From the NCBI RefSeq assembly GCF_000384295.1, contig NZ_KB913037.1, positions 4,412,868 through 4,476,867 of the forward strand: a DNA stretch of 64,000 nucleotides, in the 5' to 3' direction. The notes under the pieces are model-generated. The model worked only from the letters and a program-made list of their open reading frames with translations. It searched no databases and was not told where the DNA came from. Positions 1 through 64,000 of the stretch are shown piece by piece. Position 1 is the first letter of the stretch; each line of letters starts with the position of its first letter. The DNA comes from Amycolatopsis balhimycina FH 1894. GTDB lineage: Bacteria > Actinomycetota > Actinomycetes > Mycobacteriales > Pseudonocardiaceae. A program made the translations under genes and the position numbers.

Positions 1-2407
1 CCACTCGCGTGCTGAGCCGCGGATCGGCGTAGGAGTGCGACGCCTCCAGGACGTACTCGCCCGCGATGTGCTGCCAGCCGTCGCGCCAGGCTTCGGCCGA
101 CCTCGGCGTGATGACGATGTCGGCCTCGACGGACTGGCCGGGCCGGGCTTCGACGCTCGCGAACCCGGCGAGCCAGCGGTGCGGCCGGTCGCCGCGTTCG
201 GTCGGGGCCAGGTAGAGCTGGACGACTTCGCGTCCCGTCCGCCGCCCGGTGTTGCGTACGCGAACCCGGACACGGACCCCGCCTTCGTCGTCCGGGTAGG
301 CGTCGAGTTCTTCGTACACCCAGGTCGTGTAGCCCTGTCCGTGGCCGAACCAGTAGGCGGGCTGCCGGTCGGTGCGGGCCCAGGCGCTGTAGCCGATGTA
401 GACGCCTTCGTCGTATTCGAGCGCGCCTTCTTCGGGCGTCACGTTGGTGACCGGCGCGTCTTCGAGCTTCGCCGGCCACGTCGTCGGCAGGCGGCCGCCG
501 GGTTCTTCGCGGCCGAAGAGGACGTCGGCGAGCGCGTCACCGCCGGCCTGGCCGGGGAACCAGGTCAGGAGCACGGCGGCGACGTCGTCCCGCCACGGCA
601 TCTCCACCGGGGAACCGGCGTTGACCACCACGACGGTGTTCCGGTTGGCTTCGGCGACCCGCGCAACGAGTTCGTCCTGCCGTCCGGGCAAGGCGAGCGA
701 AGTCCGGTCGAAGCCCTCGCTCTCGACCTCGGCGGTCGTGCCGACCACGACGACGGCGACTTCCGACTTTCCGGCCAGGGCAACGGCTTCCTCGATCGCG
801 GCGTCCGGGTCGAGCACCGGGCCGCGGTGCCCGAGCGCGAAGGTGACCCAGGCGAAGGTGCCCCGCGCGAACTCCGCCATCTCCGACGGGATCCAGTAGG
901 TCAGGCTGACGTCCACCGGCTCACCCGCGGTCAGCTCGATCTCCCGCCGCTGTTCGTGCACCTGCATGATGGACGTGAAGATGTCCCCGCCCTCCGGCAG
1001 GTTCACGCCGTCGAAGAGGGTCTGGCCGGCCACGGTGAGGCGGAGGTCGCCGGGGCCGGTGACGCCGAAGGTGTGCGTGCCGCTCTGCTCCGGCAGGAAG
1101 GTGGCGGCGATCTCGACCGACGCGAGCGTCCCGATGTCGAGCCCGGCCGGCAGTTCGCCGATCCAGTCGATCCTGGCTTTCCGCAAGGGAAATTCAGCCA
1201 ATCGGGTGCCGTCGGCGGCACGGGCCGTCGCGCGGAGCCGGAAATTGTCGGTGGCCGACGGTAGCGTCGTTCGCGGATCGGCACCGGGGGCGTACGTGAG
1301 CTCGGTGCCCGGGGGAACGGCCGCTTTCAGGCCGTCGAGAGGGGAGACGACGTGATCGGGGAACACGGTGGCACTGCCACCACCGAGGATCTTCGGGTCC
1401 GCGGCCAGCGCGCCGATGAGCGCGACGCTCTGCGGCTCGCGCAGCGGCAGCAGGCCGGTTTCGTTGCTGAGCAGGACGAAAGACCGGTGCGCGACCTCGC
1501 GGGCGAGCGCGTCACCGTCCACATCGGACTGAACAGGTACCGGGGTGCCGCCGAGCGCGCCGGTCCGACGGGCGAGCAGGAGCACCCGGCGGACCATGGC
1601 GTCGACCACGTCGGGGTGCACCTCGCCGCCGCGCACGGCTTCGGCGAGCCGTTCGCCGAACACCGTGCGGGGGCCGGGCATCGCGACGTCAAGCCCGCCG
1701 TTGGCGGAGGCGACGGTGTCGCGCGCGGCCAGCCAGTCGGAGACGACGAAGCCGTCGAAGCCCCATTCGCCGCGCAGCACGCCGTTGAGCAGCTCGGCGT
1801 GCTGGGTCATCGTGACACCGCCGACGCTGTTGTAGGCGGCCATGATCCCCCACGGCTTGGCCCGCCGGACGATGAGTTCGAACGGCGCGAGGTAGAGCTC
1901 GCGCAGCGCGCGTTCGCTGACGCGGACGTCGACGGTGAAGCGTTCGGTCTCGAAGTCGTTGGCGACGAAGTGCTTGACCGTGACGGCGACCCCGCCGTCC
2001 TGCACGCCGGTGACGTAGCCGGCGCCGATCATCCCGGTGAGGAGCGGATCTTCGGAGTAGCACTCGAAGTGCCGGCCGCCCAGCGGCGAACGCTGGAGGT
2101 TGACCGTGGGCGCGAGCAGCACGTGCACGCCCTTGCGCCGGGCCTCCTGCGCGAGCAGGCGGCCGACGCGCACGGCCAGCCGCGTGTCCCAGCTCGCGGC
2201 GAGTGCCGTCGGGCTGGGCAGGGTCACGGAGGGGTCGTCCGGGCTCCACCGCACCCCGCGGACGCCGACCGGGCCGTCGGAAAGCACGAGGGAGGCGAGG
2301 CCGATCCGGGGCAGTGCGGGCAGGGACCAGACGTCCTGCCCGGCGAGCAGGCTCGCCTTGGCGTCCAGGTCGAGCTCGGCCAGCAGCGCGTCGACGTCGA
2401 AGCTCAT
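1..2407 (-). CDS. Glycoside hydrolase family 3 beta-glucosidase with inserted PA14 domain (C-terminus outside window)
   Basis: Releases terminal beta-linked sugars from oligosaccharides or glycosides. Reading leftward from the ATG at 2407, the protein opens with a GH3 TIM-barrel domain. It shows the family motif KHFVANDFETER (about residues 150-162) and GFVVSDW (about residues 216-222), whose Asp is the nucleophile. A PA14-like carbohydrate-binding insertion lies around residues 385-530 inside the second alpha/beta domain, the arrangement of KefJ/BglX-like enzymes, and a fibronectin-III-like region runs to the window edge. No signal peptide is visible, so it is probably cytoplasmic. It is divergent from the TetR gene at 2503 with 95 bp between them, which suggests local control. 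The reading frame is open at base 1, so the end is missing. Exact substrate is not predictable. Confidence 0.93.
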   Translation of the reverse strand, partial: MSFDVDALLAELDLDAKASLLAGQDVWSLPALPRIGLASLVLSDGPVGVRGVRWSPDDPSVTLPSPTALAASWDTRLAVRVGRLLAQEARRKGVHVLLAPTVNLQRSPLGGRHFECYSEDPLLTGMIGAGYVTGVQDGGVAVTVKHFVANDFETERFTVDVRVSERALRELYLAPFELIVRRAKPWGIMAAYNSVGGVTMTQHAELLNGVLRGEWGFDGFVVSDWLAARDTVASANGGLDVAMPGPRTVFGERLAEAVRGGEVHPDVVDAMVRRVLLLARRTGALGGTPVPVQSDVDGDALAREVAHRSFVLLSNETGLLPLREPQSVALIGALAADPKILGGGSATVFPDHVVSPLDGLKAAVPPGTELTYAPGADPRTTLPSATDNFRLRATARAADGTRLAEFPLRKARIDWIGELPAGLDIGTLASVEIAATFLPEQSGTHTFGVTGPGDLRLTVAGQTLFDGVNLPEGGDIFTSIMQVHEQRREIELTAGEPVDVSLTYWIPSEMAEFARGTFAWVTFALGHRGPVLDPDAAIEEAVALAGKSEVAVVVVGTTAEVESEGFDRTSLALPGRQDELVARVAEANRNTVVVVNAGSPVEMPWRDDVAAVLLTWFPGQAGGDALADVLFGREEPGGRLPTTWPAKLEDAPVTNVTPEEGALEYDEGVYIGYSAWARTDRQPAYWFGHGQGYTTWVYEELDAYPDDEGGVRVRVRVRNTGRRTGREVVQLYLAPTERGDRPHRWLAGFASVEARPGQSVEADIVITPRSAEAWRDGWQHIAGEYVLEASHSYADPRLSTRV

Positions 2408-2458
2408 GCGGGTCCTCCGGGGTCGGTCCTGCCGTCACCCTACCTGGCGGTGAGTAGT

Positions 2459-2472
2459 GAACGTTATAGTTC
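2459..2472. promoter_or_regulatory. Operator-like inverted repeat in the GH3/TetR divergent promoter
   Basis: GAAC-N6-GTTC (2459-2462 and 2469-2472) lies in an AT-richer stretch between the two divergent starts. The spacer plus flank reads TATAGT on the plus strand (2466-2471), a usable -10 for the TetR gene, so a bound repressor would cover it. Assignment to the neighbouring TetR protein is inference. Confidence 0.4.
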
Positions 2473-2502
2473 CGTGACGACTTCTCCCGTAGGCTCGGGA
2501 TC

Positions 2503-3084
2503 ATGAGCCGGGCCAGGGGCACCGACCGACGGGCGAGCATCGTGCGTGCGGCGTTCGAGGTGATCGCCGAACGCGGCTACCGCGGCACGTCGCTGGCGGC
2601 CGTGGCCGACCGCGTCGGGCTGACGCAGCAGGGGTTGATGCACTACTTCCCGACCAAGGAAGACCTGCTGACGGCCGTGCTGGAGGCCCGGGACGAGTGG
2701 GACCTACTGCACTTCGGCCACGCCCCGCCGGGCGAAGAGTCGGCGATGACGGTGAACCAGCTGGCCGAACTCGTCGACTACAACGCGACCCGGCCGGGGA
2801 TCGTCCAGACGTACACGGTGCTTGCGGCGGACAGCGTCACGGATGACCACCCGGCGCGCAAGTACTTCCACGACCGCTACACCCGGGTCCGGGCGGGCAT
2901 GGCCGAGATGCTCGAACGCCACCGCGACGAGCTCCCGCCCGGCACCACCCCGGAACAGCTGGCCCCGATCGCGATCGCCGTCCTCGACGGCCTGCAGCTG
3001 CAGTGGCTCCTCGACCCGGCGGAGGTCGACATGCCCGCCGGGTTCCGCACCTTCCTGACCCTGCTGGGGATCAAGCCGGACTGA
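2503..3084 (+). CDS. TetR/AcrR family transcriptional regulator
   Basis: One-component DNA-binding regulator of 193 aa. The N-terminal HTH is clear: RRASIVRAAFEVIAERGYRG, then the recognition region GLTQQGLMHYFPTKEDLL around residues 35-55. The C-terminal ligand domain is of the type with EQLAPIAIAVLDGLQLQWLLDP, common in actinobacterial regulators next to sugar-hydrolase genes. It is divergent from the GH3 beta-glucosidase, which makes that enzyme and itself the likely targets. It ends 3 bp before the convergent PPOX gene, with no room for a separate terminator. Confidence 0.88.
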   Translation: MSRARGTDRRASIVRAAFEVIAERGYRGTSLAAVADRVGLTQQGLMHYFPTKEDLLTAVLEARDEWDLLHFGHAPPGEESAMTVNQLAELVDYNATRPGIVQTYTVLAADSVTDDHPARKYFHDRYTRVRAGMAEMLERHRDELPPGTTPEQLAPIAIAVLDGLQLQWLLDPAEVDMPAGFRTFLTLLGIKPD

Positions 3085-3087
3085 AGA

Positions 3088-3480
3088 TCAGCGCATGCCC
3101 ACGCTCTGCCGCTCGGGTTCGATGAGCGCGACGACCCGCTGCTGCTCGCGCGAATAGGGACCGCCGATGTACTTGGCCGCGATCCGGTCGACGATCTCCC
3201 AGGCGGCGTCGCCCTCGATCCACTCGACGACCCGGCCGCGGATGATCACCGGCTCGAACGGATTGTCCACCGGGGTCAGGGAGAGCGCGACGCGCGGGTC
3301 GCGGCGCAGGTTGCGGGCCTTCCGCGAGTCCGGGCCGGTGAGGATGGCGATGCGGTCGCCTTCCGGGTCGACCCAGACCGGCACGGTGTGGGGAGCGCCG
3401 TCGGGCAGGACGGTGGCGAGGTGGCCGATCGCGGTGGTGGCGAGGATGCGGCGGACGTCGGCGTCGAGCATGGTGGTCAT
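3088..3480 (-). CDS. PPOX-class (split-barrel flavin/F420-binding) protein
   Basis: A 130-aa protein of the pyridoxamine-5'-phosphate-oxidase-like split-barrel fold. GHLATVLPDGAPHTVPVWVD near the start and DSRKARNLRRDPRVALSL around residues 55-70 are typical of the actinobacterial PPOX-class F420-dependent enzymes, which reduce small molecules with F420H2. It is full length for the family. It is on the same strand as, and 24 bp downstream of, the dihydrofolate-reductase-like gene, so the two are probably co-transcribed. F420 rather than FMN as cofactor is inferred from the taxon. The substrate is unknown. Confidence 0.8.
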   Translation of the reverse strand: MTTMLDADVRRILATTAIGHLATVLPDGAPHTVPVWVDPEGDRIAILTGPDSRKARNLRRDPRVALSLTPVDNPFEPVIIRGRVVEWIEGDAAWEIVDRIAAKYIGGPYSREQQRVVALIEPERQSVGMR

Positions 3481-3504
3481 CTCCTTGGTGAGGGTGGCTG
3501 CTTT

Positions 3505-4092
3505 TCAGGCGACTGCGTAGTGGAGGTGGGTGACACCGGGAGCGGGAACGGCCTCGACGAGCTGGAGCCGCACCTGGCCGGGCAGCTCCTGGAAGAAGGA
3601 CCGGCCGCCGCCGAGCAGCACCGGCACCTGGTGGAGGACGATTTCGTCGACGAGCCCCGCCTGCAGCGCCGAGGCCAGCACGCCGCCACCCATGAGACCG
3701 ACGTCCTTGCCACCGGCGGCCTCCCGGGCCGCCGCGATCGCGTCCTCGACGGTGCCGGCGAGGGTTTGCCGCTCGGTCAGCTCCGGCGCCGGCCGGTGGC
3801 TGACGAGGAAGAGCGGGGCGTCCGGGTGCGGGCTGCCGCCGCCGAAGTGGTCGGAGTCCTCGTAGGTGTTGCGACCCGCCACGATCGCACCCACCCGCCC
3901 GGCGAGGCTGTCGAAGACGCGGGCGCTCGGCGCGCTGAGCTTGAAGAAGTCGAACACCCGGCTCGGAGTGTCTCCGTCGGAGTACCAGTCGAAGAGCATC
4001 CCGCCGTCGCCGAGCCCCTGCCCGGGACGGGCGCCGCGGCCGGCGATGTACCCGTCGACCGACACGGCGTGGGCGCTGAAGACCTTGCTCAT
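3505..4092 (-). CDS. Dihydrofolate reductase / RibD C-terminal family protein
   Basis: A 195-aa protein of the RibD C-terminal/DHFR superfamily (YyaP type). It shows the N-terminal strand MSKVFSAHAVSVDGYIAG, the NADPH-region pattern GAIVAGRNTYE, and the glycine-rich GGKDVGLMGGGVLAS about residue 150. Members are NADPH-dependent reductases of mostly unknown substrate, usually not the true folate enzyme. It is divergent from an HxlR regulator across an 89-bp spacer with two inverted repeats, and probably forms a transcript with the PPOX gene downstream. Confidence 0.85.
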   Translation of the reverse strand: MSKVFSAHAVSVDGYIAGRGARPGQGLGDGGMLFDWYSDGDTPSRVFDFFKLSAPSARVFDSLAGRVGAIVAGRNTYEDSDHFGGGSPHPDAPLFLVSHRPAPELTERQTLAGTVEDAIAAAREAAGGKDVGLMGGGVLASALQAGLVDEIVLHQVPVLLGGGRSFFQELPGQVRLQLVEAVPAPGVTHLHYAVA

Positions 4093-4108
4093 CGCGACAT
4101 CCCTTCTG

Positions 4109-4175
4109 GGTTCCTTCAGGAGACTCCAGAACCGTAGCAGTCCAAGTTCCCTAAGGGAACCCCGAGTGCTAAACT
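4109..4175. promoter_or_regulatory. Two inverted repeats and -10 box in the DHFR-like/HxlR divergent promoter
   Basis: The first repeat is GGTTC (4109-4113) with GAACC (4129-4133). The second is tighter and perfect, GTTCCC-TAA-GGGAAC (4146-4160). A -10-like TAAACT sits at 4170-4175, only 6 nt before the ATG at 4182, so the HxlR mRNA is probably leaderless. The tight palindrome lies about where a -35 would be and suits autorepression by HxlR. Binding is inference. Confidence 0.45.
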
Positions 4176-4181
4176 GGCTTC

Positions 4182-4637
4182 ATGCAGCGCACGAACTTCA
4201 GCGACCTGGCCGCATGCTCGATCGCGCGCACACTCGATGTCATCGGGGAACCCTGGTCACCGCTGATCCTCCGGGACATCTGGGCGGGCTTCAGCCGGTT
4301 CGAGCAGATCCAGGCGGACCTGGGCATCTCGCGCAAGGTGCTCACCGAGCGGCTCAACCACTTGGTGGCGGAGGAGGTCATCGAGCGCCGCCCGTACGAC
4401 CGCCGGCCGCGCTACGAGTACGTCCTGACGGAGAAGGGCACCGAGCTGGTGGACATGCTGATGGTGATGACCCGCTGGGGCGACAAGTGGCTGGCGGGCA
4501 AGGCAGGCCCCCCGGTGCTCTACCGCCACGAGGCATGCGGCGAAATCACCACGGTCGACCTACGCTGCACCCACTGCGGCAACCCGATGCACGCAGGAGA
4601 CGTCGAGCTGCTGGCCGGCCCGGGCGCAACCAGATAG
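4182..4637 (+). CDS. HxlR family transcriptional regulator
   Basis: A 151-aa winged-helix protein of the MarR-like HxlR family. The signature MQRTNFSDLAACSIARTLDVIGEPWSPLILRD opens the protein, followed by ISRKVLTERLNHLVAEEVIERRPYDRRP, the recognition helix and wing. The C-terminus carries a CGE...CTHCGNPMH segment with Cys pairs, common in longer HxlR members and possibly metal-binding. It is divergent from the DHFR-like/PPOX pair, its likely target. HxlR proteins often answer quinones, aldehydes or redox stress; the signal here is unknown. Confidence 0.9.
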   Translation: MQRTNFSDLAACSIARTLDVIGEPWSPLILRDIWAGFSRFEQIQADLGISRKVLTERLNHLVAEEVIERRPYDRRPRYEYVLTEKGTELVDMLMVMTRWGDKWLAGKAGPPVLYRHEACGEITTVDLRCTHCGNPMHAGDVELLAGPGATR

Positions 4638-4681
4638 TCGCGCCCCCGCCCAAGCCGCCCGCGCTGCGCGACAAGGATGCC

Positions 4682-4728
4682 GTGAACGACTCGTTCATGA
4701 CGTCCGACGACAGGAAAGAGTCGTTCAC
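4682..4728. repeat. Dispersed inverted-repeat element (family shared with 34716-34764)
   Basis: GTGAACGACTC (4682-4692) pairs perfectly with GAGTCGTTCAC (4718-4728) across a 25-nt loop. The loop and one arm recur in inverted orientation at about 34720-34745, with more than 20 identical bases. It lies between the convergent HxlR and MarR genes and may act as a terminator hairpin. It is not next to a transposase. Confidence 0.6.
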
Positions 4729-4768
4729 GACGTCGCGGACCGCGGTTCCAGAGCCCGTGTGGACGACC

Positions 4769-5215
4769 TCATGACAGCCGCGGCTGGGCCGCCACTTCCC
4801 GCAGCCGCCGCAATGTGCGCAGTGTCGTCTCCAAGTCCTCCTGCGACACCTCCGCCGCCACGCCCTCCGCCCAGTCGACCTGCGCCGCGTCCAGCTCCCG
4901 CATCGCCACACGCGCCCGTCGCGTCAGCGACAACAACGGGGCCCGGGCGTCGGCCGGGTTCGGCAACCGGTCGAGCATTCCGTTGCGCAGCAAGCGGTTC
5001 ACCGTCTCCTGCACGCTCTGCCTGCGCAACCCCCGCCGCCGCGCCACCTCCGCCGCCGTTGCCGGGCCGTCCTCGAGGAAGCCGAGCACTTGCCACTGCG
5101 CCGCCGTCAGCCCGACCGGCTGCGTCAGCGCGTCGCCTGCCGCGAGGAAGCCTCCGTTGCAGGCGAAGACCGCGTCGATCACCCGGGTGAACGTCTCGGC
5201 TCGAGGGGACCGCAT
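4769..5215 (-). CDS. MarR family transcriptional regulator
   Basis: The ATG at 5215 gives a 148-aa protein starting MRSPRAETFTRVID. The open frame runs further upstream but that part is antisense to the DUF1579 gene and has no family features. The winged helix is clear: LTAAQWQVLGFLEDGPATAA, AEVARRRGLRRQSVQETVNRL (recognition helix) and DRLPNPADARAPLLSLT (wing with the family Asp-Arg-like turn). It is divergent from the DUF1579 gene across 49 bp that hold GTGC-N7-GCAC (5218-5232), a possible operator. The ligand is unknown. Confidence 0.85.
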   Translation of the reverse strand: MRSPRAETFTRVIDAVFACNGGFLAAGDALTQPVGLTAAQWQVLGFLEDGPATAAEVARRRGLRRQSVQETVNRLLRNGMLDRLPNPADARAPLLSLTRRARVAMRELDAAQVDWAEGVAAEVSQEDLETTLRTLRRLREVAAQPRLS

Positions 5216-5264
5216 GCGTGCTAGTCTCGCACATCGGCAGGCACCTGTCGAAATGGAGACGATC

Positions 5265-5969
5265 ATGGACATGCCCGGCCTCGGCCCCGCGCACGACGCC
5301 CTCAAAGCCTTCGTCGGCGACTGGACCGGCACCGAAGAACTCGCGGCCTCGCCGTGGGCGCCGGCTTCGACCGCGCGCGGCGACTGCGAATACCGCTTGG
5401 CGCTCAACGGTTTCGCCCTGATCCAGCAGTACCGCCAGCGCCGCGCGGACGGATCGGAGTTCCTGGGCCACAACGTCTTCACCGCCGATCCGCGCACCGG
5501 CGAAACGCTCTGGTACGGCTTCGACAGCTACGGCTTCCCGCCCGAGTCACCCGCGCGCGGCACCTGGTCCGGCGCGACGCTGACCCTGGAGAAACAGACC
5601 GCCCGCGGCGTGGCCCGGCACCGGCTCACGCCGGACGGCGGCGCCCTGACCCACGAAATCGACGTCAAGCTGGGCGAAGACAGCGATTTCAGCCCATTCC
5701 TGCGGGCGCGGTACACCCGGAAAACGGGTAGAGGAAACGGGCGACGCCCCTCCCCCCTTTGCACGAGGACGTCACCCGTTTCCGGTCCCTGCCAACCACA
5801 TCCGCGGACCTGCCACTCCGGGCGGCCGCGCGTCGGGCATACCAGAAAACAATTATTATTATTTGCCCTTGCCTTGTTTCTGGCTCTGTCACGAGTGTGT
5901 CCCCGATGCCGCCGGAGGCCCAGGGAAATCGATTACTTTCACCCGAACGGCCGAGCCGCCACCCGGTGA
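5265..5969 (+). CDS. DUF1579 family protein with aberrant C-terminal extension
   Basis: The ATG at 5265 follows a GGAG six bases upstream. Residues 1-150 match DUF1579: GPAHDALKAFVGDWTGTEEL, then LNGFALIQQYRQ, a GHNVFTADPRTGETLWYGFDSYG core and FLRARYTRK. The family normally stops just after that last strand. Here the frame continues for about 80 low-complexity Arg/Pro/Ser-rich residues, through a possible hairpin and an AT-rich stretch (5840-5885). At the AAAA run near 5721 one extra A would give an immediate stop. The tail therefore looks like a lost stop codon rather than a domain. Function of DUF1579 is unknown. Confidence 0.72.
   Translation: MDMPGLGPAHDALKAFVGDWTGTEELAASPWAPASTARGDCEYRLALNGFALIQQYRQRRADGSEFLGHNVFTADPRTGETLWYGFDSYGFPPESPARGTWSGATLTLEKQTARGVARHRLTPDGGALTHEIDVKLGEDSDFSPFLRARYTRKTGRGNGRRPSPLCTRTSPVSGPCQPHPRTCHSGRPRVGHTRKQLLLFALALFLALSRVCPRCRRRPREIDYFHPNGRAATR
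5722..5781. terminator. Possible terminator hairpin inside the DUF1579 tail
   Basis: AAACGGGT (5722-5729) and ACCCGTTT (5774-5781) form a perfect 8-bp inverted repeat, with a GGGCG-ACGCCC mini-hairpin in the loop. It sits exactly where the DUF1579 domain ends, which supports the view that translation or transcription once ended here. There is no T tract. Confidence 0.3.
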
Positions 5970-6019
5970 GCGGTCAACGCCGCTGAAAACTGTCGGACCC
6001 CCGGAGTACAGATGAAGAG

Positions 6020-7969
6020 GTGACCGGACCCGCCGAAACCACCACCGACCCGCCCCCGCTGATCGGGGTCGAAAACATGAAGATGCCCGAGTGGGCCCGC
6101 GTCGACGAACGAGTCGCCCAGGCCGGCTTCGGGCAAGCCGTGCGTGCGCTGCCGTCCGCCATCGCGGTCGTGCTGCGGCTCGCGTGGCGCACGTCGCCGC
6201 GGCTGACCCTGCTGGCCGCCGTCGTGCACGTCGTCTCCGGCTGCGTCACGGCGTTCGGGCTGCTCGCCACCGCGAACGTCTTCACCGCGCTGCTCGAACA
6301 GGGCCCGACCCCGGACCGGGTGCTGCAGTCGCTGCCGGCGATCGCGGTCGTCATGGGGTCGTACGCCGCGCGGGCGTTGCTCGACGCGGCCGTCGCCGCC
6401 GTCGAAGGCGCACTGCGGCCGCGTGTCACAGCGGCGGCGGATGACGCGGTGACGGCGGCGGTCGTGCGCGTCGGGCTGATCGCGTTCGAAGACGCGGACT
6501 TCCGGGAACTCGCCCGCCAGGGCGCGCGGTACGGCGTGCACGCCATCGAGACCAGCCTGCGCCGGGTGGCGGACCTGACGTCGTCGGCGATCTCGCTCGC
6601 GGCGGCGATGATCACGGCCGGCCTGCTCAACCCGTGGCTCGCGCCGGTCCTGCTGCTCGCCGCCGCGGCCGACGGCTGGGCCGCCGCCCGCGTGGCGAAG
6701 CTGAACTACCGGCATTTCCTCGACACCGTCGGGCGGAACATCCGCAAGTCGATCGTCGAGGAGGTCGCCACCTGGCGCTCGATGGCCCTCGAACGGCACG
6801 CGCTGACGCTGCAGGAACCGCTGCTCGGCGAGTACCGGCGCATCTCCTCGAGCCTCACCCGGGAGGAGGTCCGGCTGGCGCACCGCAGCAACCTGGTCCG
6901 CGCCACCGGGCGGGCGGCGGCCGGCTTCGGCACGGCCGTCGCGTACCTGGTACTCGGCTGGCTGCTCTACACCGGCGCGATGGAGCTGGCCCTGGCCGGC
7001 ACGGCGGTCCTGGCGATGCGCACGGCGTCGACGGCGCTGTCCAACACCATGCGCGCGGTCAACTCGCTGTACGAGGACTCGTTCTACATCGGCTTCTACA
7101 ACCAGCTGCTCGTGGAGTCGATCAAGCTGCAACCACCGCCGACGGCGGTGACCGCGCCCGCCAATCCCGCCGAGATCCGGCTGGATGGCGTCACGTTCAC
7201 CTACCCGGGCCAGGAAAACCCCGCGCTGCGGGACGTCTCGCTGACGATCCGGCGCGGCGAGGTGGTCGCGCTCGTCGGCGAGAACGGCTCGGGCAAGACC
7301 ACCCTCGGCAAGCTGCTCACCGGGCTCTACCCACCGGACGAGGGCACGGTCCGCTGGGACGACGTCGACCTCGCGCGGGCCGACCCGGCGTCGGTGCACG
7401 CGAACATCGCGGTGATCGCGCAGGAGCCCGCGGAGTGGCCGATGACCGCGGCGAACAACGTCACGGTGGGGCGCCTCGGCCGGCCGGACCCGGATCGGCG
7501 GGCGTGGCGCGAAGCGATCGACTACTCGGGCGCGGACGAGGTGATCGCCTCCTTGCCCGCCAAGGAGAACACGGTCCTGTCGAAGAAGTTCGACGAGGGC
7601 CACGACCTGTCCGGCGGCCAGTGGCAGCGCATGGGCATCGCCCGCGGCATCTACCGCGACGCCTCGGTGCTGGTGGCCGACGAACCGACGGCGGCGCTCG
7701 ACGCCCGCGCCGAGGCCCGGGTGTTCGCCGGGCTCCAGCACGCGAGCACGTCGGGCCGCGGCCGCCGCACGACCGTGCTGGTGACGCACCGGCTGGCCAA
7801 CATCCGGTCGGCGGACCGGATCCTGGTCCTGGAGAAGGGGAGGCTGATCGAAGAAGGCACCCACGACGAGCTGATCCGCGCGGGCGGGGTCTACCACGAG
7901 CTGTACGAGATCCAGGCCCGCGCCTACCGGAACGAACCGGCCGAAGTGGCGGACCGGGAACCGCCGTGA
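6020..7969 (+). CDS. ABC transporter, fused permease and ATPase (exporter type)
   Basis: A 649-aa half-transporter. An N-terminal membrane domain has about six predicted helices (for example LTLLAAVVHVVSGCVTAFG and AAMITAGLLNPWLAPVLLL) up to residue 360, followed by a complete nucleotide-binding domain. The ATPase has Walker A GENGSGKT, signature LSGGQ, Walker B VLVADEPTAALD and switch His in VTHR. The frame opens with GTG at 6020; an ATG at 6077 is an alternative. Sequence of this type occurs in natural-product exporters, but no biosynthesis genes are nearby. It likely works as a homodimer and is followed after 12 bp by a hydrolase, possibly as an operon. Confidence 0.9.
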   Translation: MTGPAETTTDPPPLIGVENMKMPEWARVDERVAQAGFGQAVRALPSAIAVVLRLAWRTSPRLTLLAAVVHVVSGCVTAFGLLATANVFTALLEQGPTPDRVLQSLPAIAVVMGSYAARALLDAAVAAVEGALRPRVTAAADDAVTAAVVRVGLIAFEDADFRELARQGARYGVHAIETSLRRVADLTSSAISLAAAMITAGLLNPWLAPVLLLAAAADGWAAARVAKLNYRHFLDTVGRNIRKSIVEEVATWRSMALERHALTLQEPLLGEYRRISSSLTREEVRLAHRSNLVRATGRAAAGFGTAVAYLVLGWLLYTGAMELALAGTAVLAMRTASTALSNTMRAVNSLYEDSFYIGFYNQLLVESIKLQPPPTAVTAPANPAEIRLDGVTFTYPGQENPALRDVSLTIRRGEVVALVGENGSGKTTLGKLLTGLYPPDEGTVRWDDVDLARADPASVHANIAVIAQEPAEWPMTAANNVTVGRLGRPDPDRRAWREAIDYSGADEVIASLPAKENTVLSKKFDEGHDLSGGQWQRMGIARGIYRDASVLVADEPTAALDARAEARVFAGLQHASTSGRGRRTTVLVTHRLANIRSADRILVLEKGRLIEEGTHDELIRAGGVYHELYEIQARAYRNEPAEVADREPP

Positions 7970-7981
7970 TGTCCTGGGACG

Positions 7982-8869
7982 ATGGCGGAACGCGTCGCGC
8001 GGGTCAACGGCATCGAGCTGTGCCACGAGACGTTCGGCACTGTGGACGGGCGGGCCCTGCTGCTCGTGATGGGCCTCGGCGCGCCGATGATCTGGTGGGA
8101 CGACGAGTTCTGCGAAAGCCTGGCCGCGCAGGGGTTCCGCGTGATCCGCTTCGACAACCGGGACGCCGGGCGGTCGAGCCGGATGCGCGGCCGGCCGAAC
8201 CTCGCGCAGGCGTACCTGCTGCGCAGCGCGCCGTACTCGCTGGAGGACATGGCCGACGACGCCGCCGGGCTGCTGGACGCGCTGGGCGTTCCCGCCGCGC
8301 ACGTGGCCGGCGCGTCGATGGGCGGGATGATCGCGCAGACGCTGGCTTTCCGGCACCCGGAGCGGGTGCGGTCGCTGACGTCGATCATGTCGAGCACCGG
8401 CGGCAGGCTGGTCGGACGGCCGAGCCCCCGGGCAATGTCGATGTCGATTTCGATGCTGCTCGCCACGCCGCCGCGCACCCGCGCGGACTACGTCGAGTTG
8501 CTCGTCCGCACGTTCCGGCTGATCGGCTCGCCCGGCTACCCGTTCGACGAGGAACGGATGCGGGACCGGGCCCAGCGCACGTACGACCGCGGCGTGCACC
8601 CGGGCGGCACCCTCCGCCAGCTCGCCGCGATCATGGCCGAGCACGACCGCTCACCGCGGCTGGGGAAGGTGCGGGTGCCGGCCCTGGTGGTCCACGGCGC
8701 GCGCGACCCGCTAGTGCACGTCTCGGGCGGACGCGCCACGGCACGCGCCATCCCCGGCGCGGACCTCGACGTCGTCCCCGGCATGGGCCACGACCTGCCC
8801 CGCGCGGTGTGGCCGCGGGTGATCAGGGGCATCACCCGGATCGCCGACCGCGCCGAAGCGGCGAACTGA
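7982..8869 (+). CDS. Alpha/beta hydrolase
   Basis: A 295-aa alpha/beta hydrolase of the RdmC/TesD-like esterase group. It shows the oxyanion segment LVMGLGAPMIWWDD, the nucleophile elbow GASMGG (Ser about 113), the acid in GARDPLVH and the His in GMGHDLP. RFDNRDAGRSSR is typical of this group. It starts 12 bp after the ABC exporter and is likely co-transcribed. No substrate can be deduced. It is followed by a short direct repeat and the convergent decarboxylase gene. Confidence 0.85.
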   Translation: MAERVARVNGIELCHETFGTVDGRALLLVMGLGAPMIWWDDEFCESLAAQGFRVIRFDNRDAGRSSRMRGRPNLAQAYLLRSAPYSLEDMADDAAGLLDALGVPAAHVAGASMGGMIAQTLAFRHPERVRSLTSIMSSTGGRLVGRPSPRAMSMSISMLLATPPRTRADYVELLVRTFRLIGSPGYPFDEERMRDRAQRTYDRGVHPGGTLRQLAAIMAEHDRSPRLGKVRVPALVVHGARDPLVHVSGGRATARAIPGADLDVVPGMGHDLPRAVWPRVIRGITRIADRAEAAN

Positions 8870-8878
8870 CGCGTCATT

Positions 8879-8910
8879 CGCGTGATTGAGCGCGGATCTC
8901 GCGTGATTGG
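8879..8910. repeat. Short direct repeat between convergent genes
   Basis: TCGCGTGATTG occurs at 8879-8889 and 8900-8910, a 21-bp period, within the 55-bp gap between the hydrolase and the convergent decarboxylase. GCGTCATTC just before the first copy resembles it. No function is evident; it could be a small intergenic repeat typical of the genome. Confidence 0.35.
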
Positions 8911-8924
8911 AGGGACGACACGGG

Positions 8925-9686
8925 TCAAGCGGAGAGGGTTATCGAGCCCAGGTGGGAGAAGTGGGCCGCGATGCGGGAGCCCCGGCGGACCGGGACCGCG
9001 TCCGTCATGCCGCCGGTCAGGACCAGCCAGCCCGGTTCCAGGGCCAGGCCTCGCGCGCCCAGCGCGTTCGCCGCCAAGGCCAGGGCTTCCGCCGGGTGGC
9101 CCTGGACCGCCGCTCCCGTCGCCGTGTCGACGATCTGGCCGTCGACCTCCAGCAGGGCCGCTTCCAGGGACAAGTCCAGAGAAGCCGGCGGCAGGCCCAC
9201 CGGGCCGACGCCGAAGTACGCCGACGAGCCGTTGTCGGCGACGGCGTCCGGGAGCGTGAAGCGGTAGTCGGCGTACCGGCTGTCGATGACCTCGATGCCG
9301 CCGTACACGCGGTCGACGGCGGCCAGTGCCGTCGCCGCGGTGACGCCGGGGCCCGCCAGCGGACGGCCCAGGACGAACACCAGCTCCGGCTCGGCCCGCG
9401 GGTGGATCAGCGCGTCGTGCGGCAGCGGCGCGCCCGCCGGCAGCACCATCGCGTCGGTGAGCCAGGCCAGCAGCGGCGAGTCGATGCCCATCCGCTGCTG
9501 CTTGGCCCGCGACGTCAGGCCGAGCTTCAGCCCGACGAGCGTCTCGCCGCGGGCGCGCCGCAGCCGCAGGGCCTCGTCCTGGATCGCGTACGCCGTCTCG
9601 ACGTCCAGATCCGGCCAGCCGGAAGAGAGCGGCGCGCGCTCCGAGGTCGTCCCCAGCAGCGAAGCCGCTGCCTCGCGCACGTTCAT
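8925..9686 (-). CDS. 2-oxo-hydratase/decarboxylase family, 4-oxalocrotonate decarboxylase-like (XylI/DmpH type)
   Basis: A 253-aa member of the MhpD/fumarylacetoacetase-like superfamily that acts late in meta-cleavage of aromatics. GLKLGLTSRAKQQRMGIDSP, HPRAEPELVFVLGRPLAGPG and VIDSRYADYRFTLPDAVADN match the decarboxylase branch; Glu residues in the second motif are the usual Mg ligands. The ATG at 9686 overlaps the stop of the hydratase gene by ATGA, so the two are translationally coupled. The known pair XylI/XylJ forms a complex that channels the unstable enol intermediate. The assignment over the sister hydratase rests on motif wording. Confidence 0.75.
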   Translation of the reverse strand: MNVREAAASLLGTTSERAPLSSGWPDLDVETAYAIQDEALRLRRARGETLVGLKLGLTSRAKQQRMGIDSPLLAWLTDAMVLPAGAPLPHDALIHPRAEPELVFVLGRPLAGPGVTAATALAAVDRVYGGIEVIDSRYADYRFTLPDAVADNGSSAYFGVGPVGLPPASLDLSLEAALLEVDGQIVDTATGAAVQGHPAEALALAANALGARGLALEPGWLVLTGGMTDAVPVRRGSRIAAHFSHLGSITLSA

Positions 9687-10483
9687 GATTCCTCCGAAGC
9701 GGGAGCGAAGACCGCGGTGACGCTGCCGATGCCGGCGATGGTCGCGACGATCGTGTCGCCCGGCGACACCGGGATCGCCCGGGTCATCGAGCCCGGCAGC
9801 ACGACGTGCCCGGGCTCCAGGGTGACGCCCAGCGGCCCCACCGTGTTCGCCAGCCACACCAGCGAGTTCAGCGGCGACCCGAGCACCGCGCCGCCGGCAC
9901 CGGTCGCCGCCACCGAACCGTTCTGGTACAGCACGCAGCCCGCCAGCCGCAGGTCGGCGGCCGAAAGCGCGGTCGGGCTGCTGCCCAGCACCACCCCGCC
10001 GGAGGACGCGTTGTCGGCGATCGTGTCGAACAGCGAGATCTTCCAGTCCTGGATCCGCGAATCGACGATCTCCAGCGACGGCAGCACGAAGTCGACCGCC
10101 CGCACGGCGTCGGCGACCGTGACGCCGGGGCCGCGCAGTGCCGAGCCGAGCACGAACGCGATCTCCGGTTCGATGCGCGGCTGCAGGAACGCGGCCGTCG
10201 GGATCGGCTGGTGCTCCAGGTGGAACATGCTGCCGGTGAGGTGCCCGTAGTCGGGCTGGTCGACGCCCATCTGCCGCTGCATCGCCGCCGACGCGAGGCC
10301 GACCTTGTGCCCGCGGACGGCGTCGCCGGCTTCGACCCAGCGGCGCACCTGCTCCTGCTGGATCCGGTACGCGTCCTCGACCCCCGCGTCCGGGTAGGTC
10401 TTGATCAGCGGCTCGATCGGCTCACGCTCGGCATAGGCCCGCGCCAGTACGGCGGCGGCCTCCTGCACCCTGCTGACGTCCAC
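9683..10483 (-). CDS. 2-keto-4-pentenoate hydratase-like (MhpD/XylJ type)
   Basis: A 266-aa protein if translation starts at the GTG 10483; a second GTG at 10468 is possible and neither has an ideal ribosome site. Motifs GHKVGLASAAMQRQMGVDQP, PRIEPEIAFVLGSALRGPG and SLEIVDSRIQDWKI are those of vinylpyruvate hydratases, which add water to 2-hydroxypenta-2,4-dienoate. It overlaps the decarboxylase gene by four bases. Aldolase and dehydrogenase genes of a full meta pathway are not nearby, so the true substrate may differ. It is divergent from the VOC gene. Confidence 0.8.
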   Translation of the reverse strand: MDVSRVQEAAAVLARAYAEREPIEPLIKTYPDAGVEDAYRIQQEQVRRWVEAGDAVRGHKVGLASAAMQRQMGVDQPDYGHLTGSMFHLEHQPIPTAAFLQPRIEPEIAFVLGSALRGPGVTVADAVRAVDFVLPSLEIVDSRIQDWKISLFDTIADNASSGGVVLGSSPTALSAADLRLAGCVLYQNGSVAATGAGGAVLGSPLNSLVWLANTVGPLGVTLEPGHVVLPGSMTRAIPVSPGDTIVATIAGIGSVTAVFAPASEES

Positions 10484-10556
10484 CTCCGGAACTCTGCCGG
10501 GCGCGCCCGCGCGGCACAAGCACCGATGTTCCACCCAGCGGAACTCTCGCCAGGCA

Positions 10557-10574
10557 ATCTCTTGCGCGCGAGAT
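10557..10574. promoter_or_regulatory. Palindrome in the hydratase/VOC divergent promoter
   Basis: ATCTC (10557-10561) and GAGAT (10570-10574) flank TTGCGCGC, an 18-bp imperfect palindrome midway between the divergent starts. A -10-like GATAAAT begins at 10572 for the rightward gene. A shared operator for both directions is a reasonable guess; no regulator gene is adjacent. Confidence 0.35.
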
Positions 10575-10621
10575 AAATGCGGCGTAGCTTGGGAGACACA
10601 CCAGGAAGGGACGTGAGGGAC

Positions 10622-11125
10622 ATGGCACCGACCCAGGCCGAGGTCGCCAAGCTCGCCGAGATCCGCGACGAACTGCGCGAGCGCCACCTGCACCCCGCCG
10701 CCGAGCGACCGGCGACGAACGGCCGCGGCATCCACCACACCGCGCTGATCTCCAGCGACGTCGCGCGGACCATCGAGTTCTACCAGGACGTCCTCGGCTT
10801 CCCGCTCACCGAGCTGATCGAGAACCGGGACTACCCGGGCTCCAGCCACTTCTTCTTCGACGTCGGCAACGGCAACGCGGTCGCCTTCTTCGACCTGCCC
10901 GGTCTGGACCTCGGCCCGTACGCGGAAGTCCTCGGTGGACTGCACCACCTGGCGCTGTCGGTCACGCCCGAACGGTGGAGCGTCATCAAGGACAAGCTCG
11001 ACGAGGCCGGCGTGCAGTACCTCCTGGAAAGCAAGACGTCGATCTATCTGTCCGACCCGGACGGTGCCCGTGTCGAGCTGATCTCCGACCCCCTCGGCGA
11101 GATGTACGGCGAGAAGATCGGCTGA
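10622..11125 (+). CDS. Single-module VOC family (glyoxalase/extradiol dioxygenase fold) protein
   Basis: The ATG at 10622 gives 167 aa; a GTG at 10613 is possible. The vicinal-oxygen-chelate pattern is complete for one module: GIHHTALISSD (first His), LGGLHHLALSV (second His) and DGARVELISDP (Glu), the 2-His-1-Glu metal triad. Classical extradiol dioxygenases have two such modules and about 300 aa, so this protein would act as a dimer or as an isomerase/lyase. Its position divergent from two meta-cleavage enzymes suggests a place in the same aromatic or lactone breakdown route. A direct ring-cleavage role is speculative. Confidence 0.78.
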   Translation: MAPTQAEVAKLAEIRDELRERHLHPAAERPATNGRGIHHTALISSDVARTIEFYQDVLGFPLTELIENRDYPGSSHFFFDVGNGNAVAFFDLPGLDLGPYAEVLGGLHHLALSVTPERWSVIKDKLDEAGVQYLLESKTSIYLSDPDGARVELISDPLGEMYGEKIG

Positions 11126-11160
11126 AAGCGTGGTCCGGGCGTCGCGCGCCAACTAGCCTG

Positions 11161-11260
11161 TGCCGATCGCGACTGATCCGATCACAGTCACGGCCGGATG
11201 GCTTCGGAGCAACGGTTACGTGCCGTTCAGGGGGCCGGCCTGCTTTTGACCGGATCAGTC
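11161..11260 (+). ncRNA. Structured leader RNA, copy A (unrecognised riboswitch-like motif)
   Basis: Closing stem P1 is a perfect 10-bp pairing GACTGATCCG (11171-11180) with CGGATCAGTC (11251-11260). Inside, P2 is GGCCGG (11192-11197) with CCGGCC (11235-11240). P2 encloses two hairpins: GCT/AGC (11201-11210) and AACGG/CCGTT (11211-11227). A homologous segment at 22769-22870 keeps all stems with compensatory changes, for example pair G11175-C11256 becomes A-U and G11197-C11235 becomes A-U. The block between P2 arms is nearly invariant. The ribosome site GGAGG (11278-11282) and ATG 11287 follow. I do not recognise the class; ligand sensing is inference. Confidence 0.75.
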
Positions 11261-11286
11261 ACCTGTGCGCGACGCCTGGAGGTCCG

Positions 11287-11859
11287 ATGCCCGACTGGTC
11301 GCTCTCCCGCGCGAAAGCGCGGCTCGATCGCCGCGAACTGCTCGACGAACTCACCGCGCGCACCCGGTTCGAGGTGCGACTGCACCTGAACGAGCCGGCG
11401 ACGAACGGCGCCTACGACGAGCTCACGAGCATCTTCGCGATCGGGCACGGCGAATGCGCCGCCCTCCTCAAGCACCACCGCCTGCTGCCCTGGTGGGAAC
11501 GATCGCTGTTGTTCCGGTACGCGCGCCGCATGCACGGCAAGGCGATCACGCGCAGTGTCGGCGTGGTTCCCGCCGAAGTGGCCCCGCAGGCGGCCCGCGC
11601 CTTCGGCGCCGAAATCGCCGAACTGGCTCCCGGCGCCGGGGACACCGGCGCGAAGTACGACCTGCAGGGCCGTGGCCTGCTGACCGTGTTCCGGATCGCC
11701 ATCGGCGCCAGGGGCTCGACCTGGCCGGACCGCCACGAGGTCGCGACGACGACCGCCCGCAACATCCTGACGTGCGCGGCGACCTTCGCCCACCGCAAGC
11801 CGTGGCACGTCGTCTGGCCGGTCTATCGCGTGTGTGGCCTGCGCCTGTGGAAGCTTTGA
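11287..11859 (+). CDS. Hypothetical protein downstream of structured RNA copy A
   Basis: A 190-aa protein, ATG 11287 with GGAGG four bases upstream. I do not recognise the family. It is basic and Arg-rich, soluble in appearance, with no signal peptide or membrane helix. Notable segments are RAKARLDRRELLDELTARTRFEV at the start, GHGECAALLKHHRLLPWWERSLLFRYARRMHGK in the middle and TTARNILTCAATFAHRKPWHVVWPV near the end. It is the first gene after the structured leader, so its expression should follow whatever that RNA senses. The CoA-binding gene begins 24 bp after its stop and may share the transcript. Confidence 0.7.
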   Translation: MPDWSLSRAKARLDRRELLDELTARTRFEVRLHLNEPATNGAYDELTSIFAIGHGECAALLKHHRLLPWWERSLLFRYARRMHGKAITRSVGVVPAEVAPQAARAFGAEIAELAPGAGDTGAKYDLQGRGLLTVFRIAIGARGSTWPDRHEVATTTARNILTCAATFAHRKPWHVVWPVYRVCGLRLWKL

Positions 11860-11882
11860 CGCCCACCGCGCGTTCCACCGGT

Positions 11883-12284
11883 ATGAACGCGGAGCAGATC
11901 CTCGAGAGCGCGAAGACGATCGCCGTCGTCGGCCTGAGCCGGGACCCGGCCAAGGCCGCGCACGGCGTCCCGGCGGTCCTGCAGGCGCACGGCTTCCGGA
12001 TCATCCCGGTGCACCCGACCGCGACCGAGCTGCTCGGCGAGAAGGTCTACCGGTCGCTGAAGGACATCCCGGAGCCGGTCGACCTCGTCGACGTCTTCCG
12101 GCCGTCCCCGGAGACACCCGGCATCGCCCGCGACGCCGTCGAGATCGGCGCCAAGGCGTTGTGGCTGCAGCAGGGCATCGTCTCCGCCGAAGCACGCCGT
12201 ATCGCCGAAGAAGGCGGCCTGGACTACGTCGAGAACCGGTGCACCGCCGTGGTCCGCGCGACGGCCGCGATCTCGAAGAACTAG
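11883..12284 (+). CDS. CoA-binding domain protein (YccU-like)
   Basis: A 133-aa Rossmann-fold protein of the CoA_binding_2 family. KTIAVVGLSRDPAKAAHGVPAVLQAHGFRIIPVHP near the N-terminus is the nucleotide/CoA-binding motif, and VDLVDVFRPSPETPGIARDAVEIGAKALWLQQGI matches the middle of the family. It is full length. Members resemble the CoA-binding part of succinyl-CoA synthetase but have no catalytic domain; roles are unknown. Its stop overlaps the stop of the convergent NHL-repeat gene by 4 bp, leaving no intergenic terminator. Confidence 0.88.
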   Translation: MNAEQILESAKTIAVVGLSRDPAKAAHGVPAVLQAHGFRIIPVHPTATELLGEKVYRSLKDIPEPVDLVDVFRPSPETPGIARDAVEIGAKALWLQQGIVSAEARRIAEEGGLDYVENRCTAVVRATAAISKN

Positions 12285-12886
12285 CCGGACGCTCCGAAGT
12301 GGACGATGCGGTGGTTGCCCGTCTCGGCGACCCAGACACCGCCCACGCCGTCGTCGGCCATGTCCCTCGGCGAGCCGATCGGCTCGGTCGTGTCGGACAG
12401 CGCGGCGCCCGTGCGGGTGCAGAACCGGGCCACGCGCCCGGTGTCGTCGACCAGCAGCCGCCCGGCGTGGTCCAGTGCGACGCCACGAGGCCGGACCAGG
12501 CCGGCGAACTCGCGCACGAACCCGCCCCACCACGAGAACTGCACCACCCGGCGGTTGCCGGTGTCGGCGACGTAGACGTGGCCCGCCGCGTCGACTGCCA
12601 CCCCTTCCGGCGCCTTGAGCCGCCCGGCCAGGACGCGCACGAGCGCGCCGTCGCGGGTGAACGCCTGGACGCGGTCGTTGCCGGTGTCCGCCACCCACAC
12701 GTGGCCGCGGGCGTCGACGGCGATCCCGGACGGCGTGCGGAACTGCCCCGGCCCGGCGCCGGGTCCGCCGAACGCACGCGGGAGCGCCGCGAGTTCGCTG
12801 CTGGTCACGGCACCAGGATCACCGGCCGCGAGCCACGGCGGCCAGGGCCGGGACGAGTGTTCAGCGACTGTTCCGCCCCCGATCAC
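12281..12886 (-). CDS. NHL-repeat beta-propeller protein at the end of the gas vesicle operon
   Basis: The GTG at 12886 overlaps the preceding GvpF/L stop as GTGA and has GGAG just upstream, giving 201 aa. At least three NHL repeats are visible, each with the pattern VWVADTGNDRVQAF, VYVADTGNRRVVQF and VWVAETGNHRIVHF, plus degenerate repeats between them. There is no signal peptide. NHL propellers bind protein or RNA partners. They are not a usual component of gas vesicle clusters, yet the four-base coupling ties it to this operon. Whether it works on vesicle assembly is unknown. Confidence 0.8.
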   Translation of the reverse strand: MIGGGTVAEHSSRPWPPWLAAGDPGAVTSSELAALPRAFGGPGAGPGQFRTPSGIAVDARGHVWVADTGNDRVQAFTRDGALVRVLAGRLKAPEGVAVDAAGHVYVADTGNRRVVQFSWWGGFVREFAGLVRPRGVALDHAGRLLVDDTGRVARFCTRTGAALSDTTEPIGSPRDMADDGVGGVWVAETGNHRIVHFGASG

Positions 12887-13449
12887 CAGCTCCAGCGCGA
12901 ACACGTCCGCCGGTCGAGGAAGCTGTACGCGGGCAGTGGCCCGACCCACTCGGCCCGGACCTCGCCACCGCCGTCGAGCCCGGTGACGGCGTCGCGGACG
13001 ACGAGCAGGTCGCCCAGCCCGACCAGGAACGCCCACCGCTCGTCGGCGGACTCGCCCGCCGGCAGGGACACCGAGTCGCGGGCCCGTTCGGCGACCTCTG
13101 AGAGCAGCACGTCGGAGCGCGTCGCGCGCCACGCCGACCCGGGTTCGGTGAACCGGAGGCAGACGTGCACTTCGGCCAGGCCGTCGAGCCGGTCGAGGTC
13201 GGCGCGGTAGGTGCCGGCGGCCGGGGCCAGCACGTCGGCGCGGACGGCGTCCTCGTCCTCGGCCACGGTGCCGAACCGGACCGGCAGCACCGGGCCGCCC
13301 TCGACGAGCGCGGACACCACCGCGAGGTGCACCGCCGGATCGGGCTGGGCGGGTGCTTCCCCGACGACCATCGCCAGGTCCTCCCAGCACACCGTGCGCG
13401 GTGCCCGCGGATGCCCGGCCCGCACGACGCCGTAGAGCTGCAGCGTCAC
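12883..13449 (-). CDS. Gas vesicle protein GvpL/GvpF family, short form
   Basis: The GTG at 13449 overlaps the GvpA stop (GTGA), giving 188 aa. GvpL/F features are [16 protein letters not shown] at the start, the conserved [20 protein letters not shown] and the C-terminal [12 protein letters not shown]. These proteins are accessory factors thought to help nucleate or connect the vesicle shell. At 188 aa it is clearly shorter than the paralogue at 14249 (244 aa) and than most family members. The operon thus has two GvpL/F proteins. Confidence 0.88.
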
Positions 13450-13772
13450 GGCTGGTCGACCGTGACGGCCGGCTCCATCGGAACAGCGACGGCCTGGGTC
13501 GGCGGTGGGGGCGGGATCAGCCCGACGGTCTGCCCGAGCCCCATGGAGATCTGCCCGGGGTGGGGGGTGTTCGCCTGCGCGTTGACCCGCTGCATCGCTT
13601 CGAGGTAGCGGATGTAGGTGTCGACGCTGGCGATCACGATCCGGGCCTCGATCGCCAGCAGCTCGATGCCGATCAGGGACACCTTCACCGAAGCGTCGAT
13701 GACGAGTCCCTTGTCCAGCAGGATGTTGAGGGTGTCGGCGAGTCCGCCGCCGGTCTGTCCGGGTGTGGTCAC
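13446..13772 (-). CDS. gvpA: Gas vesicle structural protein GvpA-type, with proline-rich tail
   Basis: A 108-aa protein. Residues 8-60 match the GvpA core: [46 protein letters not shown]. This is the hydrophobic alpha-beta-beta-alpha unit that polymerises into the vesicle rib. It has the closest resemblance to true GvpA of the three GvpA/J/S proteins here. It has an unusual 45-residue C-terminal tail rich in Pro, Gln, Val and Gly, including IPPPPPTQ. It starts with a GTG sharing one base with the gvpK stop and is coupled to the next gene by GTGA. Confidence 0.88.
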
Positions 13773-14062
13773 TACGGTCTTCGTCCTTCCGTTTCCAGGA
13801 TGCCGGCCGGGATGTCGTCCGGGATGCCATCGGGGATGCCATCGGGGATGCCATCGAGGGCTGTGCGGATTTCGGCGAAGCGGAGCTCCAGCCCGATCAG
13901 GGCCTGGCCGAGCGCTTCGATCTGGTCCGGGGTGAGCGTGCCGGCGTCGAGGCGCCGCAACGCCTGCCGCTCCAGCACTTCCTTGAGGATGTCGAGCACG
14001 GTGACGACCAGGTGGCCGAGCCCGCGCCCGGCGTCGGCGGTGATCCGGACGGGCTGGCTCAT
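13772..14062 (-). CDS. gvpK: Gas vesicle protein GvpK
   Basis: A 96-aa protein matching Gvp[49 protein letters not shown]. GvpK is a conserved accessory protein needed for vesicle formation. The C-terminus carries [15 protein letters not shown], encoded by a 12-bp tandem repeat at 13821-13855, which other GvpK proteins I know do not share. It overlaps the upstream GvpS-like gene by four bases and the downstream gvpA by one. Confidence 0.9.
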
Positions 14063-14256
14063 CCCGGCGGCCCCTCGATCCCGAGCAGCAGCAGCCGCAG
14101 GTCGAGCCGCACCAGGTCGATGCCGGCGAGCGAGATGATCACGTCGCCGGTCACCACGGCGCCGCGGTGCACGACCCGGTCGAGCAGGTCGGCGACGGCC
14201 TCGACGGCGTTGCCGCCGTTGCCGCGGCCGACCTCGAAGATCTCGACGTCAGCCAC
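14059..14256 (-). CDS. Small gas vesicle protein, GvpA/J/S family (GvpS-like)
   Basis: A 65-aa protein with the GvpA/J-type core [43 protein letters not shown]. It lacks the tail found in the other two family members of the operon. By length and position next to gvpK it best fits the actinomycete GvpS/GvpJ minor shell or tip protein. It starts within the last eight bases of the GvpL/F gene at 14249 and overlaps gvpK by four bases, so it is tightly coupled. Confidence 0.8.
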
Positions 14257-14983
14257 GAGCGGCCACCCCGAGCTCGACGTCGGTGAACGAGTACGGCGGC
14301 CAGGGCCCGGAGGTCTCGACCGTCGCCCCCACCATGCGCAGCTCGCGGGCGAACCACTCGAACTCGGCGTGGAACGCGGCCTCCCGCCCGGTTTCCACCA
14401 GGTAGGCGGTGTTGACCAGCACTCCGTGCGGCCGGGCCCGCTCGACGCTGCCGGCGGCGTGCCGGCGCAACGCGCTCTCGAGCCGCCCGGCGGCGCCGAA
14501 GACGTCTTCCCGGGCCTGCTGGATCGCCTTCAGCCGTTCGCGCCGCCGGACGAGGTACTGCGTCCCGGTCAGGCCCGCGGCGTCCGGTTTGCTGGTCGCG
14601 GCGGGTTCGGTGTGCCGCACGCGGACCCCCCACTCGCGGTGGCCGGCCACCTCGTCGAGGCACTCGCGGGCCTGGTCGTAGGCGGTCTCCAGGAGCCGCA
14701 GCGCGGCGGCCTCGCCGTCGATGACCGTGCCGAACCGCAGCGGCAGCACGGGTTCGTGGCGGAAGACCGCGCGCACCACGGCGTCGTGCTCGCGGGCCAG
14801 CTCGGCGAGCGCGCCGTCGACCGGATCGAGCGTGTCTATGCGGTCGAAGCGCGCCGGCGCCACGTCGGCGACGACCACGCCGAGGTCGCGGTAGCCGATG
14901 AGCCGCGGCGCCGGGGTCATGTCCAGTTCGGCCGGGCGGTTGCGGGTGATCGCGTACGCGCACAGCCAGTGGGGGGTGCTCAC
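14249..14983 (-). CDS. Gas vesicle protein GvpF/GvpL family
   Basis: The GTG at 14983 overlaps the previous stop as GTGA and gives 244 aa, the normal size for the family. Conserved parts are WLCAYAITRNRPAELD at the start, EPVLPLRFGTVIDGEAAALRLLE around residues 75-95, QYLVRRRERLKAIQQAREDVFGA in the middle, and the C-terminal GPWPPYSFTDVEL. GvpF interacts with GvpA and is considered an early assembly factor. It lies between the GvpJ-like and GvpS-like genes. Confidence 0.92.
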   Translation of the reverse strand: MSTPHWLCAYAITRNRPAELDMTPAPRLIGYRDLGVVVADVAPARFDRIDTLDPVDGALAELAREHDAVVRAVFRHEPVLPLRFGTVIDGEAAALRLLETAYDQARECLDEVAGHREWGVRVRHTEPAATSKPDAAGLTGTQYLVRRRERLKAIQQAREDVFGAAGRLESALRRHAAGSVERARPHGVLVNTAYLVETGREAAFHAEFEWFARELRMVGATVETSGPWPPYSFTDVELGVAARG

Positions 14984-15291
14984 CGCGGTTCGTCCCTCCC
15001 GCCCGGCACGGGCAGCCGGGCCTCCAGTTCGGCGACGCGAGCCGCCAGGTCCAGTTTTTCGACATCGCCGCCCAGCTCGGCGCGGGCGGCATTCGGCGAA
15101 AAGAACGGATCGTTCGTCCACCAGTCCATGCCCATTTCGCGAGCGGTCTGGGCGGAAGCGATGAACAGCCGGATACGCAGGGTCAGCAATTCGATGTCGA
15201 CGACGCTCACCCCGATGTCACCGGCAATCACAACGCCCTTGTCGAGCACGCGTTCCAGGATGTCCGCCAATGAATCGGACGAAGTGCCCAA
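14980..15291 (-). CDS. Gas vesicle protein, GvpA/GvpJ family (GvpJ-like)
   Basis: A 103-aa protein. The GvpA/J core is SLADILERVLDKGVVIAGDIGVSVVDIELLTLRIRLFIASAQ, followed by TAREMGMDWWTNDPFF, a motif typical of the actinobacterial GvpJ-like proteins rather than the shell-forming GvpA. The C-terminal 30 residues are charged and probably helical (LDLAARVAELEARL). It is 17 bp downstream of gvpO and coupled by GTGA to the next gene. Confidence 0.85.
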   Translation of the reverse strand: MGTSSDSLADILERVLDKGVVIAGDIGVSVVDIELLTLRIRLFIASAQTAREMGMDWWTNDPFFSPNAARAELGGDVEKLDLAARVAELEARLPVPGGRDEPR

Positions 15292-15308
15292 TCGGGTCGA
15301 CCTTCCTT

Positions 15309-15638
15309 TCAGGAATCGGTGGCACCCCGGGTGAACCGCCGCAGCCGCTCACACGCGCCGAGTTCGCCGTCTTCGTCGACGTCCACCCGGTAGGTGGCCA
15401 TCACACTGGTGGAGTCCGGGATCCGGGCCAGCTCGACGACGTCGACGAGCACGGACCAGCCGCCGCCGGGGCGGCTCCGGACCCCGGTCACGGCGTGCGG
15501 AGTCAGCCCGGTCACCAAACCGAACTGGGCTTTCGCCACGCCGATGGCGTCGACGAGCCGCAGCCCGGAAACGGATTTCCCGGCGGCTTCCGAAGAGTTT
15601 TTATTTTGGGCAGGGATCGGCAGAGGCGATTCCGTCAT
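15309..15638 (-). CDS. gvpO: Gas vesicle protein GvpO
   Basis: The ATG at 15638 has AAGGA six bases upstream, giving 109 aa. The frame extends 12 codons further but without a ribosome site. The C-terminal GvpO domain is clear: GLVTGLTPHAVTGVRSRPGGGWSVLVDVVELARIPDSTSVMATYRVDVDEDGEL. The first 40 residues are polar and low in complexity. As in other actinomycetes it is the first gene of the operon; its role is thought to be regulatory or in assembly. Confidence 0.9.
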   Translation of the reverse strand: MTESPLPIPAQNKNSSEAAGKSVSGLRLVDAIGVAKAQFGLVTGLTPHAVTGVRSRPGGGWSVLVDVVELARIPDSTSVMATYRVDVDEDGELGACERLRRFTRGATDS

Positions 15639-15821
15639 CGCTTTCCTTGTCGAGGGTGCTGCCCACCGTAGCAACAGCGACGAACATACGCAGCGCGGTC
15701 ACGGCACCGTATTTTTCACCGGTTCGCGAGGATGATTGGGCGATCCGCCCCAACCGGCAGGGGCAAACGGCGCAACACCGGACCACCCAGCGGGACCAAT
15801 TTCCCCCGAACGGCCGCTATA
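15639..15821 (-). promoter_or_regulatory. Intergenic region upstream of the gas vesicle operon
   Basis: The 183 bp between the response regulator stop and gvpO hold the probable gvp promoter. Read leftward it is AT-richer than its surroundings, with TGAAAAATACGG around 15704-15715 and TATGTT near 15690 as candidate -10 elements. No clear sigma-B-type consensus or inverted repeat is visible. The regulator gene lies directly upstream on the same strand, so read-through is also possible. Confidence 0.35.
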
Positions 15822-16502
15822 TCACGATCGGGTAACGTCTACCAGCCGGTAGCCCACGCCGCGGACCGTCTCGATGGTGTGGGTGCCGAACGGCGCGTCG
15901 ATCTTGCGCCGCAGGTACCCGATGTACACCTCGACGACGTTCTCGTCGCCGTCGTAGTGCGCGTCCCAGACGTGGCCGAGGATCTCGTTCTTCGACAGCG
16001 CCGTCCCCGCCCGGCGCAGCAGGAACTCCAGCAGCCCGAACTCCCGCGCGGTCAGCTCGATCCGCTTTTGTCCTCGGTGGACTGTCCGGGCGGAAGGGTC
16101 GAGCCGCAGGTCGCCCGCCTCCAGCACGGCGGGGCGGGCCGGGGCACCGCGCCGCAGCAACGCCCGCAGCCGGGCGATGAGCACGACGAAGGAGAACGGC
16201 TTGGACAGGTAGTCGTCGGCGCCGAGGTCGAACGCGTCGGCTTCGTCGTACTCGCCGTCCTTCGCCGTCAGCATCAGCACCGGCGTCCAGTTCTCGGCCG
16301 CCCGCAGGCGCTTGAGCACCTCGTAGCCGGACAGCTCGGGCAGCATGATGTCGAGCACCACGACGTCGTACGCGTGCTCGGTCGCCCGCCAGAGCCCCTC
16401 GCGACCGGTGTGCGCGACCTCGGCGGTGAACCCCTCGGCGACCAGCCCGCGCCGCAGCGTCTCCGCGAACTCGCGCTCGTCCTCCACGATCAGCAGGCGC
16501 AC
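15822..16502 (-). CDS. OmpR-family response regulator
   Basis: A 226-aa two-domain regulator. The receiver has the acidic pocket in IVEDE, the phosphoacceptor Asp51 in VVVLDIMLPELSG, and Lys in LSKPF. The C-terminal winged helix has ELTAREFGLLEFLLRRAGTALSKNEILGHVWD and RRKIDAPFGTHTIETVRGVGYRL. The GTG start shares one base with the kinase stop, so kinase and regulator are one pair. It is immediately upstream of the gas vesicle operon on the same strand, which makes that operon a plausible target, though the pair also sits behind gatD. Confidence 0.93.
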   Translation of the reverse strand: MRLLIVEDEREFAETLRRGLVAEGFTAEVAHTGREGLWRATEHAYDVVVLDIMLPELSGYEVLKRLRAAENWTPVLMLTAKDGEYDEADAFDLGADDYLSKPFSFVVLIARLRALLRRGAPARPAVLEAGDLRLDPSARTVHRGQKRIELTAREFGLLEFLLRRAGTALSKNEILGHVWDAHYDGDENVVEVYIGYLRRKIDAPFGTHTIETVRGVGYRLVDVTRS

Positions 16503-17893
16503 TACTCCTCCTCCTTCGGCAGGGCGATCACCGGCAGCTCGATCACGAACCGCGCGCCTGGCTCCTCCGACGCGGCGTAGCGCGCCCGGCCGCCGTGGCG
16601 CGCCGCGATGCCGGCGACGATCGGCAGGCCCAGCCCGGTGCCGCCGTGCCCGCGCTGCCGCGACGCGTCGAGCCGGACGAACCGCTCGAAGATCCGCTCC
16701 CGGTCGGCTTCCCCGACGCCGGGACCGTCGTCGCTCACTTCGACGACGGCGAGGTCGCCGCGCACCACGCTGCAGACACGGATCCGCGAGCGCGCGTGCC
16801 CGCGGGCGTTGTCGACCAGGTTCCGCACCGCCCGCCGCAGCTGCGCCTCACTGCCGTGCACCTTCGCCGGCCCGGCCCGGACCTCGACGTCCACCGTGCT
16901 TTCGCCGCGCACCCGCTCGGCTTCGGCCCGGACGATGTCGTCGAGGTCGACCTCGGTGCGCTGCGGCCGGTCGGTCGTGTCGTCGGTGCGGGCCAGCATG
17001 AGCAGGTCGTCGACGAGCTCGCGCAGCCGCGCGGTCTCCCGGGCGATCACCGGCACCAGGTCGCCGGTGCTTTCCGGGTGCCGCCCGGAGACGTCGAGCG
17101 CGGTGCTGATCGTGGACAGCGGCGAGCGCAGCTCGTGGCTGGCGTCCGCGACGAACCGGCGTTGCGCGGCCTGCGCCGACGCGAGCCTGGACAACATTTC
17201 GTTGAGCGTCACGGCCAGGCGGTGCACCTCGTCGCCGCCCGGCGGCAGCGGCACGCGCGCGGCGAGGTCGCGCGTCGAGATCTCCGCGACGGTCCGGCGC
17301 ATCCGCTCGACCGGCCGCAGCGCCGAGCCGACCGCGCGGTACACCGCGAGACCGGAGGTCGCCAGCAGCGGCACCGCGATCAGGCCGAGCAGCAGCGTCA
17401 GCCGGGTCGACGCCTCCGTGACCGGTTCCAGCGAGCGCGCGGAGATCACCGTGAACGGCCCGCCCGGCCCGGTCACGTCCTGCGACACGACGCGGTAGTC
17501 GGCGCCGTCACCGTTCAGCCCGAGCGGCAGCGTCTCGATGGTCTCGTACCCGACGGCCGGGCGCGCCGTGGTCAGCGGCGGGTGCCCGACGATCGCCGGG
17601 TCGCTCGCGATGGGCTTGCCCCGCGCGTCCAGCACCTGCGTGACGGCTTCGGTGTCGCCGGTGCTGGCGACGTCGCTCGCGCTCAGGTCACGCGCCCCTT
17701 CGCGGACGAGCTGGATGGCGACCTGCCGTCCGGTGCTGCGGGCACTCTCGGTGACGCTGCGGTCGAGGGACTCCTCCAGCAGCAGCACCACGACCACCCC
17801 CGCGACGGCGAGGGCCAACGCGAGCGCGAAGACCGCCACCGCGGTCGTGCGCATCCGGACGCCGGTCGCGGCGATCACCCTGCCGAGTCTCAC
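16502..17893 (-). CDS. Sensor histidine kinase
   Basis: From the GTG 17893 the protein has 463 aa; GTG 17989 and ATG 17854 are alternatives, none with a strong ribosome site. An N-terminal helix (TTAVAVFALALALAVAGVVVV) and a second one near residue 165 bracket an extracytoplasmic sensor of about 130 residues. HAMP follows, then HisKA with FVADASHELRSPLST (phospho-His), and the ATPase boxes NLVDNARGHA, DDGPGVG and GGTGLGLPIV. The partner regulator is the next gene. The signal is unknown. Confidence 0.9.
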   Translation of the reverse strand: MRLGRVIAATGVRMRTTAVAVFALALALAVAGVVVVLLLEESLDRSVTESARSTGRQVAIQLVREGARDLSASDVASTGDTEAVTQVLDARGKPIASDPAIVGHPPLTTARPAVGYETIETLPLGLNGDGADYRVVSQDVTGPGGPFTVISARSLEPVTEASTRLTLLLGLIAVPLLATSGLAVYRAVGSALRPVERMRRTVAEISTRDLAARVPLPPGGDEVHRLAVTLNEMLSRLASAQAAQRRFVADASHELRSPLSTISTALDVSGRHPESTGDLVPVIARETARLRELVDDLLMLARTDDTTDRPQRTEVDLDDIVRAEAERVRGESTVDVEVRAGPAKVHGSEAQLRRAVRNLVDNARGHARSRIRVCSVVRGDLAVVEVSDDGPGVGEADRERIFERFVRLDASRQRGHGGTGLGLPIVAGIAARHGGRARYAASEEPGARFVIELPVIALPKEEE

Positions 17894-17993
17894 CAACGCA
17901 GCGTAACGACTGGCCCAGAACCCGCCCGCCCCAATGCGGCGTCGGGTGCGTAAATCGACAGAGGCGGCGGGGCGAAGTGGCTGGACCACGGGC

Positions 17994-18710
17994 TCACCGG
18001 CGGCGGCGCGGGGTGACGAGCCGCTCCCCCCGCAGGCGCTCGACCTCGGGCAGGCTCAACGGGCCGAGCGGGTGCCCGGCCGTCCAGGACAGCAGCAGGT
18101 CGGCCAGCGCGGGGTTGCGGGCGAGCGCCGGGCCGTGCAGGTACGTGCCGACGACCCGGTCCGTCACCGCGCCTTCGGTGCCGTCGCCGTTGCCCGTGCC
18201 GCGCACGACGTGCCCGAGCGGTTCGCTGTCGGCACCGAGCTTGCTGACGCCCAGGTGGTTCTCGAACCCGGTCAGCGAGGCGCCGTCCAGGAGCCGCGAG
18301 GGGGTCGCGACCAGTTCGGCGACCGCGCGGCGCTCGCCGGGTTCGGTGGTGACGTCGAGCAGGCCGAGCCCGTCGTGGTCGACGCCGTCGAGGCCGCGGA
18401 AGCGGGTGCCGAGCACCTGCAGGCCGGCGCACACGCCGAACACCACCGCGCCGGCCGCGACCGCCCGCCGCAGGCCGGGGTACTTCCGCAGGTGCGCGGC
18501 GGCCAGGGTCTGGGCGCCGTCCTCGCCACCACCGAGCAGATACAGATCCAAAGTGGACGGTACCGGCTCGCCGAGCCCGACCGGGACGACCTCCGCGTCG
18601 AACCCGCGCCACTGCAGCCGTTTGCTCAGCACCTGCGCGTTGCCGGTGTCACCGTAGGTACCGAGCACCTCCGGCAGGAGAAGTCCGATGTGGACGGTCG
18701 AGTCAGGCAT
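17994..18710 (-). CDS. gatD: Lipid II isoglutaminyl synthase, glutaminase subunit GatD
   Basis: A 238-aa CobB/CobQ-like glutamine amidotransferase. VHIGLLLPEVLGTYGDTGNAQVL at the start, the nucleophile Cys in GAVVFGVCAGLQVLG and the catalytic His region GTYLHGPALARNPALADLLL are typical of GatD. With MurT it amidates the D-Glu of lipid II to D-isoglutamine. It overlaps murT by eight bases, so expression is coupled. The product acts at the inner face of the membrane in peptidoglycan synthesis. Confidence 0.92.
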   Translation of the reverse strand: MPDSTVHIGLLLPEVLGTYGDTGNAQVLSKRLQWRGFDAEVVPVGLGEPVPSTLDLYLLGGGEDGAQTLAAAHLRKYPGLRRAVAAGAVVFGVCAGLQVLGTRFRGLDGVDHDGLGLLDVTTEPGERRAVAELVATPSRLLDGASLTGFENHLGVSKLGADSEPLGHVVRGTGNGDGTEGAVTDRVVGTYLHGPALARNPALADLLLSWTAGHPLGPLSLPEVERLRGERLVTPRRRR

Positions 18711-19932
18711 CTGCCAGCCTGCCCACCAGGTCGCGGAAGGCGGTGTAGTTGGCGACCAGCTCGACGGCGCCGGGCGGCAGCGCGTCGATCGCGGCGACCG
18801 GGTCCGGCTCGGCCCAGTGCGCGACCTCGGCGTAGCAGAGCCGCACGGACAGGTCGGCGCCGCGCTCGCCGGTCACGACCACCTGGCGCCCGCGGAGCCG
18901 CTCGAAGTGCACGTCCCAGAGCCAGGACAGGTCCCGGCCGTCGGCCTCCTGGGCGTTCACCGCGACGACGACCGGGGTGTCCTCGTCCAGCACGCGCAGC
19001 GTTTCCACCCAGCCGGCCGGGTTCTTCGCCAGCATCAGCCGCACGGAGTGCCGCGACCGGCGGACCGTCCGGTAACGGCCGCCGATGTCGGTGATGGTCC
19101 GCAGCCGGGCCGCCGCCGTGTGCGGCGGCACGCCGAGCCGGTGCGCCGCGGCCAGCGCGAGCGCGGCGTTCGCGCGGTTGGCGTCGCCGGGCAGCCGCAG
19201 GTCCAGGTCGACTTCGCGGCCGCCCGGCGTGCGGACGAGGTCGCCTTCGAGCGTCCAGGCGGGTTCCGGCCGGGCGAGCCCGCACGCGCAGCCCCAGTTC
19301 CGGTCGTGGCTTTCGACCCGGCCTTCGCACCGCGGGCACGCCGTCGAGTCACCGCTCCAGCGGCGGCCCGCGCCGACCCACACCGGCTTCGCGGCCACGC
19401 TCGCCGCGGACGTCACCAGGACGTCGTCGCAGTTCGCGACGACCACCGTGCCGGGCAGCTCCGCGATCGCGGCTCGCAGGTCACGCTCGGTGGCGCGGAC
19501 CTCGCCGACCCGGTCCAGCTGGTCGCGGCTCAGGTTGAGCAGCACCAGCACCGCGGGCTGGACCTGGTCGGCGACCCAGGGCACGTAGGCCTCGTCCACC
19601 TCGAGGACCGCGTACGGCGCGTCCGGCCGGGCGGTGAGCGCGGCGAGGACGCCGTCGGGCATGTTGGAACCGTCGCTGTTGGCGGCGACCTCGGCCAGCG
19701 CCTCCAGCGCGCGGGTGAGCATCAGCGACGTCGTCGTCTTGCCGTTGGTGCCCGTGACGAGCACGATGGTGCGTTCCCGCCCGAGGCGGCGCAGGGCACG
19801 CGGATCGAGCGCCAGCGTGACGCGGCCGCCGATCATGCCACCGCGGCCGAGCCCGGAGCTGCGGGACAGCCAGGCGGTCAGCCGACCGGCGGCCACGGAC
19901 GCGCGAGTGCGGAAAGGGCTTCGGACGGTCAC
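18703..19932 (-). CDS. murT: Lipid II isoglutaminyl synthase, ligase subunit MurT
   Basis: The GTG 19932 gives 409 aa, normal for MurT; the open frame upstream is shadow sequence. The Mur-ligase ATP site is IVLVTGTNGKTTTSLML, followed by NSDGSNMPDGVLAAL and VLEVDEAYVPWV. A zinc ribbon with CPRC and CAC pairs (residues about 210-230) is inserted as in other MurT proteins. The DUF1727 C-terminal domain ends the protein. Together with GatD it forms the essential amidating complex for Gram-positive peptidoglycan. Confidence 0.93.
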   Translation of the reverse strand: MTVRSPFRTRASVAAGRLTAWLSRSSGLGRGGMIGGRVTLALDPRALRRLGRERTIVLVTGTNGKTTTSLMLTRALEALAEVAANSDGSNMPDGVLAALTARPDAPYAVLEVDEAYVPWVADQVQPAVLVLLNLSRDQLDRVGEVRATERDLRAAIAELPGTVVVANCDDVLVTSAASVAAKPVWVGAGRRWSGDSTACPRCEGRVESHDRNWGCACGLARPEPAWTLEGDLVRTPGGREVDLDLRLPGDANRANAALALAAAHRLGVPPHTAAARLRTITDIGGRYRTVRRSRHSVRLMLAKNPAGWVETLRVLDEDTPVVVAVNAQEADGRDLSWLWDVHFERLRGRQVVVTGERGADLSVRLCYAEVAHWAEPDPVAAIDALPPGAVELVANYTAFRDLVGRLADA

Positions 19933-19987
19933 CGGCGCATCGTGCGCGCCGGGCGCTGTGAGTTTCCTGAGTCCGTGACGCCGCTCT

Positions 19988-20911
19988 CTAGAGAGTGACG
20001 ACGACCTTGCCGTGGACGTGCCGCCCGGCCTGCAATGCGACGGCGTCGCGGATCCGTTCGACCGGGAAGACGGCGGCGATCGGCACGGTGAGCTCGCCGG
20101 CGAGGATCGCGTCGGTGATCCGCGCCAAGGCGCCGGGTTCGGCGTCGGCACCGCCGGTGGCACGCACCCCGCCGGGCGGCTGCGGGCCGGCGGCGATCGT
20201 GGCGATCCGCTCGGGCGGGACGCCGAGTTTTCGCGCGGCCTCCGCCGCCTCGGTGCCGTAGAGGTCCGTCGCCGCGGTGATGTCGCCCAGGTCCCGGACC
20301 CGGTCCGCCAGGCCGGGCCCGTAGGCGACGGGCTCGGCGCCGAGCTCGCGCAGGAACGGGAAGGTGCCCTCCGAGGCGGTGCCGATCACGGTGGCGCCGG
20401 CGAGTTTCGCGAGCTGGACGGCGAAGATGCCCACGCCACCGGCGGCCCCGCCGATCAGGACGGTGTCACCGGCCCGCAGGCCGACGGCGGCCAGCGCGGC
20501 GGCCGCGGAGGACCCGGCGACCGGGAGCGTGCTCGCCACCTCGTCGCTGATGCCGTCCGGCGTGGGAAAGAGGCCGTCGGGCGCCTGCGCGGGTGCCTTG
20601 ACGACCACGAAGTCGGCGACCGCCCGGCCGAGCGCGCCGCCGTGGACGCGATCGCCCACGGCGAAGCCGGTGACACCGGACCCGGCCTCGTCGACCACGC
20701 CGGCGAAGTCGTACCCGAAGCCGGACGGCAGGGTGATGCCGAACTCCGCGGCCGCCTCGGGCCGCGAGGCGAGGCCCCAGTCCATCGGGTTCAGCCCGGC
20801 GGCCGCCACGCGGACGCGCACCTCGCCGGGGCCGGCGTGCGGCTCCGGGACGTCTCGCAGCTCCAGCACCTCGGGACCGCCGAACTTCTCGTAAATGACA
20901 GCTCTGCTCAT
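19988..20911 (-). CDS. NADP-dependent quinone oxidoreductase-like zinc-less alcohol dehydrogenase (MDR family)
   Basis: The ATG 20911 with GGGAGG six bases upstream gives 307 aa. GroES-like N-domain: SRAVIYEKFGGPEVLELRDVPEP. The Rossmann part has LIGGAAGGVGIFAVQLAKLAGATVIGTAS. The Cys and Glu zinc ligands of alcohol dehydrogenases are absent, as in quinone and enone reductases. It is divergent from a TetR regulator and shares with it a promoter dominated by a perfect 13-bp inverted repeat, so it is probably induced by an electrophile the regulator senses. Confidence 0.9.
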   Translation of the reverse strand: MSRAVIYEKFGGPEVLELRDVPEPHAGPGEVRVRVAAAGLNPMDWGLASRPEAAAEFGITLPSGFGYDFAGVVDEAGSGVTGFAVGDRVHGGALGRAVADFVVVKAPAQAPDGLFPTPDGISDEVASTLPVAGSSAAAALAAVGLRAGDTVLIGGAAGGVGIFAVQLAKLAGATVIGTASEGTFPFLRELGAEPVAYGPGLADRVRDLGDITAATDLYGTEAAEAARKLGVPPERIATIAAGPQPPGGVRATGGADAEPGALARITDAILAGELTVPIAAVFPVERIRDAVALQAGRHVHGKVVVTL

Positions 20912-20931
20912 GGAGACCTCCCAGTGATAAG

Positions 20932-20980
20932 ACTTGGTCCCGTCACCGTACACCTGCGACGGGACCAAGTGCCGTAAACT
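20932..20980. promoter_or_regulatory. Perfect 13-bp inverted repeat operator and TetR promoter
   Basis: ACTTGGTCCCGTC (20932-20944) pairs exactly with GACGGGACCAAGT (20958-20970) around a 13-nt spacer. A -10-like TAAACT at 20975-20980 precedes the TetR ATG (20988) by 7 nt, pointing to a leaderless mRNA. The repeat covers the -35 position in both directions. It is very probably the operator of the adjacent TetR protein. Confidence 0.6.
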
Positions 20981-20987
20981 TCCTTTC

Positions 20988-21593
20988 ATGGCTCGCTGGG
21001 AACCGAACGCACCGGAGCGGCTGAGCAAGGCCGCCCTCGAACTGTTCGCCGAGCGCGGCTACGAGAACACGACGGTGATCGACATCGCGCAGCGCGCGGG
21101 CCTGACGAAGAGCACGTTCTTCCGCCACTTCCAGGACAAGCGCGAAGTGCTCTTCGGCGGAGGCACGCTGGCCGGCCTGCTGACCGGGGCGATCGCCGCG
21201 GCGCCGGCCTCCGCCACGGCGTTCGAAGCGGTGGTCCACGCGATGGACGCGGTGGGCCGGGAAGCTTTCACACCGGATCGTCGCGAGTTCGGCGCCCTGC
21301 GGCGCGCGGTGATCGCCGCCAATCCGGAACTGCGGGAGCGGGAAGCACTGAAGGGCTTGGCGCTCACCTCGGCGATGACCGAAGCACTTCGGGAGCGTGG
21401 CGTGCCCGAGGTGACTGCGTGCGTCGCCGCGGAGTTGGGCGCGCTCGCGATGAAGATCGCCCATGAGCGGTGGGGTGCCGCGACTTGCGGGGACTTCGGC
21501 GAAGCCGCGCGGCTGGCCTTCGACGAGGTACAGGCGGCTATTGCCGCCGAGACTTCTTCGGGACCGGTTGCGGCGAAGTCCTCGGCGCGCTGA
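20988..21593 (+). CDS. TetR/AcrR family transcriptional regulator
   Basis: A 201-aa regulator starting MARWEPNAPERLSKAALELFAERGYENTTV, with recognition helix region AGLTKSTFFRHFQDKREVLF. The C-terminal domain is of the type found with quinone-reductase targets. The ATG 20988 is preferred over an upstream frame because it lies just after the -10 box. Divergent from the oxidoreductase gene, which it most likely represses. A perfect hairpin follows 15 bp after the stop. Confidence 0.9.
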   Translation: MARWEPNAPERLSKAALELFAERGYENTTVIDIAQRAGLTKSTFFRHFQDKREVLFGGGTLAGLLTGAIAAAPASATAFEAVVHAMDAVGREAFTPDRREFGALRRAVIAANPELREREALKGLALTSAMTEALRERGVPEVTACVAAELGALAMKIAHERWGAATCGDFGEAARLAFDEVQAAIAAETSSGPVAAKSSAR

Positions 21594-21608
21594 CGCCGCT
21601 GCCGCGGT

Positions 21609-21631
21609 GTCTTGAATGAGTCATTCAAGAC
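21609..21631. terminator. Perfect hairpin after the TetR gene
   Basis: GTCTTGAATGA (21609-21619) and TCATTCAAGAC (21621-21631) form an 11-bp perfect inverted repeat with one unpaired base. It has no T tract but sits 15 bp after the stop codon, the usual place for a factor-independent terminator in this group. It could also belong to the genome's small palindromic repeats. Confidence 0.5.
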
Positions 21632-21724
21632 CTCCAGCGAGCCGCCGGCCGGGCAGACCGGGCGGCCCCAAAGCAGCCCCGTCCTCTCCAGGGAGGTCCG
21701 GTCCCGCGCATTCACGGATATGAA

Positions 21725-21749
21725 CGACAACGTTGTCGAACTTGTCGAA
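21725..21749. promoter_or_regulatory. Palindrome plus direct repeat upstream of the IclR gene
   Basis: CGACAACGTTGTCG (21725-21738) is a perfect 14-bp palindrome; its right part continues as TTGTCGAA-C-TTGTCGAA (21733-21749), a direct repeat of 9-bp period. It lies in a 359-bp gene-free stretch (21594-21952) that becomes AT-rich near 21780-21860. A binding site of some regulator is likely; which one is unknown. Confidence 0.35.
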
Positions 21750-21898
21750 TGCCGCCGGTTGCCAGCGCGCAACCGCCATAGGTAGGAAACTTAACCATCG
21801 GATGTTGTACCAATTAGCGTTCGCAAGTACCGCCATTGTTCCGAGTTATTGCAAGATCTTCCGCTGATTCATCGGAGGTGTTACCGTCCAACCCCACC

Positions 21899-21919
21899 CA
21901 GCGGAAAGGCGTACCGCTG
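21899..21919. promoter_or_regulatory. Inverted repeat just upstream of the IclR start
   Basis: CAGCGG (21899-21904) and CCGCTG (21914-21919) with a 9-nt spacer lie about 35 bp before the IclR start. The AGCGGAAA motif recurs at 21919-21926. IclR proteins commonly bind such repeats in their own promoters, so autoregulation is plausible. Confidence 0.35.
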
Positions 21920-21952
21920 AGCGGAAACGGGGAACGTCCAACGGAGGACAAC

Positions 21953-22735
21953 GTGGGACCGGAGCGCGGGCTGGAACAGAGCGGCACTCTCGAACGCGGG
22001 CTGGCAGTGCTCGAGCACGTGGGCCGGCACCAGGAGATTTCCACCAATGCGATCGCGCGGCAACTGGGACTTTCCCGCAGTGCCGCCTACCGCATCGTCG
22101 GCACCCTCAAGAACCTCGAGTACCTCGAAGCCGACCAGGTCACCGGCCGGGTCCGGCTGGGGACGCGGCTGGTCGAGCTCGGGGCGCGGGCGATGGCCGC
22201 CACCGATCTGCACCGGTGTGCGCCGCGGTACCTCGCGTCGCTCGCGGAACGGTCCGGTGAGACCACCTATCTCGCCGTGCCCGACAACGACACCATGGTC
22301 TACGTCGCCACCGAACGCAGTGCCAGCGCCGTGACGCTGGCTTGCCGGCTCGGGACGCGGCGGCCGCAGCACGCGACGTCGCTCGGCAAGGCCTGGCTGG
22401 CCGCGCTGCCCGAGGCCGACCGCGCCGAGCGCGTCCGGCGGATGAAGCTGGATCCCTTGACGCTCAAGACGATCAGCGACCCGCACCGGCTGCTCGACGA
22501 CCTGGCGAAGACGAGCCGCCGGGGCTGGGCGATCGACGAGGTCGAGAACGAGCCGGACGTCGGCTGCGTCGCCGCCGCCGTCCGGGACCACTCGGGACGG
22601 CCGATCGCCGCCATCAGCATCGCCGGGCCGGCGCCGCGGGTGCTGCGCCGGCTCGACGAACTCGGTGCCTCCGTCGCCGGGACCGCCGCCGCCCTGTCCC
22701 TGCGGCTCGGGTACGTCCGGGGCCGGCCCGCCTGA
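21953..22735 (+). CDS. IclR family transcriptional regulator
   Basis: The GTG 21953 is preceded by GGAGG with 7-nt spacing and gives 260 aa, the usual IclR size; the longer frame from 21836 starts with TTG and has no ribosome site. HTH: TLERGLAVLEHVGRHQEISTNAIARQLGLSRSAAYRIVGTLKNLEYLE. The effector domain has ETTYLAVPDNDTMVYVATERS and HATSLGKAWLAALP. IclR proteins often control uptake and breakdown of organic acids. The next gene is a lactate/glycolate-type permease, a fitting target. Confidence 0.9.
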   Translation: MGPERGLEQSGTLERGLAVLEHVGRHQEISTNAIARQLGLSRSAAYRIVGTLKNLEYLEADQVTGRVRLGTRLVELGARAMAATDLHRCAPRYLASLAERSGETTYLAVPDNDTMVYVATERSASAVTLACRLGTRRPQHATSLGKAWLAALPEADRAERVRRMKLDPLTLKTISDPHRLLDDLAKTSRRGWAIDEVENEPDVGCVAAAVRDHSGRPIAAISIAGPAPRVLRRLDELGASVAGTAAALSLRLGYVRGRPA

Positions 22736-22768
22736 TCGCCCGAACCCGGCAAAGAACCCGGCACACTG

Positions 22769-22870
22769 TGCCGATCGTTACTAATCCGACCACAGCCACG
22801 GCCGAATGGCTTCGTAGCAACGGTTACGTGCCGTGCGGGGGGTCGGCCTACTTTTTGGCCAGATTAGTAA
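22769..22870 (+). ncRNA. Structured leader RNA, copy B, before the permease
   Basis: Homologous to 11161-11260. P1 is TTACTAATC (22778-22786) with GATTAGTAA (22862-22870); P2 is GGCCGA (22800-22805) with TCGGCC (22843-22848). The small hairpins are GCT/AGC (22809-22818) and ACGG/CCGT (22820-22834). Compared with copy A, several base pairs change on both sides and stay paired. The last two bases of P1 are the first two of the ribosome site AAGGAG (22869-22874), six bases before the GTG start. Stem formation could therefore control translation initiation. The class is not recognised. Confidence 0.78.
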
Positions 22871-22880
22871 GGAGCCGACC

Positions 22881-24572
22881 GTGACCTGGATCCAGGACTA
22901 CCAGCCGGCGGGCGGGCTGTGGGTTTCCGCGCTGCTCGCCGCGCTCCCGATCATCGTGCTGCTGGTTTCGCTCGGGGTGATCCGCTTCTCCGCGCACCTT
23001 TCGGCGGCACTGGCACTGGTCACCGCGCTGGGCGTGGCCCTGCTGCTGTACCGGATGCCGGCCGCGCTGGCCTTCGACTCCGCGGCGATGGGCCTCGTGT
23101 TCGGCGTGTGGTCGGTCGCCTGGATCGCGTTCCACGCCGTGTACTTCCACAACGTCACCGTCGCCACCGGCCGGTTCGACGCGATCAAGCGCGTGCTCGC
23201 CGGGTTCAGCGAGGACCGGCGGCTGCAGGCGCTGCTCATCGCGTTCAGCTTCGGCGCGCTGCTCGAAGGCGTGGCGGGCGGCGGGTCGCCGATCGCGATC
23301 ACCGCGGCGATGATGGCCGCGCTCGGGTTCCCGCCGGTGAAGGCCGTCGTGCTGGCGCTGCTGGCGAACACCGCGCCGGTGGCGTTCGGCGGGCTGGGCA
23401 ACCCGCTGATCGTGCTCGGCAGGCTGACCGCGCCGATCATGCACCTCAAGCAGGACCAGGCGACCGAGCTGTTCTCGGCGATGGTCGGCCGTCAGGTACC
23501 CGTGCTGGCGCTGATCATCCCGGCGTTCCTGGTCGTGGTCCTGGCCGGCTGGAAGCGCATGCTCGAGGTGTGGCCGGCGGTGCTGACCGCCGGGCTCGCG
23601 TTCGCGGCCATGCAGTTCGTCGCGTCCAACTACATCAGCGCCAGCCTGGTCGACGTCCTCGCCGCGCTCACCGCGATGGCCGCGCTGTGGATCCTGACCC
23701 GGTTCTGGCAGCCGGCGACGGTGTGGCGCTTCGACGGCGAGGAAGCCGCGGTCAAGAGCAAGAGCCTGGGAGCCGCCGAGGCCGAGCGCGGCGCGCTCTA
23801 CGCGTGGATGCCGTACATCATCCTGATCCTGGCGATCTTCCTGTCGCGGATCGGCACGATCTTCAAGAACCTGCCCGGCTGGCTGGACCTGACCAAGCTG
23901 CTGCACAAGGCGGACTGGGTCTTCGCGTGGCCGGGCCTGCACAACCACGTCGTGCAGCACCCGCCGATCACGGCGAAGAACGCGCCGTACGCGGCGACGC
24001 TCACCGTCGACTTCCTGTTCTCCCCGGGCACGATCGCCCTGATCGCCGCGGTGATCGCCGGCTTCGCGATGGGCGCGCGGCCGGGACTGTTGCTGAAGAC
24101 CTACCGGAGCACGCTGTTCCAGATGCGCTGGGCGCTCGCGACGATCTTCATGATCCTGGCGATCGCGTTCGTGATGAACTACTCGGGCGCGACGCAGACG
24201 CTGGGCCTGGCCCTGGCGACGACCGGCGCGGCCTTCCCGCTGTTCTCGGCCTACATCGGCTGGCTGGGCGTGTTCCTGACCGGCTCAGACGCGTCGACGA
24301 ACAGCCTGTTCGGCCCGATGCAGGTGATCTCGGCGCAGCAGCTGAACCTGAACCCGATCCTGGCGGGCGCGACCAACACGTCCGGCGGCGTCATGGGCAA
24401 GATGATCTCGCCGCAGAACCTGTCGATCGGCGCGACGGCGATCGGGCAGAGCGGCAAGGAAGGCTCACTGCTGCGGCAGACATTCCTGTGGTCACTGCTG
24501 CTGACGGCGGTGGTCGGGGTGATCTCCCTGCTCCAGGCGACGATCCTGACGGCGATGATCCCGTCGCCCTAG
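22881..24572 (+). CDS. L-lactate/glycolate permease family protein (LctP)
   Basis: A 563-aa integral membrane protein with 12 or more helices. Typical LctP segments are GGLWVSALLAALPIIVLLVSLGVI at the start, GALLEGVAGGGSPIAITAAMMAALGFPPVKAVVLALLANTAPVAFGGLGNPL, and near the end TGSDASTNSLFGPMQV with SGGVMGKMISPQNLSIGATA. These proteins import lactate or glycolate with protons. The GTG 22881 follows AAGGAG and the structured leader. IclR upstream and an HD hydrolase 9 bp downstream make a likely functional unit. Lactate versus glycolate cannot be told apart. Confidence 0.93.
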   Translation: MTWIQDYQPAGGLWVSALLAALPIIVLLVSLGVIRFSAHLSAALALVTALGVALLLYRMPAALAFDSAAMGLVFGVWSVAWIAFHAVYFHNVTVATGRFDAIKRVLAGFSEDRRLQALLIAFSFGALLEGVAGGGSPIAITAAMMAALGFPPVKAVVLALLANTAPVAFGGLGNPLIVLGRLTAPIMHLKQDQATELFSAMVGRQVPVLALIIPAFLVVVLAGWKRMLEVWPAVLTAGLAFAAMQFVASNYISASLVDVLAALTAMAALWILTRFWQPATVWRFDGEEAAVKSKSLGAAEAERGALYAWMPYIILILAIFLSRIGTIFKNLPGWLDLTKLLHKADWVFAWPGLHNHVVQHPPITAKNAPYAATLTVDFLFSPGTIALIAAVIAGFAMGARPGLLLKTYRSTLFQMRWALATIFMILAIAFVMNYSGATQTLGLALATTGAAFPLFSAYIGWLGVFLTGSDASTNSLFGPMQVISAQQLNLNPILAGATNTSGGVMGKMISPQNLSIGATAIGQSGKEGSLLRQTFLWSLLLTAVVGVISLLQATILTAMIPSP

Positions 24573-24581
24573 GCTGGGCGC

Positions 24582-25136
24582 ATGAGTTCAGACGGTCTCG
24601 CGTCCTTCGGCTACGAGCTGGGCCTGCTCAAGCGCGTCCGGCGGTCGGGCTGGTGGCACGCGGGGGTCCGCGACCCGGAGTCGGTCGGCGAGCACAGCCT
24701 CCGGGCCGCGCAGCTGGCCGCGCTGATCGCGGCGGAGGAAGGAGCGTCGCCGGAGCGGGCGGCGTTCCTGGCGATCTGGCACGACACGCAGGAGACGCGC
24801 ACCGGCGACCTGCCGCTGACGGCGGTCGGCTACCTGCGCAAGCCGGAGCCGCGGGAGATCACGGCGGACCAGACGGCGTCGCTGCCGGAGCAGTCCCGGG
24901 ACCTGGTCCGCGGCGCGGTGGACGAGTACGAAACCCGTTCCTCGGCCGAGGCGTTGTGCGCGAAGGACGCGGACAAGCTGGAGATGCTGCTGCAGGCGCT
25001 GGAATACCGGGACATCGGCGTGCGGCCCGTCGACGAGTGGATCGAGTCGGCGCGGAAGGGGCTCACGACCGAGACCGCGCGGAAGATCGCCGAAGCGGCG
25101 TTGACGTTGTCACCGCTCTCCTGGCGCGATCGGTGA
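24582..25136 (+). CDS. HD-domain phosphohydrolase (YfbR/HDDC2-like)
   Basis: A 184-aa HD protein. Metal ligands are visible in SVGEHSLRAAQLAALI (His), IWHDTQETRTGDL (His-Asp) and KDADKLEMLLQALEY (Asp). Proteins of this group are 5'-deoxynucleotidases or related phosphohydrolases. It starts 9 bp after the permease stop, so it is almost certainly co-transcribed with it. Why a nucleotidase would accompany a lactate-type permease is unclear. Its last 27 bp overlap the convergent membrane-protein gene. Confidence 0.87.
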   Translation: MSSDGLASFGYELGLLKRVRRSGWWHAGVRDPESVGEHSLRAAQLAALIAAEEGASPERAAFLAIWHDTQETRTGDLPLTAVGYLRKPEPREITADQTASLPEQSRDLVRGAVDEYETRSSAEALCAKDADKLEMLLQALEYRDIGVRPVDEWIESARKGLTTETARKIAEAALTLSPLSWRDR

Positions 25137-25910
25137 CTCCCAGTCGGCGATCGCCGCCGACCTGACCGTCCCGTCCGCGATGCTGTGCGAGATCAGGCTG
25201 TGCGACTGGCGGAACCGCTGGCGAGCCTGCGCGAACAGGTAGCCGTCGACGATCACGGTCCCCGCCAGCAGGAGCACCTTGACCCACGCGGGCACGGACA
25301 GGTCGACGCACACCGCCACCGCGAGGATCGGCAACGGCAGCAAGATGGCGTCGCGGAACTCGCTCTCCCCCTTGATCCGGCTGAATTCGGCGTACAGCTC
25401 CGGTTTCGCGACGATCAGCCGCGGTGACATGAACAGCACCTGGTGCACCGCGTCGAGCGCGAGCCGGTCGATCTCGTGCCGGTCGTCCCCGCGCGGTGTG
25501 GCGTCGGACGTCGTGCTGTCCTGGTGCCGCCGGTAGTCCAGGCGGATCCGATCGCGGACGCGGACGAGCGCGCGCGTGCTGAGCGGCCGGAACACCGAGA
25601 GCAGCCCGCGTGGCCACCGGTCGAGGCTGTCCGGCGTCAGCCGCCTCAGGTAGGCGGCGCTCAGCTGGAAGAACACCGACTGCATGAACGTGCCGGTCAC
25701 CTCGCCGATCAGCAGGCACAGCACGCTGATCGCGGCAAGGCGGCCGCCGGTGCCGAACAGCTCCAGCAGCTCGAGCGCCGGTTTCCCCAGCAGATCCGCC
25801 GACGGCGGGTGGTAGTGGCCGATCAGCAGCCAGCCGGCGCAGAACCACATGTAGCCCGCGACCAGCGCGCTGCGGACGTCCCGGAAGCCGGGCAGCAGGG
25901 AGGCGAGCAC
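25110..25910 (-). CDS. Hypothetical membrane protein
   Basis: A 266-aa protein with GTG start 25910. I do not recognise the family. It has helices near residues 14-32 (ALVAGYMWFCAGWLLIG), 57-80 (LAAISVLCLLIGEVTGTFM) and 195-225 (ILLPLPILAVAVCVDLSVPAWVKVLLLAG), with a charged cytoplasmic stretch between. It starts 4 bp before the end of the ECF42 gene and may be on the same transcript. Its 3' end is antisense to the last 27 bp of the HD gene. Confidence 0.75.
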   Translation of the reverse strand: MLASLLPGFRDVRSALVAGYMWFCAGWLLIGHYHPPSADLLGKPALELLELFGTGGRLAAISVLCLLIGEVTGTFMQSVFFQLSAAYLRRLTPDSLDRWPRGLLSVFRPLSTRALVRVRDRIRLDYRRHQDSTTSDATPRGDDRHEIDRLALDAVHQVLFMSPRLIVAKPELYAEFSRIKGESEFRDAILLPLPILAVAVCVDLSVPAWVKVLLLAGTVIVDGYLFAQARQRFRQSHSLISHSIADGTVRSAAIADWESPIAPGER

Positions 25911-25914
25911 GACG

Positions 25915-27180
25915 TCAGCGGCCCACCGCCGTCGCGCGATCCAGTAGCAGGGCGCGTTCGCGGGCGTTCTCGGTCATCTTCGCCGCCCGCCGGAACTCCT
26001 GCTCGGCCTCCTCAAGCCGGCCCAGTTTCTGCAACAGGTCGCCGCGGACGCTGGGGAGCAGATGGTACTCCTTCAACGCCGGGTCGCCGGCGACCGCGTC
26101 GACGACCTCCAGGCCCGCCGACGGCCCGTACGCCATCGCCACCGCGACCCCGCGGTTCAGCTCGATCACCGGGGACGGCTGGAGCTGGCCGAGACCTTCG
26201 TAGAGCGCGGCGATCCGCGCCCAGTCCGTCTCCGACGCCGTCCGGGCCCGCGCGTGGCAGGCCGCGATCTCCGCCTGGGCGGAGTACGGCCCGTACGCGC
26301 CTTCGGCGAGCTGCTCCGACAGGGCCAGCGCCGCGAGGCCGTGCTGGATCAGCAGCCGGTCCCAGCGGGAACGGTCCTGGTCCAGTAGCAGCACCGGCTC
26401 GCCGTTCGGGCCGATGCGGGCTTTCGCCCGGGACGCCTGGAGCTCCATCAGCGCGACCAGGCCGTGCACCTCCGGCTCGCCCGGCATCAGCCCGGCGAGC
26501 ACGCGGCCGAGCCGCATCGCCTCCTCGCACAGCGCCGGCCGCATCCAGTCGTCGCCGCGGGTGGCCGAGTAACCCTCGTTGAACACCAGGTAGAGGACTT
26601 CGAGCACGGACGACAGCCGCGCGACCCGCTCGTCGCCCTCCGGCACCTCGAAGGGCACCTTCGCCGCGGCGAGGGCCTTCTTCGCCCGCACGATCCGCTG
26701 CGCGATCGTCGATTCGCGGACGAGGAAGGCGCGCGCGATCTCGTCGGTGGTCAGGCCGCCGAGCATGCGCAGCGTCAGCGCGACCCGCGCCTGCGTGTTC
26801 AGCACCGGGTGGCAGGCGACGAACAGCAGGCGCAGGACGTCGTCCTCGATGTGGTCGTCGAGCGCGGCGTCGAAGTCGGGCAGCACCCCCTCGCCGAGCT
26901 GCTGGTCGCGCCCGACTTCCTCGAGTTTCTCGGCGTACCGCTCGTTGCGGCGGAACTGGTCGACCGCGCGGCGCTTGGCGATGGTCATCAGCCACGCGCC
27001 GGGGTTGCGCGGCACGCCGGACTCCGGCCACTGCTCCAGCGCCGCGACCAGCGCGTCCTGCGCCAGTTCCTCGGCGAGACCGACGTCGCCGCGGGCCATC
27101 CGGGCCAGGCCCGCGATGAGCCGCGGCGCCTCGATCCGCCAGACCGTTTCGACCGTTCTGTGGGCGTCCGCTACCGTCAC
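25915..27180 (-). CDS. ECF RNA polymerase sigma factor, ECF42 group (DUF6596, TPR-like tail)
   Basis: A 421-aa sigma factor. Region 2 is RGDVGLAEELAQDALVAALEQW with PGAWLMTIAKRRAVDQFRR. Region 4 is MLGGLTTDEIARAFLVRESTIAQRIVRAKKAL. The long C-terminal half is the ECF42 extension of helical repeats, which replaces the function of a separate anti-sigma factor. ECF42 genes occur next to DGPF-domain genes, and two of these lie directly upstream here. The GTG 27180 starts 39 bp after the DGPF gene ends. Confidence 0.93.
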   Translation of the reverse strand: MTVADAHRTVETVWRIEAPRLIAGLARMARGDVGLAEELAQDALVAALEQWPESGVPRNPGAWLMTIAKRRAVDQFRRNERYAEKLEEVGRDQQLGEGVLPDFDAALDDHIEDDVLRLLFVACHPVLNTQARVALTLRMLGGLTTDEIARAFLVRESTIAQRIVRAKKALAAAKVPFEVPEGDERVARLSSVLEVLYLVFNEGYSATRGDDWMRPALCEEAMRLGRVLAGLMPGEPEVHGLVALMELQASRAKARIGPNGEPVLLLDQDRSRWDRLLIQHGLAALALSEQLAEGAYGPYSAQAEIAACHARARTASETDWARIAALYEGLGQLQPSPVIELNRGVAVAMAYGPSAGLEVVDAVAGDPALKEYHLLPSVRGDLLQKLGRLEEAEQEFRRAAKMTENARERALLLDRATAVGR

Positions 27181-27219
27181 CCGGCCATCAGACAGGGTGA
27201 TCCGGCGCGGTGCAACCCA

Positions 27220-27567
27220 CTAGCCGTCGACCGGGCGGATCTCCAACACCCCGCTCGGCGCGTCGAAGCACGGCGCGCGCTTCATCAGCTCGACGACGTC
27301 TTCGAGCGATTCGCCGTTCAGCAGCCAGACTCCGGCGATCAGCTCCTTCGTCTCCGCGAACGGCCCGTCGATGACCTTCGGTTCCGCGGCGCCTTCGAAC
27401 AGCACGCGCACGCCGTCCGAACTCGGGGTGAGCCCTTCGGCGAACACGATCCGGCCCTCGGCGAACAGCTGGTCGTTGAACCGCGCCATCGTGGCCAGCT
27501 CGTCGGCGCTGGGTCCGATCCCGGCTTCCGAATCGGCGTTGGCCTTCACGATCACCAGGAATCGCAC
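27220..27567 (-). CDS. DGPF domain protein (YCII-related)
   Basis: The GTG 27567 gives 115 aa. RFLVIVKANADSEAGIGPS opens the protein and DGPFAETKELIAGVWLL is the motif that names the domain. The fold is a ferredoxin-like YCII barrel. DGPF proteins accompany ECF42 sigma factors and are thought to be part of their regulon. It overlaps no gene but begins five bases inside the end of the preceding paralogue's frame region, so coupling is likely. Confidence 0.88.
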   Translation of the reverse strand: MRFLVIVKANADSEAGIGPSADELATMARFNDQLFAEGRIVFAEGLTPSSDGVRVLFEGAAEPKVIDGPFAETKELIAGVWLLNGESLEDVVELMKRAPCFDAPSGVLEIRPVDG

Positions 27568-27571
27568 GGCG

Positions 27572-27997
27572 TCACGCCTCCCCGGCGGACTGCGCCCGCA
27601 GCCTGCCTTCCAGTTCGGCCACTTCCGGCGTGAGGTGCTCGAAGTCCGACGCCTCCGCGACCCGCCGGATCTCGACGACGCCGGCCTGGCCGTCGGGGTT
27701 GGGCATCCGCTTGATCCATTCGACGCACTCGTCGCGGTCACGGCACTGGAGGATCCAGAACCCGCCGACGAGCTCCTTGGTCTCGGCGAACGGGCCGTCG
27801 ACGACCTTGGGCTCTTCGGTGCTGGAGAAGACGATCCGCGCGCCCTGCGAGCTCGGCGTGAGGCCCTCGCCCGCCAGCATCACCCCGGCCTTGACCAGCT
27901 CTTCGTTGAACTTCGCCATCTCGGTCAGCAGCTCGGCGCTGGGGCCATTGCCCGCCTCGGAATCCTCGTTCGCCTTGACGATCACCATGAACCGCAC
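27572..27997 (-). CDS. DGPF domain protein (YCII-related), second copy
   Basis: The GTG 27997 follows AAAGGAG and gives 141 aa. VRFMVIVKANEDSEAGNGPS and DGPFAETKELVGGFWIL show it is a paralogue of the next gene. It has an extra C-terminal helix (LTPEVAELEGRLRAQS). It heads the three-gene ECF42 unit and is divergent from the Rsm22-like gene across 114 bp, where GAAACTAGCA near 28084 could be a rightward -10. Confidence 0.88.
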   Translation of the reverse strand: MRFMVIVKANEDSEAGNGPSAELLTEMAKFNEELVKAGVMLAGEGLTPSSQGARIVFSSTEEPKVVDGPFAETKELVGGFWILQCRDRDECVEWIKRMPNPDGQAGVVEIRRVAEASDFEHLTPEVAELEGRLRAQSAGEA

Positions 27998-28111
27998 AGC
28001 GGTCTCCTTTCGTTCGTTCTCGCCTACGCGTCGAACGGCCACGCGCCGGATCGACAGCCGCCGCCGGAAAACTTTTCGCGCCGGAAACTAGCAGCTCCGG
28101 GCCGCCCCGGG

Positions 28112-29125
28112 ATGGACAATCCGGACAGGGGAGAATCGGCAGCCGTGGCGGTTCTCCCCAATGACCTTTCCTCCGCGCTCGACGAAGAGCTGGCCAGGCA
28201 CCCCGTGGCCCGGCTGGCGCAGTCCGTCGACCGGCTCAGCACGCGCTATCGCCAAGGTGACGCGGCGACTTCACCGATCCTCAATTCCGAAGCCGACGTC
28301 GCCGCGTACGCCGGCTACCGCATGCCGGCGACCTACGCGGCTGTACACGCTGTGCTCGCCGAAGCCGCTTCACGCGCTCCGGGCTTCGAGCCGCGTACGC
28401 AGATCGACGTCGGCGGAGGCACCGGGGCGGCGGTGTGGGCGGCCGCGGCGGTGTGGCCGTCGCTGGCGAAGTGCACGGTGCTGGAGCAGGTCGCCGGCGC
28501 GATCGGGCTCGGCAAGCGGCTCGCCGCGGGCGCCGGGCTCGCGGCGGTCCGGGACGCGGAGTGGCGGCGCGGGTTCGTCGACCCGGCGGCGCCGTCCCCG
28601 GAAGCCGACCTCGTCACGCTGTCGTACGTGCTCGGCGAGCTGCCGGACGGAACGCGTACCGACGTCGTGCGCTGGCTGGCGGCGAAGGCCGGCACGGTCG
28701 CGCTGATCGAGCCGGGCACCCCCGCGGGTTACGAGCGCATCCGCACCGCCCGCGCCCAGCTGATCGAACTCGGCTTGAGCGTCGTCGCGCCGTGCCCGCA
28801 CGACGCCGCGTGCCCGATCGTGCCCGGCGAGGACTGGTGTCACTTCGCCGCGCGGCTCCCGCGGTCGGGGCTGCACCGGCGGCTGAAGGCGGGCACGCTC
28901 GGGTTCGAGGACGAGAAGTTCGCGTACGTCGTCGCGAGCCGGTCCGCCCCGGACCGGCCGGACGCGCGGATCATCCGGCACCCGAAGAAGCACAAGGGCT
29001 GGGTGGCGCTGGACCTCTGCACGGCGGACGGGCTGAAGCCGGGGGCGGCGGTCTCGAAGAAGCAGGGCCCGCGGTACCGGGCGGCCCGGGACGCCGAGTG
29101 GGGCGACGGCTGGTCTTCCCCCTGA
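28112..29125 (+). CDS. Rsm22-family small ribosomal subunit methyltransferase-like protein
   Basis: From ATG 28112 the protein has 337 aa; GTG 28145 with a weak GGGGAG is an alternative. The S-adenosylmethionine fold is seen in TQIDVGGGTGAAVWAAAAVWP and SYVLGELPDGTRTDVVRWLA. The Cys motif APCPHDAACPIVPGEDWCHFAARL matches the family's CP...CP...WCHF metal-cluster pattern. The C-terminus (IRHPKKHKGWVALDLCTADGL) is also typical. Yeast Rsm22 is mitochondrial; bacterial homologues are uncharacterised. A perfect 25-bp palindrome follows immediately. Confidence 0.87.
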   Translation: MDNPDRGESAAVAVLPNDLSSALDEELARHPVARLAQSVDRLSTRYRQGDAATSPILNSEADVAAYAGYRMPATYAAVHAVLAEAASRAPGFEPRTQIDVGGGTGAAVWAAAAVWPSLAKCTVLEQVAGAIGLGKRLAAGAGLAAVRDAEWRRGFVDPAAPSPEADLVTLSYVLGELPDGTRTDVVRWLAAKAGTVALIEPGTPAGYERIRTARAQLIELGLSVVAPCPHDAACPIVPGEDWCHFAARLPRSGLHRRLKAGTLGFEDEKFAYVVASRSAPDRPDARIIRHPKKHKGWVALDLCTADGLKPGAAVSKKQGPRYRAARDAEWGDGWSSP

Positions 29126-29131
29126 GCCCAT

Positions 29132-29186
29132 GTCCGTGAATGGCACATTGAGGGACATAGAGTCCCTCAATGTGCCATTCACGGAC
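29132..29186. repeat. Palindromic element, 25-bp perfect arms, 5-nt loop
   Basis: Arms 29132-29156 and 29162-29186 are exact reverse complements around ATAGA. The same design and a similar arm sequence recur at 39859-39913 and 44008-44058. Located 7 bp after the Rsm22 stop, it could end transcription before the histidine kinase gene. The loop differs in each copy while arms stay perfectly paired. Confidence 0.75.
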
Positions 29187-29228
29187 TCGGGATCCGTGGC
29201 AGGTCGAGGCGGCGGTTATCTTCGGCGG

Positions 29229-30557
29229 ATGACCCGGTTCCTGCCCCGGTCGACCCGGGTGCGGGTCGCCCTCTTCGCCGCGCTCGCCTCGGCGCTCGTG
29301 CTCGGTCTCGGCTCGTACTGGTTCGTCCAGTCGCTGCGAAGCGGCCTCGAGAACAGCGCGCGGGCGTTGGCGAACGACAAGGTCTACGCCGTGCTGGCCC
29401 TGCTCAACTCCGGTGTCGCTCCCGCCGACGTGCCCAAGCAGCTGGAAAAGGGCGGCGGGTACATGATCAGCAAGGAGCCGGTGAACCGCTGCTCGACCGG
29501 CCTCCCGGACGTGCCGTTCCAGGGCCGCGCCCAGGTGTTCTCCCCGAACTGCGTCATCGCGATGCCCTACGGCGAAGCAGACCAGGTGTACGTCGGCTCG
29601 GCCACGGCGAACCAGCGGTACTACGTCGACGCGGCCGAGTTCCTCGACCCGATCGGCCTCCAGACCGTGGACACGGCCGAGCGGATCCTATGGGGCGGCG
29701 TGCCCGCGGCGGCGCTGTTCATCGGCGGGGTCGCGTGGTTCGCCGTGCGGCGGTCGCTGCGCGCGGTCGGCGCCATCCGCGCCGAAGTGGACGGCGTGCG
29801 CGCGGCCGACCTCGGCCGGCGCGTTCCGGTGCCCGACTCCGGCGACGAGATCACCGCGCTCGCCGTGACGATGAACGAGATGCTCGCCCGGCTCGACCGG
29901 TCCGTGCGGCGGCAGAGCCAGTTCACCGCGGACGCGTCGCACGAACTGCGGACACCGCTGGCGTCGCTGCGCACCCAGCTCGAGGTGCAGCTCGCCCACC
30001 CGGACCGGCTCGACTGGCGCCGCAGCTGCGAAAACGCCGTGCTCGACGTGACGCGGATGGAGGCGCTGACCGGGGATCTGCTGCTGCTCAGCAAGCTGGA
30101 CGCGGACCAGCACGCGCGGCACGAGCCGGTCGCCCTGGCGGACCTGGTGACCCGGCACGCCGCCGCGCGGCTTCCCCGGGACGGCGTCGAGGTGACCACG
30201 GAAATCGAGGCCACACCGGTGGTCCGCGGCCACGCGGGACGGCTGGAGCGCGTCCTGCGCAACCTCGCCGACAACGCCGAGCGGCACGCGAAGAGCCGCG
30301 TGACGATCACGCTCACCGCGTCCGGCGGCCAGGCCGTCCTGTGCGTCCAGGACGACGGCCCCGGCATCCCGGCCGAGGACCGCGAGCGCGTCTTCGACCG
30401 TTTCGTGCGGCTCGACGACGACCGCGCCCGCGAAGACGGCGGCTCCGGGCTGGGCCTGGCGATCGCCGCGGAGATCGCGCGGACGCACAGCGGCACGCTG
30501 AACGTCGCCGACAGCGTGTCCGGGGCCCGGCTGGAACTCCGCTTACCGCTTGCCTGA
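29229..30557 (+). CDS. Orphan sensor histidine kinase
   Basis: A 442-aa kinase from ATG 29229. The first helix is VRVALFAALASALVLGLGSYWFV; a sensor of about 115 residues with two Cys (NRCSTG, PNCVIA) follows; the second helix is VPAAALFIGGVAWFAV. Then HAMP, HisKA FTADASHELRTPLASLRTQ, and the ATPase boxes NLADNAERHAKSR, DDGPGIP and GGSGLGLAIA. No response regulator gene adjoins. The next promoter carries three spaced repeats of the type OmpR-family regulators bind, so a distant partner may act there. Confidence 0.9.
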   Translation: MTRFLPRSTRVRVALFAALASALVLGLGSYWFVQSLRSGLENSARALANDKVYAVLALLNSGVAPADVPKQLEKGGGYMISKEPVNRCSTGLPDVPFQGRAQVFSPNCVIAMPYGEADQVYVGSATANQRYYVDAAEFLDPIGLQTVDTAERILWGGVPAAALFIGGVAWFAVRRSLRAVGAIRAEVDGVRAADLGRRVPVPDSGDEITALAVTMNEMLARLDRSVRRQSQFTADASHELRTPLASLRTQLEVQLAHPDRLDWRRSCENAVLDVTRMEALTGDLLLLSKLDADQHARHEPVALADLVTRHAAARLPRDGVEVTTEIEATPVVRGHAGRLERVLRNLADNAERHAKSRVTITLTASGGQAVLCVQDDGPGIPAEDRERVFDRFVRLDDDRAREDGGSGLGLAIAAEIARTHSGTLNVADSVSGARLELRLPLA

Positions 30558-30564
30558 AGGCTTC

Positions 30565-30591
30565 TTCAGCTCGCTTAAGCTTCCGTTCAGC
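30565..30591 (+). promoter_or_regulatory. Triple direct repeat upstream of the DUF2079 gene
   Basis: TTCAGC (30565-30570), TTAAGC (30575-30580) and TTCAGC (30586-30591) are spaced 10 and 11 bp, one helical turn each. This is the layout of OmpR/PhoB-type response regulator sites. It lies between the orphan kinase and the DUF2079 gene. Confidence 0.4.
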
Positions 30592-30613
30592 GTGGCCGCA
30601 CGAGCATCCCGCC

Positions 30614-31930
30614 ATGCTGATCGATCTCGCGCCCGTCCCCGGGCGCACGCGCGAAACCCGCGCGATCCCTTACGTCGTCGCCGCGGTCGCCTTCGCCGGG
30701 TATGCCGCGTGGTCGCTGCAGCGGCTCCGGACGTTCGACGCGAGCGGGTTCGACCTGGGGATCTTCGAACAGGCGGTGCGGTCGTACGCGCACGGGCACT
30801 GGCCGGTGTCGGACCTGCTCGGCGCGGACCGGCCGACGCTCGGCGACCACTTCCACCCGATCCTGGCGCTGCTCGCGCCGTGCTACCTGCTCTGGCCGTC
30901 GCCGGGTTGTCTGCTGGTCGCCCAGGCCCTGCTGTTCGCGGTGTCGGCGGTGCCGGTGACGCGGTGCGCGGTCGAGCTCCTGGGTGCGCGCCGGGGTGCG
31001 GTCGTCGGCGCCGGGTACGTGCTGTCGTGGGGTCTGCTGTCCGCCGTCAACTTCGACTTCCACGAAATCTGCTTCGCCGTCCCGATGCTGGCCTTCGCCG
31101 CCGAGCACCTGCTGCGCGAGCGGTGGCGGGCCGCGGTCTGGTGCGCGCTGCCGCTGGTGCTGGTCAAGGAGGACCTGCCGCTGACGCTCGCCGCCGTCGG
31201 CGTGGTGCTGGTGCTCAACCGGCAACGGCGGCTGGGCTGGACGGTGATCGTCTTCGGCGTCGTCACTTCCGCGTTGCTGTTCCTGGTCGTGTTGCCGGCG
31301 CTGAACCCGGCGGGCGCCTACGCGCACAACGGCGGCTTCAACCCCTTCGGCGGGGCGATCGTCAAGGTTTCGATGCTGCTGGCGTTGCTGGCACCGACGG
31401 CGTTCGCGGCCCTGCGGTCGCCGTTGCTGCTGCTGGCGGTGCCGACGCTGCTGTGGCGGCTGGTCTCGGCGAACGACCGCTACTGGGGAATGGGTTACCA
31501 CTACAGCGCCGTGCTGATGCCGATCGTGTTCCTCGCCGGCGTCCACGGCGCCCGGCGGCTCGCGCGCTATCTGCCGGCGTGTGCCCTGCTCGTCGGGCTG
31601 GGTTCGTTCGGCCTCCAGGCGGCCCACCTGACCAGCGGCGTCTGGACCCCGTCGCAGCGGGACGGCATCGACGCGGTGCTGGCGCGGATCCCGGACGGCG
31701 CGACGGTACTGGCGTCCAACCGGCTGGCCCCGCGCCTGACGTCTCGGTGCACGGTGCTGTTCTTCGACGGCGTGACGCCGCTGCGGCCGGAGTGGGTGGT
31801 GGTCGCGAACCCGGAACAGTCGTGGCCGACCACGCTGGCGACCAAGGCGGCCGCGGTGACGGAGCTGGAGAGCACGGGGTACCTGCGCGTCGACGGGACG
31901 GACTCCGTCGTGCTGCTCCACCGTGAGTAG
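30614..31930 (+). CDS. DUF2079 family polytopic membrane protein
   Basis: A 438-aa protein with about ten membrane helices. DUF2079 features are FDASGFDLGIFEQAVRSYAHGHWP near residue 40, LGDHFHPILALLAPCYLLWPSP, NFDFHEICFAVPMLAFA and LVLVKEDLPLTLA. The C-terminal 90 residues after the last helix form a soluble tail. The fold resembles GT-C glycosyltransferases, suggesting a lipid-linked sugar transferase, but no member is characterised as far as I know. It follows the orphan kinase by 56 bp. Confidence 0.85.
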   Translation: MLIDLAPVPGRTRETRAIPYVVAAVAFAGYAAWSLQRLRTFDASGFDLGIFEQAVRSYAHGHWPVSDLLGADRPTLGDHFHPILALLAPCYLLWPSPGCLLVAQALLFAVSAVPVTRCAVELLGARRGAVVGAGYVLSWGLLSAVNFDFHEICFAVPMLAFAAEHLLRERWRAAVWCALPLVLVKEDLPLTLAAVGVVLVLNRQRRLGWTVIVFGVVTSALLFLVVLPALNPAGAYAHNGGFNPFGGAIVKVSMLLALLAPTAFAALRSPLLLLAVPTLLWRLVSANDRYWGMGYHYSAVLMPIVFLAGVHGARRLARYLPACALLVGLGSFGLQAAHLTSGVWTPSQRDGIDAVLARIPDGATVLASNRLAPRLTSRCTVLFFDGVTPLRPEWVVVANPEQSWPTTLATKAAAVTELESTGYLRVDGTDSVVLLHRE

Positions 31931-32073
31931 GAAACTCGCAGCGGTAACCGGCCAGTCGGGGGGCGTGCCGGCCGGTTACCGCCGCACCGAGGAAGAGGGG
32001 ACCTCGCGCCAGGAATGACGCGCGGCCCGGCGCTTCACCCGATCGAGTGACGAGGGTGATCCAGCCACAAGCG

Positions 32074-34620
32074 TCAGCTGCGGCCGAAGCAGACGAACGG
32101 CATCAGCGGTTCGGCCCGCGCCGCGTCGGCCAGGGCACGCGCCGGGGGCGTGCCCGCCGACAGGGCCCGGTGGAAGGCCAGCATCACGCCACCCGCGGTG
32201 CGGTCGTCGACCCGTGCCACGCTCGAGACCACCGTGCGGCTCCCGCCGTAGAGCAGCGCCGCCGTGAACCCCAGGACTTCGTCGCCCGCGCGGACGACCG
32301 CCTGGCCGACGTCGCACGAGGACAGCACCACCTGCTCCGGCGCCGTCGCGAGCTGCTGGACGTCGTAGGCCATCAGCGGCCCGTCGGCCAGGTTGAGGCG
32401 GGAGAACAGCACGTTCTCGTGCTCGTGGTGGCCGTGCGCGGCGAAGTGCGCCAAACGGCAGCCGTCGAACGCCTTGAGCGTCGCCGCGACCGTCGCGTCC
32501 GGGCCGGTCAGCACCTCGGCCTCCGGGTAGAGCGGGGCCAGCAGCGCGACCTCGGCTTCCGCGTGCCGCAGGTCCGAGCCCGCGACGAGCAGGGGCGCGC
32601 CACCGGCCCGGCGGGGACGGCGGCCCGCGTCGAGCCAGGCCGACGACGACGGCGTGACCGTCACCGGGCGGCCGTGCAACGTCGGCAGCAGCCCCCACGG
32701 GATCGCCGAAAGCGCGCCGGTCGGCACGACGACGACGTCGAGGTCGCCGAGCCGCGAAGCCAGCGGCGCCAGCAGGATCGCGTCGAGCGCGATGACCTGC
32801 GTCCGCACGGACCGGCGGACGACCTGGTCCAGCTTCGAGGGCAGCTGCCGTCCGCACAACGCGTCGAGGTCGCTGTGCAGCCGGGCGACCGGCTCCGCGA
32901 CGGCCGACGCCGGGCCGAGCTCGACCAGCGCGACGCGGTGGTCGGCGATCACCTGCGCGCACAGCGCGCCGTGGTCGGCGAGGAAGCACACCATCGCGCT
33001 GCCGGTGGCCGCGAGCTCGTCGCCGATCTCGCCGAGCTTCGCCTCGGGATGATCCTCGTCGGTCCCTTCGGCCTGCCAGCCCTTGGCGCGGATCTCCCGT
33101 TCCAGCGCGGCACAGCGTTTCACGGCCTGGGGGTCCGGCTTGCCGGCCAGTTCGCCCAAGCGGATCTGCTTCGACAGGTACCGCAGCTCGGCGACGGCGT
33201 CGACGGTCCCCGGGTGGGTGGGCGGGCGCACCGGCCGGAACCGGAACGCCTGCGCGCGCGACCGGTCGAGCCAGCGGAACACGACCCCGGGCGAGCGCTG
33301 GGCCATGGCCGCGGTCAGGCCGGCGTCGGCGAGTTCCTTGCCCAGTGACGTCGTCCCGGTCTGCAGGTCGACGCTGCCGAACCGGCTGCGGTGGCGCTGC
33401 AGCTGCGTCAGGCCGGCCCGGGCGTTGGCGAAGGTGATCCGCCGGTGACCGCTCGCGGCGCCGAGCTCGGCCAGCGCGAGCCGTCGCACCAGGCGGTTCT
33501 CCAGCGGCGCGGTCCGGCGGTCGCGGGGCGCGATGGCGGCGCGGGCGCCGTCCAGGTCACCCAGGACGATCCGGGCCCGCGCGGCCAGCAGCGCGGCGAT
33601 TTCCGCGTCGTTGCGCAGGCCCAGCCCGGTGAGCCGGCCGGCCAGCGCGGTCGCCTCCGCGGCGACGCGGGCGATCCGCCGTCCGGCCGCGAAGTCCGCG
33701 CGCAGCACCGTCAGCTGCGCCACCGCGGCCCAGGTTTCGTTGTCCCGCCGCCGAAAGCGGCGCTCGGCCCGCACCGCCCAGCTCCGCGCGGTCGACGGCT
33801 CGCCGGCCGCCAGCGCCGCCAGCGCCCTGGTCAGCTCGGCCTCGGCGTGTTCCTGGTTCATCCGCAGCCGCGGGAACTGCTCGAGCGCCGCGTCCAGTTC
33901 GGCGGCGGCTTCCTGCGGCAGCCCGGCGGCGAGCAGGGCCCGCGCCTTGTCGACGGCCAGCACCGGCAGCATCCCGACGCTCTGCTCGGCGTAGAACCCG
34001 CTCGCCGCGTCGAAGTCCCTGAGCGCGCCCGGGATGTCGCCGGTCAGGACACGCGCCTGGCCGCGGCCATGGGCGGCTTTGGCGAAGATCCTGGCCAGGC
34101 CCTCTTCTTCGGTCTGGCCGGCCCCGATCTGCTCGCACTGGTCGAGATCGGCGAGCGCCGGCCGGACGCGCCCGGCGTACTGGTGCAGCATCGCGCGGTT
34201 GAGCAGCGTCCTGGCGAGCACGACGAACTCGCCGGCCTGCCGCAGCAGCGGGATCGCCTCGTCGAAGCACACCAGTGCCTCGTCCATCCGGCCGATCAGG
34301 ATGAGCACGAGACCCCGTTGCTGGCGCAGGATCCCGCGCCCGGCGTCCGACACGAGGACGTCGGCTTCGTCGAGCAAGGCCAGCCCGCGGGCGCTGTTGC
34401 CCAGCGCCGTTTCGACGGCCGCGTACGTCCCGAGCACGCGCGTCGCGAGGTCCGGCCAGGACGGCCAGTCCGGCGGCGGTTTCGTCGCGGGCAGGCCGAG
34501 CAGCCGCGCGGCCGAGCGGATCAGCCGCCCGCCGACCACCGGCTGCCCGTCGTTGGTCGCCGCGACCGCCCGCCGGTGCAGGTCGCGGACCCGGTCTTCG
34601 ACCTTCGCGGACGCGACCAA
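32074..34620 (-). CDS. TPR-CHAT protease (caspase-like) of a subtilase/ECF-sigma system
   Basis: A TTG start at 34620 with GGAAGG upstream gives 848 aa. The N-terminal 450 residues are helical repeats of TPR type (ALLDEADVLVSDAGRGILRQQRGLVLILIGRMDEALVCFDEAIPLL and further units). The C-terminal CHAT domain has the caspase-like dyad: His729 in HFAAHGHHE and Cys769 in VVLSSCDVG, followed by GFTAALLYGGSRTVVSSVARVDD. It is the last gene of the leftward unit with the 161-aa protein, ECF sigma factor and subtilase. A 166-bp gap containing a dispersed palindrome separates it from them. Likely cytoplasmic. Target unknown. Confidence 0.9.
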   Translation of the reverse strand: MVASAKVEDRVRDLHRRAVAATNDGQPVVGGRLIRSAARLLGLPATKPPPDWPSWPDLATRVLGTYAAVETALGNSARGLALLDEADVLVSDAGRGILRQQRGLVLILIGRMDEALVCFDEAIPLLRQAGEFVVLARTLLNRAMLHQYAGRVRPALADLDQCEQIGAGQTEEEGLARIFAKAAHGRGQARVLTGDIPGALRDFDAASGFYAEQSVGMLPVLAVDKARALLAAGLPQEAAAELDAALEQFPRLRMNQEHAEAELTRALAALAAGEPSTARSWAVRAERRFRRRDNETWAAVAQLTVLRADFAAGRRIARVAAEATALAGRLTGLGLRNDAEIAALLAARARIVLGDLDGARAAIAPRDRRTAPLENRLVRRLALAELGAASGHRRITFANARAGLTQLQRHRSRFGSVDLQTGTTSLGKELADAGLTAAMAQRSPGVVFRWLDRSRAQAFRFRPVRPPTHPGTVDAVAELRYLSKQIRLGELAGKPDPQAVKRCAALEREIRAKGWQAEGTDEDHPEAKLGEIGDELAATGSAMVCFLADHGALCAQVIADHRVALVELGPASAVAEPVARLHSDLDALCGRQLPSKLDQVVRRSVRTQVIALDAILLAPLASRLGDLDVVVVPTGALSAIPWGLLPTLHGRPVTVTPSSSAWLDAGRRPRRAGGAPLLVAGSDLRHAEAEVALLAPLYPEAEVLTGPDATVAATLKAFDGCRLAHFAAHGHHEHENVLFSRLNLADGPLMAYDVQQLATAPEQVVLSSCDVGQAVVRAGDEVLGFTAALLYGGSRTVVSSVARVDDRTAGGVMLAFHRALSAGTPPARALADAARAEPLMPFVCFGRS

Positions 34621-34715
34621 GGGCTGACCTTCCGGCCGGGGCCGTCCCCCTCGGCCGAGAAGGACGTCCCGGATGGTACCTCCACAGCGCCCCGCGGCAG
34701 ACCGGCTGCGGATGC

Positions 34716-34764
34716 CATGAACGACTCTTTCCTGTCGTCGGACGCGGTGAACGACTCGTTCATG
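34716..34764. repeat. Dispersed inverted-repeat element (second copy of the 4682-4728 family)
   Basis: CATGAACGA (34716-34724) and TCGTTCATG (34756-34764) pair perfectly. The segment ACGACTCTTTCCTGTCGTCG is the reverse complement of bases inside 4682-4728, so the two elements are copies in opposite orientation. It sits in the gap between the 161-aa protein gene and the CHAT gene and may weaken or end read-through into CHAT. Confidence 0.6.
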
Positions 34765-34786
34765 ACATTCCGGCCCCGGGCCCGGG

Positions 34787-35272
34787 CTACAGCTCGATGG
34801 CCGGCGTGCTCACCGTCCTCGAACTCCCGCACGTCCGCACCAGCACCTGCACCATCCCGTGCGGCACGCCGCTCACGGCGAACCGCCCCTCTCCGTCCGA
34901 AGTGGTCGTCAAGGTGCCGTTCTTGGTGCGGACCTCGATCGGGTGCTCGGCCGGCGGGGTGAGCCAGCCGTCCAGGCGCATCGACCCGCCGGGCTCCGGG
35001 CTCACGTTCACCATGATGGTGAGGCTTTCGCTGTCGAAGGTGATGAGCCTGCCCTGCTCGGCGGCACTCCGGGCGGTGGCGAGTCCCTCCTGTTCGCGGA
35101 TCCGCATCACTTCCAGGTCGACGTCCTCCAGCTGGATCGCGAACCGGATCTGGTCCACCAGCGTGGCGGGCATCGGGTCGGCGTCTTCCCACAGCTCGCG
35201 CACTCCCGCCAATAGCCGGAGGTCGAGCTCGTCCAAGGGCTCGTCAGCACCTGGTGGTTCGACGGTGGTCAC
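34787..35272 (-). CDS. Uncharacterised 161-aa protein between ECF sigma and CHAT genes
   Basis: GTG 35272 overlaps the sigma factor stop as GTGA. No known family is recognised with confidence. The first half is acidic and helical (LDELDLRLLAGVRELWEDADPMPATLVDQIRFAIQLEDVDLEVMRI). The second half looks like a beta-sandwich of the carboxypeptidase-regulatory or transthyretin type (ITFDSESLTIMVNVSPEPGGSMRLDGWLTPP, then DGEGRFAVSGVPHGMVQVLV). By analogy with other CHAT systems it could be an adaptor, a sigma-binding factor or the protease substrate; this is speculation. Confidence 0.75.
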   Translation of the reverse strand: MTTVEPPGADEPLDELDLRLLAGVRELWEDADPMPATLVDQIRFAIQLEDVDLEVMRIREQEGLATARSAAEQGRLITFDSESLTIMVNVSPEPGGSMRLDGWLTPPAEHPIEVRTKNGTLTTTSDGEGRFAVSGVPHGMVQVLVRTCGSSRTVSTPAIEL

Positions 35273-35844
35273 AGCCAATCTCCTTCGCCGTTGGCGAGTA
35301 GCTGCTCGCGCAGGCGCGCGAGACAACGTCCCCTGGTCGGGCCGATACTCCCCCTCGGCATTCCCAGCCGGACGCCGACTTCGGCGTAGTCCGGCCGGTG
35401 CACGAACGCCACGATCCGCAGCAAGCGGCGGCAGCGTTCGGGCAGGTTGTCGACCGCGCGCCACAACCGCGCGCGCTGGTCGTCGCGCAGCACCCCCTCC
35501 TCGGGTGCCGGTGACGCCTCGACAAGCCGCTCCGGGAGTTCCGGCAGCGGCCGTTCGACCTGGCGTTTTTCCCCAGTCCGCCAGGCTTCCCGTTTGGTGA
35601 CGGTGATCAGCCAGCCGGTCAGCGCGACCGGCGAGCGGATCTCCGCGAACGAGCCGAGCAGGCGCAGCCACGTCGTCTGCACGACGTCACCCGCCTGGTC
35701 GGCGTTCAGGCCCTGGTCACGCGCCACCTGCCAGAGCAGCGGCGTGAGCAGGATGACCAGTTCGTCCAGCGCCGCGCGGTCGCCCTCCCGCGCGGCGCCG
35801 AACAGGACCGCGACGCGGCCGTGGTCGGTCCTGGCCACGTTCAC
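35269..35844 (-). CDS. ECF-type RNA polymerase sigma factor of the CHAT/subtilase unit
   Basis: GTG 35844 overlaps the subtilase stop as GTGA, giving 191 aa. Region 2: DRAALDELVILLTPLLWQVARDQGLNADQAGDVVQTTWLRLLGSF with PVALTGWLITVTKREAWR. Region 4: AVDNLPERCRRLLRIVAFVHRPDYAEVGVRLGMPRGSIGPTRGRCLARLREQLL. No anti-sigma factor with a membrane helix adjoins; the soluble 161-aa protein or a protease may take that role. Co-translation with two proteases suggests that proteolysis frees or activates it. Confidence 0.9.
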   Translation of the reverse strand: MNVARTDHGRVAVLFGAAREGDRAALDELVILLTPLLWQVARDQGLNADQAGDVVQTTWLRLLGSFAEIRSPVALTGWLITVTKREAWRTGEKRQVERPLPELPERLVEASPAPEEGVLRDDQRARLWRAVDNLPERCRRLLRIVAFVHRPDYAEVGVRLGMPRGSIGPTRGRCLARLREQLLANGEGDWL

Positions 35845-37490
35845 AGTGAGCCCAGCGCGGTCCAGGCGCGCTTGACGACGGTGTCGCGGTCGACCGTGGC
35901 CAGGTCCCCGGACTGGAGCAGGGCCTTGCCGAGCTCGGCCGCGGCGAGCGGCGCGGCGAACGACGTCCCGTCCCAGACCGCGAAGCCGGCGCTGTAGTCG
36001 TCGGGGTCGAACGAGTTGCGGCCGAAGCCGGGCACCTCGTGGTCGGCGGCCGCGGTGCCGCGGACGTCGGTCGGGTACGTGCTGACGACGCCGGCGCCGG
36101 TCGCCCAGCAGCGCACCCACGGGCCTTCGTTGGAGAACAGCGCCTTGCTCGTGGCGACGTCGGGGTTGAGCGCGCCGACGCTGATCACCTGCGGGCCGCA
36201 GCCGCCGCCGAGCGGCTGGTCGGCGAAGGCCGCCGGGTAGAAGCGGCGGGTGGTGGCGTCGTTGCCCGCGGCGGCGACGACGAGCACGCCGAGGCCGAGC
36301 AGTTCCGCGATGACCGCGCCGAACTGGCCGGTGTAGGCGATGTCCGCCGGGTTCTCCTCGTAGTAGCCCAGTGACAGCGAAACGATGTCGACCATGTGCT
36401 CCGGCCGGTTGTTCGCCTGGGCATCGCGCACGCGGTCGGCCAGCAGGTGCAGGGCGAGCAGCACGTCGGCCTCGTACGCGACGCCGTCGCTGTGCACGAC
36501 GCGGATCGCGAGGGTGTCGGCCTCGGGGCAGGCCTGCCGGACGATGCCGGCGATGAACAGGCCGTGCCCGGTGTCGGTGTCGACGTCGCCGATCAGCGGC
36601 TGGCCGGTCGTCGGCGCGTCCCAGTAGTCCGTCAGCAGCTGGGTGTGCAACGTGGTTCCGGACGCGAGCTCGGCCTGCAGGATCGCGGCTTGGATGCCGG
36701 GCGCGACGATGAGCCCGGCACCGGCGGGCGGCGGCCCGCTGCGGTCGGCCAGCCCGAACCACGGGTGCGGGCCGATGCCGGTGTCCAGCACGGCGATCAC
36801 CGGGCGCCGGTGTCCGGGCTTCTCGCTGCGGTAGGGCGGGGCCGCGGCCAGCGTCACCGGGATCCGGTTGGCGCCGCGCGTGCGCCCGTAGGAGCTGCCC
36901 GCGCCGAACCCGCTGGTCTCCCACGGCGTGCCGCCGAGGCCGCTGGTCTCCCACGGCACCCCGCCGAACACCGGCGTCGTGAACAGCAGGTGCTCCGGCG
37001 AGGTTGCGGCTGCAACATCTGGGTCGAGCTCGGGCCGTTCGCCCGCCGCGGCGGACCGCAGCAGCTGCAGGGCCTTCCAGCAGTCGACGACGACGGGGCC
37101 GGAGTCCTCGCGGACGTGCAGCAGGGCACGGACCGGGAGCTCTTCGAACTGCCGGGCGCGGGCAAGCTCCTTTACTGCGGCGCTGTCGCCACCGCGGTCG
37201 GCCGGTTCGCAGGAAAGGCCGATGCGGGCGAGCACGCCGTTGATCGCGGCCAGGGTTTCCTGGTCACGCAGGTACCGCTGGGGAATGAGGAACACGCCCG
37301 GCCGGTACACGGTCGTGCGCGGGACCGGCTGCCCGGCCGCGACGACGGCCGTCGCCGGGTCGAGCACGCGCGCGCCGTGCCGGTCGAGCACCTGCCGGGG
37401 CGGGGACGGGAGCTCGTTGAGCGTGCTCGCGTCCTCCGAAGACGCTTCAGCCACTTCCACCGTCTCGTCCCGCACGAGCCTGACGACCAT
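35841..37490 (-). CDS. Intracellular S8 (subtilisin-family) serine protease
   Basis: ATG 37490 with GGAGGG upstream gives 549 aa and no signal peptide. The catalytic triad is Asp236 in VIAVLDTGIGPH, His309 in DTDTGHGLFIAG and Ser510 in WDGTSFAAPLAA; GVLVVAAAGNDA holds the oxyanion Asn. An N-terminal domain of about 225 residues precedes the catalytic part and contains two near-identical PWETSG repeats (residues 180-194), possibly a linker or cleavage region. It is the first gene of the four-gene unit and divergent from the SpvB-like gene. Confidence 0.92.
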   Translation of the reverse strand: MVVRLVRDETVEVAEASSEDASTLNELPSPPRQVLDRHGARVLDPATAVVAAGQPVPRTTVYRPGVFLIPQRYLRDQETLAAINGVLARIGLSCEPADRGGDSAAVKELARARQFEELPVRALLHVREDSGPVVVDCWKALQLLRSAAAGERPELDPDVAAATSPEHLLFTTPVFGGVPWETSGLGGTPWETSGFGAGSSYGRTRGANRIPVTLAAAPPYRSEKPGHRRPVIAVLDTGIGPHPWFGLADRSGPPPAGAGLIVAPGIQAAILQAELASGTTLHTQLLTDYWDAPTTGQPLIGDVDTDTGHGLFIAGIVRQACPEADTLAIRVVHSDGVAYEADVLLALHLLADRVRDAQANNRPEHMVDIVSLSLGYYEENPADIAYTGQFGAVIAELLGLGVLVVAAAGNDATTRRFYPAAFADQPLGGGCGPQVISVGALNPDVATSKALFSNEGPWVRCWATGAGVVSTYPTDVRGTAAADHEVPGFGRNSFDPDDYSAGFAVWDGTSFAAPLAAAELGKALLQSGDLATVDRDTVVKRAWTALGSL

Positions 37491-37683
37491 CCGGTCCACC
37501 CTCCTACTGCCCCCGCGATTGATCAGGTCTGGCTCCCGGGAAAGACCGGTGAGCCGCAACCGGGATACGACACCGACGTCACGAATGCATAACGGTGACG
37601 GCAAACGGGTGAAGACGTATCTGGGGCGCCCGGCTCACCCACTTGGCCCTGGAGAAGTCACATATCCACGCGGGGAGATCACC

Positions 37684-40600
37684 ATGGTTCTGCTCCGGTC
37701 GGGTGCGCCTGAGCCGGTCCGGCCCACACCGGTCGCCATGCCGGGCGGGGCTTTCACCCCGGATCCCGCGACCGGCGGTGGCCGTTTCCCGGTCCCGCTC
37801 GACCTGCCGCCCGGCCCCGGCGGCACCGCCCCCGCGCTCGCGCTGCGCTACACGACCGGCGCGCCCGGCGGCCCGTTCGGCGACGGGTTCACGGTGCCGC
37901 TGCCGCACGTCCGGCCGTCCGGCGGCCGCGCGCGACCGGGCACGGAAGGCCGGCTCGCCCGCGTCGGCGACGGCTTCGTGCTCACAACCCGGTCGGGCCT
38001 CCGGCACTTCCTCGCCCCGAGCGACGGGTCCGCCTGGTACCTCGAACGGACCGAGGACGCGCTGGGCGCCATCACGACGTTCGACTGGGCGCACCACAGC
38101 GGGCAGGCCTACCTCTCGCGCGTCTCCTACGGACCTTACGAAGTGGACTTCACGTACGAGCCGCGGCCGGACGTGCTGCGCTGGGGCCGCGGCGGCACCC
38201 TCGTCACGACGGCGCTGCGCTGCGCCCGGATCGACCTGCGCGTGCCGGGGAACGCGCGGCCGCTCGTCCGGCGGTGGGTCTTCGGCTACGACCTCGACGA
38301 CGTCACGGGCGCGTCCCTGCTGACGTCGGTGGCGCTCACCGGGTTCGACGCGCACGGCGCCGAAGCGGCCGCGCCGGTGCTGCGGCTGGCCTACGCCCAC
38401 CCGGAACCCCCGCCCGCGCGGCGGGTCCAGGTCGCCGCGCGGGCCCGGGCCGGACAGGGCGTGCTGCTGCTCGACGCCGACAGCTCGGCGCCGTACTACT
38501 CCCTCGAAGACCTGCCCCGGACCGGGCGGCTGAGCGAGATCGACAACGGCATCGGGCTGTGCACCGGGATCGAGTACGCGATCGCCGAAACGGTCCCGGT
38601 GGTCCGGCGCGTCTCGCTGCGCGAACCGGCGACGGGCCACGTCGGTGTGACCGAGTTCGAGTACCACGACTGCCGGTTCGGCGACACGCGCGCGTTCACC
38701 GGGTTCGGCCGGGTCGTCCAGGACGAGCTCGGCGACGAGTACGCGCCGACGCTGCGGACCGTGCGCTGGTTCGGCGCCGGCGGGCTCCTGAGCAAGGAGG
38801 AGACCTACGGCCTCGACGGCTCACCCGCCGAGAACCGGCCGTACCGCCGGGTGGAGCACACTCGCCGTCCACAGTGGACACGTGCGGTGACGACGGAGTT
38901 CGAGCGGCGGGAGACGCCGGTTTCGGTCACCACGACCGACACGGCCTTCGACGCCGCCGGGAACCCGACTCGGGAGGTGGAGACGATCGAGCGGCCCGGC
39001 CGTGCCCCGGTCGTGCGCGAGACCCGGACGACGTACGCGACCGACGCCGAACGCCGGTTCGCGGCGCTGCCCGCACGGGTGCGCGAGGTGGACGGCGCCG
39101 GGAAAGTGTTGTCGGACAAGGTGTTCCGGTACGACGAAGAACCCGACGGGACGGCCGGTTCGCACGGCGTCCTCACCGCGCGGGAGGAGCTGGTGCTCAC
39201 CGACGCGCTCGTCGCCGGCGTCTACGGCCGGGTGCCCCCGGACTTCCGGCACCACGGCTACCACCGCCGTTCCGGCGAGGACGGCTGGTGGGTCACGACG
39301 TTCCACGGGCGGCTCGACACCGTCACCGGGCTGCGCACGACGACGACCGACCCGCTCGGCCACACCCGCGAGCTGCGGTACTCGGCCGACCGCTGTTTCC
39401 CGGAGGCGGACACGGACCCGCTCGGGAACGTGACGGTCACGCGGTACGACGTCCGGACGGCGGCGGTCTGCGAGCTGGTCGATCCGGCGGGCGCGGCGAC
39501 CACGGTGACCCACGATCCCCTGGGCCGTCCCGGCACCGTCGTCCGGCCGGGTGACTCGGCGGACCTGCCGACGCTGCGGTACCGCTACGACCACAGCGGG
39601 CCGGTGCGGGTCACCACCGAGCAGCGGGCGGTGTCCGGCGAGGCGGAGGTGCTGGTGACCGCCGAGCTGCGCGACGGCGCCGGACGGCTGCTGGAACGCC
39701 GGCACGCCGACCTGCTCGGCGACGTCGTCGACGAGCGCCACGAGTACTGCGCGCGGGGCCTGGTGTGCCGGACGAGCCGCGGCTTCCGGGACGGCGACCC
39801 GCCGCCTCCGCCGTCGGAATTCCACTACGACGCGCTGGGCCGCCCACTCACTTCCAAAGTTCGTGATGGCCACCTTGAGGAACTTAAAGTTCCTCAAGGT
39901 GGCCATCACGAACCGCTCCGGGACCTGCTGGGGCGGGAGCTGCGTGGCGCGGACGGCGTCGTGCACGTCCGGGACGCGGCCGGGAACGCCGTGGAGGCGC
40001 GGACTCCGGACGGGCACACGGTGTTCCGCGTGCACGACGCGGCCTCCCGGGTGGTCGCGGTGCTCGTCGACGACCCGCGCGGCACCCCGGTCACGACGTT
40101 CACCCACCACGACCGCGGGCTGCCGGTGCCGCACGGCGCGGGGCCGCACAGCTGCGGGCGCCTGGTGCGCGTCACCGACGAATGCGGTGAGACGTTCTTC
40201 GGCTACGACGCGCTCGGCAACCCGGCCGAGAAGCGCTGGCGCCCGGCGCACGTCGCCCTCGAGTTCCGCCTCGACGTGCTGCGCCGGGCCGACGGGCGGC
40301 CGGCGGAGGTCGTGCACCCCGACGCCGGCGACGGGCGGCTGACCGTCCACCACCAGTACGACGAGGTCGGCAGGCTGGTGAGCGTGCCGGGGTTCGTCGA
40401 CGCCGTCCACTACGACCTGCGCGGCCACCGCATCGCGGTGTACTACGCGAACGGCGTCAGCGAAATCGTCGCCGACGGGCGGCACGTCGTCACCGGCCCG
40501 GGTGGCTGGCTGCGCGAGCTCGAGCCCCCGGCCGAAGCCCCGGAACCGCCGTCGGGGAGCGAAATCCGCGACGCGTTCGGCCGGCTGCGCGGGGTCCACG

Positions 40601-40881
40601 GCGACGACGGCGTCAACGCGCTGTACAGCTACGACCACACCGGCCGCCGCGCCCGCACCCTGGTCACCGACAGCACGCGCATCCACGAAGTCCTGACCCC
40701 GGACGACCTGTACGCCATCGAGGACGGCGAGCTGGTGGTCGTGGTGGCGGACGCGGTACGCCAGTACCCGGACGGCAGACGGCGGTACCTGCACTTCGCC
40801 GACGGGGGCGGGATCGCCCTGGTCACGGACGAAACCGGCGCGGTGGTCGAGGAAGACACCTGGCCGGTCCCGACGCCGTGA
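37684..40881 (+). CDS. SpvB/TcB-like YD-repeat protein lacking RHS core and toxin tip
   Basis: ATG 37684 with GGGGAG upstream gives 1065 aa and no signal peptide. The N-terminus has the SpvB signature (GGGRFPVPLDLPPGPGGTAPALALRYTTGAPGGPFGDGFTVPLP). A Tc-toxin middle segment follows (RLSEIDNGIGLCTGIEYAIA, residues 275-300), then about ten degenerate YD repeats (YDALGRPL, YDEVGRLV, YDHTGRRA). It stops where the RHS-associated core with its PxxxxDPxG cleavage site would begin. A palindrome is inserted in frame at codons for residues 726-744. Function without a tip is unclear. It is divergent from the protease unit across 193 bp. Confidence 0.85.
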   Translation: MVLLRSGAPEPVRPTPVAMPGGAFTPDPATGGGRFPVPLDLPPGPGGTAPALALRYTTGAPGGPFGDGFTVPLPHVRPSGGRARPGTEGRLARVGDGFVLTTRSGLRHFLAPSDGSAWYLERTEDALGAITTFDWAHHSGQAYLSRVSYGPYEVDFTYEPRPDVLRWGRGGTLVTTALRCARIDLRVPGNARPLVRRWVFGYDLDDVTGASLLTSVALTGFDAHGAEAAAPVLRLAYAHPEPPPARRVQVAARARAGQGVLLLDADSSAPYYSLEDLPRTGRLSEIDNGIGLCTGIEYAIAETVPVVRRVSLREPATGHVGVTEFEYHDCRFGDTRAFTGFGRVVQDELGDEYAPTLRTVRWFGAGGLLSKEETYGLDGSPAENRPYRRVEHTRRPQWTRAVTTEFERRETPVSVTTTDTAFDAAGNPTREVETIERPGRAPVVRETRTTYATDAERRFAALPARVREVDGAGKVLSDKVFRYDEEPDGTAGSHGVLTAREELVLTDALVAGVYGRVPPDFRHHGYHRRSGEDGWWVTTFHGRLDTVTGLRTTTTDPLGHTRELRYSADRCFPEADTDPLGNVTVTRYDVRTAAVCELVDPAGAATTVTHDPLGRPGTVVRPGDSADLPTLRYRYDHSGPVRVTTEQRAVSGEAEVLVTAELRDGAGRLLERRHADLLGDVVDERHEYCARGLVCRTSRGFRDGDPPPPPSEFHYDALGRPLTSKVRDGHLEELKVPQGGHHEPLRDLLGRELRGADGVVHVRDAAGNAVEARTPDGHTVFRVHDAASRVVAVLVDDPRGTPVTTFTHHDRGLPVPHGAGPHSCGRLVRVTDECGETFFGYDALGNPAEKRWRPAHVALEFRLDVLRRADGRPAEVVHPDAGDGRLTVHHQYDEVGRLVSVPGFVDAVHYDLRGHRIAVYYANGVSEIVADGRHVVTGPGGWLRELEPPAEAPEPPSGSEIRDAFGRLRGVHGDDGVNALYSYDHTGRRARTLVTDSTRIHEVLTPDDLYAIEDGELVVVVADAVRQYPDGRRRYLHFADGGGIALVTDETGAVVEEDTWPVPTP
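39859..39913. repeat. Palindromic element inserted in frame within the SpvB-like gene
   Basis: Perfect 25-bp arms (39859-39883 and 39889-39913) around TTAAA. Same architecture as 29132-29186 and 44008-44058, the latter sharing most of the arm sequence. It adds about 19 residues (VRDGHLEELKVPQGGHHEP) between the two YD-repeat stretches without breaking the frame. Confidence 0.8.
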
Positions 40882-40990
40882 ACCCGAGCACCGAGAACGG
40901 ATGGCCCTCCCGCGTCGCCACGACTTGACGTTTCGCGGCCAGAAGTGGTGACAGATCGGACGACTGTGTGCCGGTGAGCGGTATCTGCCC

Positions 40991-41018
40991 TTGACGTATG
41001 AGATATGACGAATAAATC
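40991..41018 (+). promoter_or_regulatory. Sigma-70-like promoter of the GH29 gene
   Basis: TTGACG (40991-40996) and TAAATC (41013-41018) are separated by 16 bp in an AT-rich stretch. Transcription would begin near 41025, after the ATG at 41005 and before the GAGGAGG/TTG start at 41047, which supports the TTG. Confidence 0.5.
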
Positions 41019-41046
41019 ATCGGATCTCTCCGGACGAGGAGGTCCT

Positions 41047-43884
41047 TTGAGAATCCGACTGCTTGCCTGCCTCGCTGCCGCCGTCGCGCTGGTGGCGAGC
41101 CTGGTCAGCCCCGCGAACGCCGAGCTCTACCACCCGCGCCAGGACTGGCTGCGGGCCTCGACGGCCGGGCTGTTCCTGCACTGGGGCATGTTCACCGCAC
41201 CGCGGCACACCGACTGCGCCGCCTGGGAGCACGACGTCACCGACGGCGGCTGGACGCCGGACTACTGGATCGACGAGGCGAAGAAGCTGGGCGCGTCCTA
41301 CGTCGTCCTCACCACTTTCCACAGCCGGCTGGGGTACGCGCGGCCGTGGCCGTCGAAGATCCCCGGCAGCTGCTCGACGCAGCGCGACTTCCTCGGCGAG
41401 CTGATCGCCGCGGGCAACGCCAAGGGCGTCCGCGTGATGCTCTACATGACCGACGACCCGCAGTGGCACAACGAAACCGGCCACGAGTCGCTCGACTCGG
41501 CCGCCTACTCGGCGTACAAGGGCAAGCCCGTCGACCTGACCACCCGCCCCGGCTTCGGCGAGTTCAGCTACGACCTGTTCGACGAGGTCATGGACCGCTA
41601 CTCGGACCTCGCCGGGTTCTGGATCGACAACGACAACGAGTACTGGGAGCAGCACGGGCTCTACGAGCACATCCGCGAGAAGCGGCCGTCCTGGTTGCTG
41701 AGCAACAACAACGAGGACACGCCGATCATGGACACGGTCAGCAACGAGCAGAAGACCGGCATGACGCCGTCGTACGACTACCCGCAGGCGGTCTACACGC
41801 CGATGCCGCGGCTCACCGAGGCCGACTACAAGCTGCCGACCAACGGCGACTGGTGGTACAGCGGCGGCGACCAGGCCGTCGACTTCCGGCTCTCCACCGG
41901 CCGCTACATCACGAACGCGGGCTCGTCGATCAAGTCGCTGATGGCCGAAACCGCCATGCTGAACGGGAAGTTCCCGCCGCAGCAGGAGGCGTTCAACAAC
42001 TTCATGGCGTCCTGGGCGCAGCCGATCAAGGAGTCACTGCAGGGCACCGAAGGCGGCGGCTACATGTACGGCGGCCTGCAGCCCGGCTTCTGGAACGACG
42101 GCGCGCACGGCGTGATCACCGTTCGTCCCGGCGCCAAGACGCAGTACGTGCACGTCGTCACGCGGCCGTCGACGAACCTGGTTCGCCTGCGCGACAACGG
42201 CTACCGCGTCACCGGCGTGTCCGACCTGCGCACCGGCAAGCCGATGCGGTTCGCGCAGTCCGGCGGTTATCTGTCCATTCTGGACATCACGAGCTGGGAC
42301 GACTACGACACGGTGTTCAAAGTGGACACCGCGGGTCAGCAGTACTTCTACGACAAGAACACGATCAAGGCGACCGCGTCGGCGAACGGGTCTTCAGCGG
42401 CGAACCTCGTCGACGGCAGCTACCTGAACTACTGGGACGCGGGCGGTCAGCAGCCGGTCTCGGTGACGCTGGACCTGGGCCGGAAGCGGTCGACGGCGTA
42501 CCTGGCGGTGCACGAACGCGAATCGTCGCCGACGTACGCACGCGAGTCCTTCGGCCGCGCCGAGGATTCCGCGCGGATCAAGGACTACCGCGTCCACGCG
42601 AGCGACGACGGCAAGAACTGGCGCACGGTGCGTACCGGGGCGCTCCCCAGCGCCCGCGGGGTGCAGTTCATCGACGTCGGCGAGGTGCACGCGCGGTATC
42701 TCGAGCTCGAGGTGCTGAACACGTGGTCCGGGCCGCAGGCCAAGCCGTTCTTCCACCAGCTGGCGCTCGACGAGATCGACGTCGCCTACGGCTATCCCGA
42801 CCCGCGCGGCGAGGTGCCGCTGGAAGCGGAGTCGTGGCGCAACGGCTTCGAGGGCAAGGCGTCGCCGGTGTGGTGCGAGGCGTGCTCGGGCACGAACGAG
42901 GTGACCGGCCTCGACCGCGGCGCGGTGGTCTTCCGTGACGTCCAGGCCGCGGGCCCGTCCCGGCTGCAACTGGACACGACGGGATCGGGTTCGCTTTCGG
43001 TGAGCGTGAACGGCGGCGCGCCGATCGCGGTCACGGTCCCGGCGACCGCCCCCGGTGTGGTGACCTCGACGGCGATCCCCGTGCCGCTCACCGCCGGAGC
43101 CAACACGATCAAGGTGTCCGGCACCGCCGCCCTCGACCGGATCGCGGTGGCGCCGCTGCCACCCGAGTCGTACACGCCGAAGACGACGTTGACCGTGCAA
43201 CCCGCCGGCGTGCAGTGGGTTTCGCCGGGTCAGCAGTCGCTGAAGATCACCGCGTCGCTGCGGCTGGACGTCGACGACCCGATCGGCCAGGTGTCGCTGG
43301 CGCCGGTCGTCCCGGCGGGCTGGACGCTCCAGGGTGACGCGGTGACCGCGGCGAACCTGCGGCTCGGGCAGGTGCTGAGCGGGTCCTGGACGGTGACCGC
43401 GCCGGCCGCGCAAGCCGCGACCATCCCGGTGACGGCGTCGTTCACGACGCTCGGGCGGGCCAAGTCGGTGAGCAAGCCGGTGCAGGTGAAACCGCGCCCG
43501 GCGGACCGGGTGTTCATGCGTGAGGCGGAGGACTCGGCGAACGACATCGGCGACGCCGGTGTCACGAGCTGCTCCCCCTGCTCGGGCGGGCAGAAGGTGC
43601 GCAACATCGGGGGCAGCCCCGGCGCGGCGATCACGTTCCCGGAAGTCACGGTCGGCGCGGCCGGGCAGTACACGCTGTACCTCGACTTCACGGTCAACGG
43701 CGACCGCTCGTACTTCGTGTCCGTGAACGGCGGTGCGCCCGCGGAGGTCAAGGTCAGCGGCGTCGGGAACAACACGCCGTACACCACTTCGGTCCCGGTG
43801 ACGCTGAACGCGGGCGCCAATACGATCCGGATCGGCAACGACCGCGCCGGCTCCCCGGATCTGGACCGGATTTCACTGGGTTAG
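41047..43884 (+). CDS. Secreted GH29 alpha-L-fucosidase-like enzyme with CBM32 and CBM35-type modules
   Basis: TTG 41047 with AGGAGG four bases upstream gives 945 aa starting with a signal peptide (LRIRLLACLAAAVALVASLVSPANA). The GH29 barrel begins WLRASTAGLFLHWGMFTAP, with YVVLTTFHSRLG and LAGFWIDNDNEYW, where Asp is the expected nucleophile region. A F5/8-type (CBM32) module lies about residues 450-600 (LDLGRKRSTAYLAVHERESS). Two CBM35/CBM6-like modules (LEAESWRNGFEG, MREAEDSANDIGDAG) flank an NPCBM-like sandwich. Exact linkage cleaved is uncertain. Confidence 0.85.
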   Translation: MRIRLLACLAAAVALVASLVSPANAELYHPRQDWLRASTAGLFLHWGMFTAPRHTDCAAWEHDVTDGGWTPDYWIDEAKKLGASYVVLTTFHSRLGYARPWPSKIPGSCSTQRDFLGELIAAGNAKGVRVMLYMTDDPQWHNETGHESLDSAAYSAYKGKPVDLTTRPGFGEFSYDLFDEVMDRYSDLAGFWIDNDNEYWEQHGLYEHIREKRPSWLLSNNNEDTPIMDTVSNEQKTGMTPSYDYPQAVYTPMPRLTEADYKLPTNGDWWYSGGDQAVDFRLSTGRYITNAGSSIKSLMAETAMLNGKFPPQQEAFNNFMASWAQPIKESLQGTEGGGYMYGGLQPGFWNDGAHGVITVRPGAKTQYVHVVTRPSTNLVRLRDNGYRVTGVSDLRTGKPMRFAQSGGYLSILDITSWDDYDTVFKVDTAGQQYFYDKNTIKATASANGSSAANLVDGSYLNYWDAGGQQPVSVTLDLGRKRSTAYLAVHERESSPTYARESFGRAEDSARIKDYRVHASDDGKNWRTVRTGALPSARGVQFIDVGEVHARYLELEVLNTWSGPQAKPFFHQLALDEIDVAYGYPDPRGEVPLEAESWRNGFEGKASPVWCEACSGTNEVTGLDRGAVVFRDVQAAGPSRLQLDTTGSGSLSVSVNGGAPIAVTVPATAPGVVTSTAIPVPLTAGANTIKVSGTAALDRIAVAPLPPESYTPKTTLTVQPAGVQWVSPGQQSLKITASLRLDVDDPIGQVSLAPVVPAGWTLQGDAVTAANLRLGQVLSGSWTVTAPAAQAATIPVTASFTTLGRAKSVSKPVQVKPRPADRVFMREAEDSANDIGDAGVTSCSPCSGGQKVRNIGGSPGAAITFPEVTVGAAGQYTLYLDFTVNGDRSYFVSVNGGAPAEVKVSGVGNNTPYTTSVPVTLNAGANTIRIGNDRAGSPDLDRISLG

Positions 43885-44007
43885 CTCGCGCAGCACCCGG
43901 GCCGGGTCGATGTCTATGGCGGCGGCCGTGCCCGGGTGCTCGCTCGGCGCGCTCCACGCGACCGACCTGACCGCAGCCCTCGGCGCCCCTTGCGGACAGC
44001 CCCAAGT

Positions 44008-44058
44008 CCGTGAAGGCCACCTTGAGGAACTCTATGTTCCTCAAGGTGGCCTTCACGG
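44008..44058. repeat. Palindromic element, 23-bp perfect arms, 5-nt loop
   Basis: Arms 44008-44030 and 44036-44058 with loop TCTAT. It lies between the convergent GH29 and S53 peptidase genes and ends 12 bp before the peptidase stop, a terminator-like position for both. The arms differ from the copy in the SpvB-like gene by a few bases, changed on both sides. Confidence 0.75.
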
Positions 44059-44070
44059 CTTTTGGCGAGG

Positions 44071-45303
44071 TCAGAAGCCGGAGGTGCCGTTCGGCGTGCC
44101 CAGGCCGGTCGGGCCGTCGTAACCGGCCACCGACGTGCAGAGGTACGTCCCGCCGCAGCTGCCGTTCGATCCCGACGTCACGTCGTAGAGCCCGCTGGTG
44201 TGCGCGTACGGGTACGAACCCGACGTGACCGAGTTGCCCGCCAGCGCGTACACGCTCGCGATCACCGGCGAGGACAGGCTCGTGCCGCCGACCTGCACCC
44301 AGCCGTCCGCGCCCTGGGCGAGTCCCAGCGACAGCAGGAAGTCACACCAGGACGAGCTGCCGCAGCTGTTGTACGTGTCGTAGACCCCGAGGCCGGTGGC
44401 CGGGTCCGCGACGGCCGAGACGTCGGCGACCGTCCGCTTCGTACACCCGGCGTCGTGCTGCCAGGCCGGCTTGGCCTCCAGCGTCGAACACCCGCTGCCG
44501 CTGCCCTTCCACGCCGTCTCCGACCAGCCGCGCGGGGTGCCGGCGGCCTTCTTCAGCGTCGTGCCGCCCACTGCCGTGACGTACGGCGACGACGCCGGCC
44601 AGCTGACGCCGTAGCCGGAGTCGCCCGAGGAGGCCGTGACGGCGATGCCCGGGTGGTTGAGGTGCGCGTCCGCGGCGAGGATCGTCGAGTCCTCGGAGCC
44701 GCCGTAGCTGTTGGAGATCGCCACCACGCCCGGCGTCGCCGCCGCCGTGTCGACCGCCGTCATCAGCGGGTCCGTGTCCGGGGAGTTGGCTTCCACCAGC
44801 AGGATGTGGCAGTCCGGACAGGTCGCCGACACCGCGTCGAGGTCGAGGCTGATCTCCTCGGCCCAGCCGTAGTCGGGCGCGGGCAGCGGGCTCGCCGCGC
44901 CGTTCTGGTTCACCTTCTTGAAGCAGCCGTTGGCCGTCGTGCACGGCGAAAGCCCGCGCGCCGACCGGAACTTCGCCAGGTCCGCCTCGGCGGTCGGCGC
45001 GTCCTGAGCGTCCACAATGGCCACCGTGCGGCCGTTGGCGTGCAGCCCGCCGAGGTTGTACGCGGCTTGGATCTCGGCCGGCCCGTACCCGACCGGCGTC
45101 GAGACGACCAGCGGGCCGTTGCCCTTCGGCGAGCGGATCGCCTTGCCGAGGCAGTGCAGCTTGCCGGAGGTGGCGCAGCCGAAGTTGACGACGCCGCCGC
45201 TCTGCAGCGGCGTGGCTTCGGCGGGTGCGGCGACGGCCACCGAAAGGGGGGCCGCGATCAGAGAGAGGACGACGAAGGACCGGAACAGCCGTGGAGGCGC
45301 CAT
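44071..45303 (-). CDS. Secreted S53 (sedolisin) family peptidase
   Basis: ATG 45303 with GAGGAG upstream gives 410 aa. Signal peptide: LFRSFVVLSLIAAPLSVAVAAPAEA. The sedolisin Glu-Asp pair is in WAEEISLDLDA, the oxyanion Asp in ASSGDSGYGVSWP and the nucleophile Ser in GGTSLSSPV. The C-terminal calcium-site segment DVTSGSNGSC...GYDGPTGLGTPNG is complete. The long pro-domain of classical sedolisins is missing, as in many short actinobacterial homologues. Divergent from the CBM56 protein gene. Confidence 0.92.
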   Translation of the reverse strand: MAPPRLFRSFVVLSLIAAPLSVAVAAPAEATPLQSGGVVNFGCATSGKLHCLGKAIRSPKGNGPLVVSTPVGYGPAEIQAAYNLGGLHANGRTVAIVDAQDAPTAEADLAKFRSARGLSPCTTANGCFKKVNQNGAASPLPAPDYGWAEEISLDLDAVSATCPDCHILLVEANSPDTDPLMTAVDTAAATPGVVAISNSYGGSEDSTILAADAHLNHPGIAVTASSGDSGYGVSWPASSPYVTAVGGTTLKKAAGTPRGWSETAWKGSGSGCSTLEAKPAWQHDAGCTKRTVADVSAVADPATGLGVYDTYNSCGSSSWCDFLLSLGLAQGADGWVQVGGTSLSSPVIASVYALAGNSVTSGSYPYAHTSGLYDVTSGSNGSCGGTYLCTSVAGYDGPTGLGTPNGTSGF

Positions 45304-45515
45304 GCCTACTCCTCGGTAGTGGACGAGGTGTGGCAGGGGATCGTCGCATGTCACCCGATCGCGGTCACCCGACGGAAGAATGTTTCTCGGTTCAGTCAAT
45401 CGCCCACCGGATGGCAAACAGGACCAACGGTCACGAACCGTCTCCTCCAGTTGCGGGATTGGTCCAGACGAATGTTATGAAAAAGTGACTTGATCGCCAC
45501 TGAGTGGGAGCTACT

Positions 45516-45536
45516 TTGTTGTGACTCGCAACAAAT
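45516..45536. promoter_or_regulatory. Inverted repeat upstream of the CBM56 protein gene
   Basis: TTTGTTG (45516-45522) and CAACAAA (45530-45536) with a 7-nt spacer, in the 261-bp divergent region (45304-45564) between S53 and the CBM56 protein. It is 29 bp before the GTG start, so it could be an operator or an mRNA hairpin. The AT-rich CGAATGTTATGAAAAAGTGAC at 45468-45488 may contain the promoter. Confidence 0.4.
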
Positions 45537-45564
45537 GCTTCTCCAACGGCGGAGGTGGCACGGC

Positions 45565-47886
45565 GTGAACCGGACCCTTGACAAGCTTCGACGACGCGGC
45601 CCGAGGTTCGCGCTCGTCACGTCCGCGCTGCTGGTGGCGGCGGGGCTCAGTGCCCCCGTCGCACTCGCCGCGGACGACTACACCCAAAGCGTCAGCCAGC
45701 CGAGCGCGACGCAGGTGCAGATCGACTTCACGCCGACGACCCCGGCGCTGTACGTCGACGTCCACTACACCGGCGTGCCGGGCCTGGGCCAGCAGAACGT
45801 CCGGATGGCCAACGGCTCCGGCACTTGGCGCACGACCGTCAACGGCGTGAGCAGCGGAAACGTGCTCGACTACTGGTTCACCTACGAAAAGAACGGCCCG
45901 CAGTACGACACGCCGCACTTCGGCTACACCGTGGGCGGCGGCTCGACGGCGGTCGCCGCGCCGACGTTCAGCCCACCCGGCGGCACCTACGCGAGCGCGC
46001 AGACGGTGACCATCGCCAGCGCCACCGCCGGCGCGAGCATCCGGTACACAGTGGACGGATCGACACCGACCGCGTCCTCGACGCTCTACAGTGGACCGAT
46101 CAGCGTCCCGGCGTCCCGCACGGTCAACGCGATCGCGCTGAAGTCCGGTTCGGCGAACTCCGCGGTCTCGAGCGCGAGCTACACCATCGGCACCCAGGCG
46201 GGCTGCCCCACCCAGCCGGACACCCCCGACTTCGGGCCGAACGTGCGCGTCTTCGACCCGAGCATGTCCGCGGCGACGATCCAGGCCCAGCTGGACACCG
46301 ACTTCAACAACCAGAAGGACACGCTGACCGCGCAGTTCGCCGAGCGGCGCGTCGCTCACCTGTTCAAGCCGGGCACCTACAACGTGCACGACAACGTCGG
46401 CTTCTACACCTCGGTCGCCGGCCTCGGCCAGAACCCCGGCGGCGTGGTGATCAACGGCGACATCACCGTGGACGCCTTCAACGCCTCCGACAACGGCGTC
46501 GCGCTGCAGAACTTCTGGCGGTCGGCGGAGAACATGGCCGTCAACCCCTCCAGCGGCAACGACCGCTGGGCGGTGGCGCAGGCCGCGCCGTTCCGCCGGA
46601 TGGACATCCGCGGCGGGCTGCAGCTGTACCCGGCGAGCTACGGCTACGCCAGCGGCGGCTACATCGCCGACTCGAAGGTGTCCGGCCAGGCCGCGTCGGT
46701 GTCGCAGCAGCAGTGGTACACCCGCGACTCGTCGCTGGGGAGCTGGAACGGCGGCGTCTGGAACATGGTCTTCTCCGGCACCAGCGGCGCGCCGGCGAAC
46801 ACGTTCCCGAGCCCGCCGGAAACCACGCTGGCCACGACGCCGGTCTCGCGGGACGTGCCCTACCTCTACGTCGACGGCACCGGCAAGTACCGCGTGTTCC
46901 TGCCATCCCTGCGCACGAACGCGTCCGGCCCGAGCTGGGCGAGCGGCAGCACACCGGGCACGTCGGCGCCGATGAGCCAGTTCTACGTCGTGAAGGCGGG
47001 TGACACGGCCGCGTCGATCAACAACGCGCTCGCCGCCGGCTGCAACCTGTTCTTCACGCCGGGCATCTACCACCTGAACCAGACGCTCAACGTGACGCGG
47101 GCGAACACGACGGTCCTCGGCATCGGCTACCCGACGCTGGTGCCCGACAACGGCGTCAACGCGATGCAGGTGTCCGATGTGGACGGTGTCCGGCTCAAGG
47201 GCCTGCTCTTCGACGCGGGCACGACGAACTCGCAGGCCCTGCTCACGGTCGGCCAGTCCGGCTCGTCGGCTTCGCACGCTTCGAACCCGACGACGGTCCA
47301 GGACGTCTTCTTCCGCATCGGTGGCCAGCTCGCGGGCAAGGCGACGAACAGCCTGGTCGTCAACAGCAACGACACGATCATCGACCACATCTGGGCGTGG
47401 CGCGCCGACCACGGCAACGCGGGCACGGTCGGCTGGACCACCAACACAGCCGACACCGGTCTGCTCGTCAACGGTGCGAACGTGCTGGCCACCGGCCTGT
47501 TCGTCGAGCACTACCAGAAGTACCAGGTGATCTGGAACGGCCAGGGCGGCCGGACGATCTTCTTCCAGAACGAGATGCCCTACGACGTGCCGAACCAGGC
47601 GTCGTGGAACGCGCCTTCGGGCGTCGCGGGGTATGCCGCCTACAAGGTCGGGGCGAACGTGACGTCCCACGAAGCGTGGGGGCTGGGCAGTTACTGCTTC
47701 TTCGACACCAATCCGGCGGTGTCCAGCTATCACGCGTTCGAGGTGCCGAACAACGCCGGGGTGCGGTTCCACAGCCTGCTGACGGTGTCGCTCAACTACC
47801 GCGGCACGATCACGCACGTCATCAACGACACGGGCGGCACAACGCCTTCGGGCACGGTCCCGGTCAACGTGGTCAGCTACCCGTAA
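45565..47886 (+). CDS. Secreted beta-helix protein with CBM56 and chitobiase-like modules (putative glucanase)
   Basis: GTG 45565 with GGAGG upstream gives 773 aa. Signal peptide ends near VALAADD. Residues 35-130 match CBM56, a beta-1,3-glucan-binding module (YTQSVSQPSATQVQIDFTP, NVLDYWFTYEKNGPQYDTPHFGY). Residues 140-210 are a chitobiase/CHB_HEX_C-type sandwich (ASIRYTVDGSTPTASSTLYSGPI). The rest is a large right-handed beta-helix like those of GH55/GH87 enzymes (VAHLFKPGTYNVHDNVGFYTSVAGLG, NFWRSAENMAVNPSSG). Homologues are often mis-named adenylyl cyclase. A polysaccharide-degrading role is inferred from modules. Confidence 0.75.
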   Translation: MNRTLDKLRRRGPRFALVTSALLVAAGLSAPVALAADDYTQSVSQPSATQVQIDFTPTTPALYVDVHYTGVPGLGQQNVRMANGSGTWRTTVNGVSSGNVLDYWFTYEKNGPQYDTPHFGYTVGGGSTAVAAPTFSPPGGTYASAQTVTIASATAGASIRYTVDGSTPTASSTLYSGPISVPASRTVNAIALKSGSANSAVSSASYTIGTQAGCPTQPDTPDFGPNVRVFDPSMSAATIQAQLDTDFNNQKDTLTAQFAERRVAHLFKPGTYNVHDNVGFYTSVAGLGQNPGGVVINGDITVDAFNASDNGVALQNFWRSAENMAVNPSSGNDRWAVAQAAPFRRMDIRGGLQLYPASYGYASGGYIADSKVSGQAASVSQQQWYTRDSSLGSWNGGVWNMVFSGTSGAPANTFPSPPETTLATTPVSRDVPYLYVDGTGKYRVFLPSLRTNASGPSWASGSTPGTSAPMSQFYVVKAGDTAASINNALAAGCNLFFTPGIYHLNQTLNVTRANTTVLGIGYPTLVPDNGVNAMQVSDVDGVRLKGLLFDAGTTNSQALLTVGQSGSSASHASNPTTVQDVFFRIGGQLAGKATNSLVVNSNDTIIDHIWAWRADHGNAGTVGWTTNTADTGLLVNGANVLATGLFVEHYQKYQVIWNGQGGRTIFFQNEMPYDVPNQASWNAPSGVAGYAAYKVGANVTSHEAWGLGSYCFFDTNPAVSSYHAFEVPNNAGVRFHSLLTVSLNYRGTITHVINDTGGTTPSGTVPVNVVSYP

Positions 47887-47905
47887 CCGGTCTGCCGCCG
47901 CGGTG

Positions 47906-48898
47906 TCAGGCGATGTGCCACACCGCGGCGGCGCCGTCGAGCACGTCGGCGTCGAGGCCGAAGTAGCCGCGTTCGGGCTTGGTGTCGGTGCGCTTGCGGC
48001 CGTCCGGGAGGCCGGTCAGTTTCCAGGTCTCGGTGCCAGGCTGCAGCCGGCCTTCGTAGGTGTCCGGCTCCGGTTCGCCGAGGCCGATCGCGTCGCTGTG
48101 GCCGAGGCTGCCGGCGACGAAGGCGTATCGGTCGCCGAGCAGCGACGCGACGATCGCGCCCGCGCCGGCCCCCGAGCGTTGCAGGTGACCGTTGTGCGCG
48201 AACACCAAAGTCGGGCCGCGGCCCGCCTCCATGGCCCGGATGTCGAGGAGGTTTTCGGCCATGAGCACCGCGCGCAGGCCTGCGAGGCGCGCGATCCTCG
48301 TGTCCCGGTCGCCGGGTTGCGCCGACGCTGCGTGATAGCGGAGCAGGCCGCGCCCGGCGGTGGCGTGCGTCTTGGCCCGCCACCAAGCGGCGTCCAGCCG
48401 CGGCGCTCGGGTGTGGAGGGCGACGAGCAGGTCGTCGGCGAGCACCCGCAGCTCACGGGCCTCGGGTGACGCGCCCGGTGAAGCCGCCGGGTCGAGGATC
48501 GCCTCGGACCTGTTCCACCGCTCGTCGTCGCCGGTCAGGGCGGCGATGTCGACGTCGAGGCCGAGGTAGTCGCGGGCGTGTTCGAGGTAGGCACGCGGGC
48601 TGGGGGCGCTGAACATCTCGGTCGGGGCGTCGAAGCCGTGCAAGGTCAGCGGTTCGCCGGCGTGCTCGTTGTACTCGCGCAGCCACGCGATCAGCTGCCG
48701 GTTGGCGTCCACTTCGCCCAGGTTGTGCGAAAACCGGCCGTCGAGCGCGGCGACGCGATCGGTCTCGAGCGCGATCGACCGGAAGCCGTGCCCGGCCAGC
48801 CGCGCGAACAGCTCGTTGCGGATGCGCCCGATGGCCGGTTCGAAGTGCGTGGGCTCACCGAGCCCGAGCAGTTCGGCGGCGAAGTCCGTGATGTCCAT
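47906..48898 (-). CDS. Erythromycin esterase-like protein
   Basis: A 330-aa member of the Ere/succinoglycan-biosynthesis-like hydrolase family. GLGEPTHFEPAIGRIRNELFARLAGHGFRSIALETDRVAA corresponds to the family's first motifs with Glu and His, AWLREYNEHAGEPLTLHGFDAP is conserved, and LVFAHNGHLQRSG holds the catalytic His region. It is somewhat short for the family (about 400 aa). True Ere enzymes hydrolyse macrolide lactones; most chromosomal homologues have unknown substrates. The divergent MerR regulator may control it. Confidence 0.85.
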   Translation of the reverse strand: MDITDFAAELLGLGEPTHFEPAIGRIRNELFARLAGHGFRSIALETDRVAALDGRFSHNLGEVDANRQLIAWLREYNEHAGEPLTLHGFDAPTEMFSAPSPRAYLEHARDYLGLDVDIAALTGDDERWNRSEAILDPAASPGASPEARELRVLADDLLVALHTRAPRLDAAWWRAKTHATAGRGLLRYHAASAQPGDRDTRIARLAGLRAVLMAENLLDIRAMEAGRGPTLVFAHNGHLQRSGAGAGAIVASLLGDRYAFVAGSLGHSDAIGLGEPEPDTYEGRLQPGTETWKLTGLPDGRKRTDTKPERGYFGLDADVLDGAAAVWHIA

Positions 48899-48927
48899 GT
48901 GGTTGAATCGTATCCTTGAAGACTCGC

Positions 48928-49620
48928 TTGAGACCTGCTGACCTCGCCCGTGAGCACGGTATCTCCACCCAGGCGGTCCGCAACTACGAGCGGGACGGCT
49001 TCCTCCCGCCCGCCGAACGCACCGCGAGCGGCTACCGGGTTTACACCGAGGTTCACGCGCGCGCCCTGCGCGCGTTCCTCGACTTGGTAACGGCGTACGG
49101 ACACGCGACGGCCGGCGGGATCATGAACGCCATCCATGACGACGACCTCGTCCGCGCGCTGACGCTCGTCGACCGCGGCCACGAGCAGTTGCTGCGGGAT
49201 CGCGAAACCCTCAACTCGGTCCGGAAGGCGATCGGGTCCCTGCCGACCGGTCCGGTCCATGAGGGGCACCCTCATGGCGTTCGGACGGTCGGGGAACTCG
49301 CGCACCGCCTCGGCGTCACCGCGGCGACTGTGCGGGCGTGGGAACGCGCGGGAATCCTGGTCCCCCAGCGCGATCCGGCGACCGGCTACCGCGTCTTCCG
49401 CGCAGCCGACGTCCGCGACGCGGAGCTGACCCACCTGCTCCGCCGCGGCGGCTACCCCCTCGACCACATCGCGACGGTGGTCACCCAGGTCCGCACCGCG
49501 GGCGGCACCGAGTCCCTGGCCGAGGCGCTCGAAACCTGGCAGGACAGGCTGACCGCACGCGGCCTGGCCATGCTCGACGCGGCCGCCCGGCTCGGCGAGT
49601 ACGTGCGGCTACGGCCGTGA
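48928..49620 (+). CDS. MerR family regulator with two helix-turn-helix domains (TioE-like)
   Basis: TTG 48928 gives 230 aa; TTG 48916 is an alternative. A -10-like TATCCT at 48911-48916 favours a near-leaderless mRNA from the later start. The first MerR HTH is RPADLAREHGISTQAVRNYERDGFLPPAERTASGYRVY. A second complete one begins at about residue 115 (TVGELAHRLGVTAATVRAWERAGILVPQRDPATGYRVF). Tandem HTH MerR proteins are known as the TioE type and can bind as monomers or pseudo-dimers. Divergent from the esterase-like gene with 29 bp between starts. Confidence 0.88.
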   Translation: MRPADLAREHGISTQAVRNYERDGFLPPAERTASGYRVYTEVHARALRAFLDLVTAYGHATAGGIMNAIHDDDLVRALTLVDRGHEQLLRDRETLNSVRKAIGSLPTGPVHEGHPHGVRTVGELAHRLGVTAATVRAWERAGILVPQRDPATGYRVFRAADVRDAELTHLLRRGGYPLDHIATVVTQVRTAGGTESLAEALETWQDRLTARGLAMLDAAARLGEYVRLRP

Positions 49621-50505
49621 CCGCGGGTGCAGCCGGTCGTACTCGTGCGCGGCCGAGCGCTGGGTACGCACCGGCAGGGCTTTTTCTTCGGCCTCGTCGT
49701 CGATCTCGTTGAGCCCGAGCTGCACCGCCAGCCGGATCTGCTCGCGGTTTTCCCGGACGACGGCGGAGAAGAAGTCGTCGATCCGCGGATCGACGAGCAC
49801 TTCGAGCAGCACCCGGAACGAGGTGTCGACGACCGTGCGCACGATCTCGTCGTGGAACGGCAGCCGCTTGAGCTTCCCGAGCTGCGGGTCCGCGGCGATC
49901 TTCTCGGCGATGATCGTGCGCAGCTCGTCCCTGTTGGCACCGAGCGACTTTGCCAGGTTTTCCGGGTAGTTGCCCGTTTCCAGCACCTTGACGACCTCGT
50001 CGAGCACCGCGATGGTGATCGGCTTCTTGATCGCCTTGACGATCGGCTCGGACAGCTTGTCGACGAGCCGGTAGGTGAACTGCTCGCCGACGGCCCGGTC
50101 CGCGGCCCGGCCGATCCGCACGAGCAGCAGCACGACGGTGACGAACCGGTGCCCGACCATCACCGGGTGCGCGACGGGAATCATCGCGAACAGCTCGTAC
50201 CAGTTGCGCACCAGGAACTTCTTGGCCCACCGCCGTTTCCGCCACCGCCACAGGAACTCCAGGAGGAACAGCGCGCAGATCCCGCAGTCGACGAAGAAGA
50301 TCACCAGGCCGACGTCCCGCGCCGGCGGGCTGAGCACCATGAACCCCAGCAACCCCACCGAGCCGGCGGCGAGGACGAGCATGACCCAGTCGTCGGCGCG
50401 CACGTTGCCGGGCAGGATCCCGCTGTTGAGCTCGGGTTCGGTGGTGACCATGGCCCCGATGATGGCACGCACCGCCCCGATCAGCCGGGTCGCCACGACC
50501 GTCAC
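49609..50505 (-). CDS. Ion-channel-like membrane protein
   Basis: A 298-aa protein from GTG 50505; ATG 50448 (MVTTEPEL) is a possible shorter start. Helices at about residues 40-60 (WVMLVLAAGSVGLLGFMVL) and 65-87 (VGLVIFFVDCGICALFLLEFLW) are followed by RWRKRRWAKKFLVRNWYELFAMIPV, which recalls the S1-S3 part of voltage-sensor proteins. No pore helix or selectivity filter is seen. The C-terminal 150 residues are soluble and helical. It overlaps the MerR gene end by 12 bp. Function is unassigned. Confidence 0.7.
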   Translation of the reverse strand: MTVVATRLIGAVRAIIGAMVTTEPELNSGILPGNVRADDWVMLVLAAGSVGLLGFMVLSPPARDVGLVIFFVDCGICALFLLEFLWRWRKRRWAKKFLVRNWYELFAMIPVAHPVMVGHRFVTVVLLLVRIGRAADRAVGEQFTYRLVDKLSEPIVKAIKKPITIAVLDEVVKVLETGNYPENLAKSLGANRDELRTIIAEKIAADPQLGKLKRLPFHDEIVRTVVDTSFRVLLEVLVDPRIDDFFSAVVRENREQIRLAVQLGLNEIDDEAEEKALPVRTQRSAAHEYDRLHPRSRP

Positions 50506-50508
50506 TAA

Positions 50509-50525
50509 TCAAACAGATGGTTGAC
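50509..50525. promoter_or_regulatory. TetR-type operator upstream of the MFS gene
   Basis: TCAAACAGATGGTTGA(C) fits the palindrome TCAANCANNTGNTTGA and matches the site at 51964-51980. It lies about 60 bp before the MFS start, within the region between divergent genes. A longer imperfect repeat, AATCAAACAGA (50507-50517) with TCTGATTGATT (50537-50547), surrounds it. Confidence 0.55.
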
Positions 50526-50584
50526 ACAGTCTCTCGTCTGATTGATTATCGAGTGGACTCCGGTACGGGAAGAAGGGGGACGTC

Positions 50585-51979
50585 GTGGAGAAGCACGCGC
50601 TGAGGTGGTGGGCGCTGGCCGTCGTGGTGCCGGCGGTCCTGGTGGACATGATCGACAACCAGATCGTGGCGGTGGCGCTGCCCACCATCCAGCGGGAGCT
50701 CGGCACCGGCGAGTCGGCGCTGCAGTGGATTTCGGCCGGTTACGCATTGGGTTTCGCGCTCACGCTGATCACCGGCGGCAGGCTGGGTGACCGTCACGGG
50801 ACGAAAAAGCTGTTCGTGACGGGCATGTTCGTGTTCACGGCGGCGTCGCTGGCCGCGGGTCTCGCCGGGCACGTCGGCGTGCTGGTCGCCGCGCGCGTGG
50901 TGCAGGGCGTCGGATCCGGGCTGATGGTGCCGCAGGTCCTGTCGTTCATCCACGCGGAGTTCGACGAGCGGGAGCGGCCGAAGGCGATGACGTGGTACGC
51001 GGCCGCGTTCCCGGTCGGCGGCCTCGCCGGCCCGCTGCTGGGTGGCGCGCTGACCGAGGCCGACCTGTTCGGCACCGGCTGGCGGGCGATCTTCCTGGTG
51101 AACCTGCCGATCGGGGTGCTCGCGCTGCTCGGCTCGCTGGGCACCATGCCGGACCGGCCGGGCTTCTCCCGGCACCGCATGGACCCGGCGGGGCTCGCCC
51201 TGCTGACGGCCGCGTTGTTCGCGGTGTTCTTCCCGCTGGTGCAGGGCCGCGAGCTGGGCTGGCCGGCGTGGTCGATCGCCCTGCTGGTCGCCGCTGTCCC
51301 GCTCTTCGGCGGGTTCGCGCTGCACCAGCGGCGCCAGTTCCGCCGTGGCGGTGAACCGCTGGTCCCGCCGGACCTGCTGCGGCACCTCGCGGGCAGCCAG
51401 GCGGTCCTGCTCTGCGTCAACACCGGCGTCGGCGTGTTCTTCGTCCTGACGCTGCACCTGCAGCTCGGCCTCGGGTTTTCGCCGTGGGAAGCGGCTTTGA
51501 CGTTCGCGCCGTCGACGCTCGGCATCGTCGCGGGCAACGTCCTGAGCATGCGGCTCGCCCCGCGGTTCGGCCGCGCGTTCACTGCGGCCGCCGTCACAGT
51601 GCTGCTGGCCGGCCTCGCCGCGATCGCGGTTCTGGTGCCGTGGCTGGGCCCGGCCCTGAGCGGGTGGGCACTGCTGGTTCCCGTGATCGCCGTCGGGCTC
51701 GGCATGGGCGCGGTGCTGAACGCCTTGTTCGCGGCTGCGATGTCGGGCATCCGGCCGGAGCAGGCGGGCGCGGCCTCCGGCGTGGTGAACACGACTGTCC
51801 AGCTCGGCACGGCGACCGGGATCGCCTTGGCGGGCACGGTCTTCTTCACCCGGCTGGACCACGGGTACGCGTCCGCGACGACGGGCGCGCTCACGGTCAG
51901 TGCCGGGGTGCTGGTGCTGGCCCTCGCGCTGACCGCCGTCCGTCAACCTTCTGTTCCGCAGAGTCAAGCAGTTGGTTGA
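50585..51979 (+). CDS. MFS drug-efflux transporter, DHA2 (EmrB/QacA) family
   Basis: A 464-aa protein with about 14 membrane helices, GTG start at 50585. Motif A is GGRLGDRHGTKKLF; motif C-like region is AAAFPVGGLAGPLLGGAL. The start VVVPAVLVDMIDNQIVAVALPTIQREL is typical of DHA2 proton antiporters. It is followed after 17 bp by a TetR regulator on the same strand, and both have the same operator upstream, the classical layout of a self-regulated efflux pair. Substrates are unknown. Confidence 0.93.
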   Translation: MEKHALRWWALAVVVPAVLVDMIDNQIVAVALPTIQRELGTGESALQWISAGYALGFALTLITGGRLGDRHGTKKLFVTGMFVFTAASLAAGLAGHVGVLVAARVVQGVGSGLMVPQVLSFIHAEFDERERPKAMTWYAAAFPVGGLAGPLLGGALTEADLFGTGWRAIFLVNLPIGVLALLGSLGTMPDRPGFSRHRMDPAGLALLTAALFAVFFPLVQGRELGWPAWSIALLVAAVPLFGGFALHQRRQFRRGGEPLVPPDLLRHLAGSQAVLLCVNTGVGVFFVLTLHLQLGLGFSPWEAALTFAPSTLGIVAGNVLSMRLAPRFGRAFTAAAVTVLLAGLAAIAVLVPWLGPALSGWALLVPVIAVGLGMGAVLNALFAAAMSGIRPEQAGAASGVVNTTVQLGTATGIALAGTVFFTRLDHGYASATTGALTVSAGVLVLALALTAVRQPSVPQSQAVG

Positions 51980-51989
51980 CGGATATAGT
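51964..51989 (+). promoter_or_regulatory. TetR-type operator and promoter of the downstream TetR gene
   Basis: TCAAGCAGTTGGTTGA(C) at 51964-51980 is the second copy of the palindrome. TATAGT at 51984-51989 is a near-perfect -10, 7 bp before the GTG 51997, so this internal promoter gives a leaderless mRNA. The operator overlaps the end of the MFS gene and the -35 position. Confidence 0.55.
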
Positions 51990-51996
51990 CGGGCGC

Positions 51997-52623
51997 GTGA
52001 CCGCGTCGAAGCCTCGCCGTTCGCCGAAGCCGCAGGAGCGGCAACGGGACCCGGAACGCACCCGCCGCCTGATCTTGGAGGCGGCGGGCGCGGAGTTCGC
52101 GGCGAAGGGGTACGCGGGCGCCCGGATCGCGGCCATCGCGGCGCGGGCGGGCGTGAACCAGCAGCTGATCTCGTACTACTTCGACGGCAAAGAGGGTCTC
52201 TACCGGGCGCTGTCGGACCAGTGGGCCGAACGCCAGCGTGAGCTGGTCGCACCGGACATGCCGCTGTCGGAGCAGGTGCGGCGCTACGCGCTGGAGGGAT
52301 CGACGGGCCGCGACGGCATGCGTCTGGTGGCCTGGTCCGGGCTGGAGTACGAGGGCGCCGAGCCGGACCCGGACCACGCGGCGAGGACCCAGCGCCTGGC
52401 GGGGTCGGTGGACCAGATCACGGCCATGAAGGCCGACGGGCGGTTGCCGGACTGGGTGGACCCGGCGAGCCTGACGGTGCTGCTGATGGCCGCCGCGATG
52501 GCGCCGGTGACGCTGCCGAACGTGGTCGAGGGGCTGACGGGGACGGATCCGGCCTCGCCGGAGTTCGTGCGGCAGTACGCCGACCAGCTGGCCAGGCTGG
52601 TCGAGCACCTCGGCCGCCCGTAG
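51997..52623 (+). CDS. TetR/AcrR family regulator of the MFS gene
   Basis: A 208-aa regulator from GTG 51997. HTH: RTRRLILEAAGAEFAAKGYAGARIAAIAARAGVNQQLISYYFDGKEGLY, with the NQQLISYYF recognition helix of the RutR/YcdC-like subgroup. It lies downstream of the MFS gene with its own promoter and shares the operator TCAANCANNTGNTTGA with that gene. It is therefore the likely repressor of both. Confidence 0.9.
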   Translation: MTASKPRRSPKPQERQRDPERTRRLILEAAGAEFAAKGYAGARIAAIAARAGVNQQLISYYFDGKEGLYRALSDQWAERQRELVAPDMPLSEQVRRYALEGSTGRDGMRLVAWSGLEYEGAEPDPDHAARTQRLAGSVDQITAMKADGRLPDWVDPASLTVLLMAAAMAPVTLPNVVEGLTGTDPASPEFVRQYADQLARLVEHLGRP

Positions 52624-52677
52624 TCCTCTGTGGACGATCGCAGCCCAAGTCACACCGCACGGCCGCCCCCGGAACCC

Positions 52678-53550
52678 TCAGCCCTCCGTGGACAGCACCT
52701 CCCGCAGTTTCGCCGCGAAGGCTTCCGGCTGCCCGGCATAGCCGAACTCACCACCGAGAAAACCACCGTGATGGCTCGGGAACACCGTCGCCTCCTGCCC
52801 GAGCAGCTCGGCGGTCGCCAGGGCCGTGCGCCCCGTGAAGACCTCGCGGGACTCCTCGCCGACGGCGATCACGACGCGCGTCGACGCCGCGGTCAGCGCC
52901 GCCACGTCGAGCTGGTACGTCGTGACCGCCAACGACCGCTCGGTCAGCAGCGGGTCATCGCGGCGGCCGTCGTCTTCGGGCGGCATTCCGAACTGGGCCG
53001 GGTCCGCCGGTGGGAGGGCGAAGTAGTCCTCGGTGAACTCGCCCTTCCACGACCCCAGCACCATGAACGCCGCCATCCCGGCGCCGAAACCCCGGGCCTG
53101 GTACGCGTCCCGCATCTCCTGACCTGCGCGTTCGGCCGCCGCGGCGTCGGGGAGCGGCTTGATCAGCGGTGGCTCGTGGGCCACCAGGGTTGTCACGTCA
53201 CCGGGGTGGGCGGTGACGAGCGCGAGCCCGGCGACCGCGCCCCCGCTGCTCCCGAACACCTCGACCGGGCCGGCGCCGAGTGCCTGGATGACGGCGTGGA
53301 TGTCCTCCGCCTGGACGGCGGGCACGTGGTCGTCCCGCCCGTCTTTGCGGACGCTGCGCCCGAGCCCCCGCGGGTCGTAGGTGACCACGGTCCGCTCCGG
53401 GAAGTACGACGCCAGCGTGCTGAACCCCTCCGCGGTCATCGGCTGCCCGATCATCAGCAGCGGCGGCCGCGGGCTCTCGGCGGGCGCCGGCCCGTGGACG
53501 TCGTAGACGATCCCGGCCTCGGGCGTGTCCAGTGTGTGCGTCGTCGTCAT
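52678..53550 (-). CDS. Alpha/beta hydrolase
   Basis: ATG 53550 with GGAGG upstream gives 290 aa. RTVVTYDPRGLGRSVRKDG and the nucleophile elbow VFGSSGGAVAGLAL (Ser about 116) mark the fold; the acid is near VIAVGEESREVFT and the His in VFPSHHGGFLG. This subgroup is frequent in actinobacteria and uncharacterised. It is convergent with the TetR gene (54 bp apart), and no regulator adjoins its own promoter. Confidence 0.85.
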   Translation of the reverse strand: MTTTHTLDTPEAGIVYDVHGPAPAESPRPPLLMIGQPMTAEGFSTLASYFPERTVVTYDPRGLGRSVRKDGRDDHVPAVQAEDIHAVIQALGAGPVEVFGSSGGAVAGLALVTAHPGDVTTLVAHEPPLIKPLPDAAAAERAGQEMRDAYQARGFGAGMAAFMVLGSWKGEFTEDYFALPPADPAQFGMPPEDDGRRDDPLLTERSLAVTTYQLDVAALTAASTRVVIAVGEESREVFTGRTALATAELLGQEATVFPSHHGGFLGGEFGYAGQPEAFAAKLREVLSTEG

Positions 53551-53611
53551 GGGTTCCTCCCGGTTCAGGACTCCCCGGAGACTAGACCGGCCCACCGACA
53601 GTTTCCGGCGG

Positions 53612-55900
53612 TCACGACCCGAGTGCCACTCCTTCGAGGATCGCCTTGACGCCGCTCAGGCCGGGCACCTGCACCGGAACCGTGGTGTAGTACGGATAGC
53701 CGAAGACGCCTTGCCCCAGGGCGAACTGGGAGTTGTCACCCCAGCCCCAGACCGTGCCGTCCGCGCGCACCGCGTAACCGCCGTCGTTGAACGTCCCGAT
53801 GGCCTTCGCGTCGGTCAGGTCGCGAACCTGGACCGGAACCGCGGACGAGCAGTTCGGGCCCGGGTTGACGCAGTCGAGGCCGTTGCCCAGCCGGCCGTTC
53901 CGGTTCTCACCCCAGGCGAAGACCGTGCCGTCCGTGCGCAACGCGTAAGCACTCGGCCAGTTGCCGACCACGGCGGAGACACCCGTCAGCCCGGACACCG
54001 CTACCGGCGTGCGGGACACGCAGCTCGAGGCCGTGCACGCGACGCCGTTGCCCAGCTGGCTGTACGTGTTGTCGCCCCAGGCCCACACCGTGCCGTCGGT
54101 CTTGACGGCGTAACCGCTGTAGCCGTCCCCGCTGCCGATGGCCTTGACGCCGGTCAGGCCGGAGACGCGCACCGGCACGGCGGAGCTCGCCGCGGTCGAG
54201 CCGTTGCCCAGCTCGCCACGGGTGTTGCTGCCCCAGGCCCAGACGGTGCCGTCGGACTTCAGCGCGTACGCGGTGTCCCGCGCGGCGGCGATGGCGGTGA
54301 CGCCGGTGAGACCGGAGACCTGCACGGGCGTGTCGCCGTCCTGTCCCCACCGCCACACGGTGCCGTCGGAGCGCCGCGCATAACCCTCGTTGTCGCCGGC
54401 CGCGACGGCCGTGACCGACGTGAGCCCCACGACCGGCACCGGCGCGGCCGAATTGCCGCTCGACGACCATCCGTTGCCCAGCTCACCGGTCCAGTTGGTA
54501 CCCCAGGCGCGGACGGTGCCGTCGGCGCCGAGGGCGTACCCGTGGGAAACCCCGCCCGCGACGGCGACGACGCCGCTCAGGCCCGCCATCGGCTTCGGTG
54601 ACACGACGTACCCGTCGCCCTGGCGCCACGAGTAGCTGCCCCACGTCGACACGCACCCGGCCTGGCAATCGGCCGGTGCCAGGGTGAAGTAGCCGGAGAG
54701 GTCGGCTGTCACGTCGACCGAGCCGGCGCGGTTGTGGACGTAGACCGCGCGCGTCCGGTCGTAGGGGCTGCTCGCGGCCGGACCGACGGCGGACACCAGG
54801 GGCGCGGTCGCCACCGAGATGGTCTGTCCGGGGACGAGGCTCAGGCTCGGGTTCGGCTGGTTCGACGAATTGCGGTTCCACGCGGTGACGACGGTGTCCG
54901 CGGTCGCCGAGTAGCCGGTCAGGTTCAGCGCCACGGCGAGCGCGTTCGACGGGATCGACGGCTGCAGCCAGTACGAGAGGTCGCTGTTCGCGCCGATCTT
55001 CCGGGGCTTGCCGTCCGTGGTGCCGAGACCGGTGCGGGTGTCCAGCACCCGCTCCGGGGCGACCGGGGTGAACAGGGCCCCGTAATCGGTCGCGTAGAAG
55101 CCGGCCAGCGCCACGTACGTGGTCACCGTGCCGGCGAGGTTGTACAGGTCGATCGACCGGTCCGCGCCGATCTTGACGGTGATCAGGTTCGTGCCCTGGC
55201 CACCGGGGTAAGCGGCGACGTTGGCCATGGTCGGCCGCGGGGTGCTGTGCGGGAAGACCGTGACGTAGGTGGCCGCGGTCGGTTCGGTCAGCGTCAGGCC
55301 GAGGGTCACGGCGGTGGCCGTCGCGGGGACCCGGTCGGTCAGGCTCAGCTTGGTGGTGACGCCGGCGCCGATCTGGGGGAGCGGCAGCCCCGACTGGCTC
55401 AACGGCGTGTACCGCGAGCCGGGGTCGGTCGAGTAGTAACCGACGATGCTCGCGATGAGGTGGGTGGAGCCGGCCTCGTTGTAGAAGTCCAGCGTCCGGT
55501 CCGCGCCGACCTGCACGGTGACCTGGTTGGACCGTCGCTTGTTCGCCTGCACCAGCAGGTTCGGAAGCGCGGGCCGGGCCTGGCCGTGCGGGAACACCGT
55601 GATCGCGGTGTCGGCGGCCGGGCTCTCCGCCCAGAGGTTGAGCACGACCGCGGTGGTGTTAGCGGGCGCGAGCGCGGCCGCGCTGCCCGTCACCGTGGTC
55701 TTGGCGCCCACGGCCCCGACCGGGATGCCGACGCCGCGAACGGTGTCGAGGAAGCGCGTCGGCTGGACAGCGGTGAAGGTCGACGGCGGCGAGCTGAACG
55801 CGGCCGCCGTGGCCGTGAAGCCGGTGACGAGCGAAGCGAGTGTGAAGAGCGCGGCGGCCAGAGCAACGGTCGCCGACGGGCGTGACGCGATTGTGCGCAT
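53612..55900 (-). CDS. Secreted RCC1-repeat protein with N-terminal triple repeat domain
   Basis: ATG 55900 with GGGGGA upstream gives 762 aa. Signal peptide: VALAAALFTLASLVTGFTATAAA. Residues 40-420 hold three copies of a beta-rich module of about 125 residues: each begins like FTAVQPTRFLDTVRG or FTPVAPERVLDTRTG, has ITVFPHGQARP or VTVFPHSTPRP, and ends VGYYSTD, AGFYATD or SGYFTL. The rest is about seven RCC1 repeats (GTVRAWGTNWTGELGNG, GTVWAWGDNTYSQLGNG), a beta-propeller. Extracellular RCC1 proteins of bacteria have no settled role. It lies directly downstream of the tRNA array. Confidence 0.87.
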   Translation of the reverse strand: MRTIASRPSATVALAAALFTLASLVTGFTATAAAFSSPPSTFTAVQPTRFLDTVRGVGIPVGAVGAKTTVTGSAAALAPANTTAVVLNLWAESPAADTAITVFPHGQARPALPNLLVQANKRRSNQVTVQVGADRTLDFYNEAGSTHLIASIVGYYSTDPGSRYTPLSQSGLPLPQIGAGVTTKLSLTDRVPATATAVTLGLTLTEPTAATYVTVFPHSTPRPTMANVAAYPGGQGTNLITVKIGADRSIDLYNLAGTVTTYVALAGFYATDYGALFTPVAPERVLDTRTGLGTTDGKPRKIGANSDLSYWLQPSIPSNALAVALNLTGYSATADTVVTAWNRNSSNQPNPSLSLVPGQTISVATAPLVSAVGPAASSPYDRTRAVYVHNRAGSVDVTADLSGYFTLAPADCQAGCVSTWGSYSWRQGDGYVVSPKPMAGLSGVVAVAGGVSHGYALGADGTVRAWGTNWTGELGNGWSSSGNSAAPVPVVGLTSVTAVAAGDNEGYARRSDGTVWRWGQDGDTPVQVSGLTGVTAIAAARDTAYALKSDGTVWAWGSNTRGELGNGSTAASSAVPVRVSGLTGVKAIGSGDGYSGYAVKTDGTVWAWGDNTYSQLGNGVACTASSCVSRTPVAVSGLTGVSAVVGNWPSAYALRTDGTVFAWGENRNGRLGNGLDCVNPGPNCSSAVPVQVRDLTDAKAIGTFNDGGYAVRADGTVWGWGDNSQFALGQGVFGYPYYTTVPVQVPGLSGVKAILEGVALGS

Positions 55901-55989
55901 GATTCCCCCAAGAACGCCCGGTACGGGCACGGACGGGACTCTATGCCGGTTCACAGTGGACGGATAGCGTCCGTTCGGCTTACCGCGGT

Positions 55990-56018
55990 TTGCGCACAGT
56001 GGACTTGCGCACAGTGGA
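55990..56018. repeat. 14-bp direct repeat between the tRNA array and the RCC1 gene
   Basis: TTGCGCACAGTGGA occurs at 55990-56003 and 56005-56018, a 15-bp period. CACAGTGGA also appears near 55952 and, inverted, near 56463. It lies upstream of the RCC1 start and just downstream of the last tRNA, so it may be a regulator site or a leftover of tRNA rearrangement. Confidence 0.35.
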
Positions 56019-56030
56019 GCCGACGTCTTG

Positions 56031-56101
56031 AGACCCGCCCGGGAGTCGAACCCGGCACCGGCGGCTTTGCAGGCCGCCCCATGACCGTCACGACACGGGT
56101 C
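56031..56101 (-). tRNA. tRNA-Cys-like (anticodon GCA)
   Basis: Acceptor GACCCGT/GCGGGTC (with one G-U), anticodon stem GCGGC/GCCGC with loop CTGCAAA, and T arm CCGGG-TTCGACT-CCCGG are intact. The D arm is short, CGTG-ACGGT-CATG with a 5-nt loop. No CCA encoded. Last tRNA of the leftward array, 5 nt after the CAU tRNA. Confidence 0.8.
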
Positions 56102-56106
56102 CTGAG

Positions 56107-56175
56107 TCGCGCGCCGTGGTGTCGATCCACGTAGGCGGGGCTTATGAGGCCCCGCTGGTTGCCGAACCGCGCGCG
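56107..56175 (-). tRNA. tRNA with anticodon CAU (Met or Ile2), shortened D arm
   Basis: Acceptor CGCGCGC/GCGCGCG, anticodon stem GGGGC/GCCCC with loop CTCATAA, T arm CGTGG-ATCGACA-CCACG. The T loop begins with A instead of T and the D region has 15 nt instead of the usual 19. Only 69 nt long. Whether it is functional, and whether as Met or lysidine-modified Ile, cannot be decided. Confidence 0.72.
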
Positions 56176-56177
56176 TG

Positions 56178-56251
56178 AGTGGCCGACCGGACTCGCACCG
56201 GCTTCGCCCGGGGCCACAGCCCGGGGCCTCGTCTCCTTCGGCATCGGCCAC
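56178..56251 (-). tRNA. tRNA-His-like (anticodon GUG)
   Basis: Acceptor GTGGCCG/CGGCCAC, anticodon stem CCGGG/CCCGG with loop CTGTGGC, T arm GCCGG-TGCGAGT-CCGGT. The D region has near-normal length. Anticodon arm resembles standard actinobacterial tRNA-His. The T loop lacks the TTC start. Spaced 2 nt from both neighbours' ends. Confidence 0.75.
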
Positions 56252-56253
56252 GG

Positions 56254-56322
56254 TGGAAGACGTGGGTGTCGAACCCACCGAGGCGATCTTGCAAAGATCA
56301 CCCGCGCACCGGCGCGTCTCCC
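56254..56322 (-). tRNA. tRNA-Ala-like (anticodon UGC), shortened D arm
   Basis: Acceptor GGGAGAC/GTCTTCC (one G-U), anticodon loop TTTGCAA on a stem of TGATC/GATCG, T arm GTGGG-TTCGACA-CCCAC, discriminator A. The D region is only 15 nt (GCGC-CGGT-GCGC). The G3-U70 pair, the alanine identity element, is present in the acceptor. Confidence 0.78.
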
Positions 56323-56330
56323 CTCCGAAC

Positions 56331-56407
56331 TGGTACCCCCACCAGGATTCGAACCTGGACTGGACGCGTTCTGAGCGCGTTGCCTCTTCCCATTGGGCTA
56401 CGGGGGC
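56331..56407 (-). tRNA. Class I-shaped tRNA with Leu anticodon CAG, encoded CCA
   Basis: Acceptor GCCCCCG/TGGGGGT, canonical D arm GCC-CAATGGGAAGA-GGC with T8 and A9, anticodon stem ACGCG/CGCGT with loop CTCAGAA, 5-nt variable loop, T arm CCAGG-TTCGAAT-CCTGG, and A73-CCA encoded. Leucine tRNAs normally have a long variable arm, absent here. It is the best-preserved tRNA of the array. Confidence 0.85.
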
Positions 56408-56484
56408 GCACTCGCGTCGCCCGCACTGTTGCGGCCGAGACGAGCGCAGGGAAATGTCTGCTCCACTGTGTAGGTTTCAAAGAG

Positions 56485-56553
56485 CACCGGCGGAAGGAGT
56501 CGAACCCTCAGGCCGCGGTTTTGGAGGCCGCGCCGCTTCCGAAGCACGCCGGT
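56485..56553 (-). tRNA. tRNA-Trp-like (anticodon CCA), shortened D arm
   Basis: Acceptor ACCGGCG/CGCCGGT with discriminator G73 (as in tRNA-Trp), loop CTCCAAA on stem GCGGC/ACCGC with one mismatch, T arm GAGGG-TTCGACT-CCTTC with one G-U. D region 15 nt (GCTT-CGG-AAGC). First tRNA of the array; 77 nt without a recognised gene separate it from the CAG tRNA. Confidence 0.75.
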
Positions 56554-56572
56554 AAACAATTGCGGGCACAAC

Positions 56573-56606
56573 AAAAAACCGCCCGTCCCGGTTTCCCGGA
56601 GGGCGG
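56573..56606 (-). terminator. Rho-independent terminator upstream of the tRNA array
   Basis: On the minus strand, CCGCCC (56601-56606) pairs with GGGCGG (56579-56584), with an inner CCGG pair and a following run of six T (56573-56578). It ends the short transcript of the 35-aa peptide gene, so the tRNA array must have its own promoter or use read-through. Confidence 0.75.
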
Positions 56607-56627
56607 CTCCCTGACATGACGGGTACG

Positions 56628-56735
56628 TCATGGCGGGAAGCCGGAAAGGCCGTGTCGCCGCAGGTGGAGACACATGAGTGCACACGGCACGGCGACGGCG
56701 GTGCGCCACGCCTCTCGCCTCTGCATGTGCGTCAT
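56628..56735 (-). CDS. Small 35-aa peptide gene followed by hairpin and terminator
   Basis: ATG 56735 has an excellent GAGGAGAG ribosome site. The peptide is basic with one hydrophobic stretch (AVAVPCALMCLHL) and ends GLSGFPP. A perfect hairpin CATGACG-GGTA-CGTCATG (56615-56632) overlaps the stop codon, and a strong terminator follows 20 bp later. This looks like a stand-alone short mRNA, a leader-peptide attenuator or a small regulatory protein. I do not recognise a family. Confidence 0.5.
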   Translation of the reverse strand: MTHMQRREAWRTAVAVPCALMCLHLRRHGLSGFPP

Positions 56736-56871
56736 GCTCTCTCCTCGGTTCGTTCGTGTGGAACCATCATCAGGCACCGGCGCCGCGAGGTCAATGCGTT
56801 TTCCACACCGGCCGGGCCGCCGGTGACCGGGTCCGGATCGGAGCACCACCGCTCCGTCCGTTACCGCCGAT

Positions 56872-57048
56872 TCACCGGGTATGCCGAGCGAACACCGACA
56901 TCAGGACAGCGACAGCAGCGCAAACAAGCCCGACGGCGATGTACTCGAAATAAGTGACGCCGACGATGAACGCCACCACCGCGGAAAGCACCGCAGCCAG
57001 AGCGAGCACACCGGCGACCACACAAGTCCGTTTGCGGCTCGTTCGCAC
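56872..57048 (-). CDS. 58-aa two-helix membrane protein (candidate immunity protein)
   Basis: GTG 57048 with GGAG five bases upstream. The protein has a basic start (VRTSRKRT), a first helix CVVAGVLALAAVLSAVVAFIVG and a second helix YIAVGLVCAAVAVLMSVFA, ending RHTR. It is the same length and topology as the protein at 57159 and lies downstream of the same RHS fragment. Homology of the two cannot be shown by eye. Immunity to a membrane-acting toxin tip is a guess from position. Confidence 0.55.
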   Translation of the reverse strand: MRTSRKRTCVVAGVLALAAVLSAVVAFIVGVTYFEYIAVGLVCAAVAVLMSVFARHTR

Positions 57049-57158
57049 GCGTTCTCCGTTCTCCCTGAAGGCGGCGGGTGGTGCTGTCGCCGGCGCGTCG
57101 CGCGCCCCGAGTCGACGACGTCACAGGGCCGTCAACCCGGGGGCCGGCATCGAGGTCC

Positions 57159-57335
57159 TTACTGCAGCTTCGCCCAATTCCGCTTGAGGGTGAATATCGA
57201 GTAAAGAAACAGCAGTGCGAAAATTACCGTCAAAACGATGACAACAGGACTATGCCAAATCAATGACATGACCACGAGGGCGATGAGCAGAACTGCCGAA
57301 AAGCTCATGAAAGCTATGCTCACAGACTTGCTCAT
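57159..57335 (-). CDS. 58-aa two-helix membrane protein directly after the RHS gene
   Basis: ATG 57335 (or GTG 57338) with GAGGAGG upstream; the longer frame to 57353 starts before that ribosome site. Two helices: IAFMSFSAVLLIALVVMSLIW and VVIVLTVIFALLFLYSIFTL, with a basic C-terminus KRNWAKLQ. It begins about 31 bp after the RHS stop, the place where immunity genes of polymorphic toxins sit. The family is not recognised. Confidence 0.65.
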   Translation of the reverse strand: MSKSVSIAFMSFSAVLLIALVVMSLIWHSPVVIVLTVIFALLFLYSIFTLKRNWAKLQ

Positions 57336-57368
57336 CACGTTTGTCCTCCTCATGTTCGGCTGGTTCGA

Positions 57369-58716
57369 CTAACCGTTGCGGCAAGCGAGCACCGCGCCAC
57401 CGACGGCGCCGACCGCGGCGAAGGTCGACCCCACCGCGAGGCCGGCCGTAATGCCCCCGGTGGCGCCGGTGGCGGCCCATGTTGCCGCCGTGCCCAGCAA
57501 GGTGAAGATGGCGCCGGCGCCGGCATTTACACACCCCGCTGAAGCAGCGCCGGCGAGGTCGGTGCGATTGACGGGGTCGCCCTGGCCGTAGGCGTAGGTA
57601 TTGGCTTCCTGGCCGGTGGGGTCGGGTTGGGTGAAGCGGGCGTAGACCGGGCTGTAGTGCCGGTAGCCGGTGAGGTACTCGCTGCCGGCGAGCTGGTAGC
57701 TACCGATCCAGCGAAGCCGGTTGGACGTGCCGGCCGGGCCGGTGATGCCGGTGTTGAACCCGTACGGCGTATAGCCGTACGTGCCGGTCACCGCGCCGGT
57801 GTCGTCGATCAGGGCGATGACGCTGCCCTGGTAGTCGGTGATGGCGTTGTGGTGCTTGCCCGCGGCGTCGACCAGCCCGGTGAGCTTGCCGTCGACGTCA
57901 TGGGCGTAGGTCGTGGCAGCGCCGTTGTCCACGGTCCGCGAAATACCCAGCGCGGTGCGGGTGAAAACGTGCGTGACGTCGCCGGACCCGACGCGTTCGG
58001 TGATCGACGCGGGCTGGGTCTGGTCGAGGGTGTCGTAGCCGGCGGTGAACAACGTGCCGGAACTCGACGTGACCGAGGTCCGCTGGTTGGTGTCGCTGTA
58101 GTGGGCCTGACCACCGGGGTCGGTCGTGGTCAGGTTGCCGGCGCCGTCGTAGCCGACGGTGACGTTGTCGATCTTCGTCATCTGGTCGGCGTTGTCGACG
58201 GTGTAGGTGTGCCCGTCGCCGGCGGTGATGTTGCCGGCGTTGTCGTAGCCGTAAGTGCGAGAACCGGCTTTGGTGAGGCGGCCGAAGCCGTCGTAGGTGT
58301 TGTCGGCGGTGCCGGTGACGTCGGTGCGGGACTGCACCTGGCCGGTGTCGGTGCCGTCGGGCCGGTCGTAGTGGTAGGTGGCGACCTGCGTGACGCTTCC
58401 CGCGTTGCGCGTGACGCGGGTGAGCAGGCGCCGTTCGTAGCTGTTGGTGAACGTCGCTCCGGCATAGCGGGCGATGGTGCGGTTGCCCGTCTCGTCGTAG
58501 GTGTAGGCGGCCAGCCCGGTGCCGTCGGCCTTGGCGATCGAGACGACGTGGTCGAGCTTGTCGTAGCCGTAGACCATTTTGACGCCGTTGCCGTCGGTCA
58601 CGCCGGCGACGCGCGAGAGCGGCATCCGCCGTCGCCGGAACCGCGAAAACCAGTGCGGCGGCAGAAGTGAACGTCAAAATGCGCAGCACAAATGGCCGCA
58701 ACAATTTCCGTTGCAT
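57369..58716 (-). pseudogene. Truncated and frameshifted RHS-repeat protein with core domain
   Basis: The body (frame from 58625, about 415 aa) has YD repeats (YGYDKLDHVVSI, YDGAGNLTTTDPGG), then the RHS-associated core YLTGYRHYSPVYARFTQPDPTGQEANTYAYGQGDPVNRTDLAG, then a 55-residue hydrophobic Ala/Gly tip with two Cys. A signal peptide (RILTFTSAAALVFAVPATADA) starts at 58716 in another frame and runs into it near 58625. The thousand or more residues normally between them are missing, so a large deletion fused the two ends out of frame. The tip might still be expressed from an internal start. Two small membrane proteins follow. Confidence 0.75.
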
Positions 58717-58993
58717 AATAAGGTGAATCTCCCCTCGGAACCCGCAGGTCCCACCCCAGGCAACAGGACGCCACCAGACCTGATCACACTATGGCGACAG
58801 ATCACCGGCGGCAGTACATGGAAGTCGCAACCACTCGAATGCCCCAACGCGGAACACACACGCCGCGCCGGTCATTCCGGAACAATTCCCACGAAATTCG
58901 AATCGACCCGAGGCAGGCGATTCGGAAACCGTTCCGCCCGCGAAACCGCCGCGGGATATCGGAGCCCGCGAGGCATACCCGCCGAGCGGGAAG
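58717..58993. other. Intergenic region between RHS fragment and att-like repeat
   Basis: About 280 bp without a supportable gene. Codon bias is absent in all frames. It holds the promoter region of the RHS fragment at its left edge. Nothing else was seen. Confidence 0.4.
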
Positions 58994-59042
58994 GGAGCCG
59001 CCAAGGGGGCTCGAACCCTGACCTTCTGTTTACAAGTCCGCC
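58994..59042 (-). repeat. Left copy of tRNA-Thr 3'-half direct repeat (att-like)
   Basis: Read on the minus strand it is the anticodon loop CTTGTAA (anticodon UGU), the 3' side of the anticodon stem, a T arm (AGGGTTCGAGCCCCCT) and an acceptor end GGCGGCTC of a tRNA-Thr, with no 5' half. It is 49 nt and identical to 62985-63034 except for one missing C in the T stem. Such 3' tRNA segments are the classic target of tyrosine integrases. Confidence 0.7.
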
Positions 59043-59222
59043 AGAAAACGATGTCGACAAGTGTGCTGGTCTCGTCGGGGAGGTGCCAGGCCGCCACGAG
59101 GTCGAGCGCCGGCGGACGGTCTGCGCGTCGACGTGGAGCTGGTCGGGGTGCATCGTCATGCCGCCATGCTCCCGTGGGCGACCCGCGGGTGCCGCAGATT
59201 TCTCGCGGCAGGCTCGGCGCCG

Positions 59223-59894
59223 TCATCGCCCGATCAACCGCCAGCGCCCGGCCGAGACGACATCCACCTTGTCGCCGCGGACCCGGATCGCCGAGTCGTC
59301 GTCGAGCAGGTAGAGCGGGAAGTCCACGCTCGCCGCCAGCCGGTCCGCCCATGCCTCGTCGCGATTGGGGAAGGACGGGGAGTCGAGGTGCGGCTTGACG
59401 TACCAGTCGAACAGCGGGCAGGCCGGCTTGATCCGCTCCTCGCCGAGGAGGTGGAGGTCGGCTAGGTCACCGAGCAGGTCGGCCGCCCGCTCGTCGAAGC
59501 GCCGGCTGAAGATCATCGAGCCGGCGCTGGTGCCGACGTACACCTTCTCCCGCAGCAGCCTCGGGAACGCCTGGGACAGGCCGGCGCGGGCGATGCTCTG
59601 AGCGAGATGGAACTGGTTGCCACCGGTGACCCACCAGACGTCGGCCCGGCCCAGACGTCCCTCCAGCACGTCCCGCGGCAGGCCGTTGAGGTCGAGCACG
59701 TCGAGCTCGCCCCAGTCCATGCCGTGCAGATCGGCGAGCGCCTCGACGAACCAGCCGTGGTCGCCGGGTTGGCCCAGCGAGGCGGTCACGATCGCGGCGA
59801 CCCGTGCCTCGGCGCAGGGCTTGCCCAGCAACTCCGCGAACGCCTGCCGCAGTGTGTCGTTGGCCAGTCCGTTCGAGGTCAGCAGCATCCGCAT
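59223..59894 (-). CDS. Peptidase E-like protein (S51 family)
   Basis: ATG 59894 gives 223 aa, the normal size. VWWVTGGNQFHLAQSI, the nucleophile Ser in VGTSAGSMIFSRRFDE and FDWYVKPHLDSPSFPNRDE match the Ser-His-Glu peptidase E/cyanophycinase fold. Peptidase E cleaves Asp-X dipeptides; other S51 members act on cyanophycin or have no known substrate. It is the leftmost gene inside the segment bounded by the tRNA-Thr repeats. Confidence 0.85.
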   Translation of the reverse strand: MRMLLTSNGLANDTLRQAFAELLGKPCAEARVAAIVTASLGQPGDHGWFVEALADLHGMDWGELDVLDLNGLPRDVLEGRLGRADVWWVTGGNQFHLAQSIARAGLSQAFPRLLREKVYVGTSAGSMIFSRRFDERAADLLGDLADLHLLGEERIKPACPLFDWYVKPHLDSPSFPNRDEAWADRLAASVDFPLYLLDDDSAIRVRGDKVDVVSAGRWRLIGR

Positions 59895-60485
59895 GACCCC
59901 GATTCTGTCGCACGCCGGCCAGAAACGGCGTGACAGGCCGGTCAGCCGGTGAACAACTCGCCGATCTGGCGACCAGCGTGTTGACGAATGCGTCCGGTAG
60001 GCCGCGATGCCGCAGCCCCCAAAAGGTCCACACGGCGGAACAGCTCGAGCCCGACCGGGCGCGTTGCCTTCTCCTCGCAGCAGCACCACAGCCGGGTGCC
60101 TCGTCAGAACCTTGACGCGGCCGGTCGCACATCGGCATGAGCGAGCATGTGCGGTGCGTGCTGTTCGAAGTAGGGTGTGCAACCACCTGGGTTGTCGACA
60201 CGATGTTCGGGCAGGAACACGCCGTAGGTGTGGTCAGCCCAGCCAGGGCAAGCCCTTCGGACATCTGCATCGCACGCCGGCTGTGCCGCAGACAGCGCGC
60301 GTCGGATACCGCCGACATTTTGGCGTGTCGCGGGCGACTTGGTCATCGGCATGAGCGTGTATCGCCGCGTTGCGGAACCCTTGTTGGATGCACACCTGCG
60401 GATCCTTGTCCACCGGCCCCATGGTGTGACCGGGATCACCGGAACGTGCTGGCGTGGTCGGACAGACGGTTGTGTGGAGCTAAGA
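59895..60485. other. Long intergenic region with sigma gene promoter
   Basis: 590 bp with no supportable gene; frames are open but lack codon bias and family features. GGAACG at 60440-60445 followed 16 bp later by GGTCGG resembles an ECF -35/-10 pair (GGAAC type) and could mean autoregulation of the sigma gene at 60486. The base composition is less GC-skewed at codon positions than neighbours, as in decayed DNA. Confidence 0.4.
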
Positions 60486-61103
60486 ATGCGGACCGGAGTA
60501 CGCGCGGGCGATCACGATGCGTTCGCCGAGCTGTTCGACCGCCACGCCGGCGGGGTGTACAACCATGCTTTCCGGCTGACCTGGTCGTGGTCGACAGCCG
60601 AGGACGTGGTGGCGCTGACGTTTCTGGAGGCGTGGCGGCTGCGGTACAAGGTCGACCCGGAGGGCGGGTCGTTGTTGCCGTGGCTGCTCGGGATCGCCAC
60701 GAACGTCGCCCGCAACACCACTCGCTCTGCGCGCAGATATCAGGCCGCGCTGACCCGCTTGCATGCCGACCGGGCAACGCCGGACTTCGCTCAGGATGTG
60801 GTCGACCGGGTCGACGACGTCCGTGCCGTGGCCGCGGCGCGGGCGGCGTTGGAGCGGCTTCGACCGGGTGAGCGGGATGTCGTGGCGCTGGTGGTGTGGG
60901 CCGGGCTTGACCAGGCGTCAGCGGCGCAGGCGTTGGGCATTTCCGTGGGCACGGTGCGATCCCGGCTGTCACGTGCTCGGGCGAACCTGCGAGCGACGCG
61001 TGATTCCGCGGCCGCACGGGAACGCCACGGCGCGAGCGGACAGATACAGGGCAGCCACACAACCGTGGCCTGGCCCGGACAGGAGGCACGTGATGAGCGC
61101 TGA
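60486..61103 (+). CDS. ECF RNA polymerase sigma factor
   Basis: ATG 60486 with GGAG six bases upstream gives 205 aa. Region 2: DHDAFAELFDRHAGGVYNHAFRLTWSWSTAEDVVALTFLEAW with LLPWLLGIATNVARNTTRS. Region 4: ALERLRPGERDVVALVVWAGLDQASAAQALGISVGTVRSRLSRARANLR. The next gene overlaps by 11 bp and encodes a membrane-anchored partner of the CU044_5270 family, the usual arrangement in actinobacteria. Confidence 0.9.
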   Translation: MRTGVRAGDHDAFAELFDRHAGGVYNHAFRLTWSWSTAEDVVALTFLEAWRLRYKVDPEGGSLLPWLLGIATNVARNTTRSARRYQAALTRLHADRATPDFAQDVVDRVDDVRAVAAARAALERLRPGERDVVALVVWAGLDQASAAQALGISVGTVRSRLSRARANLRATRDSAAARERHGASGQIQGSHTTVAWPGQEARDER

Positions 61104-62142
61104 CCACAGGCGCGACGAGAACGCCGTCGCCGACGTAGCCCGGCTGCTGCCGACGCCACCGGGGCGTGCCCTGCCGGCCAGTCGCAACCACGCACTCAAG
61201 GAGCTGGTGTTGAGCGAGATCACGCCAACCCGCAACACCGTCTACAACGCACCACGCCGAAGGCTCCTACGCCGCGCGGTCCTGCTGCCCGCGCTCGGCG
61301 CAGTCGTCGCAGCCACCGCCGTCGGGGTCGTTGTCGGGGTCAACCGTCCCACCCCGGCACCGGCACCGGCACCGGCTGCGGCACCGCCCGGTGCACCAGC
61401 GGAATCGCCGGCAGTTCAGCTGCTGGCCCGTGTCGCAGCCGTCGCGGGCAAGGGACCTTCGCCCGCGGTGTCCGACACCAGCTACGTGTACGTCGACACG
61501 TTGCAGGCATTCGCGAGCGGCAGTGACACCGGCGGCAAGAACGGCAACCCGTCCCCTGACCCGGTGTCCGCAAGGCTCGGCGAGCCACGACCGCGGCAGG
61601 TGTGGAAACCGGTCGCCAACCTGTGCGAGAAAGGCTTGCTGCGTCAGAACGGCCGCGACCTGGACATCACCGCGCGCAACGGATCCTGCCCGGATCGCGG
61701 CAGCCTGAACAACCCCACCTACCGGCTGCTCGCCTCCCTGCCGACCGAACCACGCGCACTGCTGGACCGGATCTACACCGAGACCAATGGACACGGCGTC
61801 ACCCCCGACCAGGAAGCGTTCGTCACCATCGGCGACATGCTCCGGGAATCCGTCGCGCCACCGCAGATCACCGCCGCGCTCTACCGTGCCGCCGCACTGA
61901 TCCCCGGGGTCACTTCCGTACCCGACGCCACCGACGCCGCCGGTCGCCACGGCGTCGCCGTCGCCCGCGACGACGGCTTCGTCCGCAATGAATGGATCTT
62001 CAACGCCACCACCGACGAACTGCTCGGCGAGCGTGACGTGCTCACCAAGGACAACCCCGGCCGCGGCCGGGCGGGCGACCTCGTCGGCACGACCGCGATC
62101 ATGACCAAAGCCATCGTCGCCGGTGTCGGTCGGACATCATGA
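61093..62142 (+). CDS. CU044_5270 family protein (membrane-anchored partner of ECF sigma)
   Basis: ATG 61093 with GGAGG upstream gives 349 aa and overlaps the sigma gene. The start ADVARLLPTPPGRALPASRNHALKELVLSEI is cytoplasmic, the single helix is AVLLPALGAVVAATAVGVVVGV (about residues 58-80), then a Pro/Ala linker and an extracytoplasmic domain with SYVYVDTLQAF, YRLLASLPTEPRALLDRIYTET and the conserved GVAVARDD. It probably modulates the sigma factor in response to an envelope signal, as an anti-sigma-like protein; that is inferred from the gene pair. Confidence 0.85.
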   Translation: MSADHRRDENAVADVARLLPTPPGRALPASRNHALKELVLSEITPTRNTVYNAPRRRLLRRAVLLPALGAVVAATAVGVVVGVNRPTPAPAPAPAAAPPGAPAESPAVQLLARVAAVAGKGPSPAVSDTSYVYVDTLQAFASGSDTGGKNGNPSPDPVSARLGEPRPRQVWKPVANLCEKGLLRQNGRDLDITARNGSCPDRGSLNNPTYRLLASLPTEPRALLDRIYTETNGHGVTPDQEAFVTIGDMLRESVAPPQITAALYRAAALIPGVTSVPDATDAAGRHGVAVARDDGFVRNEWIFNATTDELLGERDVLTKDNPGRGRAGDLVGTTAIMTKAIVAGVGRTS

Positions 62143-62233
62143 CCCGGCCACGCCGGTAGATCCGACAAGTGATCGTGCCGTGCGCGGGTTGGCAAGCGCA
62201 CGGCACCATCACGCCGCGCAACGGATTCCCGAT

Positions 62234-62638
62234 TTACGGGTGGTAACGCCCCAGGACCTCGGTGATCTCCCCGGCGCCGTTGAACGTCAGTTGGGGCGCG
62301 TAAGGCGGGGAAGGCAACGCCAGGAACTCATCCCGGCCGCACGGGACCGCGCCGAGCCCGTTCCACCCCACCTTGATCTCGGTCGGCGTCCCGCAGCCCT
62401 GCGCCGTGCGGATCACCGCGTCAGGGGCGAGCTTCGACACGTGCGGGGTCTCGGAAAGCGGGTAGACGGCAGAGTTGTTCTCCTCCGCCCGCCGGTACTC
62501 GCCGTCGACCCACTCGATGGTGCCGTCGGGGTGGGTCGCGGTGATCACCGCGACGTCCACCGAGGTCGGCATCAGCCACCACACCCCCGCGCCCACGACC
62601 ACCGCCGCGGCCAATGCCGCCCAGATCCAACGCTTCAT
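62234..62638 (-). CDS. Small membrane-anchored or secreted hypothetical protein
   Basis: A 134-aa protein with an N-terminal helix WIWAALAAAVVVGAGVWWLM after MKR, so it is a signal anchor or signal peptide. The rest is soluble with two Cys (QGCGTP, VPCGRD) that could form a disulfide. I do not recognise a family. It is convergent with the CU044_5270 gene and the last gene before the right tRNA-Thr repeat. Confidence 0.65.
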   Translation of the reverse strand: MKRWIWAALAAAVVVGAGVWWLMPTSVDVAVITATHPDGTIEWVDGEYRRAEENNSAVYPLSETPHVSKLAPDAVIRTAQGCGTPTEIKVGWNGLGAVPCGRDEFLALPSPPYAPQLTFNGAGEITEVLGRYHP

Positions 62639-62984
62639 TCCCCGCTCCTCGATCGGTGATCACCGTCTTGACGCCGTGACCGGCACCGGGGTTGCGTGCG
62701 GCTCTTGGACAAGGGGAGCCGGCGAACCCCGAACTTGCGGAGCGTTGCGCGGCGCCTGACTCGTGGAATGCTCGGTTCGGTCGGAAGGCGACGGTTCAGG
62801 ACTGCCCCGGCCTGACGGCCACGTCTGTCTACCAGCCCTGCCGCCCGGCGGGTTTCAAACGAGCAGCACACGGGCCGTTCGGCACAGCAGAGCAAACGGA
62901 GACGCAACGGAGCCCCCACCGATCACTTACGACAGCAAACCCTGCCCAATTTCAGGAAAAGCGCAGGTCAAATGCCTCTTTTGC
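62639..62984. other. Gene-free stretch before the right att-like repeat
   Basis: About 345 bp. It contains the promoter of the leftward 134-aa gene near 62640-62700; GGAGCGGGGA at 62639-62648 (minus strand GAGCGGGGAATG) is its ribosome site region. No other gene or repeat is supported. Confidence 0.4.
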
Positions 62985-63034
62985 GGAGCCGCCAAGGGGG
63001 CTCGAACCCCTGACCTTCTGTTTACAAGTCCGCC
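62985..63034 (-). repeat. Right copy of tRNA-Thr 3'-half direct repeat (att-like)
   Basis: 50 nt, with the complete T arm (AGGGGTTCGAGCCCCCT) and the same anticodon loop and acceptor end as 58994-59042. No 5' half of a tRNA follows on either side. Together the two copies bound 3.9 kb carrying peptidase E, the ECF pair and the 134-aa protein. Confidence 0.7.
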
Positions 63035-63892
63035 GTGCACTAGTATCGGCGAGTGTCACCAAGTGCCACCGGATGCAAATAAACGCAGGTCAGCCAACGT
63101 CTTCAGCGCCTTTCAATGTCTTCAAGTGTCGTCAAGTGTCAAGCACTACTCAAGCAACGGAGCCCCATCGGAGACGGAGCTGCCGGCTGGGCCGATCCAG
63201 CCTGCGTTCCGGGCTCGCTTCTCCTCGCTCACGTCCACCTGTCACGTGGTGTGACGTTAGTTCTACGCGACGTATGCGACGCTGAGCCGTTCATAGAAAC
63301 TCGTGCGCGGCGACGAGCGCGGGTTCGGAGGCCCGGACTGGGCCTCCCGGACGGGGCGAGCTGGCGCCGAGCGTGCAGTGAACCGGCATCCCGGCCAGGG
63401 GGCGGCAGAGCATCCGAACGTCCGACATACGCACGAGTAGCACGAGTCGGGCCGACTGGTCGACCCGCGGTGCAAATCGGGCGGTGCGCCGTCATCTCCG
63501 CAGCAGGCTGGCTCGTCCGTTCGCCGGCCGGGCGGCTCGATCCCGGCAGTTCCTTAGCGACCTTGAAGCGATCGTCGGTGCGCTTGCCGCGGTCACCGCA
63601 GCTGCAGGAACCACTGGGCAAGACCGGCCCGTTCACCGCAGCCACCCAAGTACAACGCCGAGAAGATCCCTCAGGGTAGCGCACCTTAGATCCGGTCGGT
63701 CTGCGAATTACTTCCACGCCAACCACCTTTGGCACATACTCACGATTCGCAGATTTCCGAATTCCACCCAGCGGGCAACGCTTTGGCCAATATGAGCCAA
63801 TGAGGTAGCATCAGTGCAGGAAAACCGAGGCGGCGACCGATGGTGACGACACCGGCCGCCGCCTGCGGCTGTTCGACGAGGGTTACCGGCGC
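63035..63892. other. Gene-poor region right of the att-like repeat
   Basis: About 860 bp in which I see no convincing gene. The longest frames (minus 63229-63735, plus 63116-63679) have no family resemblance and poor codon bias. The stretch 63700-63830 is notably AT-rich and may be a promoter or a junction of foreign DNA. Confidence 0.4.
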
Positions 63893-64000
63893 ACCAGCTT
63901 GGCGGTCATCCGGATTCCGATTGCGGCGAGCCTGGCAGCCTTGGCTGCCAGGCCGTTGCCGTCTTCGAGGCAGTCAGCCGAGGCTGCTACCTCCAAGAGC
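63893..64000 (-). CDS. Possible 3' end of a gene running in from the right edge
   Basis: The frame from the window edge to the TAA at 63893-63895 encodes LLEVAASADCLEDGNGLAAK and continues with AARLAAIGIRMTAKLVRR. It looks like ordinary helical protein, but 35 residues are too few to identify. A perfect inverted repeat, GCCTGGCAGCC/GGCTGCCAGGC with a 2-nt gap (63930-63953), lies inside it. Confidence 0.35.

Follow-up and report, generated by a model that had tools for sequence, protein, structure and literature searches.

REP elements are described, in the portion of the literature drawn upon here, as short dispersed hairpins of 21–65 nt with a short guide at the hairpin foot (PMC6006769), whilst IS608 is characterised, in the section of its source used herein, by the lack of a duplication and by the pairing of a few element bases with the target (PMC5934647). 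The repeat reported herein, of which two copies lie in a 64,000-nt stretch of the Amycolatopsis balhimycina FH 1894 genome (NZ_KB913037.1; hereafter the window), shares with REP elements, and with REPINs and their RAYT (TnpA-REP), the form of a short, dispersed, largely intergenic hairpin without an enzyme of its own and with what may be a short guide at its foot, insofar as the same excerpt sets these out (PMC6006769). It differs in its length, which is 104 nt against the 21–65 nt given there for REP, in possessing a conserved internal loop and a target that is split in the middle, and in that no Y1/RAYT gene is found in 80 genomes of the genus. Miniature derivatives of IS200/IS605 are similarly free of a duplication and form few base pairs between element and target, as far as the excerpted source describes them (PMC5934647); the Amycolatopsis element, in contrast, has no separate left-end and right-end hairpins and no Y1 enzyme in the 80 genomes, its target is not whole at one side, and only two bases of its foot track that target.

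Bacterial MITEs and small repeats such as RU, BOX and RUP are likewise small, non-coding, present in many copies and largely intergenic in the parts of the reports used (PMC2229807, PMC2759123, PMC3049150), but the Amycolatopsis element lacks terminal inverted repeats beyond TACT/AGTA and displays no consistent duplication. Its read junctions, with a left end of CTGTG and a right end of AGTA, are not those of a MITE derived from a DDE transposon. Like the structured RNAs of Rfam, it has an internal loop that hardly varies, enclosed by covarying stems, but no family is assigned to it at gathering score. A resemblance to integron attC sites was rejected by eye, by comparison with the attC motif as generally known. 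Because Y1 is lacking and reverse transcriptase is patchy, the repeat is likened to a hairpin element whose foot tracks the target, and it is not placed in a family; the guide-and-hairpin scheme of IS608 and REP may serve as the nearest working model.

The repeat constitutes a new small mobile-element family whose selected structure lies on the complementary strand, and is not a riboswitch. Very probably, it is a non-autonomous mobile element of approximately 103–105 nt that is without a clear ORF, has neither terminal inverted repeats nor a target duplication of the classical kind, and would be moved in trans. Strong covariation of stems before genes can thus stem from a mobile hairpin rather than from a riboswitch.

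Two copies within the window

Both copies, which display 86 % identity over their aligned core, lie on the + strand, in the orientation as first described, and are made up as follows.

11158..11262, + strand: element copy 1, an exact 105-nt insertion relative to 28 empty orthologous loci, and a model match
11157..11163, + strand: CCTGTGC, left 7-mer of the identical pair bounding copy 1 (locus comparison)
11158..11168, + strand: conserved, unpaired tail of copy 1, outside the stem, CTGTGCCGATC (column conservation, 176 sites)
11169..11184, + strand: P1 5′ arm of copy 1 (pair listing, covariation)
11192..11197, + strand: P2 5′ arm of copy 1 (alignment pairs 38:85 to 43:80)
11235..11240, + strand: P2 3′ arm of copy 1 (covariation analysis)
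11247..11262, + strand: P1 3′ arm of copy 1 (pair listing)
11262..11268, + strand: CCTGTGC, right 7-mer of the identical pair bounding copy 1 (locus comparison)
11287..11859, + strand: gene downstream of copy 1, without a Pfam family at E 1e-5
22766..22869, + strand: element copy 2, 104 nt, with a clean right junction
22777..22792, + strand: P1 5′ arm of copy 2 (pair listing)
22800..22805, + strand: P2 5′ arm of copy 2 (covariation analysis)
22843..22848, + strand: P2 3′ arm of copy 2 (covariation analysis)
22856..22871, + strand: P1 3′ arm of copy 2 (pair listing)
22881..24572, + strand: L-lactate permease family gene after copy 2 (PF02652, Pfam)

An earlier note on this DNA had aligned two segments here and read them as a selected, cis-acting RNA, an interpretation that is partly supported. 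The segments exist and align, as part of a slightly longer unit, and every base pair named in it lies where it had been placed.

The identical 7-mers at either side of copy 1 allow its junction to slide by up to 7 nt; CCTGTGC is single in empty relatives of this locus. As CTGTGC of the left 7-mer is the conserved start of the element, the pair is not counted as a target duplication. The first two bases of the P1 5′ arm (from 11169) are the positions of the target-tracking dinucleotide considered below. In copy 2, the left flank carries approximately 14 nt more than empty relatives (by eye), the outermost pair of the listing (22777–22871) is G.G, and the last two bases of the P1 3′ arm (AG) are host DNA belonging to the permease ribosome site.

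Upstream of copy 1 is a gene for a glyoxalase-superfamily protein (10577–11125; PF00903), and upstream of copy 2 one for an IclR-type regulator (21836–22735; PF01614, PF09339). Copy 1 additionally sits in the loop of a 9-bp inverted repeat, GCGTCGCGC ... GCGCGACGC (11139–11275), which is also present in many empty relatives (by eye).

Family size and distribution

BLASTN with copy 1 gives 40 scored places (of 58 candidates) in the 10.86-Mb host genome, both window copies included, with E-values of 3.2e-60 to 7.1e-13, so that the similarity well exceeds chance. A covariance model was constructed from 39 of these, leaving out one copy with an internal duplication, and returns 48 matches at E ≤ 3.3e-7 in the same genome (150 of 11484 first-look candidates scored), amongst which are the 39 copies used to build it. 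Relaxing the threshold to E ≤ 1 yields 60 matches, with 11 of the 12 additional ones being reverse-strand echoes of real copies. Within the genus, 44 of 80 genomes are carriers, each with 1 to 48 matches (best 48 candidates per genome scored). Flank de-duplication (250 matches, 322 loci) leaves 215 unique full copies, which represent 176 independent sites.

Across the order, a model search of 397 genomes from 85 genera, in which 9 candidates were scored per genome and weak relatives could be missed, produces six matching genomes, all of them in Amycolatopsis (1 of 85 genera). A pattern scan returns at least 120 loci in named genomes; of the 80 listed, 79 are from Amycolatopsis, under 18 names, and the single Caballeronia match amongst the listed loci is unconfirmed by the covariance model. 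No match to the element is present in plasmids and phages by distant BLASTN, or in viral contigs by pattern scan (0 matches). The family has so far been found in Amycolatopsis only. With regard to described RNAs, the only match in the window to Rfam release 15 at gathering score is a tRNA, with none for the element, and permissive thresholds on both strands give sub-threshold matches at chance level or none; in this respect the original statement that no known riboswitch class could be matched stands. Literature searches returned no description of this repeat among the matches listed.

Empty sites and insertion target

Base-by-base comparison covered the 29 best orthologous loci outside the window, from 70 matching genomes for copy 1 and 76 for copy 2. 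Copy 1 is absent from 28 of the 29 and present in one relative only (G054), as an exact 105-nt insertion (locus L102), whilst copy 2 is absent from all 29, meaning that the permease that the earlier note had tied to the element is without it in every aligned relative. The AAGGAG into which P1 of copy 2 runs, previously taken to suggest translational control, is already present in 20 of the 28 relatives for which the gap is fully printed (by eye); the stem reaches it because the insertion happened to land there. One relative (L097) has a longer gap at this locus than the others. In the pre-permease gap of four relatives (L072, L091, L093 and L094, orthologous to window positions 22710–22900) there is a second, unrelated palindromic repeat with the core TTGAATGAGTCATTCA, a core that also occurs elsewhere in the host genome (L009:347-362 and L036:2524-2539).

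The joined flanks of 38 further copies were compared with two or three close relatives, and 28 of them gave aligned relatives. Junctions are readable by eye at 17 of these loci (L005, L008, L011, L012, L015, L017, L018, L020, L028, L029, L032, L033, L034, L035, L038, L039 and L040); the remaining 11 are too diverged at the junction or, in the case of L037, occupied in G078 as well. The relative at L040 carries 27 extra nt, and where relatives disagreed the closer one, G078, was used. By eye, the left dinucleotide of the empty target is TA in 15 of the 17 and GA in two, and the base after the cut is A in 11, C in five and T in one. The two bases to the right of the cut are unchanged between filled and empty sites in 14 of 17 (exceptions L017, L018 and L035), and filled sites harbour no consistent duplication. 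Judged from these junctions, insertion into new sites is precise and takes place at TA^A-type targets, leaving CTGTG...(G)TA between the target halves; copy 1 and L036, both with GTCAC ends, fit a TA^AC junction imperfectly. That the element is mobile is, on this comparison, close to certain. A duplication of TA was rejected as an account of the ends, since the left and right dinucleotides are often unequal among the 215 copies.

Head-to-tail arrays of two or three copies, all with the same joint and a period of approximately 102–105 nt, are found at five fetched loci (L066, L157, L158, L159 and L297). At L277, two copies lie 170 nt apart. End patterns in four genomes, compared by eye and not exhaustively, reveal no half elements hinting at a longer autonomous copy, although longer copies with diverged ends could escape such a comparison; the eight ends without a listed partner were fetched, and all eight belong to near-full short copies.

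Secondary structure and folding strand

On comparison of the copies, the long stem P1, the conserved internal loop, P2 and the unpaired tail are evidently all kept. In P1, pair 20:102 is C-G in 90 copies, T-A in 61 and C.A in 22, and pair 21:101 is A-T in 109, G-C in 40 and A.C in 17, with covariation well above shuffles for both. Pair 41:82 of P2 is C-G in 102 copies and G-C in 44, marking subfamilies, with the other 30 mostly unpaired there. The pattern-scan loci, at least 120 in number, were found by an exact pattern that enters P1 only in its inner right arm, and conservation of those columns is therefore partly imposed. A pairing of the tail, CTGTG:CACAG, was dropped, as departures from it in several copies are uncompensated (by eye).

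Mismatches within P1 (17:105 to 30:92) are one-sided, with 157 of A.C/C.A type and 20 of G.T/T.G type. The direction is the same in each subfamily (109:12, 28:3 and 20:5) and is retained without the frequent pair 27:95 (86 A.C, 17 G.T). Both window copies display it on the + strand, at C11170.A11261 and A11181.C11250 in copy 1 and, inside the element, at C22787.A22861 and A22789.C22859 in copy 2, so that the fully paired P1 described earlier does not exist on that strand and is continuous only on the complement, as G.U. Transitions at unpaired columns occur at roughly similar rates (C>T 5.5 %, G>A 5.2 %, T>C 5.7 %, A>G 3.6 %), which makes a strand-biased mutation process unlikely. Given that A.C on the + strand is G.U on its complement, these mismatches argue strongly that the complementary strand is the folding, and thus the selected, molecule for P1. 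Counting A.C against G.T mismatches in this way offers a cheap test for which strand of a repeat folds.

The RNAalifold consensus energy is in line with this, at −66.6 for the complement and −55.8 for the + strand, whilst folds of single copies are about equal, the complement being more stable in 108 of 176 and the + strand in 66; for copy 2 of the window, the + strand fold is better by 0.3 kcal/mol. Pairs in P3 are biased oppositely (G.T 112, A.C 40), and the apical part therefore does not carry the strand signal of P1. This reversal may reflect poor apical alignment between subfamilies, for want of any other explanation.

Correspondence between the stem foot and the target

The outermost pairs of P1, 15:107 and 16:106, are formed between an internal dinucleotide and the host dinucleotide at the right of the insertion. 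Anchoring was possible at 163 of 176 sites, and amongst these, dinucleotide and flank match in both bases at 108, compared with 71.5 (sd 3.5) in shuffles, whilst no excess is seen one pair further out (44, shuffles 49.8). The dinucleotide is GT at 121 of the 163 sites. Of the 42 copies with a different dinucleotide, only five adjoin AC, and 20 agree with their own flank at both positions, for which shuffles give a mean of 5.6 and a maximum of 15 in 5000. Where the empty site of such a copy is unchanged, it matches the empty target in both bases in five of five cases (L008, L028, L029, L032 and L038); L017 and L035, non-GT copies with a changed flank, were left out of this count. Pairing is not required, however, as 33 of the 70 sites with a flank other than AC have GT beside a mismatching target.

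Tracking of the target is confined to the outer two bases. In the 46 copies without TA at inner foot positions 17–18, these bases match positions 104–105 in 35 cases and the left dinucleotide in five, and hence follow the right end of the element. Non-GT variants are shared with one of the three nearest relatives in 5 of 48 cases (shuffles 6.1), and the outer dinucleotide seems to be adjusted to the target copy by copy, without inheritance. These counts show that two host bases complete the foot of P1, with the matching internal dinucleotide tracking the target in individual copies; in a role for target pairing as such we have moderate confidence. Selection on an inherited RNA hardly accounts for covariation that extends into host DNA, and the two covarying pairs that reach the host thus act as a built-in control for the covariation argument.

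Gene context

For 26 of the 176 sites the available flank was insufficient, and 150 were used for gene context, with CDS taken from a crude gene caller of our own. Of these, 113 lie between genes or at a stop codon, 20 are no more than 30 nt from the end of a predicted CDS, and 17 are inside a predicted CDS at more than 30 nt from its end; as a baseline, 622 of the 786 TA^[AC] sites in the window are inside a CDS. A stop codon is split at eleven sites, in 10 cases in the + direction of the element, as a TA^A target predicts. The four possible arrangements of neighbours at the 112 intergenic sites having both are represented 31, 44, 24 and 13 times, with a same-strand downstream gene at 55. No neighbouring gene family recurs more often than the commonest cluster, which is present at 7 of 172 loci. 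A recurrent neighbour was accordingly rejected as mobiliser, the 14 printed clusters looking like ordinary families (by eye).

These figures bear directly on whether the element is a cis-regulatory RNA, be it a riboswitch or a translational control of the genes that follow. Covarying stems, a conserved core and the position of both window copies before a same-strand gene, which is true of these two, had led the earlier note to this reading and to favour a selected RNA over a mobile repeat. The conserved, covarying structure stands, but it belongs to a dispersed mobile repeat with precise empty sites. A same-strand downstream gene at about half of the intergenic sites renders the two window cases a chance expectation, and on it the riboswitch reading fails; moreover, the structured strand is antisense to that gene orientation, the locus is empty in relatives whose flanking genes align, and neighbour families recur at no more than 7 of 172 loci. 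Cis-regulation is therefore almost certainly not what the element is for, and effects on neighbouring genes would instead be by-products of insertion.

Mechanism and alternative explanations

In the mechanism proposed here, a candidate enzyme acting in trans would recognise the folded complementary strand, as RNA or as single-stranded DNA. The stem foot would be brought to a short target by pairing that tolerates mismatches, both ends of the element would be joined at that target, and the matching dinucleotide would be rewritten to fit it, either during insertion or later.

Whether such an enzyme is of the HUH single-tyrosine type, acting on an IS200/IS605- or REP-like single-stranded DNA element with a short guide beside the hairpin foot, can be weighed against several observations. 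The lack of a target duplication, a hairpin adjoining the end and foot bases that pair with the target, as in the excerpted accounts of IS608 (PMC5934647) and REP (PMC6006769), all speak for it. We nevertheless regard it as rather unlikely, as the Y1 transposase family (PF01797; IS200/REP) is detected at E 1e-5 in none of the 80 genus genomes, with 5 of 14 control genomes positive, the target is split (TA^AC) and not kept 5′ of the left end, and the copies display no two-block strand segregation along the chromosome (by eye, origin not located). The restriction of G.U-type wobble in P1 to one strand, together with the lack of a duplication and a foot that pairs across the junction, would suit an RNA-borne route, whereby RNA of the complementary strand base-pairs at the target and either inserts through reverse splicing or serves as template for a reverse transcriptase. 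That route is unlikely: PF00078 is absent at E 1e-5 from 20 of 44 carriers, including G028 with its 34 copies, and is commoner in non-carriers (29 of 36), which disfavours reverse transcriptase as the mobiliser, and the self-splicing introns known to us are all far larger than 104 nt. A protein-free minimal mobile RNA, in which the transcript of the complement folds, its foot pairs with the target across the cut and insertion outside the Y1 and reverse-transcriptase families rewrites the foot, is a speculative extension that we consider improbable.

A further alternative is recombination or transposition of double-stranded DNA at a 2-bp TA core, through an IS110/IS607-type recombinase or a TA-duplicating enzyme for which the hairpin is the binding structure. 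It draws on the 104 of 215 copies with TA on both sides, whose ends thereby read TACT...AGTA, and on head-to-tail arrays joined at the same point. Unequal cores, such as those of the 27 of 215 copies with TA at the left and CA at the right, and the right GA or CA at L012, L029 and L039 despite an empty target of TA, weigh against such a core, which would also leave the strand-specific wobble and the tracking dinucleotide unexplained, and we hold it to be quite doubtful. It is possible, if on balance somewhat unlikely, that covariation of the foot arises solely because DNA quasi-palindromes are corrected by template switching after insertion, pairing playing no part in target choice. Foot variants that are not inherited, and GT at mismatched targets, are what correction of this kind would give, whilst the sharp stop of the effect after two bases and the A.C/G.T asymmetry are not accounted for by it. 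For the non-autonomous element preferred here, the enzyme question is a testable one, with 44 carriers and 36 non-carriers available and with sites that differ between close species of a genus lacking the usual single-strand transposase.

Variant forms

Subfamilies B and C (e.g. L160–L166 and L173–L176) possess a different P2 and inner sequence, GGCGGG/CCCGCC and GGCGGA/TCCGCC, whilst the loop and P1 are much the same. A single 69-nt copy (L167, G000:C1:3682575-3682643) is without P2 and the apical hairpin and keeps the tail and P1, and may be a deletion or a minimal form of the element.
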